Assembly: GCA_947456185.1 (NCBI GenBank)
Contig: CANGPW010000022.1
Span: 1 to 35,891 of the forward strand
Source of the DNA: Bacteroidota bacterium
GTDB taxonomy: Bacteria; Bacteroidota; Bacteroidia; UKL13-3
Direction of reading: 5' to 3'
Length of the DNA stretch: 35,891 nt
A program made the position numbers and the translations under genes. The notes below the pieces were generated by a model that saw only the letters and a program-made list of their open reading frames with translations, was not told the DNA's origin and ran no database searches. Positions 1 to 35,891 of this stretch are shown one piece after another (positions within the stretch are counted from its first letter, which is position 1; each line of letters begins with the position of its first letter).

Positions 1-1852
1 GAATGTTACATTTAATGATACTAGTTCAACTACTGAAAATTACATAATTTTACGTAAAAAAAACGGAACAATTACTGAAATACCAACTGATGGTATTACT
101 TATCAAAAAGGCGATTATATAGGTGCTGCACAAGTGGCTTATATAGGCAAAGTTGGAACATTTAAACCCACATATATTTTGGCAAATAACAATTATTCAT
201 TTGCCGTCTTTTCATTTAACGGACCAGCTTCTTACGAAAATTATTTAACAAGTAATTCAAATACAGCTTCTGTTCAATCATTGGCAGGTAATCCTGGAAC
301 TTATTACAGCACCATTGATCCATCATCCAATAGTTTTTTAACTAATTTGAGTGCTAAAATAAATGTTCACGATACGATTTTTTATGGTAATTATACTGCA
401 ACTTTAATCAATAATTTTTTAACAAGGGATACAGCTTCTGGTAAAAAAGTGGTAAATTGTGTTTATACTGGTATTCCTTATATTTACAACGAACCTTTTG
501 TTTGGAATGTAAGTGGTGGAACTGGAATTTTAACCAGAGAACACACACGTGCACAAAGTACCATGCCAAGTAAAATATCTGGGGCTAATCCAAGTTGGCC
601 AAATGCTGGTTCCACAACCAAAGAATTACCAGAATATAATGACCAACATAATTTATTCCCTGCACATCAAACACAGGCCAATGCAACTCGTTCTAATAAT
701 CCTTTTGCAGAATGTGTTACGATTACTTCTACTTCGACTTCTGGTTTTGGGAAATTAGGAAAAGATGCAAATGGCAATACTGTTTATGAACCAAAAGATA
801 CCCAAAAAGGTGATTTAGCAAGGGCATTGTTTTATATGTCGGTTTGTTATAATGGTGCAGCTGGAAATGTTTGGACATTACCTGCTGATCAAGGTTTAGC
901 AATTTTAATGAAATGGCACCAACAAGATCCACCTAGTGACGAAGAAATTGCTCGTCATGAATACATAGCTTCAATTCAAAAAAACCGCAATCCATTTATT
1001 GATAATCCAAGTTGGGCTAATTTGATTGATTTTAAAACAATGACTTTAATTACTGGTAAAATTTTAACTGTAAATGCACCTAACGGGGGAGAAAATTTAG
1101 TAGCTGGAAAAACAACTAATATTACTTGGTTGGCTTCCGGAATTACTGGTAATGTAAAATTAGAATATACTACCAATGGAACCGATTTTATTTTTATTGA
1201 TTCAGTAAATGTAAGTCCTGCAACTTATGCTTGGACATTACCTTCATTTGCTACAACTACTGCAAAGATTAGAATTACAACATCTGATAATTCAACCACT
1301 GATTTAAGTAATGCAAATTTCACAATCAATATTCCAACTTTAAAATTGTTAACGCCAGTTGCTTCTGATAATTGGTTCCCTGGTGATTTGGAAAATATTA
1401 CTTGGCAAAGTGCTTTTGTCGATTCGGTATATATTGAAATAAAAGATAGTTCAAAAGTACTTTTAACTACAAAAGAAAAAGCCAGTTTGGGTACCATTTC
1501 AATAATAGCTCCTTGGGCATTTACTTCAAAAGCTAAGGTATTTATTTCAGAAATAAATGGCGTTTTAAAAGATAGCAGCGTTGAGTTTGGAATACATCAT
1601 GAAGTTGGAGTAAACGAAGTTTCAAATGCTAATTTCAATATTTATCCAAACCCAAGTAATGGAATTGTTTACTTTACCACTGATTTAATTTTAAATCATG
1701 CTTCATACGAAATAGTTGATGTAACCGGTAAATTAATTATCAAAGATGAATTGAGCAAAACCAATTCAATAGCCATTCAAAACAAAGGAATTTATGTGCT
1801 AAAAGCAATGGTTGATGGTAAATCAATCATTAGAAAAATAGTAGTGGAATAA
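1..1852 (+). CDS. Secreted endonuclease I family nuclease with T9SS sorting domain (5' end outside window)
   Basis: The frame is open from base 2, so the gene starts before the window and the GTG at 134 is internal. In order, the visible protein has: a fibronectin-III-like segment (about 1-270); an endonuclease I domain (about 520-1030) with the REHTRAQS motif, HNLFPAHQTQANATRSNNPF, then KGDLARALFYMSVCY and NRNPFIDNPSWA; an adhesin-like module beginning NAPNGGENLVAGKTTNITW and a second, weaker copy; and a C-terminal domain starting FNIYPNPSNG (about 1630-1852) typical of T9SS type A sorting signals. From the family, it should be a metal-dependent non-specific DNase/RNase exported across the outer membrane and anchored or released there, probably for nutrient or extracellular DNA turnover. 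The REHTR..STMP variant differs slightly from the usual REHSxxxSWMP form. It ends in a strong terminator at 1873. Confidence 0.88.
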   Translation, partial: NVTFNDTSSTTENYIILRKKNGTITEIPTDGITYQKGDYIGAAQVAYIGKVGTFKPTYILANNNYSFAVFSFNGPASYENYLTSNSNTASVQSLAGNPGTYYSTIDPSSNSFLTNLSAKINVHDTIFYGNYTATLINNFLTRDTASGKKVVNCVYTGIPYIYNEPFVWNVSGGTGILTREHTRAQSTMPSKISGANPSWPNAGSTTKELPEYNDQHNLFPAHQTQANATRSNNPFAECVTITSTSTSGFGKLGKDANGNTVYEPKDTQKGDLARALFYMSVCYNGAAGNVWTLPADQGLAILMKWHQQDPPSDEEIARHEYIASIQKNRNPFIDNPSWANLIDFKTMTLITGKILTVNAPNGGENLVAGKTTNITWLASGITGNVKLEYTTNGTDFIFIDSVNVSPATYAWTLPSFATTTAKIRITTSDNSTTDLSNANFTINIPTLKLLTPVASDNWFPGDLENITWQSAFVDSVYIEIKDSSKVLLTTKEKASLGTISIIAPWAFTSKAKVFISEINGVLKDSSVEFGIHHEVGVNEVSNANFNIYPNPSNGIVYFTTDLILNHASYEIVDVTGKLIIKDELSKTNSIAIQNKGIYVLKAMVDGKSIIRKIVVE

Positions 1853-1872
1853 ATTAAAATTCTTATAAACCT

Positions 1873-1909
1873 AAACAGCCATTACAATTGCTTGTAATGG
1901 CTGTTTTTT
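1873..1909 (+). terminator. Rho-independent terminator after the endonuclease gene
   Basis: A perfect 15-bp stem (AACAGCCATTACAA plus one flanking A-T pair) closes a TTGC loop and runs into a T tract. It lies 20 bases after the stop codon at 1852. Confidence 0.9.
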
Positions 1910-1987
1910 ATGTTATAAACTGTATGCATTTACCTCATTATGCATATTATTTTTTGATGGCTAATTATGAATATAAATGCATAAAAT

Positions 1988-2019
1988 AGCCACGATTAAA
2001 TAATTATCTAATCATGGCT
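1988..2019 (-). terminator. Probable terminator of the minus-strand secreted protein gene
   Basis: AGCCACGATTA (1988-1998) pairs with TAATCATGGCT (2009-2019), with one G-T pair. Read on the minus strand, the hairpin lies 18 bases beyond the stop at 2038 and is followed by ATTTTATG, a weak U tract. Confidence 0.55.
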
Positions 2020-2037
2020 TTCATTTAAAAATAGAAA

Positions 2038-2907
2038 TTATCTGTTATTTTTTAAAGCAATTTTCTTGATACTATTTAACGCTTCTAAATCTTTATTATT
2101 TAATTTACACTTATCAGGAGTGGCAGTTTCATAATACATTAATTCACTATTTTGAGCGCTAATTACCAATTTATTGCAATATTTTTCATCTTTTACCCAA
2201 AGGTAATAAGCCACAGCATTATCTTGATCGGCCAAAGCTTTATAAATTAAATCTCTATCAACTTCTGCCACTTCGCCATCAAATATATCCGCAGCATCTT
2301 TTTTGCCTTTTAATTCTAACATTTTATCTTCTACCAATAGTTTTTTATCCAATAATTGGCTTTTATCAGAAGGGTAATTACTCATCATTTTCGATGCAGT
2401 TATATCGGCATCCTTAGCAGCTTTACTTGCATATTCAAAATAATTATTCATCAATTGAACACCACGTTGTAATTCAAATTCCCAATCACTTGTATCAATA
2501 TTATTGCTACAAAATGCTTGAGCTAAAATATCTTCAGGCATTGATTTACGTTTGAATTTATTTAACATCACCAATCCGTTAAAATCTTCTTCGCAACTTC
2601 CTAATTTTGCTTTGTTTTTACTTCCTTTCGATTTACTAAAACTTAAGAAAACTACTTCTTGTGCTTTTTCTTGTTTTTTGTATTTTAACAATTCGTTGTC
2701 AAAAGCTACTTCAAAGCTACTAAACTTCCAATTTCTAATCATAGCAAGCTCTATAGCAGCATTGTAAGCACTATCATAAAATAATACTACAATGACTTTT
2801 TTCTCTTTAAAGGCTTCAATTTCTGATTTTTTTTTATAAAATCCGAACTGTGCTGAAGCACTAAAACTAATTAATGCTAACAAACAAATGGTAAATATTT
2901 TTTTCAT
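2038..2907 (-). CDS. Secreted protein of unknown function
   Basis: I do not recognise the family of this 289-residue protein. It begins with a clear Sec signal peptide (MKKIFTICLLALISFSASAQ, likely cleaved after the SASA stretch). The mature part is rich in Lys, Asp and Glu, has no membrane segment and no lipobox, and contains four Cys spread over the chain. The region around residues 35-100 (VIVVLFYDSAYNAAIE..., then VVFLSFSKSKG) looks like an alpha/beta fold, and the rest looks mainly helical. There is no T9SS tail, so it is probably periplasmic. It is divergent from the PNGase F-like gene at 2996, with an 88-base shared promoter region, and convergent with the endonuclease. Confidence 0.75.
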   Translation of the reverse strand: MKKIFTICLLALISFSASAQFGFYKKKSEIEAFKEKKVIVVLFYDSAYNAAIELAMIRNWKFSSFEVAFDNELLKYKKQEKAQEVVFLSFSKSKGSKNKAKLGSCEEDFNGLVMLNKFKRKSMPEDILAQAFCSNNIDTSDWEFELQRGVQLMNNYFEYASKAAKDADITASKMMSNYPSDKSQLLDKKLLVEDKMLELKGKKDAADIFDGEVAEVDRDLIYKALADQDNAVAYYLWVKDEKYCNKLVISAQNSELMYYETATPDKCKLNNKDLEALNSIKKIALKNNR

Positions 2908-2966
2908 TTTTATATATTTTTAAAGGTGCAAATAAATCTTTCTATTCAAATATTGAAACATTTTTT

Positions 2967-2973
2967 TACTTTG
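2967..2973 (+). promoter_or_regulatory. Possible -7 element of the PNGase F-like gene
   Basis: TACTTTGCC resembles the Bacteroidota -7 element TAnnTTTG but has one spacer base fewer. A TTG at 2953-2955 lies upstream. The ATG is 23 bases downstream. Confidence 0.35.
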
Positions 2974-2995
2974 CCTAACTAATTTTTAATTTTAA

Positions 2996-5197
2996 ATGAA
3001 GAGATTTTTATATTTAATCACAATCTTATTTTTTGTAAATAACTTAAAAGCAACTAATGGCGACACAACTAAAGTAAAATCTTTCGATAATTTTTCCATG
3101 AATAGATACGGAAATTTTGACACTTGGGTAAAATTTCCGGATGGAACCAAAAAATATCAGAAAATAATTATGAAATATACACTTGGGTGTACCAGTAATG
3201 GCCAGTGTGAATGGGATTATACCAATACTTTATTGGTAAGGGAAAATACTGGAAAGAAAGATTCTACTTTAAAAAATGCAAATAGTTACAGTATTATTGG
3301 TGTAAGCACAACACCAGATTCACTTTTTTATTTTAACGATACTACTTATAAATTTTTTTATAATAAAATTACCAAAACCATTGATAGCATTGCTAATAAA
3401 CAATTAGTAGTTTTGTTAAATAACAATGCTCAAAAACCAACTTTAGTTACCGATACTTTAAAAGTTTGGCCAACCTATTATACCTATAATTTTGATACTG
3501 CTGGAAATGTAATTGATTCTTTTTTAGTTAAAAATTCAGCTAATTATGTTGTGAAAATAGTAAGAAATTATTATCAAGTTTTTGACGTGATTGTAAATTA
3601 TGAATTAGGCCGAATGATAACACCTTATGCCAAGTTTTTTCCAAAAGATTTTAAATACACTTACGTTTTTGATGTGACTGATTTTGCAAGTAAATTAAAA
3701 GATTCTGTTCAAATTAGAATGGATTATTCAGGTTATTCATTTGGATTTACTTGTACAGTTAATTTTGAATTTATTGAAGGAACACCAGCAAGAGATGTAT
3801 TAAAAATAGAAGCGCTTTATTATGGTTATTTTCCATATGGTAATACCAATAATTCAATTGAAAATTATTTAGTTCCAAAAACTTTCACTAAAGATTTAAA
3901 TGCTAAAACGGTAAAATTACGTTTAACAGTTTCGGGTCATGGTGGTGAAAATAATGAGGGTTGCTCTGAGTTTTGCCCTAAAAATTTCTATTTAAAATTA
4001 AACAATTCTCAAATTGCAAAGCAATTGGTTTGGAAAGAAAATTGTGGTGAAAATGCCATAATTAATCAAGGAGGAACTTGGATATATGATAGGGCGAATT
4101 GGTGTCCGGGCGAACAAATAGCACCTTACGAATATGAATTAAACATGGTTGAAGGTGCAAATATTATAGACATGGATTTTGATACTTTTACAGCAAATGG
4201 TGGAGCTGGATACAGTGTAGCTGGTAATTTAATTTATTACAATGACTATAATTATTCAAATGAAGTAACAGTTGATGAGATAATTTATCCAAGTAATGAT
4301 TTTAGGTACCAACGTTTAAATCCAATTTGTGAAAATGCACAAGTTATTTTAAAAAATAATGGTAAAAATGAATTGAAAAATTGTGTGATTAAATATCAAT
4401 CGGGAAACAAAACCATTAATAGTTTTAATTGGCAAGGAAGGTTAGCTTTTGGCAAATCACAAAATGTAAACTTGCCTTATATTGAATGGGATTTAACAGA
4501 TAAAACATTTAAAGTTTGGGTGGAGAAACCTAATGGTCAAACAGATGAAAACAATTCAAACGATAGAAAAGAAACGTATAATGTTATTGTTCCAAAAACA
4601 TTTCCTCCACAAATAATCATTGAAACTACTACTAATAAATTTCCACTAGAAAGCAATTGGACTTTAAAAAATGCGATGGGAATTATTGTTGCACAAAAAA
4701 GTTTTACAAAACCAAGCTTACGTCATTTAGATACTTTAAATATTGGTTATGGTTGTTTTACTTTTCAATTAGATGACAGTGGAAAAGATGGTTTAGATTT
4801 TTGGGCCAGCAGAAGTAGCACTGGCAGTGGTTCTATTAGAATTACTGGTACTAATCCTTATAGAGTTGTTCAGCAAATAAATCCGGATTTTGGTAGTTTT
4901 TATAAAATTAGTTTTACAGGAATAGCAGGTTTAGGTAATGAAGAAATACTTGGCAATGAAATGTTAAAAGTATTCCCAAATCCAGCTATAAACCAATTAA
5001 ATATTCAGTTAGAAAATTCATTCAGTAATGCAATCAAAACTTACCAAGTTTATGATTTACAAGGCAAATTAGTTTATTCTAAAAACACCGCTGATTGTAT
5101 CTTAGATTTGGATGTTACAACATTTACCAAAGGAATCTACCTATTAATAATCAACTTGAATAACCAAACGTTAAAAAGTAAATTTGTAGTTGAATAG
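2996..5197 (+). CDS. PNGase F-like secreted glycoamidase-related protein with T9SS sorting domain
   Basis: The 733-residue protein has an N-terminal signal peptide (MKRFLYLITILFFVNNLKA). Its middle part matches, from memory, the two jelly-roll domains of Flavobacterium PNGase F: QCEWDY (Asp74) lines up with CDEWDR carrying catalytic Asp60; GCSEFC (Glu325) with GCAEWC carrying Glu206; and DRANWCPG with DRAGWCPG. PNGase F cleaves the amide bond between Asn and N-glycans. The third important residue of that enzyme, Glu118, has no obvious counterpart, so activity is an inference. Between the catalytic part and the tail lies a beta-rich segment (about residues 445-640). The last 80 or so residues, beginning LKVFPNPAINQ, are a T9SS type A sorting domain. 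The gene is about twice the length of PNGase F because of these additions. The stop codon lies inside a heptamer repeat tract. Confidence 0.82.
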   Translation: MKRFLYLITILFFVNNLKATNGDTTKVKSFDNFSMNRYGNFDTWVKFPDGTKKYQKIIMKYTLGCTSNGQCEWDYTNTLLVRENTGKKDSTLKNANSYSIIGVSTTPDSLFYFNDTTYKFFYNKITKTIDSIANKQLVVLLNNNAQKPTLVTDTLKVWPTYYTYNFDTAGNVIDSFLVKNSANYVVKIVRNYYQVFDVIVNYELGRMITPYAKFFPKDFKYTYVFDVTDFASKLKDSVQIRMDYSGYSFGFTCTVNFEFIEGTPARDVLKIEALYYGYFPYGNTNNSIENYLVPKTFTKDLNAKTVKLRLTVSGHGGENNEGCSEFCPKNFYLKLNNSQIAKQLVWKENCGENAIINQGGTWIYDRANWCPGEQIAPYEYELNMVEGANIIDMDFDTFTANGGAGYSVAGNLIYYNDYNYSNEVTVDEIIYPSNDFRYQRLNPICENAQVILKNNGKNELKNCVIKYQSGNKTINSFNWQGRLAFGKSQNVNLPYIEWDLTDKTFKVWVEKPNGQTDENNSNDRKETYNVIVPKTFPPQIIIETTTNKFPLESNWTLKNAMGIIVAQKSFTKPSLRHLDTLNIGYGCFTFQLDDSGKDGLDFWASRSSTGSGSIRITGTNPYRVVQQINPDFGSFYKISFTGIAGLGNEEILGNEMLKVFPNPAINQLNIQLENSFSNAIKTYQVYDLQGKLVYSKNTADCILDLDVTTFTKGIYLLIINLNNQTLKSKFVVE

Positions 5198-5235
5198 ACC
5201 ATAGACCATAGTTGATGGACGATAGTAAATTGACA
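5194..5235 (+). repeat. Degenerate heptamer tract, six units, starting at a stop codon
   Basis: Six consecutive 7-base units, most beginning ATAG or ATGG (for example ATAGACC, twice, and ATGGACG). The first unit contains the TAG stop of the PNGase F-like gene. Related units occur on the other strand at 11444-11481. Confidence 0.75.
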
Positions 5236-5262
5236 CAAATAAAGGGCAATAAAAAATAAAAT

Positions 5263-6216
5263 ATGAAATCAGAAACAATACTTATCATTGGCTCAAATGG
5301 GCAAATAGGAACTGAATTAGCCGAATCGCTTAGAGGTGTTTATGGTATAAATAATGTTGTTTGTAGTGATTTAAAATTACCTGCCATTGAAACTGGTCCG
5401 TTTGAAATAATTGATATTTTGGATAGAAACGGTGTATATGCAATTATAAAAAAATACAATATTTCGCAAGTATATTTATTGGCTGCAATGCTTAGTGCTA
5501 CTGCTGAAAAAAATCCAAAATTTGCGTGGGATTTAAACATGCAAGGCTTGTTTAATATATTAGATGCCGCCAAAGAAGGATTAATTAAAAAAGTATATTG
5601 GCCTAGCTCTATTGCCGTTTTTGGACCCTCAACTCCTCCTATTTTAACTCCTCAATATACTGTGATGGAGCCAAATACTATTTATGGAATTAGTAAGCAA
5701 GCAGGTGAACGTTTTTGCGAATATTATTTTCAAAAATACAATGTCGATGTACGTAGTATTCGTTACCCAGGTTTAATTGGACATAAGTCGGCACCAGGAG
5801 GTGGAACTACTGATTACGCGGTTCATATATACCATGAAGCAATAAAAAACGGAAAATATACTTGCTTTTTAAATGAGCAAACTACACTTCCAATGATGTA
5901 TATGCCTGATGCACTTCGTGCAACAATTAGCATCATGGAAGCACCCGCAGAAAACGTTAAAATTAGAAGCAGTTATAATATTGCAGGTATGAGTTTTAAT
6001 CCATTAGAAATAGCCGCATCTATTCAAAAACATATCCCAAATTTCACCATTGATTTTGCTCCTGACTTCAGACAAGCAATAGCCGATAGTTGGCCAAAAA
6101 GTATTGATGATATGGAAGCTCGCCAAGATTGGTTCTGGAAAAATGAGTTTGATTTACAAAAAATGACTGACGATATGATGTTAAATTTAACTAAACTTTA
6201 TAATCAATCAGTATAG
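5263..6216 (+). CDS. L-threonine 3-dehydrogenase, short-chain (GalE-like) type
   Basis: The 317-residue protein is a short-chain dehydrogenase of the epimerase type. It has the NAD-binding GSNGQIG motif at residues 10-16, the Ser of PSSIAVFGP and the YGISK catalytic Tyr-Lys pair. The stretches RYPGLIG, GGGTTDYAVHIY, LPMMYMPDA and PDFRQAIADSWP are hallmarks of the SDR-type threonine dehydrogenases of Bacteroidota and Cupriavidus. These oxidise L-threonine to 2-amino-3-ketobutyrate with NAD+; a ligase or spontaneous decarboxylation follows. They are unrelated to the zinc-dependent E. coli Tdh, so no symbol is given. The gene stands alone between a heptamer tract and a convergent gene; no ligase gene (kbl) is next to it. 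No clear terminator was seen in the 51-base spacer downstream. Confidence 0.9.
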   Translation: MKSETILIIGSNGQIGTELAESLRGVYGINNVVCSDLKLPAIETGPFEIIDILDRNGVYAIIKKYNISQVYLLAAMLSATAEKNPKFAWDLNMQGLFNILDAAKEGLIKKVYWPSSIAVFGPSTPPILTPQYTVMEPNTIYGISKQAGERFCEYYFQKYNVDVRSIRYPGLIGHKSAPGGGTTDYAVHIYHEAIKNGKYTCFLNEQTTLPMMYMPDALRATISIMEAPAENVKIRSSYNIAGMSFNPLEIAASIQKHIPNFTIDFAPDFRQAIADSWPKSIDDMEARQDWFWKNEFDLQKMTDDMMLNLTKLYNQSV

Positions 6217-6267
6217 TTATTCCACAATTTTTTTTAATTAATAGTATAAAACCCAATAAGGTTTGAT

Positions 6268-7239
6268 TTAATGTTTCCTATCTATAATGTATTCAACCAA
6301 CATGGCTAGTTTATCAGCTATTTCACGGTTGCTATGTAAAGCTAATATAGCCAATGCTTTTTCTTTGTATTCAACCATGGCTTTGCGGGTATAATTAATG
6401 CCATCGTGTTCGTTCACATATTTTATTACTTCAGCTACACGTTTCTTTTCAGTATTGTGATTTTTAATAGAATTTACAATAAAATTTCGCGTGGTTTTAT
6501 TCGCGTGATTAATGGTATAAATTATAGGTAAAGTGAGTTTTTTTTCCTTTAAATCAATTCCTGTTGGCTTACCAATATTATCATCGCCATAATCCAATAA
6601 ATCATCTTTAATTTGAAATGCAATTCCTATACATTCACCAAACAAACGCATTTGTTCTATTTGTTCATCATTTGCACCAGCGCTAGCAGCTCCCATAGCG
6701 CAGCAAGAGGCTATTAACGAGGCAGTTTTTTTACGAATAATATCGTAATAAATTTCTTCAGAAAGATTCAAGTTTCGTGCTTTTTCTATTTGTAATAACT
6801 CGCCTTCACTCATCTGTTCTACAGCTGAGCTAACAATTTCAAGTAATTTAAAATCTTTATTTCTAATTGCTAAAAGCAATCCTTTTGAAAGCAAATAATC
6901 GCCAACTAAAACAGCAATTTTATTTTTCCATAAAGCATTTATACTAAAAAATCCTCTGCGTTCATCGCTATCATCTACCACATCATCGTGAACCAAAGTA
7001 GCAGTGTGCAAAAGTTCCACCAAACTAGCACCACGATAGGTTGCATCTGTTACACCACCAAATAATTTTGCACAATAAAATACAAACATTGGCCTTACTT
7101 GCTTGCCTTTGCGTTTTACTATATAAGTCATAATAGTATCAAGCAAAGCCACATTGCTTTTCATGGCAAGTTTAAACTTGTCTTCAAACAAATCAAGCTC
7201 GTTGGCGATTGGTTGTTTAATATTATTAATTTGACTCAA
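6268..7239 (-). CDS. Long-chain polyprenyl diphosphate synthase
   Basis: The 323-residue protein is a trans-isoprenyl diphosphate synthase. It shows GKQVRPM near the N-terminus, the first Asp-rich motif DDVVDDSDERRG, and the second motif FQIKDDLLDYGDD followed by GKPTG. It condenses isopentenyl diphosphate onto an allylic primer; chain length cannot be read reliably here, but length and sequence resemble octaprenyl/heptaprenyl synthases that supply the menaquinone side chain. That fits with the complex I genes later in the window and with ispH at 9902, which makes the C5 precursors. It lies 19 bases downstream of the malic enzyme gene on the same strand and is probably co-transcribed. Confidence 0.9.
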   Translation of the reverse strand: MSQINNIKQPIANELDLFEDKFKLAMKSNVALLDTIMTYIVKRKGKQVRPMFVFYCAKLFGGVTDATYRGASLVELLHTATLVHDDVVDDSDERRGFFSINALWKNKIAVLVGDYLLSKGLLLAIRNKDFKLLEIVSSAVEQMSEGELLQIEKARNLNLSEEIYYDIIRKKTASLIASCCAMGAASAGANDEQIEQMRLFGECIGIAFQIKDDLLDYGDDNIGKPTGIDLKEKKLTLPIIYTINHANKTTRNFIVNSIKNHNTEKKRVAEVIKYVNEHDGINYTRKAMVEYKEKALAILALHSNREIADKLAMLVEYIIDRKH

Positions 7240-7258
7240 CTTTTATAATTTTTATTTT

Positions 7259-9517
7259 TTATGACTTACTCTGAGCATCAACTACAGCAATGGTAACCAT
7301 ATTTACTATTTCGCGTACATTACTTCCTAATTGTAATACATGTGCCGATTTTTTTAAACCTAAAAGTATGGGTCCAATGGCTTCAACTGAACCTAATTCT
7401 TGCAACATTTTATATGTAATATTTCCTGATGAAAGTGATGGGAAAATAAATGTATTTACCGGATCACCATTTAACTCACTGAAAGGAAAATTGCTTGATA
7501 ATAGTTTTTGGTTTAAAGCAATATTGGCTTGTATATCGCCATCAACAACCATAAATGGATAAAGTTCTTTTAAAATTTTACGAACTTGATTCATTTTTTC
7601 GGGTACTTCTCCACCGGCTGAACCAAAATTACTGTAACTTAACAAAGCAATTCTTGGTTCTATATTGAATTTTTTTACTGCTTTGTATGTTGAATATGTA
7701 ATGTCAACTAAATCATCAGCACTTGGAAAACGATTTACGGTGGTATCAGAAAAGAATAAAGTGCCTTTTTTGCTCAGCATAATATACATTCCAGCCACGT
7801 TTTTAGTGCCTTCCTCTTTTCCTAAAATTTGTAATGCGGGCTTTATTGAAGTAGGATAATTTTTGGTTAAACCACTAATTAAAGCATCCGCTTCACCCAT
7901 TTCTACCATCATTGGGGCATAATAATTTCTATCCTGCATCAGTTTCCTTGCTTCGTGTAAAGTAACCCCTTTACGTTGACGCTTGTTGAAAAATATGTCG
8001 GCAAAAGCATTGCATTTAACTTCTTCTTCTTTAGGATCAATTATAATTACATCGTTTAATTTTATATTATTTTCTGTAATAATTGCTGCAATTTTCTTTT
8101 TGTTTCCAAGTAAAATTGGAATGGCTATTCCTTCATCTTTTACTATTTGCGCAGCACGTAAAATTTTATAATTATCAGCTTCAGCAAATACAACTCTTTT
8201 AGGTTCGTTTTTAGCCTTATCTGTAATTGCTCTTATAAAATTACTTTCTTTCCCTAATCTAGCTAATAATTGATTGTTATATTTTTCCCAATCGTGAATT
8301 GGATTTTTTGCTACACCACACTCCATGGCAGCTTTTGCCACAGCTGGGGAAACTGTTGTAATTAAACGAGGATCAATAGGCTTGGGAATAATATAGTTTT
8401 TACCAAATATTACATTTTTTTCATTGTAAGCTAAATTTACAATTTCCGGAACAGGTTCTTTTGTCAAATTTGCTAAAGCATAAACCGCAGCAATTTTCAT
8501 TTCTTCAGTAATTTTGCTAGCTCTAACGTCTAATGCTCCTCTAAAAATATATGGAAAACCCAATACATTATTTACTTGGTTAGGATAATCGCTTCGGCCA
8601 GTAGCTATAATAATATCAGGGCGTGAGGCAATGGCAAGCTCATAAGAAATTTCAGGATTTGGATTTGCCAAAGCAAAAACAACACAATCTTTTGCCATGC
8701 TGCGCAACATATCTTGTGTAACCACATCGGCTTTCGATAAACCAACAAATACATCAGAATTGATCATGGCTTCTTCCAGTGAATTTAAGTTACGAGAAGT
8801 AGCAAATTGTTTTTTAGTTTCATCTAAATTGGGGCTGTCGGTTCTAATCACACCTTTGCTATCGCACATGATTAAGTTTTCCTTTTTCACGCCTAAAGCC
8901 ATCATTATTTTAGCACAACTTATTGCAGCTGCACCAGCACCGTTATAAACTACTTGAATATCACTAATTTTTTTACCTACTATTTCTAATGAGTTTAATA
9001 ATGCAGCTCCTGTAATTATAGCTGTTCCATGCTGATCATCGTGCATAATAGGAATGTTCAATTCTTCTTTTAAACGTCTTTCTATTTCAAAACATTCAGG
9101 TGCTTTTATATCTTCTAAATTTATTCCGCCAAATGTACAAGCTATGTTTTTAACGGTATTTATAAATTCTTCGGTATCTTTTGTGTTTATTTCAATATCA
9201 AAAACATCAATATCGGCAAATATTTTAAATAAAATTGCTTTTCCTTCCATTACTGGTTTTGATGCTTCTGGGCCAATATCACCAAGACCAAGAACTGCTG
9301 TTCCGTTTGAAATTACTGCTACTAAGTTTCCTTTGGCAGTATATTTATAAACATCATCTGAATTTTCGGCAATGGCTAAGCATGGTTCTGCTACTCCTGG
9401 TGAGTATGCTAAACTTAAATCGCGTTTTGTATTGGTAGGTTTTGTGGGCACTACAGCTATTTTTCCTGGGCGTCCTTTACTGTGATAATTTAAAGCGTCT
9501 TCTTTTAATTGACTCAT
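7259..9517 (-). CDS. maeB: NADP-dependent malic enzyme fused to a phosphotransacetylase-like domain
   Basis: The 752-residue length is that of the MaeB fusion family. Residues 1 to about 430 are malic enzyme: YSPGVAEPC carries the catalytic Tyr, MHDDQHGTA the metal-binding Asp pair, and YNGAGAAAIS the dinucleotide fold. Residues from about 430 to the end are a phosphotransacetylase-like domain (RVVFAEADNYKILRAA..., ADALISGLTKNYPT, GDIQANIAL), which in this family senses acetyl-CoA and is generally held not to be catalytic. The enzyme converts malate to pyruvate and CO2 while reducing NADP+. A -7 element lies about 65 bases upstream at 9583. It heads a probable two-gene operon with the polyprenyl synthase. 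Confidence 0.95.
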   Translation of the reverse strand: MSQLKEDALNYHSKGRPGKIAVVPTKPTNTKRDLSLAYSPGVAEPCLAIAENSDDVYKYTAKGNLVAVISNGTAVLGLGDIGPEASKPVMEGKAILFKIFADIDVFDIEINTKDTEEFINTVKNIACTFGGINLEDIKAPECFEIERRLKEELNIPIMHDDQHGTAIITGAALLNSLEIVGKKISDIQVVYNGAGAAAISCAKIMMALGVKKENLIMCDSKGVIRTDSPNLDETKKQFATSRNLNSLEEAMINSDVFVGLSKADVVTQDMLRSMAKDCVVFALANPNPEISYELAIASRPDIIIATGRSDYPNQVNNVLGFPYIFRGALDVRASKITEEMKIAAVYALANLTKEPVPEIVNLAYNEKNVIFGKNYIIPKPIDPRLITTVSPAVAKAAMECGVAKNPIHDWEKYNNQLLARLGKESNFIRAITDKAKNEPKRVVFAEADNYKILRAAQIVKDEGIAIPILLGNKKKIAAIITENNIKLNDVIIIDPKEEEVKCNAFADIFFNKRQRKGVTLHEARKLMQDRNYYAPMMVEMGEADALISGLTKNYPTSIKPALQILGKEEGTKNVAGMYIMLSKKGTLFFSDTTVNRFPSADDLVDITYSTYKAVKKFNIEPRIALLSYSNFGSAGGEVPEKMNQVRKILKELYPFMVVDGDIQANIALNQKLLSSNFPFSELNGDPVNTFIFPSLSSGNITYKMLQELGSVEAIGPILLGLKKSAHVLQLGSNVREIVNMVTIAVVDAQSKS

Positions 9518-9901
9518 TATTTTTTTTCTAAAAAAACTTATTTATAATTGATTTACCTGAAAAGGGAACCAATATTTAAAGACAAACGTACTACATTTTT
9601 TTTACATAAAAATTTGATAAAAAATATAGTTGTAACTGCTTTAAAGCAATTGTACTTTTATTTTTTAAAATAAAGAGTAATTATTTTAATTTTTATATAC
9701 CTATTTCAGTAATTTTTGAAATCATTTTTTATGAATAAATGCTCTTGTTTCTTAATTGTTATTTATCACTGTTATTATATTTTATCAATTAATTCATAGA
9801 TATTGATGAATTTTAAAAAAGATACTTAGAAATAGACTAAAAATATTTTTTCACCTATTAAAACTAAATAGTACTATAAAAGTTTAATATTGTAAAGTTT
9901 T
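9518..9901. other. 384-base AT-rich spacer between divergent maeB and ispH
   Basis: It holds the maeB promoter near 9583 and a poor ispH promoter candidate (TAATATTG at 9885-9892, 10 bases before the ATG). I found no RNA gene, terminator hairpin or repeat in it. The composition is very AT-rich, with many A and T runs. Confidence 0.6.
9583..9590 (-). promoter_or_regulatory. -7 promoter element of maeB
   Basis: On the minus strand the sequence is TACGTTTG, a perfect match to the Bacteroidota -7 consensus TAnnTTTG. It is 66 bases upstream of the maeB ATG. No good -33 TTTG was seen at the expected distance. Confidence 0.5.
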
Positions 9902-10744
9902 ATGAAAGTAAAAATAGAAATAGACGATAATTCAGGATTTTGCTTTGGGGTAGTTTTTGCCATTTCTATGGCCGAAGATATTTTAGAAGACGAAGGTAAA
10001 TTATATTGCCTTGGCGATATTGTTCACAACGATGAAGAAGTAAGCCGATTAAAAGCCAAAGGATTACAAATAATTGACCATGAACAATTGAAAAATATTA
10101 AAAACGAAAAAGTTTTAATCAGGGCTCACGGTGAACCGCCAGAAACTTATAAGTTAGCCTTAGAAAATAATATTGAACTTGTTGACGCAAGTTGTCCGGT
10201 GGTTTTAAAATTACAAAATAGGGTTCGTGAAGCTTATAATGATAATGAACAAATTCTAATATATGGAAAACATGGCCATGCTGAGGTAAAAGGTTTGGTT
10301 GGCCAAACCAATGGAGATGCCATTGTTATTGAGTCATTTGATGAATTAGAAAAATACGAATTACCAAAAAAACTACAATTATTTAGTCAAACCACTAAAC
10401 GCACAAAAAATTTATATAAACTAAAATCAACATTGGAAGAAAAAGGAATTGAAGTTGATTTTAACGATACGCTTTGTCGCCAAGTTAGTAACCGTGATTT
10501 ACAATTACCAACTTTTGTAAAAAAGTTTGATAAAGTAATTTTTGTTGCAGGTTTAAAATCTTCAAATGGAAAAGTACTTTTTGATGTATGCAAGGAAAAC
10601 AATCCAAACACTTATTTTGTTAGTAATAAAAATGAACTAAAAAAAGATTGGTTCAATGAAAACGAGAACATAGGTATTTGTGGCGCTACTAGTACGCCAC
10701 AGTGGCAAATGGAAGAAATTAAAGATACGATTTTAGCTTTATAG
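9902..10744 (+). CDS. ispH: 4-hydroxy-3-methylbut-2-enyl diphosphate reductase
   Basis: The 280-residue protein is IspH (LytB), the last step of the non-mevalonate isoprenoid pathway. It reduces HMBPP to IPP and DMAPP using a [4Fe-4S] cluster. The three cluster cysteines are present: Cys14 in GFCFGV, Cys98 in DASCPVV and Cys192 in DTLCRQVSNRD, spaced as in E. coli IspH. Other family motifs seen are IRAHGEPP, YGKHGHAEVKG, FSQTT, GLKSSNGKVL and CGATSTPQWQMEE. The substrate-binding context SNRD in place of the usual GNRQ is a small variation. The gene is followed after 12 bases by the peroxidase gene, so the pair is likely co-transcribed. Confidence 0.95.
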   Translation: MKVKIEIDDNSGFCFGVVFAISMAEDILEDEGKLYCLGDIVHNDEEVSRLKAKGLQIIDHEQLKNIKNEKVLIRAHGEPPETYKLALENNIELVDASCPVVLKLQNRVREAYNDNEQILIYGKHGHAEVKGLVGQTNGDAIVIESFDELEKYELPKKLQLFSQTTKRTKNLYKLKSTLEEKGIEVDFNDTLCRQVSNRDLQLPTFVKKFDKVIFVAGLKSSNGKVLFDVCKENNPNTYFVSNKNELKKDWFNENENIGICGATSTPQWQMEEIKDTILAL

Positions 10745-10756
10745 AAATATTAAATA

Positions 10757-11332
10757 ATGAAAATGAAAACAATCATCATTACTTTATCAGCACTATCAAT
10801 TGGTGCATTTATATTATACAGTTTTAAAAACCGTAAAGCTGAAAACACCGTAAAAGGAAAAGGTTTTTATAATTTATCTATCAAATCATTAGATGGAAAA
10901 TCGAATATTGATTTCAGCCAATTTAAAGGTAAAAAAGTTTTATTGGTTAACGTAGCTAGCAAATGTGGCTATACTCCACAATACGAAGGACTAGAAAAAC
11001 TATATGAAGCCAATAAAGAAAAACTTATTATCATTGGATTTCCTTGTAATCAGTTTTTGTATCAAGAGTCAGGAACTGCTGATGAAATAGCATCATTTTG
11101 TAAAAAAAACTATGGTGTTACGTTTCCATTAACTGAAAAAATAGATGTAAAGGGAAAAGACCAACATCCGGTTTACCAATGGTTAACCAATAAAGAAAAT
11201 AATGGGGTAAAAGATGTAACTGTTAAATGGAATTTTGGTAAGTTTTTAATAGATGAAAACGGAAATTTCGTTGAATATTTTCCTAGTGGAACCGAGCCTT
11301 TAAGTGAAGAAATAGCTAAGTTTTTAAATTAA
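10757..11332 (+). CDS. Glutathione peroxidase family thiol peroxidase, membrane-anchored or exported
   Basis: The 191-residue protein has an N-terminal hydrophobic segment (residues 5-22, ending YSFKNRK) that is an uncleaved anchor or signal peptide, so the enzyme probably acts in the periplasm. The catalytic domain begins near residue 38. It has NVASKCGYTPQ with peroxidatic Cys70 in place of selenocysteine, the FPCNQFLYQESG segment and WNFGKFL near the end, which supply the conserved Cys, Gln, Trp and Asn. It reduces peroxides with thiols; in bacteria of this family thioredoxin is often the donor, which cannot be told from the sequence. It follows ispH by 12 bases and ends before a strong terminator. 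ATG-AAA-ATG at the start leaves a two-residue ambiguity. Confidence 0.9.
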   Translation: MKMKTIIITLSALSIGAFILYSFKNRKAENTVKGKGFYNLSIKSLDGKSNIDFSQFKGKKVLLVNVASKCGYTPQYEGLEKLYEANKEKLIIIGFPCNQFLYQESGTADEIASFCKKNYGVTFPLTEKIDVKGKDQHPVYQWLTNKENNGVKDVTVKWNFGKFLIDENGNFVEYFPSGTEPLSEEIAKFLN

Positions 11333-11373
11333 ATTGTTAGCTATTTAATTAAAAATATTGTATTCCTTAGCGC

Positions 11374-11415
11374 AACAAAAAAGCCAAAATCATTACTGAT
11401 TTTGGCTTTTTTGTT
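11374..11415. terminator. Strong, symmetric terminator between convergent genes
   Basis: A perfect 19-bp stem (AACAAAAAAGCCAAAATCA at 11374-11392 with its complement at 11397-11415) closes a TTAC loop. A and T runs flank both sides of the GCC core, so it can work for the peroxidase gene on the plus strand and for ettA on the minus strand. Confidence 0.9.
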
Positions 11416-11443
11416 TTAAATAAAATTATTTAATATTCTAAAA

Positions 11444-11481
11444 CGATGGTCTATCGTCTATCAACTAACAACCATTAACTA
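11444..11481 (-). repeat. Degenerate heptamer tract, five units, after the ettA stop
   Basis: Read on the minus strand, the ettA stop TAG (11479-11481) is followed by five 7-base units, three of them ending TAG (for example TTGTTAG and ACGATAG). The ATAGACC unit of the tract at 5194 recurs here across a unit boundary. Confidence 0.7.
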
Positions 11482-13152
11482 ATTAATATTCTTAAACCTA
11501 ACTCTATGTGGAGCAGAATCACCTAAACGTTGTTTTTTATTTTCTTCATATGCACTGTAATCACCTTCAAAGAAATACACTTGCGAGTTTCCCTCAAATG
11601 CTAATATATGCGTTGCAATGCGGTTAATAAACCACCTGTCATGGGAAATAACAACGGCACAACCTGCAAAGTTTTCAATGGCTTCTTCTAATGCACGCAA
11701 AGTATTTACGTCAATATCATTGGTTGGTTCATCTAATAAAAGTACGTTTCCACCTTCTTTTAAAGTAATGGCCAAATGCACACGATTTCGCTCTCCGCCT
11801 GAAAGTACACTTACTTTTTTACCTTGATCGCTTCCACCAAAATTAAATTTAGAAACATAAGCCCTAGCATTTAATTGTTGGGTTCCAACCATAATGGTAT
11901 CTGTTCCCCCACTAATTACTTCATAAACCGTTTTATCAGGTAGTAAATCTTTGTGACTTTGATCTACGTAAGCAGTTTTCACTGTTTCACCCACTCTAAA
12001 AGTTCCACTATCGGGTTGTTCTAAGCCCATCATCATTCTAAATAAGGTAGTTTTACCTACACCATTTGGACCAATAATTCCAACAATTCCACCTTTTGGT
12101 AAACTAAAGTTTAAGTTTTCGTATAATAATTTATTACCATACGATTTACTTACCCCTTGCGCTTCTATTACCACATCTCCCAAACGAGGGCCTGGTGGAA
12201 TAAATAATTCCAAGGTTTGTTCTTTTTCTTTTTGGTCTTCACCCATCATTCTGTCGTAAGCATTCAAACGCGCTTTTTGCTTTGTTTGTCTACCTTTTGC
12301 ACCTTGTCTAACCCAATCTAATTCACGTTCTAAAGCTTTCGCTCGTTTACCTTCCGCTTTTTCTTCGGCTTTTAATCGGTTGGCTTTTTGTTCTAACCAA
12401 CTACTGTAATTTCCTTTCCAAGGAATTCCTTCTCCACGATCCAATTCTAAAATCCAGCCAGCTACGTTATCTAAGAAATACCTATCGTGGGTAACAGCTA
12501 TAACAGTTCCAGGGAATGTTTTCAAATATTGTTCTAACCAATCTACACTTTCCGCATCTAAGTGATTGGTAGGCTCATCTAATAATAAAATATCTGGATT
12601 ACTTAATAATAAGCGGCATAAAGCTACACGTCTACGTTCACCACCCGATAAAACTTTTACCATTTGATCTGGCTCCGGGCATCGCAACGCATCCATTGCT
12701 TGTTCTAATTTATTGTCCAACTCCCATGCATCGTTTTGGTCTAACAATTCCATTACCACTGCTTGTCGGTCCAAAATTTTCATCATGTCATCACCATCCA
12801 GATTTGGATCAGCTAAACTATTATTTATGTTTTCAAACTCTTCTAATAAATCAGTAATATGTTTAACACCTTCTTTTACACATTCTACTACCGTTTTAGT
12901 TTCGTCTAAATTGGGTTCTTGTTCTAAAAAACCAATTTTGTAATCTTTGTCAAAAACTACTTCACCTTGAAAACTTTTATCAATTCCAGCAATTATTTTT
13001 AATAAACTAGATTTACCAGATCCATTTAAACCTAAAACACCAATTTTAGCACCATAATAAAAGGATAGGTAAATGTTTTTTAAAACTTGCTTTTGGGGAG
13101 GGAAAGTTTTACTTACCCCTGCCATTGAAAATATAATTTTATTGTCTGCCAT
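11479..13152 (-). CDS. ettA: Energy-dependent translational throttle protein EttA (ABC-F ATPase)
   Basis: The 557-residue protein has two ABC ATPase domains and no membrane segment. The first has GLNGSGKSS near residue 42, LSGGERRRVAL and LLLDEPTNHLD; the second has GPNGVGKTT, LSGGERNRV and LLLDEPTNDID. Between them lies the charged linker (about 240-325, rich in Lys/Arg/Glu) that reaches the P-site tRNA in this family. The arm inside domain 1 (CVKEGVKHITDLLEEFENINN...) is the EttA type. EttA binds the ribosomal E site and gates early elongation according to the ATP/ADP ratio. It is monocistronic, with a -7 element 24 bases upstream of the ATG. Confidence 0.95.
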   Translation of the reverse strand: MADNKIIFSMAGVSKTFPPQKQVLKNIYLSFYYGAKIGVLGLNGSGKSSLLKIIAGIDKSFQGEVVFDKDYKIGFLEQEPNLDETKTVVECVKEGVKHITDLLEEFENINNSLADPNLDGDDMMKILDRQAVVMELLDQNDAWELDNKLEQAMDALRCPEPDQMVKVLSGGERRRVALCRLLLSNPDILLLDEPTNHLDAESVDWLEQYLKTFPGTVIAVTHDRYFLDNVAGWILELDRGEGIPWKGNYSSWLEQKANRLKAEEKAEGKRAKALERELDWVRQGAKGRQTKQKARLNAYDRMMGEDQKEKEQTLELFIPPGPRLGDVVIEAQGVSKSYGNKLLYENLNFSLPKGGIVGIIGPNGVGKTTLFRMMMGLEQPDSGTFRVGETVKTAYVDQSHKDLLPDKTVYEVISGGTDTIMVGTQQLNARAYVSKFNFGGSDQGKKVSVLSGGERNRVHLAITLKEGGNVLLLDEPTNDIDVNTLRALEEAIENFAGCAVVISHDRWFINRIATHILAFEGNSQVYFFEGDYSAYEENKKQRLGDSAPHRVRFKNIN

Positions 13153-13175
13153 AATAATTCATTAATTAAGGGTGG

Positions 13176-13183
13176 CAAATATA
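13176..13183 (-). promoter_or_regulatory. -7 promoter element of ettA
   Basis: The minus strand reads TATATTTGCC, a perfect TAnnTTTG match, 24 bases before the ettA ATG. No convincing -33 element was seen. Confidence 0.55.
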
Positions 13184-13353
13184 TAAGTTTTATTTTATGG
13201 ATTTTGGTGAAATTTTTGGTTTTTATTTCTCTTTAAATTCTATACAAAGTATAGTAAAAACAATATAATATTGTTTTATTTGCAGGAAAAGTAGATTTTC
13301 ATTTAAAAGTGATATAACATTTTTGAAAAAATTAACAGAATTTATTGAGGTAT

Positions 13354-14676
13354 ATGAAAATAGCAGTTATTGGTACAGGTTACGTTGGTTTAGTTACAGG
13401 AACTTGTTTTGCGGAAGTTGGAATTGAAGTTATTTGTATTGATGTTGATCAAAAAAAGATAGATAACTTAAAGAAAGGCATTATGCCTATATATGAACCA
13501 GGTTTAGAGGAAATGGTGCTTCGAAATATGGAAAAAGAACGCATTAAATTCAGTACAAATTTAGCCGAAAGTATAAAAGGTTGCGATGTAGCTTTTATTG
13601 CAGTAGGAACTCCTCCTGGAGAAGATGGTAGTGCCGATTTAAAATATGTATTGGCAGTTGCTCGTGAAATTGGTCAAAATATAGATGAATTTTGTGTGGT
13701 AGTTACCAAAAGTACAGTACCTGTTGGTACAGCACAAAAGGTTAAAAATGCTGTTCAATTAGAATTAACAAAACGTAATTCTGAACTTACTTTTGCGGTA
13801 GCTTCCAATCCTGAATTTTTAAAAGAAGGCGCTGCAATTGACGATTTCTTGAAACCCGATAGAATTGTAATTGGTGTGGAAAGCAAACAAGCAGAAGACA
13901 TGATGCGTAAATTATATAAGCCGTTTTTATTAAATGGTCATCCAATTATTTTTATGGATGTTCCTAGCGCTGAAATGACTAAATATGCTGCAAACAGTAT
14001 GCTTGCAACAAAAATTAGTTTTATGAACGATATTGCAAATCTTTGTGAGATAATGGGTGCTGATGTAAATATGGTTCGTAAGGGAATTGGTAGCGATGGA
14101 CGAATTGGAAATAAATTTATATATCCGGGAATTGGATATGGTGGAAGTTGCTTCCCAAAAGATGTAAAAGCATTAATAAAAACTGCTAAAGACAATGGTT
14201 ATACCATGAAAATTTTAGAATCGGTTGAAGCAGTAAATGACGCACAGAAATCTGTTTTATTTAACAAAATAATGAAACATTTTGATGGCAATATTAAAGG
14301 TAAAAATTTTGCTATGTGGGGGCTTTCATTTAAACCAAAAACTGATGACATGCGCGAAGCACCATCTTTGGTCATTATTCAAAAATTATTGGCTGCTGGT
14401 GGAAATGTGAAAGCTTATGATCCAATTGCAATGAAAGAAGCAAAACACATTTTAGGTGAACAAATTGAATATACCAAAAATGAAAACAATGCACTAATTG
14501 ATGCAGATGCTTTATTAATTGTAACTGAATGGCCAGATTTCCGTTCACCCGATTTTCAAGTGGTAAAAAAATTAATGCGAGGTAATGCTATATTTGATGG
14601 TAGAAACATATATGACTTAAATGAAATGCAAGAATTAGGTTTCGACTATTATTGTATTGGTGTAAAAACAAAATAA
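13354..14676 (+). CDS. ugd: UDP-glucose 6-dehydrogenase
   Basis: The ATG at 13354 is taken as the start because it gives MKIAVIGTGYVGLVTG, with the NAD-binding motif at the usual place; a TTG three codons upstream is less likely. The 440-residue length is normal. Key motifs are AFIAVGTPPGEDG, VVTKSTVPVGT, NPEFLKEGAA, the catalytic GYGGSCFPKD with its Cys, and the C-terminal FKPKTDDMREAPS. The enzyme oxidises UDP-glucose to UDP-glucuronate with two NAD+. The next gene uses UDP-glucuronate, so the pair forms a short sugar-nucleotide pathway. The 206-base gap between them holds a palindromic element and a terminator-like hairpin, so they may be separately transcribed. Confidence 0.95.
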   Translation: MKIAVIGTGYVGLVTGTCFAEVGIEVICIDVDQKKIDNLKKGIMPIYEPGLEEMVLRNMEKERIKFSTNLAESIKGCDVAFIAVGTPPGEDGSADLKYVLAVAREIGQNIDEFCVVVTKSTVPVGTAQKVKNAVQLELTKRNSELTFAVASNPEFLKEGAAIDDFLKPDRIVIGVESKQAEDMMRKLYKPFLLNGHPIIFMDVPSAEMTKYAANSMLATKISFMNDIANLCEIMGADVNMVRKGIGSDGRIGNKFIYPGIGYGGSCFPKDVKALIKTAKDNGYTMKILESVEAVNDAQKSVLFNKIMKHFDGNIKGKNFAMWGLSFKPKTDDMREAPSLVIIQKLLAAGGNVKAYDPIAMKEAKHILGEQIEYTKNENNALIDADALLIVTEWPDFRSPDFQVVKKLMRGNAIFDGRNIYDLNEMQELGFDYYCIGVKTK

Positions 14677-14698
14677 TTCAACATATAAGGGGACGTCT

Positions 14699-14786
14699 TA
14701 AAAGCCTCAAAAAGCTCGTCAGTTCGAGCGTAGTCGAGAACGTTTTGGTCACATTTTTAAAACATTTCGACTCCGCTCAATGTGAC
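14699..14786. repeat. Composite palindromic intergenic element (TTCGA family)
   Basis: It has an arm at 14718-14741 (GTCAGTTCGAGCG followed by TAGTCGAGAAC) and a second at 14763-14786 containing TTTCGACTCCGCTCAATG. The cores GAGCGTAGTCGA (14726-14737) and TCGACTCCGCTC (14767-14778) pair with one mismatch. GTCACA and TGTGAC also pair. AGCCTCAA near 14702-14709 pairs with TTGAGGCT at 14795-14802, giving an outer stem. The first arm recurs nearly unchanged at 25204-25227. Confidence 0.75.
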
Positions 14787-14796
14787 AATTCATATT

Positions 14797-14826
14797 GAGG
14801 CTGTCTTTTGAGACAGCCTCTTATTT
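14797..14826 (+). terminator. Terminator-like hairpin between ugd and the decarboxylase gene
   Basis: GAGGCTGTCT, loop TTTG, AGACAGCCTC form a perfect 10-bp GC-rich stem, followed by TTATTT. It may compete with an alternative outer stem of the repeat element just upstream, because TTGAGGCT can pair with either. Confidence 0.65.
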
Positions 14827-14831
14827 CAAAA

Positions 14832-14839
14832 AATATTTG
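14832..14839 (+). promoter_or_regulatory. Possible -7 element of the UDP-glucuronate decarboxylase gene
   Basis: AATATTTGCC matches TAnnTTTG in all but the first base. It lies just after the hairpin and 43 bases before the ATG. Confidence 0.35.
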
Positions 14840-14882
14840 CCAAGTGTTTTTATCAAATACTTAAATAAAAAAACCAAGAAAA

Positions 14883-15860
14883 ATGACTAAGAAAAGAGTA
14901 TTAATTACAGGAGCTGCAGGCTTTTTAGGTTCACACTTATGCGATCGTTTTATTAAAGAAGGTTATCATGTAATTGGTATGGATAATTTAATAACTGGCG
15001 ACCTTAAAAACATTGAACATTTGTTTAAGTTAGCCAATTTTGAATTTTACCATCACGATGTAAGTAAGTTCATTTATGTTCCTGGCCAGTTAGATTATAT
15101 TTTGCATTTTGCCAGTCCTGCAAGTCCAATTGATTATTTGAAAATTCCTATTCAAACTTTAAAAGTAGGTTCTTTAGGAATTCATAATTGCCTTGGCTTA
15201 GCCAAACAAAAAGGTGCCAGGGTTTTAATTGCTTCTACTTCCGAAGTTTATGGCGATCCATTGGTACATCCACAAACTGAAGAATATTGGGGAAATGTGA
15301 ATCCAGTTGGTCCTCGCGGTGTATACGATGAAGCAAAACGTTTTCAAGAAGCCATAACCATGGCGTATCATACTTACCACGGATTAGAAACTCGCATTGT
15401 GCGTATTTTTAACACTTATGGTCCACGTATGCGCCTAAATGATGGTAGGGTTTTGCCAGCATTTATAGGACAAGCATTGCGCGGTGAAGATTTAACCATG
15501 TTTGGCGATGGTTCACAAACGCGCGCTTTCTGTTATGTTGATGATTTAGTAGAAGGTATTTACAGATTGCTGTTAAGCGATTATGCACAACCAGTAAATA
15601 TTGGAAATCCAAACGAAATTACCATCAAAGAATTTGGAGAAGAAATAATAAAATTAACAGGAACTAGTCAAAAATTGGTATCAAAACCTTTACCAACTGA
15701 CGATCCAAAACAACGCAAACCGGATATTACCAAAGCCAAGGAAATATTAGGTTGGGAACCAAAAGTAAGCAGAGAAGATGGTTTGAAAATTACCTATGAA
15801 TATTTCAAATCACTTTCGCCAGAAGAATTAACAAAATCGGCATATCATAAATTTCAATAA
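14883..15860 (+). CDS. UDP-glucuronate decarboxylase (UDP-xylose synthase)
   Basis: The 325-residue protein is an extended short-chain dehydrogenase. It has [10 protein letters not shown] at residues 10-19, [20 protein letters not shown], the YDEAKR catalytic Tyr-Lys pair, [10 protein letters not shown] and TRAFCYVDD, all characteristic of UXS enzymes. It converts UDP-glucuronate to UDP-xylose through a 4-keto intermediate with tightly bound NAD+. It lacks the N-terminal membrane segment of eukaryotic UXS and the formyltransferase domain of ArnA, so it is the soluble bacterial form. The preceding gene (ugd) makes its substrate. No glycosyltransferase is nearby, so the final use of UDP-xylose is not shown. 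Confidence 0.93.
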
Positions 15861-15864
15861 TATC

Positions 15865-15892
15865 AAAAACACGTTTTAGGGCGTGTTTTTTT
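15865..15892 (+). terminator. Terminator after the decarboxylase gene
   Basis: AAAAACACG pairs with CGTGTTTTT (9 bp) across an 8-base loop and continues into T residues. It starts four bases after the stop codon at 15860. Its position argues against the GTG at 15883 as a start for the next gene. Confidence 0.8.
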
Positions 15893-15897
15893 ATTTC

Positions 15898-15905
15898 TAT
15901 CTTCG
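15898..15905 (+). promoter_or_regulatory. -7-like element of the MOSC gene
   Basis: TATCTTCGCC matches TAnnTTTG at all but one base and sits only four bases before the ATG at 15910, so the mRNA would have almost no leader. A very similar TATTTTCGCC stands before lysS. Confidence 0.45.
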
Positions 15906-15909
15906 CCAA

Positions 15910-16698
15910 ATGTATATTATTACTCAACTGTTTATTTATCCAATAAAATCAATGGGTAGTATTGCTTTGAACCAAAGCAAAATAGAAGAACGTGGAATGC
16001 AATACGACCGAAGATGGATGCTTTGTAATGAAAAAAATGAATTCATTTCGCAACGAGAATTTAATGAATTAGCATTATTTAAACTTCAGCTTAAAAGTAT
16101 TGGTTTTGCTGTGCAATATAAAAATGAGCCAGCTTTTGATATTCCTTTTTCAGTAACAGGCAGCTCTGAAATGGTAAAGGTTTGGGATGATGAATGCGAA
16201 GCAATTGAATACAAAAAAGCTTCGGAATGGTTCAGTAAAATATTGAATTTTACTTGTAAATTATTTTACATGCCCAATGAAACTGAACGAAAAATTGGAG
16301 AACAATATTCAGTCAATAATGAAATAACAAGTTTTAGCGATGGTTTTCCAATATTAACTATTGGGCAAGAATCGTTGAATGATTTGAACAATAAACTGGC
16401 AGAAAAAATAGGGATAGATAGGTTTCGACCAAACATCGTTTTTAGTGGTGGAAATGCTTTTGATGAAGATAATTTTGTAGATTTTTCCATTAACAATATG
16501 CAGTTTAAAGCTGTAAAATTATGTTCTCGTTGTATCATGATTACCATCAATCAAGCTACCGGAATATCAAGTGCAGAGCCATTAAAAACTTTAGCCACTT
16601 ATCGAACTATAAATAATAATGTAATGTTTGGTAAAAATGTAATTGCTTTGCAAACCAATGGTTTTGTTCAAGTAAATGATGAATTGAAATTATTGTAA
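15910..16698 (+). CDS. MOSC domain-containing protein
   Basis: The start is placed at ATG 15910 (MYIITQLFIYPIKSM) because the open frame upstream, from GTG 15883, lies inside the terminator of the preceding gene. The resulting 262-residue protein has the MOSC N-terminal beta-barrel domain (IYPIKSMGSIALNQSKIEERGMQYDRRWML) and a C-terminal MOSC domain with DRFRPNIVFSGGNAFDED and the CSRCIMITINQATG motif, whose Cys is the likely Mo or sulfur-binding residue. MOSC proteins use the molybdenum cofactor or carry sulfur, as in YcbX and mARC, which reduce N-hydroxylated compounds. Its redox partner is not evident, but a flavoprotein gene follows after 12 bases. Confidence 0.88.
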   Translation: MYIITQLFIYPIKSMGSIALNQSKIEERGMQYDRRWMLCNEKNEFISQREFNELALFKLQLKSIGFAVQYKNEPAFDIPFSVTGSSEMVKVWDDECEAIEYKKASEWFSKILNFTCKLFYMPNETERKIGEQYSVNNEITSFSDGFPILTIGQESLNDLNNKLAEKIGIDRFRPNIVFSGGNAFDEDNFVDFSINNMQFKAVKLCSRCIMITINQATGISSAEPLKTLATYRTINNNVMFGKNVIALQTNGFVQVNDELKLL

Positions 16699-16710
16699 TA
16701 AACATAACGA

Positions 16711-17910
16711 ATGACCAAAAAAAGTATTGCAATAATTGGTGGTGGACCATCGGCATTAATGTTGGCAACGCAAATAAACACGCAACTTTATGATGTAACT
16801 ATTTATGAAAAAAACTTAACTTTAGGTCGTAAGTTTTTGGTGGCTGGTGATGGTGGATTAAACTTAACACACTCGGAGCATAGCAATGATTTTTTAGCCC
16901 GATATACGCCCGCTAGTTTAATAAAACCTTATTTTCAGGCATTTAATAATACCGATTTAAATAATTGGTTTTGGGATATGGGAATTGAAACTTACATAGG
17001 TTCAAGCAAACGTGTTTTTCCTTTAAAAGAAACCAAACCCATTGAAGTATTAAATGCTATTTTAGCTTTAGTTGAAAAAAATGGAGTACAAATAGTAACG
17101 CAACACACTTGGTCAGGGTGGAATGAAAACAATGAATTATTGTTCAATCATCAAAATATAGAAATAGCTGTAAAGCCAAATTTTACTGTTTTTGCTTTGG
17201 GTGGTGCTAGTTGGAAAATTACTGGTTCCGATGGAACTTGGTTACCTTTATTTACCCAAAAAGGCATTAGAACCATTCCGTTTCAAGCTTCTAATTGTGC
17301 TTTTGAAATAGCCTGGCCTGCTGAATTTATTGAAAATTGTGAAGGTCAATATTTAAAAAATATAGCCATTACTTGTGGAAGTTTAACTAAAAAAGGTGAG
17401 TTAACCATTACCAAACTAGGTTTGGAAGGTGGTGCTATTTATGCTTTAAGCAATAAAATTAGAACACAACTCAAAGATAAAAATGAAGCCACTATTTATA
17501 TCGATTTTAAACCAACTTTGCATCTTGGAGCCATTGAAAAAATATTGAGCAATCATTCTAAATCAGTTTCTGAAATACTCAAGTTTGACTTAAATGTAAA
17601 TGCCACACAAGTGGCTTTGCTTAAAGCAATTTTAAGCAAGGAAGATTTTTTATCTGCTGAAATATTATCGGAAAATATCAAGAAATTACCCATAAAAATA
17701 GTTGGAACTGCGCCTATAGATGAAGCCATTTCTACAGTTGGTGGCATTGCATTAAGCGAAGTAAATACCAATTTGGAATTAAATAAAATGCCTAATACTT
17801 TTTGTATGGGCGAAATGCTGGATTGGGATGCACCAACTGGCGGATATTTATTGCAAGCTAATTTTAGCATGGGCCATTTTTTGGCTGATTATTTTAACGA
17901 ATTGCATTAA
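16711..17910 (+). CDS. FAD-dependent flavoprotein (HI0933-like, TIGR03862 type)
   Basis: The 399-residue protein starts with a Rossmann motif (IAIIGGGPSALMLA) and the acidic end of the second strand (YEKN). GRKFLVAGDGGLNLTHSE identifies the subgroup related to YhiN/HI0933 in which GGLNLTHSE replaces GRCNVTN. The C-terminal part has VGTAPIDEAISTVGGI and FCMGEMLDWDAPTGGYLLQAN, the FAD-binding end. The physiological substrate of this family is not established. It follows the MOSC gene by 12 bases and is probably co-transcribed with it. A role as electron donor for the MOSC protein is possible but only inferred from the neighbourhood. Confidence 0.85.
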   Translation: MTKKSIAIIGGGPSALMLATQINTQLYDVTIYEKNLTLGRKFLVAGDGGLNLTHSEHSNDFLARYTPASLIKPYFQAFNNTDLNNWFWDMGIETYIGSSKRVFPLKETKPIEVLNAILALVEKNGVQIVTQHTWSGWNENNELLFNHQNIEIAVKPNFTVFALGGASWKITGSDGTWLPLFTQKGIRTIPFQASNCAFEIAWPAEFIENCEGQYLKNIAITCGSLTKKGELTITKLGLEGGAIYALSNKIRTQLKDKNEATIYIDFKPTLHLGAIEKILSNHSKSVSEILKFDLNVNATQVALLKAILSKEDFLSAEILSENIKKLPIKIVGTAPIDEAISTVGGIALSEVNTNLELNKMPNTFCMGEMLDWDAPTGGYLLQANFSMGHFLADYFNELH

Positions 17911-17939
17911 TTCATAACAACTAATTTACATACTATCAA

Positions 17940-17947
17940 TATATTTG
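17940..17947 (+). promoter_or_regulatory. -7 promoter element of the split nucleotidase operon
   Basis: TATATTTGCC is a perfect TAnnTTTG match. It ends four bases before the GTG start at 17952, so transcription should start at or next to the start codon. Confidence 0.6.
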
Positions 17948-17951
17948 CCTC

Positions 17952-18698
17952 GTGAAAAATAAATTTTTTATACAGCTATTATTAGCCTTGAGTTTTAGTG
18001 GTTGTAATCCAAAACTAACACTTACCAATACTCAAACACAAAACATAAAAATAAATAAAGATTCGCTTCAACTTCATGATGCGATAACTTTTAACACCAT
18101 TGCTCCATATAAAATTAAGTTAGATAGTTTGATGAATGAGGTGTTATGTTATAATAATCAAGACTTAAAAAAAGATTTGCCAGAAGGCACCTTAGGAAAT
18201 TTTGTGTGTGATGAATTGATGAGTTTTGCTAAAAATAATTATTCAAAACCCATTGATTTTTGTTTGTATAATAATGGTGGTTTGCGTGTTGGAAGCATTG
18301 CCAAAGGCAACATAACAGTTGGAAAAATATACGAACTTACACCATTCGACAACACAATAGTTGTGGTAGAACTTGGAGGAAATGATTGTAAACGTTTGTT
18401 CGATTTAATTGCTCAAAACAATGGAACACCTTGTTCTAAAGAGTTTAGAATGACTATTGAAAATAATTTAGCAACTAATATAATTATTAATAGTGTACCT
18501 TTTGATAGTACAAAAACATATCGAATTTTAACCAACAATTACGTAGCTAGTGGTGGCGATAAAACTGAACCCATGAAAAAAGCAATTAATGTTACCTCTT
18601 TTAACATAATGGTTAGAGATGCTTTAATAAATCAGTTGAAAACAAGAGGAAATAATTCACAACCAATAAATATAATATTAGATGGAAGAATTAAATAA
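17952..18698 (+). CDS. Lipoprotein with 5'-nucleotidase C-terminal domain
   Basis: The protein starts at GTG 17952; this places Lys-Asn-Lys right after the start and a hydrophobic stretch ending in the lipobox LSFSGC at residue 18, so the start is well supported. After a linker, residues from about 45 on form the substrate-specificity domain of UshA-type nucleotidases: LGNFVCDELM, YNNGGLRVGSI, GKIYELTPFDN, YRILTNNYVASGGD. This domain binds the nucleobase but has no metal site, so alone it should not hydrolyse anything. The catalytic half is the next gene, which overlaps by 17 bases. This order (C-half first) is the reverse of the order in the single-chain enzyme. The lipid anchor would keep the protein on a membrane facing the periplasm. 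Confidence 0.88.
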   Translation: MKNKFFIQLLLALSFSGCNPKLTLTNTQTQNIKINKDSLQLHDAITFNTIAPYKIKLDSLMNEVLCYNNQDLKKDLPEGTLGNFVCDELMSFAKNNYSKPIDFCLYNNGGLRVGSIAKGNITVGKIYELTPFDNTIVVVELGGNDCKRLFDLIAQNNGTPCSKEFRMTIENNLATNIIINSVPFDSTKTYRILTNNYVASGGDKTEPMKKAINVTSFNIMVRDALINQLKTRGNNSQPINIILDGRIK

Positions 18699-19632
18699 AC
18701 AAAACAGACGAAAATTTATAAAAGAATCTGGTGTTTTATTGGCAGGTGTTGCTTTAGTTGCTTCTCCCATTAGTCATTTAGCGGCCCAAAACAAGGAAAT
18801 AAAGCTTTGCATATTGCATACCAATGATTGGCATAGCAGAATAGAGCCATTTGATAAAACAGATAAGAATAATGCTGGAATGGGTGGCGCAGAATTTAGA
18901 GCTGCTTTAATTAATAAATACAGAAAAGAAAACGAGCATGTATTATTATTAGATGCAGGCGATATTTTTCAAGGAACACCTTATTTTAATTTTTATGGTG
19001 GTGAACTAGAATATAAACTGATGAGTCAAATGGGATACGATTGTGTTACACTTGGTAACCATGATTTTGATAATGGAATAGAGGGTTTATATAAGCAAAT
19101 GCCAAATGCCACATTTGATTTTGTAAACTGTAATTACGATTTTACAGATACTTTAATTGAACATGAAATTTCACCTTTTAAAATATATAAAAAAGGTGCT
19201 TTAAAAATTGGAGTTACTGGAATTGGAATTGAATTAAATGGTTTAGTACCTGAAAATTTATATGGAAAAATAAAATACAATGATCCATTAGAAAAACTGA
19301 ATAAAGTAGCAACATATTTAAAAGAAGAGAAAAAATGTGATTTAGTAATTTGTCTATCGCATTTGGGGCATAGTTATAAAAATGAAAAAATAAATGACTT
19401 GAGTTTAGCTCCTCAAACTAAAAATGTAGATTTAATTTTAGGTGGACATACACATACCTTTTTAAAAGAACCAATTATTGTAAAAAATTCAGTAGGAAAG
19501 AATATAATTATAAATCAAGTTGGTTGGGCAGGATTAGTATTAGGAAAAATAGAATTTATTTTTAATACACATTTAACCAACGATTTTATTCACACTTTCG
19601 AAAATGTTGATATTGATGGTACAAGCATATAA
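18682..19632 (+). CDS. Tat-exported metallophosphatase, catalytic half of a split 5'-nucleotidase
   Basis: The 316-residue protein opens with a twin-arginine signal (NRRKFIKESGVLLAGVALVA), so it is exported folded, probably with its metals. The calcineurin-like phosphoesterase domain has all metal motifs: HTNDWHSRI, DAGDIFQGTP, GNHDFDNG, CLSHLGHS and GGHTHTF. It ends where UshA-type enzymes would continue into the C-terminal domain. That domain is encoded just upstream with a 17-base overlap, which implies translational coupling and a two-chain 5'-nucleotidase/2',3'-cyclic phosphodiesterase. Substrates are inferred from the family. No terminator hairpin was seen after the stop. Confidence 0.9.
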   Translation: MEELNKQNRRKFIKESGVLLAGVALVASPISHLAAQNKEIKLCILHTNDWHSRIEPFDKTDKNNAGMGGAEFRAALINKYRKENEHVLLLDAGDIFQGTPYFNFYGGELEYKLMSQMGYDCVTLGNHDFDNGIEGLYKQMPNATFDFVNCNYDFTDTLIEHEISPFKIYKKGALKIGVTGIGIELNGLVPENLYGKIKYNDPLEKLNKVATYLKEEKKCDLVICLSHLGHSYKNEKINDLSLAPQTKNVDLILGGHTHTFLKEPIIVKNSVGKNIIINQVGWAGLVLGKIEFIFNTHLTNDFIHTFENVDIDGTSI

Positions 19633-19889
19633 TGTTGAAAAGCTTTGCCAGACAAGGATTTACAAGTAATTGATTTTCATTAAATACATTTACATAACAT
19701 TAGAAAGCAACACACATTTTGCAAACATATTGATATCAAAAATGCAACAAAAAAATATCAAAAAAATATTTATGCCTATAAATCAGGATGAAAAAAAATA
19801 AGTTAAACATTTTGTAACATTATGTTGAAAAAAACTTTGCAGTGTAAAGTTTTTCACACACTTTTACAGACAGAAAAAAGGAAAATATT
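19633..19889 (+). promoter_or_regulatory. dnaA upstream region with DnaA-box-like sites
   Basis: Three 9-mers match the DnaA box TTATCCACA at seven positions: TTTTCAACA on the minus strand at 19633-19641 and 19823-19831, and TTTTTCACA on the plus strand at 19850-19858. All three have T at position 3. TGTAAAGT (19843-19850) and ACTTTTACA (19860-19868) form an imperfect dyad in the leader. The region is AT-rich. It could be an autoregulatory region or part of an origin; the sequence does not decide. Confidence 0.4.
19811..19839 (+). promoter_or_regulatory. Probable dnaA promoter (-33 TTTG, -7 AAACTTTG)
   Basis: TTTG at 19811-19814 and AAACTTTG at 19832-19839 (7 of 8 to TAnnTTTG) are separated by 17 bases, within the Bacteroidota spacing. 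The predicted start gives a leader of about 45 bases. One DnaA-box-like site lies between the two elements and another just downstream. Confidence 0.5.
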
Positions 19890-21326
19890 ATGAGTGAACA
19901 GTCGTGTGAAACAGTGTGGAATAATTGCTTGAAACTAATTCAAGATAATGTGAACCCTCAAAGCTTTAGAACTTGGTTTGAACCTATTAAATCGATAAAA
20001 TTAGAGAATAAAATATTAACGATTCAAGTACCAAGTCAATTTTTTTATGAATGGTTAGAGGAACATTATGTAAGTTTATTGAAAAAAACTTTAAAGCAAA
20101 TATTAGGAACTGGTAGCCGATTAGAATATAATATTATTGTAGAAAATGGAACATCAAATACTAATCCTTATATAGTAAACATACCAGGAAGCCAAAGTTC
20201 AAAAATGGATTCTCAGGAGGCAGGTTTGGGTTCAGCATTAAACACCAATATAAAAAATCCGTTTGTAATTCCGGGTTTGAAAAAAATTAATATTGATGCA
20301 AATTTAAATCACAACTTAAACTTTGATAACTATATAGAAGGAGACAACAACCGCTTAGCAAGAGCAGCTGGAATGGCTGTTGCTTCTAAACCAGGTGGCA
20401 CCGCATTTAATCCTTTAATGTTTTTTGGTGAAACTGGAATGGGTAAAACTCATTTGGTTCATGCCATTGGAAACATGGTGAAGCAAAACAATAAAAACAA
20501 AATTGTATTATATGTGCCAATTGAAAAGTTTACCAATCAATTTGTTGAAGCAATTAGAAATAATTCAAACCAAGACTTTTTAAATTACTACCAACAAGTT
20601 GATGTTTTAATAGTAGATGATGTACAGTTTTTAGAAAACAAACAAAAAACACAAGAAATATTCTTTACTATATTTAATCATTTACACCAACAAGGTAAAC
20701 AATTAATATTAACAAGCGACAGAGCTCCTAAAGATTTAAAAGGAATGGATGAACGTTTGTTAAGTCGTTTTAAATGGGGCCTTTCAGCTGATATTCAAAC
20801 TCCGGATTTTGAAACACGTTTGGCTATTTTGGAACATATGATGTATAACGATGGAATTAATTTACACAGAGATGTAGTAGAATACGTAGCTCATAATATC
20901 AATACAAATGTTCGTGAATTACAAGGTGCATTAGTAAGTTTATTGGCTCAATCGTCATTAAATAAAAAAGAAGTAACGCTTGATTTAGCCAAACAAATTT
21001 TGAAAAACTTTGTAAAAAATAATACACGCGAAATTTCTATTGAATTTATTCAAAAATTAGTTTGCGATTATTTTACCATTCCTGTTGAACAAGTAAAATC
21101 AAAAACTCGTAAACGCGAAATAGTTCAGGCTCGTCAAATAAGCATGTATTATGCAAAGGATTTAACCAAATCATCTTTGAAAACTATTGGAATGCATTTT
21201 GGAGGTAGAGATCACTCAACTGTAATTCATGCTTGTCAAACAGTGAATGATTTGATGGAAACAGATAAAAAATTCCGTGCCGATATTGAAGAAATTGGCA
21301 AACGTATCAAAATGAACTTGGTTTAA
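19890..21326 (+). CDS. dnaA: Chromosomal replication initiator protein DnaA
   Basis: The 478-residue protein has all four DnaA domains. Domain I (1 to about 75) contains WNNCLKLIQDNVNPQSFRTWF. Domain II is a short linker. Domain III is an AAA+ ATPase with Walker A GETGMGKTH at 180-188, Walker B VDDVQFL at 242-248 and the LLSRFKWG sensor region. Domain IV has the DNA-binding signature GGRDHSTVIHACQTV at about 438-452. It binds DnaA boxes and opens the origin. The gene is not followed by dnaN or recF as in Firmicutes, which is normal for this phylum. It ends in a strong terminator. The ATG is preceded by AGGAAAATATT, a weak purine-rich site. Confidence 0.97.
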   Translation: MSEQSCETVWNNCLKLIQDNVNPQSFRTWFEPIKSIKLENKILTIQVPSQFFYEWLEEHYVSLLKKTLKQILGTGSRLEYNIIVENGTSNTNPYIVNIPGSQSSKMDSQEAGLGSALNTNIKNPFVIPGLKKINIDANLNHNLNFDNYIEGDNNRLARAAGMAVASKPGGTAFNPLMFFGETGMGKTHLVHAIGNMVKQNNKNKIVLYVPIEKFTNQFVEAIRNNSNQDFLNYYQQVDVLIVDDVQFLENKQKTQEIFFTIFNHLHQQGKQLILTSDRAPKDLKGMDERLLSRFKWGLSADIQTPDFETRLAILEHMMYNDGINLHRDVVEYVAHNINTNVRELQGALVSLLAQSSLNKKEVTLDLAKQILKNFVKNNTREISIEFIQKLVCDYFTIPVEQVKSKTRKREIVQARQISMYYAKDLTKSSLKTIGMHFGGRDHSTVIHACQTVNDLMETDKKFRADIEEIGKRIKMNLV

Positions 21327-21345
21327 ACTTTAAATTTAATTTCAT

Positions 21346-21382
21346 AAAAGCTTCTGAACAATTAAGTTCAGAAGCTTTTTTT
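21346..21382 (+). terminator. Terminator of dnaA
   Basis: AAAAGCTTCTGAAC and its perfect complement (14 bp) close an AATTAA loop; the 3' arm runs into a T tract. Confidence 0.9.
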
Positions 21383-21412
21383 ATTTCAAAAGAAAAATAG
21401 GTAATTGCCATC

Positions 21413-22315
21413 ATGTTAATCACTTTAAATAATCATTCTGAACATTCATTTAGTTGGATAGATGTAAGTATGCCAACTGAACAAGAATTGCTTGATTTAG
21501 CAATAAAATACAACTTACCTGAAACATCCATCAAAGATTGTTTAGATCCTGAACATTTACCTAAATTTGAACAATTCGAAGACAAGAATTTTATTATAGT
21601 AAGAAATTACGATCATTTGTGTGAATTAAATGCCGATAGTATTCAAAAATTAACACGAAAAATTGCCGTTTTTTACGGAAAAGATTTTTTAATTACTATT
21701 CATCGCCATGAGTCATTGGTAATAAATGGTGTGGCAAAAAAATATGCCAATGGCAGTATTTGCAAATCACCATTTGACATCATTTGTAAAATTATCAAAG
21801 ATTCACTACAAACTTTTGAAGCACCATTAAATGTTATTGACAAAGAAATTGATTCATATGAAGAGCGAATTTTTTTGAAAAACAAAATACCTGATTTACT
21901 TAAAAATCTATATATTATCAAAAGAAAAATTTATGTAAAAAAACGTTTATTTACACTAACAAAAGCAGTTTTTGAACAATTAGGAAATTCACATAAACAC
22001 AATACTATTTACGAAGATTTAAAAGATACTTATGTAAGAGTCGAAACCATTACAGAAGAAATATATGATAGCAGTCACAGTTTATTGAATATTTACATTT
22101 CTTTATCGAGTCAAAAAACCAATGATGTAATGAGAGTTTTGACGGTGTTTTCAGCATTTTTTTTACCACTTACTTTCATCGTTGGAATTTATGGAATGAA
22201 CTTTCAGTTTATGCCAGAATTAAGTCAACAATACGGCTATCCAGGAATTATGATTTTTATGCTTCTGTTAACCATTGTTATTTACCAATGGTTCAGTAGA
22301 AAAGGTTGGATTTAG
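21413..22315 (+). CDS. corA: CorA-family divalent metal ion transporter
   Basis: The 300-residue protein has the CorA layout: a large soluble N-terminal domain (1 to about 235), a long helix with charged residues (about 140-235), and two C-terminal membrane segments (VLTVFSAFFLPLTFIVGIYGMNF and GIMIFMLLLTIVIYQWF). The YGMNF signature follows the first membrane segment. CorA proteins form pentamers that carry Mg2+, and in some cases Co2+ or Ni2+, into the cell; which ion applies here cannot be told. The gene ends six bases before the end of the convergent exonuclease gene, and no hairpin separates them. Confidence 0.92.
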   Translation: MLITLNNHSEHSFSWIDVSMPTEQELLDLAIKYNLPETSIKDCLDPEHLPKFEQFEDKNFIIVRNYDHLCELNADSIQKLTRKIAVFYGKDFLITIHRHESLVINGVAKKYANGSICKSPFDIICKIIKDSLQTFEAPLNVIDKEIDSYEERIFLKNKIPDLLKNLYIIKRKIYVKKRLFTLTKAVFEQLGNSHKHNTIYEDLKDTYVRVETITEEIYDSSHSLLNIYISLSSQKTNDVMRVLTVFSAFFLPLTFIVGIYGMNFQFMPELSQQYGYPGIMIFMLLLTIVIYQWFSRKGWI

Positions 22316-22321
22316 CCTATT

Positions 22322-23041
22322 TTAAACAGCAATAATATCTTCTTCGCCCAACAAATTTTCGCCTCTAAAACTCAATATTAATTGAGCTACTGTAATTACA
22401 TCTTTTTGGCAATACAATTGAATGCGTTCTAAGTTGTTTTCTTCCCAATAAACTTTCCAAACTTGGCTTCCATCTATGTCATCTTTTGGTGTAGGTATAT
22501 TAAAAGATGCAGCTAATAAATCTAAAGAGGTAAAACTTTTATAATCCCCAAACTTCCATAATTCCATGGTGTCCAAATGCCTTATTTCCCAAGGCTTTTT
22601 TCCTGCTGTATTCAGCATTTCTGGCAATGAAATTTTATTAATTACACATCTTCTAGCTATGTAAGGAAAATCGAACTCTTTGCCATTATGTGCGCATAAT
22701 AAATCATCGGGATTATTAAAATGTTTAGCAAGCATTTTGCAAAAGTCATTTAAAAGTTCCACTTCATTGTGGCTATAAAACGACTTTACCCTGAATTGAT
22801 AACTGCGACCAGCACTGCTAAAATATCCCACAGAAATACATACTATTTTTCCAAATTCTGCATAAATTCCTGCACGAGGATAGAGCTCATCAACTGTTGA
22901 ATCAGCATCTCTTTTTATACTATTAGATTTCTTCTCCCAAAGTGCCTTCCACCTTTCAGGTACTTGATCAAAACTAGGAAACTGAGGAACAGTTTCAATA
23001 TCTAAAAATAAAATTTTTGTAATGTCTAATTGCTCAAGCAT
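22322..23041 (-). CDS. DEDDy-type 3'-5' exonuclease (DNA polymerase B exonuclease-like)
   Basis: The 239-residue protein has the RNase H-like exonuclease motifs: FLDIETVPQ (ExoI) at residues 13-21, CAHNGKEFDFPYIARRC (ExoII) and YCQKDVITVAQL (ExoIII, with Tyr four residues before the Asp). This is the stand-alone PolB-exonuclease-like family common in Bacteroidota. It probably trims single-stranded DNA 3' ends; the exact role is not established. It lies 45 bases downstream of the AlkD-like gene on the same strand, so the two may be co-transcribed as a small DNA repair unit. Confidence 0.87.
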   Translation of the reverse strand: MLEQLDITKILFLDIETVPQFPSFDQVPERWKALWEKKSNSIKRDADSTVDELYPRAGIYAEFGKIVCISVGYFSSAGRSYQFRVKSFYSHNEVELLNDFCKMLAKHFNNPDDLLCAHNGKEFDFPYIARRCVINKISLPEMLNTAGKKPWEIRHLDTMELWKFGDYKSFTSLDLLAASFNIPTPKDDIDGSQVWKVYWEENNLERIQLYCQKDVITVAQLILSFRGENLLGEEDIIAV

Positions 23042-23086
23042 AGAAGTAAAATTATTAAACGAAAATATAAATTCTATTTTGAATTT

Positions 23087-23851
23087 TTATACTTTTTTAA
23101 GTTTTTTAAATTCTTTTCTAATTAACTTCAATTGCTCTTTTTCCGTTGAACTAATTTTTTCGGTGGCCGTTGTAAAAGCTATGCTACTCATTTGATAAGC
23201 ATTAGTATATAAAAACGACAATAATTCATTTGGGAATTTTTCGCCAAATTCTCTCAATAACCAACCCACTGCTTTTTGAACATAGTATGCTTCATCTAAA
23301 ATTCTAGGGTTGATGGAATCATAAAAATGATTCATGGTTAAGTTGGATTTTTTACTTTTCAAATGGTATAGTAATGGAACCAAAGCAGCGCGCCTTTCCC
23401 ATAAATTTTCAGCATTATTTAAAGCATATAAATCCTTGTAAATATTGGCTTCGGCATAAATTATGTGCCGCCCAATAATACTTGATAAAAAATCGCTATG
23501 CGCCCAATTATCTATTTTAACTAAGAAACTTTTTGCTAATAAAAATGCGTCAAAATCTTTATACTTTTTACAATAAATGGCTAAATACATTAAGCTTAAA
23601 TTCATCATTTCATAGCAATTACTTTCATTCCAAAGTTGCTTATAAAAATCCATTTGAACAGGTATTGGTTCATGGCTAAATGAAAATCCTTGTTTAAAAA
23701 CCGCCTGAACTGTTGGATTTTTTAGCGCATAAAAATGATAATTAGTTCCAACATATTGCTGTAAGTTTTTTATGCCTGATGGTTTTTCGTTAATACTTAA
23801 CTTATCAAGAATACCATATATTTCTGCTAAAGCTTCATTGTAGTTTATCAT
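23087..23851 (-). CDS. DNA alkylation repair enzyme, AlkD-like HEAT-repeat protein
   Basis: The 254-residue all-helical protein matches the AlkD family (PF08713 type). The characteristic segments are KIDNWAHSDFLSS, with the conserved Trp and Asp, WERRAALVPLLYHL, and DEAYYVQKAVGWLLREFG. These line the DNA-binding groove in AlkC/AlkD glycosylases, which remove bulky or cationic N3/N7-alkylpurines without base flipping. The catalytic Asp and Trp residues appear to be present. Substrates are inferred. The gene precedes the exonuclease gene by 45 bases, and a terminator-like hairpin upstream separates it from the TPM operon. Confidence 0.85.
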   Translation of the reverse strand: MINYNEALAEIYGILDKLSINEKPSGIKNLQQYVGTNYHFYALKNPTVQAVFKQGFSFSHEPIPVQMDFYKQLWNESNCYEMMNLSLMYLAIYCKKYKDFDAFLLAKSFLVKIDNWAHSDFLSSIIGRHIIYAEANIYKDLYALNNAENLWERRAALVPLLYHLKSKKSNLTMNHFYDSINPRILDEAYYVQKAVGWLLREFGEKFPNELLSFLYTNAYQMSSIAFTTATEKISSTEKEQLKLIRKEFKKLKKV

Positions 23852-23940
23852 TTGAATTTTAAAGAATTCAATGATACTATTTTATATTAAATCAAAGAAA
23901 TGGATATTGTAAAGAGGTAACATGTTCCGTCTCAAAAATA

Positions 23941-23966
23941 AAAAAGAAGTTGCAATGCAACGTCTC
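23941..23966 (-). terminator. Probable terminator of the lemA-TPM operon
   Basis: Read on the minus strand, AGAGACGTTGC, loop ATT, GCAACTTCT forms an imperfect stem that runs into TTTTTT. It starts 14 bases after the TPM stop at 23981. CGTCTC followed by an A-rich AAAAT run occurs twice here (about 23932 and 23960), so it may derive from a short repeat. Confidence 0.55.
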
Positions 23967-23980
23967 TAAAATTTTATTTT

Positions 23981-24736
23981 CTACCAATCTCCGCCAGCAC
24001 CACCGCCACCAAAGCCTCCGCCACCAAATCCGCCAAAACCACTATCACCGCCACCACCTGAACTTCCCCTACCCGAAAAACCACCACTTGCCAATGTTCC
24101 CCAAAGTAATGCTTCCGCAATTCCTCCACCACCGCCTCTGCGTCCGCCTCTTCCACCTTTTGAAAACACACTAAGTAAAACAATTGCTATAATTCCAATT
24201 AATAACCAAGGAGATTTTCCTTTTGATTTTGCTTTTCTGTCATTGGTAAATCCTTCACCAGCTAGGGTTTTAATAATTGCATCAGTAGCTTCATTGAAAC
24301 CATTAAAGTAGTTTTGTTCTTTAAAATTTGGTTTTAAAATTCCGTCAATAATGCGTTTTGAAATGGCATCTGTCATGGCGCCTTCTAATCCATAACCAAC
24401 TTGTATTCTCATTTTATGTTCAGTTAAAGCTACATAAATAAGCAAACCATTTTTCTTGTCTTTTTCACCTATTCCCCAACTTTGCGCTAGCTTTTGCGAA
24501 TAACCAAAAGCATCATCACCTTCTAAAGATTGCTCAATCACAATGACTATTTGAGTAGAAGTTTGTTTAAAATAATCATATAGTTTTTGTTCCAATGCAG
24601 CGCGTTCTTGCGCTTGCAATGCATTGGCATAATCGTTTACAAAAATTGGTGGATTGGGTACTGGGGGAATTTCTTTGGCAGATAAATTAATTGCCAAAAA
24701 GCATAAACCTATAATAAATAAAATTTTATGCTTCAT
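23981..24736 (-). CDS. TPM domain-containing membrane protein (YgcG-like)
   Basis: The start at 24736 gives MKHKILFIIGLCFLAINLSA, a clean signal peptide; an in-frame ATG eight codons upstream would spoil it. After the signal come VNDYANAL and a TPM domain (about 30-155) with TQIVIVIEQSLEGDDAF and KNGLLIYVAL..MRIQVGYGLEGA, then a membrane segment (SPWLLIGIIAIVLLSVF), and a Gly-rich tail ending GGGGAGGDW. The TPM fold is a periplasmic or luminal domain with phosphatase or scaffolding roles in different members, so the function here is open. The start overlaps the upstream gene by 11 bases, which suggests translational coupling. It is the last gene of lemA-TPM-TPM. Confidence 0.88.
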   Translation of the reverse strand: MKHKILFIIGLCFLAINLSAKEIPPVPNPPIFVNDYANALQAQERAALEQKLYDYFKQTSTQIVIVIEQSLEGDDAFGYSQKLAQSWGIGEKDKKNGLLIYVALTEHKMRIQVGYGLEGAMTDAISKRIIDGILKPNFKEQNYFNGFNEATDAIIKTLAGEGFTNDRKAKSKGKSPWLLIGIIAIVLLSVFSKGGRGGRRGGGGGIAEALLWGTLASGGFSGRGSSGGGGDSGFGGFGGGGFGGGGAGGDW

Positions 24737-25172
24737 TATTACCTCCAAACGATATTTCATTGCTTAATTCATTGGTATCATTGGTTTGATACGGAAAATG
24801 CTCTTTTAATTTTTGTCCTGCTTTTGCTATGGCAATACACAAACCCTCGGTAAATTGTTTTTGTATAAAATGAGTTTTCATTAATTCTTTCTCTTCATTC
24901 CAAAATGAATCGGTTACTATTTGATGAATGCCACTATCACCAATAATGGCAAACTTTTTATCGGAATGAGCTAGGTAAAAAAGAACTCCATTTTTCAGTT
25001 CGGTTTCGTGCATTTTAAGCTCTTCAAAAACTTGCTTCGCTCTATCTATTGGGTCAATGGTACAATTTGGTTCTAAATGCACACGGATTTCGCCCGAGGT
25101 ATTTAACTCAGCTTCTTGAATGGCAGCTACAATTTTATCTTGCTGTTCTTTACTAAAAAATAATTCCGACAT
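24726..25172 (-). CDS. Cytoplasmic TPM domain-containing protein
   Basis: The start at 25172 gives MSELFFSKEQQ, the usual beginning for this family in Bacteroidota; an in-frame ATG ten codons upstream (25202) lies against a strong hairpin and is less likely. The 148-residue protein is a single TPM domain without signal peptide or membrane segment: NTSGEIRVHLEPNC, ELKNGVLFYLAHSDKKFAIIGDSGIH, FTEGLCIAIAKAG. It therefore probably works in the cytoplasm while its neighbour's TPM domain is outside. Paired LemA/TPM/TPM genes are common in this phylum; the function is not known. It overlaps the next gene by 11 bases. Confidence 0.85.
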   Translation of the reverse strand: MSELFFSKEQQDKIVAAIQEAELNTSGEIRVHLEPNCTIDPIDRAKQVFEELKMHETELKNGVLFYLAHSDKKFAIIGDSGIHQIVTDSFWNEEKELMKTHFIQKQFTEGLCIAIAKAGQKLKEHFPYQTNDTNELSNEISFGGNNEA

Positions 25173-25203
25173 GCTTGTTTGTTTTGGTAAATTTGAAAAC
25201 AAT

Positions 25204-25260
25204 GTCAGTTCGAGCGAAGTTGAGAACGGTTTAACTGTTCTCGACTTCGCTCGAACTGAC
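25204..25260. repeat. Near-perfect 24-bp palindromic element inside the lemA operon
   Basis: The left arm (25204-25227) starts GTCAGTTCGAGCG; the right arm (25237-25260) ends CGCTCGAACTGAC. Of 24 pairs, 23 are Watson-Crick and one is G-T. The loop is GGTTTAACT. It nearly fills the spacer between the lemA stop and the next start. The left arm differs from 14718-14741 at two of 24 bases. Confidence 0.9.
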
Positions 25261-25286
25261 TGGTAATAGTTAAGAAATAGTGCTAT

Positions 25287-25877
25287 TTAAAACTTTACTT
25301 CCGGTGCTTTTGCAGCAGCAGCATCGGCTTCAAAAAATCCTTTTTTCTCAAATCCAAACAAACCACTATAAATTACTTGTGGGAAGTTTTTAATATATAC
25401 GTTATAGCTAGTAACGGCATCGTTAAAGTTATCTCTTTCCACTTTTATGCGGTTTTCAGTTCCTTCAATTTGACTTTGTAATTCACTAAAATTTTGTGTG
25501 GCACGTAATTGAGGATATTGCTCAGAAACTACCATTAAACGACCTAAAGCTTGGCTTAATTCACCTTGAGCGCCTTGAAATTTTTTAATATTTTCGGGTG
25601 TTAATTTATCAGGATCTACTTGAATAGAGCTTGCTTTTGCTCTTGCTTCTATTACGTCTGTTAATGTTTTTTGTTCAAAATTTGCAGCGCCTTTTACCGT
25701 GGCTACCAAGTTTGGAATTAAATCTAATCTGCGTTGGTAAGCACTTTGAACTTTTGCCCATGCACCTTCGGTTACTGTGCGTTTTTCATTCATATTATTG
25801 TAGCTTCCACAAGCGTTAAATACCAATAAAATCAATACAGCAAGTATGCTTAATAAAATAATGTTTCCTTTTTTCAT
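25287..25877 (-). CDS. lemA: LemA family protein
   Basis: The 196-residue protein begins with a hydrophobic segment ending VFNACGS, which can act as an anchor or as a lipoprotein signal with Cys at about residue 23. The rest is the long-helix LemA domain: YNNMNEKRTVTEGAWAKVQSAYQRRLDLIPNLVATVKG, the ATQNFSELQSQIEGTENRIKVERDNFNDAV core and the C-terminal YNVYIKNFPQVIYSGLFGF. LemA proteins are membrane-associated and of unknown biochemical function. Two TPM genes follow on the same strand; a stable hairpin between lemA and the first of them could change relative mRNA levels. Confidence 0.92.
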   Translation of the reverse strand: MKKGNIILLSILAVLILLVFNACGSYNNMNEKRTVTEGAWAKVQSAYQRRLDLIPNLVATVKGAANFEQKTLTDVIEARAKASSIQVDPDKLTPENIKKFQGAQGELSQALGRLMVVSEQYPQLRATQNFSELQSQIEGTENRIKVERDNFNDAVTSYNVYIKNFPQVIYSGLFGFEKKGFFEADAAAAKAPEVKF

Positions 25878-26018
25878 TTTGTTTTTTATTTATAAATTAT
25901 ACGCTGCAATATACAAATAAGTTACCAAGTTAAAATAGTGACATGGTGTCCGAATTTTAGATTTTGAATAAATGCCATTTAATTTAATCAATTATTATAT
26001 TTTAAGCCATTGAAATGT

Positions 26019-26026
26019 TATTTTCG
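26019..26026 (+). promoter_or_regulatory. -7-like element of lysS
   Basis: TATTTTCGCC matches TAnnTTTG at seven of eight positions and resembles the MOSC gene element. It lies 30 bases before the lysS ATG at 26057. Confidence 0.4.
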
Positions 26027-26056
26027 CCCTCTTTAAAAAATAGCAATTATTTATTT

Positions 26057-27772
26057 ATGATTATTCAACACAGCGAGCAAGAATTATTACGCAGACAAAA
26101 ACTAGTAGATCTCCGTGCTTTGGGCATTGATCCATTTCCACCTGCTTTATTTCCTATATCTCATTTATCAACAGAGGCAACAGAAAAATATAGCGCAGAT
26201 TTAGAAAGTGAAGAAATGAAACACGTAACATTCGCTGGCCGTGTAATGAGTGTGCGCGATATGGGAAAAGCATGTTTTGTATTATTACAAGACAGTGCTG
26301 GAAAACTACAAGTATATATTCGCAGAGATGATATTTGCCCTGATGAAGACAAAACTTTATACGATACCGTTTTTAAAAAATTGGTAGACATTGGCGATAT
26401 TATTGGCATAACAGGTTATATGTTTACCACCAAAACAGGTGAGGTTTCTTTACATGCCAATACATTACAAATGTTAAGTAAATCGATTAAACCACTTCCA
26501 ATTGTTAAAGAAAAAGATGGTGAAACCTTTGATGCAGTAACCGATCCTGAGTTTCGTTACCGCCAACGATATGCCGATTTAATTGTAAATCCTCATGTAA
26601 AAGATACTTTTATCAAACGCAGTGTGATGATAAAAACCATTCGTGATTTTTTAAATAATAATGGCGCTTTAGAAGTTGATACACCAGTGTTGCAAAACAT
26701 TCCTGGTGGTGCAGCGGCAAAGCCATTTATAACACATCACAATGCATTGGATACTCAATTTTATTTAAGAATTGCCAATGAATTATATTTAAAACGATTA
26801 ATCGTTGGAGGATTTGATTTTGTTTATGAATTCAGTCGTAATTTCCGTAATGAAGGAATGGACAGAACCCATAACCCAGAATTTACTGTGTTAGAATTTT
26901 ATGTGGCATACAAAGATTATAATTGGATGATGGATTTTACGGAGCAGTTATTAGAAAAAATTGCTCTAGAAATGCACGGAACTACTGAAGTAAGGGTGGG
27001 CGAAAAAGTGTTGAATTTTAAAGCACCTTTTAAACGAATTCCTATTTATGATGCCATTAAAGATTTTACCGGTTTTGATGTAACCAATATGGACGAAGAA
27101 GCCTTATTGGCTGCTTGTGCGCAAATGGATATTAAAACGGATAAAAGCATGGGAAAAGGTAAATTAATAGATGAAATATTTGGCGCAAAATGCGAAGGTA
27201 ATTTTGACCAACCTACTTTTATTATTGATTATCCTGTAGAATTAAGTCCATTAACTAAAAAACACAGAACTAAAGAAGGCTTGGTAGAGCGTTTTGAATT
27301 AATGGTAAATGGTAAAGAAATAGCCAATGCTTACACTGAATTAAACGATCCATTAGACCAACGTGAACGTTTTGAAGAGCAAGTAAAATTAATGGAACGT
27401 GGAGATGACGAAGCCATGTTTATTGACCATGATTTTTTACGTGCATTGGAGTATGGAATGCCACCAACAGCTGGTATTGGAATTGGTATTGACCGATTGG
27501 CCATGTTAATGACAAACCAACATTCTATTCAAGATGTATTGTTTTTTCCTCAAATGCGTCCAGAGAAAATTCAGTTAGAACTTACTGAGGAAGAAAAACA
27601 AATTTTAGCAGTTTTAAAACCAGTAGTAAGCATGCCTTTAAACGATTTAAAACAATCAGTAGCAGGATTAAGTGGAAAGCAATGGGACAAAGCCATGAAG
27701 AGTTTAGCTGCATATGGATTGACCAAAGTGGAACTAGTAGGTGAAATCAAAATGGTTCACTTTATAGGATAA
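26057..27772 (+). CDS. lysS: Lysyl-tRNA synthetase, class II
   Basis: The ATG at 26057 (MIIQHSEQELLRRQKLVDLRALGIDPFP) fits the family; an in-frame ATG 14 codons upstream falls inside the promoter-like element and is rejected. The 571-residue enzyme has the OB-fold anticodon-binding domain (about 45-160: FAGRVMSVRDMGKACFVLLQD), class II motif 1 around DTPVLQNIPGGAAAKPF, motif 2 FRNEGMDRTHNPEFT and motif 3 GIGIGIDRLAML. After the usual end (VLFFPQMRPE) it continues for about 70 residues (LELTEEEKQILAVLKPVV...), a C-terminal helical extension known in Bacteroidota LysRS. It charges tRNA-Lys. It is monocistronic and ends eight bases before a convergent gene. Confidence 0.95.
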   Translation: MIIQHSEQELLRRQKLVDLRALGIDPFPPALFPISHLSTEATEKYSADLESEEMKHVTFAGRVMSVRDMGKACFVLLQDSAGKLQVYIRRDDICPDEDKTLYDTVFKKLVDIGDIIGITGYMFTTKTGEVSLHANTLQMLSKSIKPLPIVKEKDGETFDAVTDPEFRYRQRYADLIVNPHVKDTFIKRSVMIKTIRDFLNNNGALEVDTPVLQNIPGGAAAKPFITHHNALDTQFYLRIANELYLKRLIVGGFDFVYEFSRNFRNEGMDRTHNPEFTVLEFYVAYKDYNWMMDFTEQLLEKIALEMHGTTEVRVGEKVLNFKAPFKRIPIYDAIKDFTGFDVTNMDEEALLAACAQMDIKTDKSMGKGKLIDEIFGAKCEGNFDQPTFIIDYPVELSPLTKKHRTKEGLVERFELMVNGKEIANAYTELNDPLDQRERFEEQVKLMERGDDEAMFIDHDFLRALEYGMPPTAGIGIGIDRLAMLMTNQHSIQDVLFFPQMRPEKIQLELTEEEKQILAVLKPVVSMPLNDLKQSVAGLSGKQWDKAMKSLAAYGLTKVELVGEIKMVHFIG

Positions 27773-27780
27773 AATATAGT

Positions 27781-28161
27781 TTAACTATTCCAATACCATT
27801 CTTCGGTCTTCATCTCAGTTTCTCTTTGGTACCAATAATCCTTGGTTACTACTTGTCCTGATTCTATTTTTAGTTCACGGTTAAACACTGCGTTGATGGG
27901 GCTAAACGAAACATCGGTTACGCCAACAGTAAAAGTTGTTGGTGTAGCAGGTTCAGCAATTTCGGGTGCAGTTTCACCTTCCACAACGGCTGGTTTTGTT
28001 GCGGCTTTTGGTGGCGGACTTGGAACTACTACCACCGTAAATTTATTTAATTCCAATAATTGTTTTAAAAAATCAACACGGGCTTGCGAGCAGTTTTTTT
28101 CTACAACGGCACATTTTATTTCGCCAAGATCTTCAAAAGTATGTGTTGCATTTAGTGCCAT
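27781..28161 (-). CDS. Small protein of unknown function
   Basis: I do not recognise this 126-residue protein. It has no signal peptide or membrane segment. The N-terminal half (FEDLGEIKCAVVEKNCSQARVDFLKQLLELNKFTVVVV) looks like a small alpha/beta unit. The middle is a Pro/Ala/Glu-rich linker (PSPPPKAATKPAVVEGETAPEIAEPATP). The C-terminal part (TFTVGVTDVSFSPINAVFNRELK... ending YWYQRETEMKTEEWYWN) looks beta-rich and aromatic. A 107-codon frame on the other strand is open too, but its Ser/Thr/Val composition looks like a shadow; the minus-strand frame has the more natural domain layout. It lies between lysS and nuoN. Confidence 0.65.
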   Translation of the reverse strand: MALNATHTFEDLGEIKCAVVEKNCSQARVDFLKQLLELNKFTVVVVPSPPPKAATKPAVVEGETAPEIAEPATPTTFTVGVTDVSFSPINAVFNRELKIESGQVVTKDYWYQRETEMKTEEWYWNS

Positions 28162-28211
28162 GTAATATTTAGTTTTTTGGTTATTTATTTAGTTTTTTCT
28201 TTTAAAATCAT

Positions 28212-28253
28212 TTCGACAAACTCAATGACCGTAAGGTTGATGAGCTTGTCGAA
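28212..28253. repeat. Palindromic element downstream of nuoN (TTCGAC family)
   Basis: TTCGACAAACTCAATGACC (28212-28230) and GGTTGATGAGCTTGTCGAA (28235-28253) form a 19-bp stem with two G-T pairs and two mismatches around a GTAA loop. It starts three bases after the nuoN stop codon on the minus strand and may end or stabilise the nuo mRNA. The TTCGAC core and CTCA recall the element at 14763-14786. Confidence 0.75.
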
Positions 28254-28256
28254 GCA

Positions 28257-29660
28257 TTACATTAGCGAATTAATATAATCGTATAATACGCTTGCAAAGC
28301 CAGTGAATATAATGCCTGCCATGCAAATGTATAATGCTATTTTTGAATATAAATTACTTTCTATTTTTTCAATGGGAGATTTGTTTTCATCTACAAAAAT
28401 GGCTTTTACCACACGTAAATAATAATACAGTGAAACTACCATATTTAAAACCGCAATGATAATTAACACATAATTTCCTTTACTAGCTCCGGCAGTTACC
28501 AAAAACATTTTTCCAAAGAAACCCGCGGTAGGTGGAATTCCAGCCAATGAAAACAATGCAATGGTTATAATCCAACTCAATGTTTTATTGTTTTTATAAA
28601 ATCCTTTAAAGTCACTGATGTTTTCTTTTTCAGTTTGCGCAACTACCAAAGCTATAACTCCAAATGCGCCTAAATTAGAGAAGATATAAACGATTAAAAA
28701 GTAAACGCTGGCACTTACTCCTATGGTAGTTCCCGATGAGATGCCTAATAGAATAAATCCAACTTGAGAGATAGATGAAAATGCTAAAAAACGTTTGATA
28801 TTATTTTGCCTAATGGCAAAAAGATTTCCAATTGTAATGGTAAGTACAATGGTTAAAAACAACATATTGTACCAAACAGTTGGCACATTTTCAAACAATG
28901 GATTCAATACTGAAATGAAAACAAAAACCATTGCAGCTTTTGAAATTACCGATAAATAAGCGGTAACCGAAACGGGTGCACCTTCATATACATCGGCTGT
29001 CCATAAGTGAAACGGAACGGCTGAAAGTTTAAACGCAAAGCCAGTAAACACAAATATTAACGCTAAAATTTGTAAAGGATTATTGGTAATTAAAGCTGGT
29101 AATTCTGCAAAATTTAAAGTGCCGGTTGTTCCATAAATTAATGAAATTCCAAACAACATGATACAAGAAGCAAAAGCCGATGAAAGTATCATTTTTACTG
29201 CTGCTTCCGATGATTTTATTTTTTCTAAATCAAAGTTTACAATGGCTGCTAATGGAATAGAAGCCAATTCTAATCCAAGGAAAAACATCAAGAAATTTCC
29301 GCTTGAAACCATGAAAAACATACCCAATAAAGTAGTCAATAGAAGTATGAAAAATTCTATAACATGCTTATGGTTTTTAAGCCATTCATAAGCTTGTAAG
29401 GAAATAATAAGTGTTCCAAAATTTAGGATATTTTTTTCTAAAGCAATTAAACCATTGGTATGGTACATGTCGCTAAATAAAGTTCCTGTAGCATTGCCAA
29501 TAAATCCTAACAAAAAGTTGATGAGCAATAAAAAATTAGCCAAGTGAATGATTGAACTATTTTTGTTCATTCCATCCGAAACCTTTATGATTAGTAATAT
29601 AAAGATGATGAACGTTATGCTCAGTTCGGGTTTTAACAATATGAAAAAGTCTGTATTCAT
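28257..29660 (-). CDS. nuoN: NADH-quinone oxidoreductase subunit N
   Basis: The start at 29660 (MNTDFFILLKPELSITF) is one base after the nuoM stop; a longer in-frame reading would overlap nuoM by nine codons. The 467-residue protein is hydrophobic throughout and belongs to the antiporter-like subunits of respiratory complex I. Conserved features are FKLSAVPFHLWTADVYEGAP, with the key Lys, VTAYLSVISKAA and SSISQVGFILLGI. It forms one of the three proton-pumping modules in the membrane arm. It is the last gene of the nuo cluster and is followed by a palindromic element. Confidence 0.95.
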   Translation of the reverse strand: MNTDFFILLKPELSITFIIFILLIIKVSDGMNKNSSIIHLANFLLLINFLLGFIGNATGTLFSDMYHTNGLIALEKNILNFGTLIISLQAYEWLKNHKHVIEFFILLLTTLLGMFFMVSSGNFLMFFLGLELASIPLAAIVNFDLEKIKSSEAAVKMILSSAFASCIMLFGISLIYGTTGTLNFAELPALITNNPLQILALIFVFTGFAFKLSAVPFHLWTADVYEGAPVSVTAYLSVISKAAMVFVFISVLNPLFENVPTVWYNMLFLTIVLTITIGNLFAIRQNNIKRFLAFSSISQVGFILLGISSGTTIGVSASVYFLIVYIFSNLGAFGVIALVVAQTEKENISDFKGFYKNNKTLSWIITIALFSLAGIPPTAGFFGKMFLVTAGASKGNYVLIIIAVLNMVVSLYYYLRVVKAIFVDENKSPIEKIESNLYSKIALYICMAGIIFTGFASVLYDYINSLM

Positions 29661-29661
29661 T

Positions 29662-31170
29662 TTAATTACCAATTGCTCCTCTCGCAATGTTTTCCATGAT
29701 TATTTGTGTATCGGGTGATATAATATTGATTAACCAAAATGGCGCCAATCCAATAGAAAGAATGGCAAATATTAACAATACCGAAGCCATTTTTTCGTTC
29801 CAAGTTGCATCTTTTAAGTGATTGAAATGTTCGTTTTTTATTGGTCCCATGATGGCACTTCCTGCAGCGCGTAAAATATAAACAGCGGTTACCACAATAG
29901 ATGCAGCGGCAAGTATGGTAGCTATTCTATGAAAAGCATCTGGTTGCTGCCAAGCACCAACAAACACTACCATTTCCGATACAAATCCACTAAAGCCAGG
30001 TAAGCCTAATGAACATAAACCAGCAATAATAAATACCGAAGAAAGAAAAGGAATTGTTTTCAATAATCCGCCTAATTCTTTTATTTGTCGGGTATGTGTT
30101 CGTTCGTAAATCATGCCAATAGCACCAAAGAAAAGGGCTGTCATTAAACCATGAGAAACCATTTGCATGACGGCACCAATTAAAGCAGTTTTGGTTAACA
30201 TGCCAATTCCTAATAATATAAATCCGCAATGACTTACCGATGAATAAGCATTGATATACTTCAAATCTTTTTGCATTAAAGTGGCAAAAGCACCATAAAT
30301 AATGGCAATGGTTGCTAATAAAACAATGATCCAAGAGTAATGTTGCGCAGCTTCAGGCATTAAATAAGTAGCTACTCTTAAACATCCGTAACCGCCTAAT
30401 TTCATTGATATTCCAGCTAAAAACATAGAAGCCGCAGTTGGAGCTGATGAATGTCCGTCTGGAACCCAAGTATGAAACGGAAACAATGCAGTAAATACAC
30501 CAAAACCTACAAATAAGAATGGGAAAATAAATAATTGGGTTTCGTAAGGAATATGCATATGAGCAATTTTTAGTAAATCCCAAGTATGAACGCCACCACC
30601 TATATCTGTATTGAAATAAGTAGCTAATAAACCAATTAATACCAAAGCCGATCCGCCCATTAACATCAACGCTAATTTCATGGCGCTATATTCTTTTTTG
30701 CCACTGCCCCAAATTGCTATCAATAAAAACTTTGGAATTACCGCTAATTCTAGGAAGAAAAACATGGTAAATAAATCCAATGAAATGAAGAAACCATAAG
30801 CCCCAACACTTAATAATAACAGTAAAAAGAAGAACTCTTTGGTTAAGGTTTCTATTTTCCAAGAAATTAAAATACCACAAGTAACTACAAAAGCGGTTAG
30901 CATAATCATGATCACAGAAATGCCATCTACACCCACATAATATTCAATGTTCATGGCACTGTACCAACTGTATCGTGCTTCAAAAAGCATTTGAGCAGTA
31001 TTGCCTGCTGCACGTTCGCCATAGTATGAATACATGAGCAACGAAGCAATGGTTAATTGAAGCAATGAACCAATTAACGCGGTCCATTTTATCTGCGTTA
31101 CGTTACTGCAAAACAATATTGCAAACGTAGTGAGCAGCGGAAAAATTACTAATATTGATAAATTCGTCAT
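29662..31170 (-). CDS. nuoM: NADH-quinone oxidoreductase subunit M
   Basis: The 502-residue membrane protein is the second antiporter-like subunit. It has FFFLELAVIPKFLLIAIWG with the conserved Glu, FPFHTWVPDGHSSAPTAASM, GISMKLGGYGCLR with a conserved Lys, and AYSSVSHCGFILLGI. It couples quinone reduction to proton translocation in the membrane arm. It lies 11 bases after nuoL and one base before nuoN. Length and motifs are normal for Bacteroidota. Confidence 0.96.
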   Translation of the reverse strand: MTNLSILVIFPLLTTFAILFCSNVTQIKWTALIGSLLQLTIASLLMYSYYGERAAGNTAQMLFEARYSWYSAMNIEYYVGVDGISVIMIMLTAFVVTCGILISWKIETLTKEFFFLLLLLSVGAYGFFISLDLFTMFFFLELAVIPKFLLIAIWGSGKKEYSAMKLALMLMGGSALVLIGLLATYFNTDIGGGVHTWDLLKIAHMHIPYETQLFIFPFLFVGFGVFTALFPFHTWVPDGHSSAPTAASMFLAGISMKLGGYGCLRVATYLMPEAAQHYSWIIVLLATIAIIYGAFATLMQKDLKYINAYSSVSHCGFILLGIGMLTKTALIGAVMQMVSHGLMTALFFGAIGMIYERTHTRQIKELGGLLKTIPFLSSVFIIAGLCSLGLPGFSGFVSEMVVFVGAWQQPDAFHRIATILAAASIVVTAVYILRAAGSAIMGPIKNEHFNHLKDATWNEKMASVLLIFAILSIGLAPFWLINIISPDTQIIMENIARGAIGN

Positions 31171-31181
31171 TCCTTAATTTT

Positions 31182-33110
31182 TTAGTTCCATAAATAAATA
31201 AACAACAACATAAACCCTAGCACTCCAACAAAAAAGTAACTTGCATATTGTTGCAATTTTCCTGACTGTAAACCTTTAATATTATCTGAAATTTGTGCAG
31301 TGGTATCAGCAAACAAATTCATTGAACCATCTACAATATTTTTGTCAATCCAAGCTGCGGGTTTTCCTATTAAATTGAAAATAATTTTTTGGGTAATGAA
31401 CAAATAAAGTTCATCCATATAGAATTTTTTGTGCGCTGCGATATATAATCCACCTAAAGTAGTAGCAATATTTTGTGGTTTAGTGTTTTCAGATTTGTAT
31501 AAACTACTTGCCAATAAAATTCCAGCAACTGCTAAAGCAACAGGAGTTAATGAAAACAAATAATCAATATGAGTTTCTAAAGCTAAACCATCGGAAGTAA
31601 CCAATGATGCAATAGGGAAAAAGCCAGCTAAAACTGCTAAAACTGCCAAAATAATCAAAGGTATTTTCATACTTAAAGTTCCTTCTCCATGTCCGTTTTC
31701 GTGCACATGACTTTCTTTGCTCCAGAAAATAGAGAAGTATAACCTGAACATATAAAATGCTGTTAAACCTGAAGTAAATAATGCTACAAAAAATACCATT
31801 TTATTGGAATGGAATGCTGCTAATAAAATTTCTTCTTTACTGAAAAATCCTGCAAAAGGAGGAATTCCCGCTATGGCTAAACAAGCAATTAAAAAAGTAA
31901 TATGAGTAATTGGCATTAGTTTTCTCAATCCACCCATGTCTTTCATTTCATTGCTATGCACCAAATGAATAACTGCACCGGCACCTAAAAATAACAATGA
32001 TTTAAAGAATGCGTGAGTGAACAAATGAAACATGGAAGCCATATAACCTAAACCGCCTTCGCCACCATGTTTGGCAACGCCTAACGAGAACATCATGTAA
32101 CCAATTTGCGACATGGTAGAATAAGCCAAAACTCTTTTTATATCGGTTTGTGTGCAAGCTATAATGGCGGCAAACAATGCCGAAAATGCACCCACATAAG
32201 TTACCACTGTTAAAGCAGCTGCATCAAAAGCGAAAATTGGGAATAAACGCGCTACCAAAAATACACCTGCAACCACCATGGTAGCGGCATGAATTAAGGC
32301 AGAAACAGGCGTTGGACCTTCCATGGCATCGGGTAACCAAATATGAAATGGAAACATAGCCGATTTACCAGCACCACCTAAAAACACCAAAACCAATCCC
32401 CAAGTTAATGCGCTAATTCCAATAAACGAAGCACCGGCAGCATTAACAAAATAAGGAGAAGAAGCATCGGTTAAGCGAGCTATCAAAGTTCCAAAATCTA
32501 AAGTTTCGGCACTGTAAGCTAAAATCAAAATGCCAATTAAAAAACCTAAATCGGCAAAACGGGTAACGATGAATGCTTTTTTAGAAGCAGCTACGGCTGA
32601 TGGTTTATCGAAATAATAACCAATGAGTAAGAAAGACGAAACGCCCACCAATTCCCAAAACATATAAATTTGAAAAATATTTGACGATAAAACCAATCCA
32701 AGCATGGAGAAAGTAAACAAAGCAAGAAATGCATAATAAGTAGCAAAACGTTCTTCGCCTTTCATGTATCCCAAACTAAAAATATGAACCATGAGTGAAA
32801 CAAAAGTTACCACCACAATCATCATCATAGCAATAGGATCAAGCATGATTCCCATGTCGATAGAAACAGAAGGCGTAAACTGTAGCCACGAATATTTTAA
32901 AGCAATAATGGGTTGGTAAATGCCATTTATTTTACCCGAAATAAAGAAATATTGGTAAGCAGTTACCAGCGAAATAATGGAAGAAATGAGTAAGGAAATA
33001 GTTCCTATAATTCCAGCAAATGCGCTTAAATATTTTCTGCCAAATAAACCTAAAACAACAAAAGTTGCTAAAGGTAAAAGTGGAATTAATGCGATAGAAT
33101 AGTTCGACAT
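31182..33110 (-). CDS. nuoL: NADH-quinone oxidoreductase subunit L
   Basis: The 642-residue protein is the distal antiporter-like subunit. Motifs seen are YMFWELVGVSSFLLIGYYF, GAGKSAMFPFHIWLPDAMEGPTPVSALIHAATMV, YSTMSQIGYMMFSLGV and GIPPFAGFFSKEEIL. The C-terminal part, after the His-rich loop KESHVHENGHGEG, contains more membrane segments and the stretch IDKNIVDGSMNLFADTTAQISDNIKGLQSG, which fits the lateral helix that runs along NuoM and NuoN. It follows nuoK by eight bases. Confidence 0.96.
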   Translation of the reverse strand: MSNYSIALIPLLPLATFVVLGLFGRKYLSAFAGIIGTISLLISSIISLVTAYQYFFISGKINGIYQPIIALKYSWLQFTPSVSIDMGIMLDPIAMMMIVVVTFVSLMVHIFSLGYMKGEERFATYYAFLALFTFSMLGLVLSSNIFQIYMFWELVGVSSFLLIGYYFDKPSAVAASKKAFIVTRFADLGFLIGILILAYSAETLDFGTLIARLTDASSPYFVNAAGASFIGISALTWGLVLVFLGGAGKSAMFPFHIWLPDAMEGPTPVSALIHAATMVVAGVFLVARLFPIFAFDAAALTVVTYVGAFSALFAAIIACTQTDIKRVLAYSTMSQIGYMMFSLGVAKHGGEGGLGYMASMFHLFTHAFFKSLLFLGAGAVIHLVHSNEMKDMGGLRKLMPITHITFLIACLAIAGIPPFAGFFSKEEILLAAFHSNKMVFFVALFTSGLTAFYMFRLYFSIFWSKESHVHENGHGEGTLSMKIPLIILAVLAVLAGFFPIASLVTSDGLALETHIDYLFSLTPVALAVAGILLASSLYKSENTKPQNIATTLGGLYIAAHKKFYMDELYLFITQKIIFNLIGKPAAWIDKNIVDGSMNLFADTTAQISDNIKGLQSGKLQQYASYFFVGVLGFMLLFIYLWN

Positions 33111-33118
33111 ATCTTTAG

Positions 33119-33433
33119 TTAAAACTTCATCAAATCAGCATCGTTCACATCAATTGATTTGCTGCTACGATACAAGTGAATAATTATGGCAATGGCCACT
33201 GCAGCTTCAGCAGCAGCAATGGTGATAATAAAAATGGTAAAAAAAGTTCCATCTAATTTACCCGCATGTAAAAATTTGTTGAAAGCAACAAAATTGATAT
33301 TTACACTGTTCAAAATAAGTTCTATGGACATTAGCATAGTAACCATGTTTCTGCGAGTTAGGAAACCGTAAACGCCTATAAAAAATAAGATGGCGCTTAA
33401 AAATAAAATATGTGTTAAACCAATTTCGTTCAT
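33119..33433 (-). CDS. nuoK: NADH-quinone oxidoreductase subunit K
   Basis: The 104-residue protein has three membrane segments. The conserved membrane glutamates are seen in MSIELILNSVNINFVAF and in the AAEAAVAIAIIIHLYR segment. NuoK links the proton path from the quinone site to the antiporter subunits. It overlaps nuoJ by four bases (ATGA), a sign of coupled translation. Confidence 0.95.
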   Translation of the reverse strand: MNEIGLTHILFLSAILFFIGVYGFLTRRNMVTMLMSIELILNSVNINFVAFNKFLHAGKLDGTFFTIFIITIAAAEAAVAIAIIIHLYRSSKSIDVNDADLMKF

Positions 33434-33945
33434 GCTTCTGTTTTTGGTTTTAAGGCAATTACAATTGATCCAATTAAGGCGGCAAGCAATAACATACTTA
33501 CTACTTCAAAAGGTAAAATAAATCCGTGTTCGGTGGTACTTAACATTTGTCGTCCAATGTTTTTAACTGTTGGTTCAATGGCGGTGTTTGTAGTGGCAAC
33601 AAATGAGTAATTATTGATTAATAAAATAACAATAGCACAAGCAAAAACTGCTGCCAAACCTGAAACTATTACTGAAATTAATTTGGGTTTCTCCATGTCT
33701 TTTCCCGATGCGTGGGTTAAAAATATAGAGAATATGATGAGTACAACTATTCCACCAATGTATACTACTATTTGCACAGCAGCAATGAATTCATAGTTCA
33801 GGTAAAAATATAATCCTGCTATTCCCATTAATGAAAATAGCAAATAAATAGCCGAACGGAATATTTTTTTGGCAGTAACTGCCAATATTCCTCCACCCAA
33901 TATGATGGCTGCTAAAATGTAAAATATAACTATTGATGCACTCAT
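33430..33945 (-). CDS. nuoJ: NADH-quinone oxidoreductase subunit J
   Basis: The 171-residue membrane protein has five hydrophobic segments. The third, IVVYIGGIVVLIIFSIFLTHAS, carries the conserved pi-bulge region (VVYIGGIVVL) that moves during the catalytic cycle of complex I. It overlaps nuoK by four bases. A 50-base spacer with a weak heptamer tract separates it from nuoI. Confidence 0.94.
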   Translation of the reverse strand: MSASIVIFYILAAIILGGGILAVTAKKIFRSAIYLLFSLMGIAGLYFYLNYEFIAAVQIVVYIGGIVVLIIFSIFLTHASGKDMEKPKLISVIVSGLAAVFACAIVILLINNYSFVATTNTAIEPTVKNIGRQMLSTTEHGFILPFEVVSMLLLAALIGSIVIALKPKTEA

Positions 33946-33961
33946 TTTATATTGTTTTTTT

Positions 33962-33992
33962 ATTGAACATTGAATTCATTCATAGTTCATAA
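33962..33992 (-). repeat. Short, degenerate heptamer tract between nuoI and nuoJ
   Basis: After the nuoI stop, the minus strand shows about four 7-base units, the first two being TTATGAA and CTATGAA. Later units drift in phase. It is weaker than the tracts at 5194 and 34475. Confidence 0.45.
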
Positions 33993-33995
33993 TTT

Positions 33996-34472
33996 TTATT
34001 CTACTCCTTGCATTAATTTAGAATCTGGTTGATTCAAAATTTTCTTCAATTGTTTTTTATCGTAAACACTGTGTTCAAAATTTTGGGCCATTACAATTGC
34101 GTCTGATGGGCAAGCCACCACACATAAATTGCACATGGTGCATAAATCTAAGTGATAAACAAAAGCATCTATTCTTTTTTTCTTTTTACCATCTTCTAAA
34201 ATTTCCTGCTTGGTAATAATTTTAATAGTTCCATTCGGACAAGCAATTTCGCAAGCCTGACAGCCAGTGCAACGGTGTTCGTTATTTTCATCGTGAGGCA
34301 TAACCACTTCACCTCTAAAACGATCGAACATTTTTAAAGTTGCTCTATTATCAGGATATTCTTCCGTTTTAATTTCATCGAGATGGGTAAAATAATATCC
34401 AGTCACTTTCATCCCTACCAGTAAGGATTTAATTGATTTGTATATGGTACCGAAATATTCTTTTAAAAACAT
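33996..34472 (-). CDS. nuoI: NADH-quinone oxidoreductase subunit I
   Basis: The 158-residue protein is the ferredoxin-like subunit with two [4Fe-4S] clusters (N6a and N6b). The motifs CTGCQACEIACPNGT and CTMCNLCVVACPSDA each supply three cluster Cys plus one for the partner cluster. The N-terminal part (YKSIKSLLVGMKVTGYYF) is the amphipathic helix that packs on the membrane. NuoI passes electrons from the peripheral arm to NuoB. It is separated from nuoH by a 76-base spacer made almost entirely of heptamer units. Confidence 0.95.
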   Translation of the reverse strand: MFLKEYFGTIYKSIKSLLVGMKVTGYYFTHLDEIKTEEYPDNRATLKMFDRFRGEVVMPHDENNEHRCTGCQACEIACPNGTIKIITKQEILEDGKKKKRIDAFVYHLDLCTMCNLCVVACPSDAIVMAQNFEHSVYDKKQLKKILNQPDSKLMQGVE

Positions 34473-34474
34473 CT

Positions 34475-34551
34475 TTTTTAGTTGTTAGTTTTTAGTTAAT
34501 TGATACTTTCCCGATTTGTCGGGACTTCATACTTTATCATTCATACTTCTA
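34475..34551 (-). repeat. Eleven-unit heptamer tract filling the nuoH-nuoI spacer
   Basis: Read on the minus strand from the nuoH stop TAG, 77 bases divide into 7-base units up to two bases before the nuoI ATG. First come units such as ATGAATG and ATGAAGT, then a 14-base hairpin (CCCGA, TTTG-complement loop, TCGGG) that keeps the register, then CTAAAAA (twice) and CTAACAA. Confidence 0.75.
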
Positions 34552-35643
34552 AAAGTGCCAACCCATGATGGCCATCACCGTTACCAGTATTACATTTACC
34601 ATGCTTATTGGCAATAAATATTTCCACTCTAAAGTTAGTAATTGATCAACTCGCAAACGTGGGAAGGTCCAACGGAACTGCATAATAATAAATATTATCA
34701 AAAAGGTTTTTGAAAAGAACCAAACAGATGATGGAATAAAATCCATGATGTGATTAAAACAATCCAATCCTCCTATGTGAAAAGGCATCCAACCGCCTAA
34801 AAATAAAGTAGCTGCTACAGCAGAAACTACAAATAAATTAATGTATTCCGACAATAAAAACATGGCGAATTTCATTCCTGCATATTCTGTATGGAAACCA
34901 CCTGTTAATTCTTGTTCTGCTTCTGCCATATCAAATGGCGCACGGTTAATTTCGGCAGTAGATGCAATTACAAAAATTACGAAAGAAATGATTACAGGGA
35001 TATGTCCTTTAATAATCCACCAACCATTTTCTTGACTTCTAACAATATCGCCTAAACTTAAACTTCCACTTAATACAACTATTGAAATTAAAGATAATCC
35101 AACTGATAATTCATAACTCACTATTTGCGCACCACTGCGCATGGCACCAAGTAAAGAATACTTATTATTACTTGACCAACCAGCCATTAAAATTCCAATT
35201 ACACCAAGCGAGGAAACAGCTGAAACATAAAGCACACCAATATTGATATCATACAATTGAAAATCCTTTGCAAAAGCAATGGGGGCAATTACCAGCATAG
35301 AAGCAATTACCATAATAACAGGTGCTAAATTAAACAAAAATTTATCGGCACTATCAGGAGTTAATCCTTCTTTCAATAATAGTTTTAAGGTATCAGCTAC
35401 AATTTGCATACTGCCTTTAGGTCCTACCCTATTGGGTCCTAAACGAATTTCCATAAATGCTGCAACTTTGCGCTCCATATAACCTAAAAAGAAACAAAGT
35501 ACTACCAAAAAAGCAATCAGGCTAACACCTAAAATCACCATTTCGGTAACTTGAAGTAACAATGAATTTGTTATTAGTTCAGCAAGCAAATGATGTATAT
35601 AAGTTGCCAAAGAAGAAAAGCTATAGGTTAATAAAATTTTCAT
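34549..35643 (-). CDS. nuoH: NADH-quinone oxidoreductase subunit H
   Basis: The 364-residue membrane protein connects the peripheral and membrane arms and forms part of the quinone chamber. Family motifs are YMERKVAAFMEIRLGPNRVGPKG, LLKEGLTPDSADK, INRAPFDMAEAEQELTGGFHTEYAG and the C-terminal WTFPRLRVDQLLTLEWKYLLPI. The ATG overlaps the nuoD stop by four bases, so there is no room here for nuoE, nuoF or nuoG. The start is placed at that overlap; the extra N-terminal residues before VILGVSLIAFLVVL are somewhat long but fit the coupling. Confidence 0.95.
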   Translation of the reverse strand: MKILLTYSFSSLATYIHHLLAELITNSLLLQVTEMVILGVSLIAFLVVLCFFLGYMERKVAAFMEIRLGPNRVGPKGSMQIVADTLKLLLKEGLTPDSADKFLFNLAPVIMVIASMLVIAPIAFAKDFQLYDINIGVLYVSAVSSLGVIGILMAGWSSNNKYSLLGAMRSGAQIVSYELSVGLSLISIVVLSGSLSLGDIVRSQENGWWIIKGHIPVIISFVIFVIASTAEINRAPFDMAEAEQELTGGFHTEYAGMKFAMFLLSEYINLFVVSAVAATLFLGGWMPFHIGGLDCFNHIMDFIPSSVWFFSKTFLIIFIIMQFRWTFPRLRVDQLLTLEWKYLLPISMVNVILVTVMAIMGWHF

Positions 35644-35891
35644 CGGTCAATATCAGGAATTACTAAATCAATGGTTGACATAATCGCAACTAAATCTCCA
35701 ATTTTTCCTCCTTTTGCCATTAATGGCAAAGCAGAAAGATTTGAAAAACCTGGTGAACGATACTTAATTCTGTATGGACTTGCAGCGCCATCACTTACTA
35801 TAAAAACACCTAATTCGCCTCTTGGAGTTTCTACTCGTTGGTAAAATTCTCCTTTAGGAAGTTTGATAACATTTTTTGTTTTTGCTTGAAA
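35640..35891 (-). CDS. nuoD: NADH-quinone oxidoreductase subunit D, C-terminal part (cut by window edge)
   Basis: The frame is open from the window edge to a TGA at 35640-35642, giving 83 residues. The sequence YQRVETPRGELGVFIVSDG, then SPYRIKYRSPGFSNLSALP, and the end MSTIDLVIPDIDR is the C-terminus of the 49-kDa subunit, related to the large subunit of NiFe hydrogenases, and ends with the conserved DxDR. NuoD forms the quinone site with NuoB. The visible part cannot show whether it is fused to NuoC as in some Bacteroidota. Confidence 0.93.
   Translation of the reverse strand, partial: FQAKTKNVIKLPKGEFYQRVETPRGELGVFIVSDGAASPYRIKYRSPGFSNLSALPLMAKGGKIGDLVAIMSTIDLVIPDIDR

Follow-up and report, generated by a model that had tools for sequence, protein, structure and literature searches.

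Many unrelated genes in a Bacteroidota genome carry heptamer repeat arrays that begin in register at their TAG stops

Heptamer tracts and gene ends in the window

The window is the whole stretch of DNA that we analysed, 35,891 nucleotides of one contig from a Bacteroidota bacterium (GenBank assembly GCA_947456185.1) whose genome, called the home genome below, is a 2.61-Mb draft of 127 contigs with 32% G+C. The T9SS genes and the composition mark its uncultured genus as Bacteroidota-like. The features that concern us are the following.

2996..5197, + strand: PNGase F-like T9SS cargo gene, with its TAG end within heptamer 1 of the array at 5194..5235
5194..5235, + strand: heptamer array of six units, unit 1 containing the TAG stop at 5195-5197
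5263..6216, + strand: NAD-dependent epimerase/dehydratase gene (PF01370), downstream and co-directional
11443..11481, - strand: second array, TAGTTAA TGGTTGT TAGTTGA TAGACGA TAGACCA TCG, starting at the TAG stop 11481-11479
11479..13152, - strand: EttA-type ABC-F ATPase gene, with a native C-terminus
34478..34551, - strand: third tract, in which a degenerate AAGTATGAATGATAAAGTATGAAG repeat follows the TAG stop of nuoH (34551-34549) and TTAGTTG-like units come next

The six heptamers of the array at 5194-5235 read ATAGACC, ATAGACC, ATAGTTG, ATGGACG, ATAGTAA and ATTGACA; units 1 to 5 keep ATRG in register and unit 6 is degenerate. A reading made from the letters alone had described six 7-base units here, the first holding the TAG stop of the PNGase F-like gene, and both the sequence and the open reading frame agree with it. 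The protein matches N-glycanase_C (PF09113) at residues 293-396 and a T9SS sorting domain, and because the Por_Secre_tail profile is complete (1-75/75) and reaches residue 732 of 733, the stop is native. We found that the array and its TAG are conserved in four sister genomes (G001, G002, G005 and G008), with the gene end kept in all of them and with synteny between this gene and the downstream epimerase gene also kept in sister genomes. Array length equals that of the home genome in G001 and G005, is 22 bp greater (three units plus one base) in G002 and is several units shorter in G008. An Rfam search of the window gave no match. T9SS cargo genes with an array right after the sorting-domain stop were also seen at L034:10003-11952 and L058:4685-7150, and three array-bearing T9SS genes stop where the sorting domain normally ends.

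The same sequence-only reading had placed two further tracts, at 11479 and 34549, at TAG stops. The first of these stands: on the minus strand the second tract runs in register from the stop at 11481-11479 and reads TAGTTAATGGTTGTTAGTTGATAGACGATAGACCATCG. It is present in G001 and absent in G005 and G003, where the gene end and the TAG are unchanged. The ABC-F protein matches TIGR03719 to position 552 of 552 at residue 556 of 557, and its family orthologue in G019 terminates at the same residue. The nuoH tract, which reads TAGAAGTATGAATGATAAAGTATGAAG, is weaker, belongs to another family and has weak periodicity, and its clearer heptamers (TTAGTTG, 34478-34497) lie about 50 bp beyond the stop.

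TAG preference, register and native gene ends

Over the whole home genome, the pattern ATRG(N3) repeated three times has 102 matches as compared to 4 for the reversed control, and a stricter pattern was found in 15 of the 40 genomes searched, every member of the genus among them. Strong arrays after stops number 18 at a lag of 7 bases and 0 to 3 at other lags. The arrays fall into several families, among them ATRGACN, TTGTCAG/TTGATAG, GCAATAG and CTRGCNN, and they occupy the gap from the native stop codon to the next constrained element.

To score stops, genes were called on the draft genomes with a simple purpose-made caller, which gave 628 genes in 737 kb of home-genome sequence (436 TAA, 133 TAG and 35 TGA stops). 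An unselected 400-kb sample was taken from G001, with further samples from G003 and G011 and a small unselected subset of the home genome. Among stops that a tract overlaps or abuts, 25 of 36 are TAG, as compared to 103 of 537 other stops (Fisher p = 5e-10), so the earlier suggestion that starts at TAG exceed chance is borne out; scored across the 737 kb, stops are strongly preferred, and the preference is for TAG specifically and holds in register. An in-register ATRG array runs from the stop in 19/128 (15%) of TAG genes and 2/411 of TAA genes in the home sample, where percentages are possibly inflated because array-bearing regions were deliberately included in 32 of the 41 home stretches. 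The G001 sample is unaffected by that choice and gave 9 of 57 TAG genes as compared to 0 of 232 TAA genes. Pooled over the home genome and G001, whose orthologous genes are not independent events, in-register arrays of at least two units follow 28/185 TAG stops and 2/643 TAA stops.

Where at least two ATRG units follow a stop, they are in register 0 at 15 of 19 TAG stops and at 2 of 9 other stops. The contrast between registers within genes is likewise unaffected by how the home stretches were chosen, and here we counted ATRG after TAG with no preselection of tracts. In the home genome it occurs at 60/512 in-register positions (+7, +14, +21 and +28) as compared to 33/3456 off register (p = 6e-32), and in G001 at 26/228 as compared to 6/1539 (p = 9e-19), an enrichment of 12 to 29 times the off-register rate. 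After TAA there is no in-register excess of ATRG in either the home genome or G001. The bias has the same direction in the small unselected subset of home sequence. The lock to TAG is clade-specific; it is weaker in G003 and absent in G011, another genus that carries the same repeats.

TTGTCAG and TTGATAG are the 7-mers found most often after TAG. Sense arrays of these units downstream of home genes begin 0, 7 or 14 nt past the stop in 11 of 11 cases, all at TAG, and in G001 (n = 8) the starts lie at 0 (five arrays), 4, 5 and 7, again all at TAG. In this genus, heptamer arrays begin in register at the TAG stops of many unrelated genes, well above chance.

The stops under the arrays are native and the coding side is untouched. 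When we compared each base with the base seven positions on in 28 locked genes, identity was 0.30 on the coding side, 0.81 at the three stop bases and 0.64 beyond them, with a sharp rise at the T of the stop codon. Of 17 locked genes with data, 12 share their terminal residue with the orthologue in one or both of two array-free genera that belong to the same family, and within the genus most array-free orthologues also share the gene end with the array-bearing genes. Random truncation of frames by inserted repeats is rejected as a general cause on the native ends and the sharp boundary.

The ATAGACN repeat itself is widespread and occurs in Bacteroidota, Chloroflexota, Omnitrophota, Gammaproteobacteria and others. 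Three-unit ATAGACN arrays across unrelated phyla (L211-L290) are mainly intergenic, often 5-40 nt past a stop, and several frames enter the array; stops supplied by the repeat thus do occur in other taxa.

Array turnover among sister genomes

At other genes, as at 5194-5235, array differences between sister genomes are mostly whole heptamers (q22, q31). Sister species also carry different families at orthologous stops, for example ATRGACN in one and CTRGCNN in another at q03, q13, q23, q25 and q26, and because families differ at one orthologous stop, the units were not born from each gene's own sequence. In some sisters, an ATTCGAA-type repeat with a period near 7 replaces the ATRG array after the stop (L445-L472; N01, N05, N07).

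At the locus N07, a 28-bp array, TTGTCAGTTGATAGTTGTCGGTTGATAG, follows TAG in G001 alone; the home genome, G002 and G005 have the TAG without the array. An insertion element or MITE would have fixed ends, a target-site duplication and a clean empty site; the N07 array is bordered by TAG on both sides, but its length and the downstream flanks vary. None of the sister loci compared showed a clean empty site with a precise junction, the flanks after the array at N07 differing as well. The array-free sister carries TAA at N01 (G001) and at N05 (G005), so an array may also have brought its own TAG. Stop codons in the outgroup do not inform the order in which TAG and array came, because ordinary TAG stops are poorly conserved in G003 (9/28). 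By hand count, array-free orthologues of locked genes in G003 and G006 have TAG in 3 of 10 cases as compared to 9 of 28 controls, which does not discriminate, and the 51 stop pairs that could be matched between the home genome and G001 are too few to separate TAG first from an array that brings TAG.

Origin of the arrays and relation to known repeats

The sequence-only reading had proposed that tracts grow from, or insert next to, stop codons. Insertion fits best, as at N07, and purely local duplication finds no support as the origin given the recurring units and the family swaps, while slippage of whole heptamers acts on arrays after they have arisen. The account that we prefer, and to which we give about an even chance, is that dispersed arrays were acquired in register on TAG stops and then slipped. 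An existing array would be copied into the 3' flank by ectopic template switching or conversion, in an event that may align on the TAG that the stop codon has in common with most units. Copies landing in coding sequence or promoters would be purged by selection, and gene ends would be where they do least harm. After acquisition, slippage would alter array length, and a specific function would not be required. In favour of this account are the in-register excess seen after TAG and not after TAA, the sharp boundary at the T of the stop, the start positions of the TTGTCAG/TTGATAG arrays, the native ends, the gain beside an existing TAG at N07, the whole-heptamer length changes and the family swaps at orthologous stops. 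Against it we count G011, which has the repeats without the lock, the TAA of array-free sisters at N01 and N05, the outgroup stops that do not discriminate and the sister loci that gave no clean empty site.

A bolder claim, which we consider improbable, is that this clade has a process directing heptamer arrays to TAG termination codons in particular, with stop codons as the landing site for the spread of the repeat; a candidate route would be copying that is coupled either to the termination of translation or to the 3' ends of RNA.

Birth in place is an unlikely alternative, in which slippage duplicates the seven bases that start with the stop codon and the array extends downstream. It is consistent with (TAGTTGA)3 running from the stop at L042:8750, with q05, where sisters have TAAGCAATAG or TAAGCAATGGGC and the home genome has TAGGCAATAGGCAATAG, and with array lengths that differ mostly by whole heptamers. 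However, a local origin predicts arbitrary units, and we found the same few units at unrelated genes (TTGTCAG and TTGATAG commonest) and families swapped at one stop.

We also doubt that the arrays are functional 3' elements, that is, RNA hairpins, terminators or three-frame stops held at gene ends by selection. Judged from its sequence, a heptamer containing TAG gives stops in all frames, and some arrays are inverted pairs, one of them ending in a T run. Yet the arrays fold no more strongly than ordinary 3' ends do (z –1.59 vs –1.66), an ordinary terminator-like hairpin lies after the N07 array in G001, and most genes have no array while orthologues lose or swap theirs. Since folding is the same as at ordinary 3' ends, a terminator function for the whole class of arrays is unlikely.

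A few arrays do have a stable hairpin and then a U run in the style of an intrinsic terminator. Inverted-pair heptamer arrays were seen at L056:3336-3371 and L047:11844-11930; the former is a long and nearly perfect palindrome, GACCATGGTCCATAG-A-CTATGGACCATGGTC, with T5 after it in a terminator-like placement. A CTTCGACAAGCTCAGGATGACA-like dispersed repeat and a CCCGATGCATCGGGAG palindrome recur beside or inside heptamer arrays (L031:9300-9357, L041:300-508, L039:6742-6793).

Still less probable is a neutral dead zone, where arrays land anywhere and survive between the stop and the next element, selection trimming the edge on the coding side. Three-unit arrays are indeed seldom found between divergent genes and almost never inside genes; however, this account does not predict the register (15/19 arrays at TAG stops are in register 0, against an expectation of about 1/7) or the missing in-register excess after TAA.

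By the argument that MacGregor made for TAACTGA repeats, arrays would land randomly close to the ends of genes and the frame would halt at whichever in-frame TAG of the array comes first. This agrees with frames in other taxa that read through one or two array units before they reach TAG (L213, L248, L256, L265, L275) and with some home tails that look repeat-encoded (for example ...VNRP at q03), but it is a very doubtful explanation here and as a general one is largely refuted by the conserved native ends, since most locked genes share their end residue with array-free genera, the T9SS and EttA profiles finish at the stop, and period 7 ceases at the stop codon without entering the gene.

We compared the arrays, which on our preferred account were acquired on TAG, with described heptamers, citing each source for the part of its text available to us. 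Rehm et al. (2015; PMC4692102) describe GGGAATC and GGGGA(T/C)T heptamers in Xanthomonas and Nostoc that are dispersed, intergenic and absent from most coding sequence; those of Xanthomonas are strongly biased towards sense-strand positions within 50 bp of stops, sometimes overlapping them, and related species have prominent repeats at other genes. The arrays here are also on the sense strand and within 50 bp of the stop; however, their units (ATRGACN, TTGTCAG and so on) are not G-rich and quadruplex-forming, and the available text on the Xanthomonas and Nostoc repeats reports neither a register with a particular stop codon nor a preference for one. MacGregor (2015; PMC4679880) describes TAACTGA direct repeats in Beggiatoaceae, Cyanobacteria and some Bacteroidetes, which are intergenic and supply stops in every frame; the overlap of 13 sets with the upstream gene's stop is explained there as a consequence of the built-in stop codons. 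The TTGTCAG/CAACTGA family here resembles that unit, but in the text seen most TAACTGA sets lie just upstream of start codons, whereas the CAACTGA- and CTATCAA-like units here lie at stops. According to that article, Mrazek et al. (2007) found heptamers to be the most abundant class of long repeats in many genomes and proposed polymerase slippage. The arrays here qualify as such long simple sequence repeats, with 7-base tandem units beyond chance and whole-unit changes in copy number between relatives; that survey is general and, as far as the citing text goes, does not mention the anchoring to stop codons seen here.

Heptamers that hug stops are therefore already known from Xanthomonas and Beggiatoaceae. 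The in-register lock to a native TAG appears to be undescribed: we found no description in the available text of PMC4692102 or PMC4679880, or elsewhere in the open-access literature, subscription journals lying mostly outside the search. Heptamer repeats are common in bacteria, yet their spread and position are unexplained. A lock that is exact in register, among sister genomes that differ in the presence, length and family of the array, makes the origin of such repeats testable through gains in close strains. It also carries a warning, in that the repeats help to shape both the TAG usage and the predicted C-terminal tails of such genomes.

What the first reader, a model, noticed from the sequence alone, without database searches (positions are those of the whole stretch)
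17952..19632. 5'-nucleotidase split into two exported chains, in reversed order and by two export routes
The substrate domain is made first as a lipoprotein (Sec route, Cys18), the catalytic metallophosphatase second with a twin-arginine signal. They overlap by 17 bases. In UshA-type enzymes both domains are in one chain with the catalytic part first, and catalysis needs a large domain rotation. Two chains reaching the periplasm by different routes would have to assemble there, with the lipid anchor fixing the pair to a membrane.
Basis: partly seen in the sequence, partly recalled or inferred. Interest (0 to 1): 0.58.

Follow-up and report, generated by a model that had tools for sequence, protein, structure and literature searches.

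The report
Nucleotidase split into two exported chains
Many bacteria of the phylum Bacteroidota seem to make a well-known nucleotide-cutting enzyme as two separate exported proteins that fit back together outside the cell, one carrying the cutting site and one, fixed to a membrane, holding the substrate; the sequence evidence is strong, but the enzyme has not been measured.

Summary
Window 17952-18698 encodes a 248-aa lipoprotein with only the substrate domain of UshA-type 5'-nucleotidases (PF02872). 18682-19632 encodes a 316-aa chain with only the catalytic domain (PF00149) and a twin-arginine signal. They overlap by 17 bases.

The split is an old family trait. In my survey 269 of 269 pairs had the lipoprotein gene first. 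In 396 Bacteroidia genomes both proteins occurred in 220, the catalytic chain alone in 1, the lipoprotein alone in 0, neither in 175.

The chains very probably form one enzyme. The strongest inter-chain coupling, lipoprotein K54 with catalytic E55, ranks second of all couplings and survives a phylogenetic test. Two read-through fusions fold with pTM 0.87 and 0.88. Relatives include five fused single chains and three split pairs in UshA order, lying outside the reversed-order clade.

Corrections: the reversed order is derived; one lineage exports the catalytic chain with a Sec-type signal. Activity, complex and membrane location are untested. New variant of a known kind.

The parts
17952..18698 (+). 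Substrate-domain lipoprotein gene (248 aa, PF02872)
   Evidence: PF02872 1.2e-21
17952..18005 (+). Lipoprotein signal peptide, residues 1-17, and lipidation Cys18 (codon 18003-18005)
   Evidence: sequence; Cys after a hydrophobic stretch in 264 of 266 relatives
18006..18104 (+). Tether and docking arm, residues 19-51; I50 (18099-18101) couples with catalytic I54
   Evidence: Cys-to-PY distance 30-36 residues in 250 of 264; coupling rank 13
18105..18113 (+). P52-Y53-K54 at the start of the inter-domain helix; K54 couples with catalytic E55
   Evidence: P52 invariant in 22 of 22; coupling rank 2; aligned with UshA P351-F352-Q353
18285..18560 (+). Substrate-site residues R112, F132, N134, Y197, D203 (first and last codon of the span)
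   Evidence: conserved in 70, 69, 70, 62 and 62 of 70 relatives; aligned with UshA residues
18682..19632 (+). Catalytic-chain gene (316 aa, PF00149 metallophosphatase)
   Evidence: PF00149 3.2e-19; UshA model 5.2e-34 over residues 31-259
18682..18698 (+). 17-base overlap of the two genes
   Evidence: overlap in 172 of 269 pairs
18706..18711 (+). Twin arginine R9-R10 of the Tat signal
   Evidence: motif in 266 of 269, RR in 236; TatC in the genome
18841..18846 (+). I54-E55, docking site for lipoprotein I50/K54
18826..19455 (+). Span of the dimetal and catalytic residues D49, H51, D94, N126, H127, D130, H227, H256, H258
   Evidence: identical in 70 of 70 relatives

Best explanation
A two-chain UshA-type 5'-nucleotidase. 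The lipoprotein carries the nucleoside-binding domain and the inter-domain helix; the second protein carries the dimetal active site. Inferred steps: the lipoprotein goes out by Sec and is lipidated; the catalytic chain folds in the cytoplasm, presumably with its metals, and leaves by Tat; in the periplasm the arm and helix start of the lipoprotein (about residues 36-58) dock on the catalytic chain near its residues 54-55 and take the place of the covalent linker; the lipoprotein domain binds the nucleotide base, swings about this joint and delivers the phosphate to the metal site. The lipid keeps the enzyme on a membrane facing the periplasm. By history: fused single chain, then two genes in the same order, then reversed gene order, then a Tat signal on the catalytic chain. 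Shown here: anatomy, residue conservation, co-occurrence, coevolution of one contact, joint fold prediction, fused and intermediate relatives. Not shown: activity, physical complex, location, rotation.
For: Complementary single domains with all catalytic and most substrate residues kept. Co-occurrence 220 both, 1 catalytic only, 0 lipoprotein only, 175 neither; where the genes are unlinked both are still kept, 2 of 2 genomes. K54-E55 second of all couplings, 17.4 SD, dependent evolution p 1.4e-10 and 0 of 1000 simulations, lost on partner swaps in 3 of 3 runs and kept in half samples in 2 of 2. AlphaFold2 of two read-through fusions, pTM 0.87 and 0.88 with disordered linkers. Five fused relatives and three same-order split pairs outside the reversed-order clade, with the basic/acidic pair already present in 4 of 5 and 3 of 3. 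TatC present.
Against: No experiment. The fold predictions tether the chains by a linker, AlphaFold2 knows UshA, and no coordinates could be read, so the K54-E55 distance was not measured. Only about two inter-chain couplings stand clear of noise. The UshA arginines 375 and 379 have no clear counterpart. Seven lineage members use Sec-like signals for the catalytic chain and some partners lack the Cys. The window Tat signal is under the model cut-off. Co-occurrence counts are not corrected for kinship.
Confidence: 0.8

Rival explanations
1. The catalytic chain is a complete periplasmic phosphatase by itself, and the lipoprotein is a separate nucleoside-binding protein of the same operon (for uptake or sensing) that takes no part in catalysis.
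For: Isolated catalytic domains of UshA and CpdB keep some activities (passages of PMC8475336, and PMC7922932). One genome has the catalytic chain without a lipoprotein match (G542).
Against: Coupled K54-E55, confident joint folds, fused relatives, 220 of 221 co-occurrence, the inter-domain helix kept in the lipoprotein.
Confidence: 0.12
2. The chains form one enzyme, but it is not a 5'-nucleotidase: another phosphoester or nucleotide derivative (UDP-sugar, CDP-alcohol, NAD, cyclic nucleotide) is the main substrate.
For: Neither chain reaches any NCBIfam equivalog cut-off, and the catalytic chain matches UshA, NadN, CpdB-type and SoxB models alike; 15 of 22 lipoproteins also match a NadN C-domain model; UshA itself is broad (PMC8475336 passages). 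R375/R379 not clearly kept.
Against: UshA is the best-scoring model for the catalytic chain, and R112, F132, N134, Y197 of the base-binding site are kept.
Confidence: 0.3
3. A broken gene: a frameshift or assembly error in a single-chain ushA.
For: None beyond the split itself.
Against: Reversed order and separate export signals cannot arise by a frameshift; 269 of 269 unique pairs show the same arrangement, across the phylum.
Confidence: 0.01

Closest known systems
Escherichia coli UshA (5'-nucleotidase/UDP-sugar hydrolase; PDB 1ush, 1hp1, 1ho5)
   Same: Same two domains, catalytic and base-binding residues; the catalytic half superposes on it (Z 31-32, rmsd 2.3-2.5, about 261 aligned).
   Different: UshA is one chain, catalytic part first. 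Here two chains, substrate part first, one lipid-anchored and one with a Tat signal; linker helix in the substrate chain; R375/R379 region shorter.
Human CD73 and snake-venom 5'-nucleotidases; Thermus 5'-nucleotidase 2z1a
   Same: Closest solved relatives of the catalytic chain by sequence and fold (Z about 33-34).
   Different: Single chains; CD73 is lipid-anchored at its C end (recalled), here the anchor is at the N end of the substrate chain.
CpdB and the separately expressed CpdB domains (PMC7922932); UshA/CpdB chimeras (PMC8071527)
   Same: Same two-domain plan; the laboratory dissection is what nature did here (passages).
   Different: There the split is artificial; no reconstitution in trans was found in the passages (the term 'reconstit' has 0 occurrences in PMC7922932).
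SoxB thiosulfohydrolase
   Same: Related catalytic domain (Z about 30); Tat export (recalled).
   Different: Single chain, different substrate; 83.6 bits against a cut-off of 550.
Fused relatives L326, L334-L337 found here
   Same: Both halves match the split-family profiles strongly (242-278 and 129-214 bits); basic-54/acidic-55 pair inside the chain in 4 of 5.
   Different: One chain in UshA order; no Tat motif in the N-termini printed.

Membership tests
UshA-type (type I, dimetal) 5'-nucleotidases | PF00149 catalytic domain with the dimetal and catalytic Asp/His/Asn residues | tested here: met
   PF00149 70.6 bits; all nine positions identical in 70 of 70 relatives; which residues bind metal is recalled
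UshA-type (type I, dimetal) 5'-nucleotidases | PF02872 substrate domain with two aromatic residues for the base | tested here: met
   PF02872 77.9 bits; F132 and Y197 aligned with UshA F429 and F498
UshA-type (type I, dimetal) 5'-nucleotidases | Both domains in one chain, catalytic first | tested here: not met
   Two ORFs, substrate domain first; met in fused relatives
UshA-type (type I, dimetal) 5'-nucleotidases | Score above the curated UshA equivalog cut-off (NF007109, 600 bits) | tested here: not met
   117.9 and 64.2 bits for the two chains; a half protein cannot reach it
UshA-type (type I, dimetal) 5'-nucleotidases | 5'-nucleotidase activity with a large domain rotation | not testable with these tools
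   needs purified chains and structures
Tat substrates | Twin-arginine motif before a hydrophobic stretch, and a Tat translocase in the genome | tested here: met
   NRRKFIK; motif in 266 of 269; TatC
Tat substrates | Score above the TIGR01409 cut-off | tested here: inconclusive
   window 14.9 bits against 16.7; 9 of 22 relatives match at E 0.05, best 1e-4
Bacterial lipoproteins | Signal peptide ending in a lipobox Cys | tested here: met
   FSGC18 in the window; 264 of 266 relatives have the Cys
Surface-exported Bacteroidota lipoproteins | Acidic export signature after the Cys (recalled motif) | tested here: not met
   0 acidic residues in positions +3 to +7 in 219 of 264, two or more in only 4

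The most novel reading that the evidence does not exclude
In a large part of Bacteroidota the textbook hinge-bending 5'-nucleotidase works across a protein-protein joint: the lipid-anchored substrate chain brings the hinge helix and captures a catalytic subunit that was folded and metal-loaded in the cytoplasm and sent out by Tat, so that substrate choice, membrane position and catalysis are separately exported and exchangeable modules. The route to it is preserved in living relatives: fused chain, split in the same order, reversed order, then Tat.
Probability: 0.5. Interest if true: 0.72.

Novelty: new variant of a known kind. Interest (0 to 1): 0.6.

Why it matters
A large part of a phylum would use a two-chain 5'-nucleotidase that gene surveys miss: the ushA survey PMC10454023 demanded 71% query coverage and scored Flavobacteriia, Cytophagia, Chitinophagia, Saprospiria and Sphingobacteriia as negative (passages), although the pair is found in members of such groups. 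It makes the domain-rotation mechanism testable in trans, with one predicted salt bridge (K54-E55) to reverse and rescue, and gives a natural series of domain fission, gene reordering and change of export route.

Tried and rejected
Assembly error, frameshift or local oddity: rejected by the survey.

Co-occurrence by gene adjacency alone: two catalytic genes lack the neighbour (L166, L291), but both genomes hold the lipoprotein gene elsewhere.

Mutual information between the chains: exceeds shuffles (top 0.315 against a largest shuffled 0.20), but the top pairs look phylogenetic and K54-E55 is only ninth, so I relied on the coupling analysis and the tree-based test. Below the first few, inter-chain couplings could not be told from noise; enrichment of the lipoprotein arm (residues 44-58) is weak (4 of the top 20, p 0.035). 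The partner swaps were chained, so they may mix more widely than 15 nearest neighbours.

Surface display of the lipoprotein: no export signature.

A third operon partner: no neighbour is shared by all; the commonest lies in 28 of 67 named pairs on the opposite strand, and a DnaA-like ORF lies downstream in 26 of 67; a stricter motif search of my own found DnaA in 10 of 67.

A C-domain tree did not separate split from single-chain forms cleanly: 7 divergent single chains fell on the split side. The catalytic-domain trees did (94 splits, support 0.995; 86 family members, 0.967). In the concatenated tree the fused and same-order forms make a sister group rather than a basal grade, and support at the family's base is low (0.30-0.37), so the order of the steps rests mostly on the catalytic-domain tree. 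I gave that tree 70 of the 94 selected survey pairs plus L211 and ten newer loci with pairs or fusions of the kinds described, and L340, L342.

Rows dropped: 3 of 269 pairs from the coupling analysis for gaps; 3 of 269 from the lipobox count as truncated; 23 of 266 from the simulated correlation, for residues other than K/R or D/E. In the co-occurrence count I excluded as single-chain type 43 of the 264 genomes matched and 27 of the 247 matched, by E-value and by eye; the 220 include at least one fused form (G587) and four weak lipoprotein matches (G475, G502, G525, G656). Alignment A4 was misaligned by MAFFT and discarded. In alignment A3 the last 6-13 residues of many unpaired lipoprotein rows were placed at the far end; it was used all the same. 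The 269 pairs were found by similarity to the window's proteins and to Pfam, so they over-represent forms like it; the search around G587 (119 genomes) found the exceptions. Presence outside the phylum was not tested.

Structure comparison covered mainly the catalytic domain (model residues 263-538); open and closed arrangements could not be compared.

Literature: eight answered searches over an open-licence library found no description of the pair; most subscription papers are not held. Papers seen: passages of PMC10454023, PMC8475336, PMC8071527, PMC7922932, PMC5742166; the rest as search listings. The UshA hinge position and residue roles are recalled; the numbers were counted on the alignment.

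Full report
What is there. The window holds two overlapping genes on the + strand: 17952-18698 (248 aa, GTG start) and 18682-19632 (316 aa), sharing 17 bases. The first protein matches only PF02872, the substrate domain of UshA-type 5'-nucleotidases; the second matches PF00149, the catalytic domain, and nothing of the substrate domain. The first starts as a lipoprotein with Cys18; the second starts MEELNKQNRRKFIKE, a twin-arginine signal. The Tat model scores just under its cut-off on the window protein (14.9 against 16.7 bits), but TatC is in the genome. The neighbours are a MOSC protein and an HI0933-like flavoprotein upstream, DnaA and a CorA-like transporter downstream. The genome contains one PF02872 domain.

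How widespread. PF02872 occurs in 206 of 392 phylum genomes, many with a stand-alone open frame of about 250-300 aa. From loci fetched by similarity I extracted 269 unique pairs: all 269 have the lipoprotein gene first; 172 overlap, 79 have gaps of 0-100 bases, 18 more. Of 80 named genome loci, 77 gave the pair at once; of the other three, L311 has a longer lipoprotein ORF that my length filter had dropped, L256 a lipoprotein match at the contig start, and L291 none nearby. The named loci include Flavobacterium, Chryseobacterium, Pontibacter, Hymenobacter, Sphingobacterium, Dyadobacter and Saprospiraceae; further pairs come from phylum members outside the class. 264 of 266 full-length lipoproteins have a Cys after a hydrophobic stretch, 250 of 264 with 30-36 residues from Cys to the PY motif; 266 of 269 catalytic chains have [RK][RK]x[FWLMYV], 236 with RR.

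Do the two belong together? In the same 396 Bacteroidia genomes the split-type catalytic chain was found in 221 (cut by E-value) and the split-type lipoprotein in 220: both 220, catalytic only 1, lipoprotein only 0, neither 175. Two catalytic genes, both directly upstream of dnaA, had no lipoprotein gene next to them; in both genomes a full-length lipoprotein gene lies elsewhere. G660, without the split-type catalytic chain, has only a 70-residue lipoprotein match besides a weak one inside a longer frame.

Where the cut lies. Aligned with single-chain relatives, the catalytic chain ends before, and the lipoprotein includes, the helix that joins the domains. In the profile alignment with E. coli UshA, lipoprotein P52-Y53-K54 falls on UshA P351-F352-Q353, next to the hinge as I recall it (355-356, not checked). 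R112, F132, N134, Y197 and D203 fall on R410, F429, N431, F498 and D504; R375 and R379 fall in a stretch that is about five residues shorter here (counted by hand). All nine metal and catalytic positions are identical in 70 of 70 relatives, and the substrate positions nearly so.

A contact between the chains. Mean-field coupling analysis of 266 pairs (Neff 206) puts lipoprotein K54 with catalytic E55 second of all couplings (17.4 SD) and I50 with I54 thirteenth (8.9 SD); residues i and i+4 of one chain meet neighbours in the other. The pairs are K-E 105, R-D 86, K-D 44, R-E 8 of 266. On a tree built without these columns, dependent evolution of K/R and E/D beats independence (2dL 51.9, p 1.4e-10), and 0 of 1000 independent simulations reach the observed correlation of 0.605. 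Swapping partners abolished the signal in 3 of 3 runs; halving the data kept rank 2 in 2 of 2. Beyond the first few couplings there is no clear inter-chain signal: 6 of the top 50 are between chains, though such pairs are half of all.

Folding the pair. Where a relative has both genes in one frame, its DNA read through the stop gives a fused construct. L145 (136 rows, 15 of them paired): 538 residues, mean pLDDT 90.6, pTM 0.87, linker 237-261 below 50. L231, outside the class (92 rows): pLDDT 90.4, pTM 0.88. If the halves were not placed relative to each other, pTM would be near 0.5, since it is bounded by the larger half; this is an argument from the definition, not a control run. The catalytic half matches 5'-nucleotidases (2z1a Z 34.0, rmsd 2.0, 259 aligned). 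I could not obtain coordinates.

Fused and intermediate relatives. G587 encodes a 517-residue lipoprotein with the catalytic domain first and the substrate domain second, both close to the split family. A search of 119 genomes of its order found more: five fused forms in all (L326, L334-L337) and three split pairs with the catalytic gene first (L338, L339, L341); in L338 a single in-frame stop and a new lipoprotein signal separate the two. By coordinates 14 further genomes in that list are lipoprotein-first. All seven members of another lineage that I examined (L080, L211, L321-L325) are lipoprotein-first, and their catalytic chains start with Sec-like signals without a clear Tat motif; TatC is in 6 of 7 genomes of that lineage tested. 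The catalytic-domain tree, rooted on 25 single-chain relatives, puts the fused and same-order forms outside the lipoprotein-first clade, and within it separates the seven Sec-type from the 70 Tat-type forms. The basic/acidic pair is present in 4 of 5 fusions (R-D) and 3 of 3 same-order pairs (K-E), in 3 of 7 Sec-type pairs, and in 0 of 25 outgroup single chains: a contact within one chain has apparently become a contact between two.

How it probably works. The isolated UshA catalytic domain cuts ATP, ADP and pNPP but not AMP, and UshA needs a 96-degree rotation (passages of PMC8475336). The isolated CpdB catalytic domain loses most 3'-AMP activity but keeps 2',3'-cyclic nucleotides, and its C domain alone is inactive (abstract and passages of PMC7922932). 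So the lipoprotein should turn a less specific phosphohydrolase into a nucleotidase by binding the base and swinging it in about the inter-chain joint. Tat export fits a chain that picks up its metals in the cytoplasm (inference; SoxB is a Tat-exported relative, recalled). No acidic surface-export signature follows the Cys in 260 of 264, so the enzyme more likely faces the periplasm. Shown: anatomy, conservation, co-occurrence, coevolution, joint fold, fused relatives. Inferred: assembly, activity, rotation, location.

Against what is known. It works like UshA but fails two features of the family as defined: one chain, and the equivalog score. The ushA survey PMC10454023 required 71% query coverage and scored Flavobacteriia, Cytophagia, Chitinophagia, Saprospiria and Sphingobacteriia as lacking ushA-like genes (passages); a split gene can hardly reach that coverage. 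Eight literature searches found no account of the pair. New variant of a known kind.

Noticed in passing
window 19890-21326; L166, L291 and 26 of 67 named pairs: The pair often sits directly upstream of dnaA (also L166 and L291). No functional link is known to me; probably inherited synteny.
   Followed up: partly
L338:1441-3105: Two in-frame genes divided by one stop codon, the second with its own lipoprotein signal: a living intermediate between a fused and a split enzyme.
   Followed up: partly
L342 (G778), 1468-2319 of the reverse strand: A lipoprotein-first pair whose catalytic chain itself starts with a lipobox-like signal (VAGLVAC), so both chains may be lipid-anchored.
   Followed up: no
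L163, L322: Substrate chains without the lipobox Cys: the anchor has been lost in some lineages while the pair is kept.
   Followed up: no
G397, G405, G415, G420, G423, G424, G442: These genomes carry a single-chain relative of 568-611 aa besides the split pair, so the two forms coexist.
   Followed up: no
G660:C6:88645-88854: A 70-residue remnant-like lipoprotein match in a family member without the split-type catalytic chain: possible recent loss of the pair.
   Followed up: no
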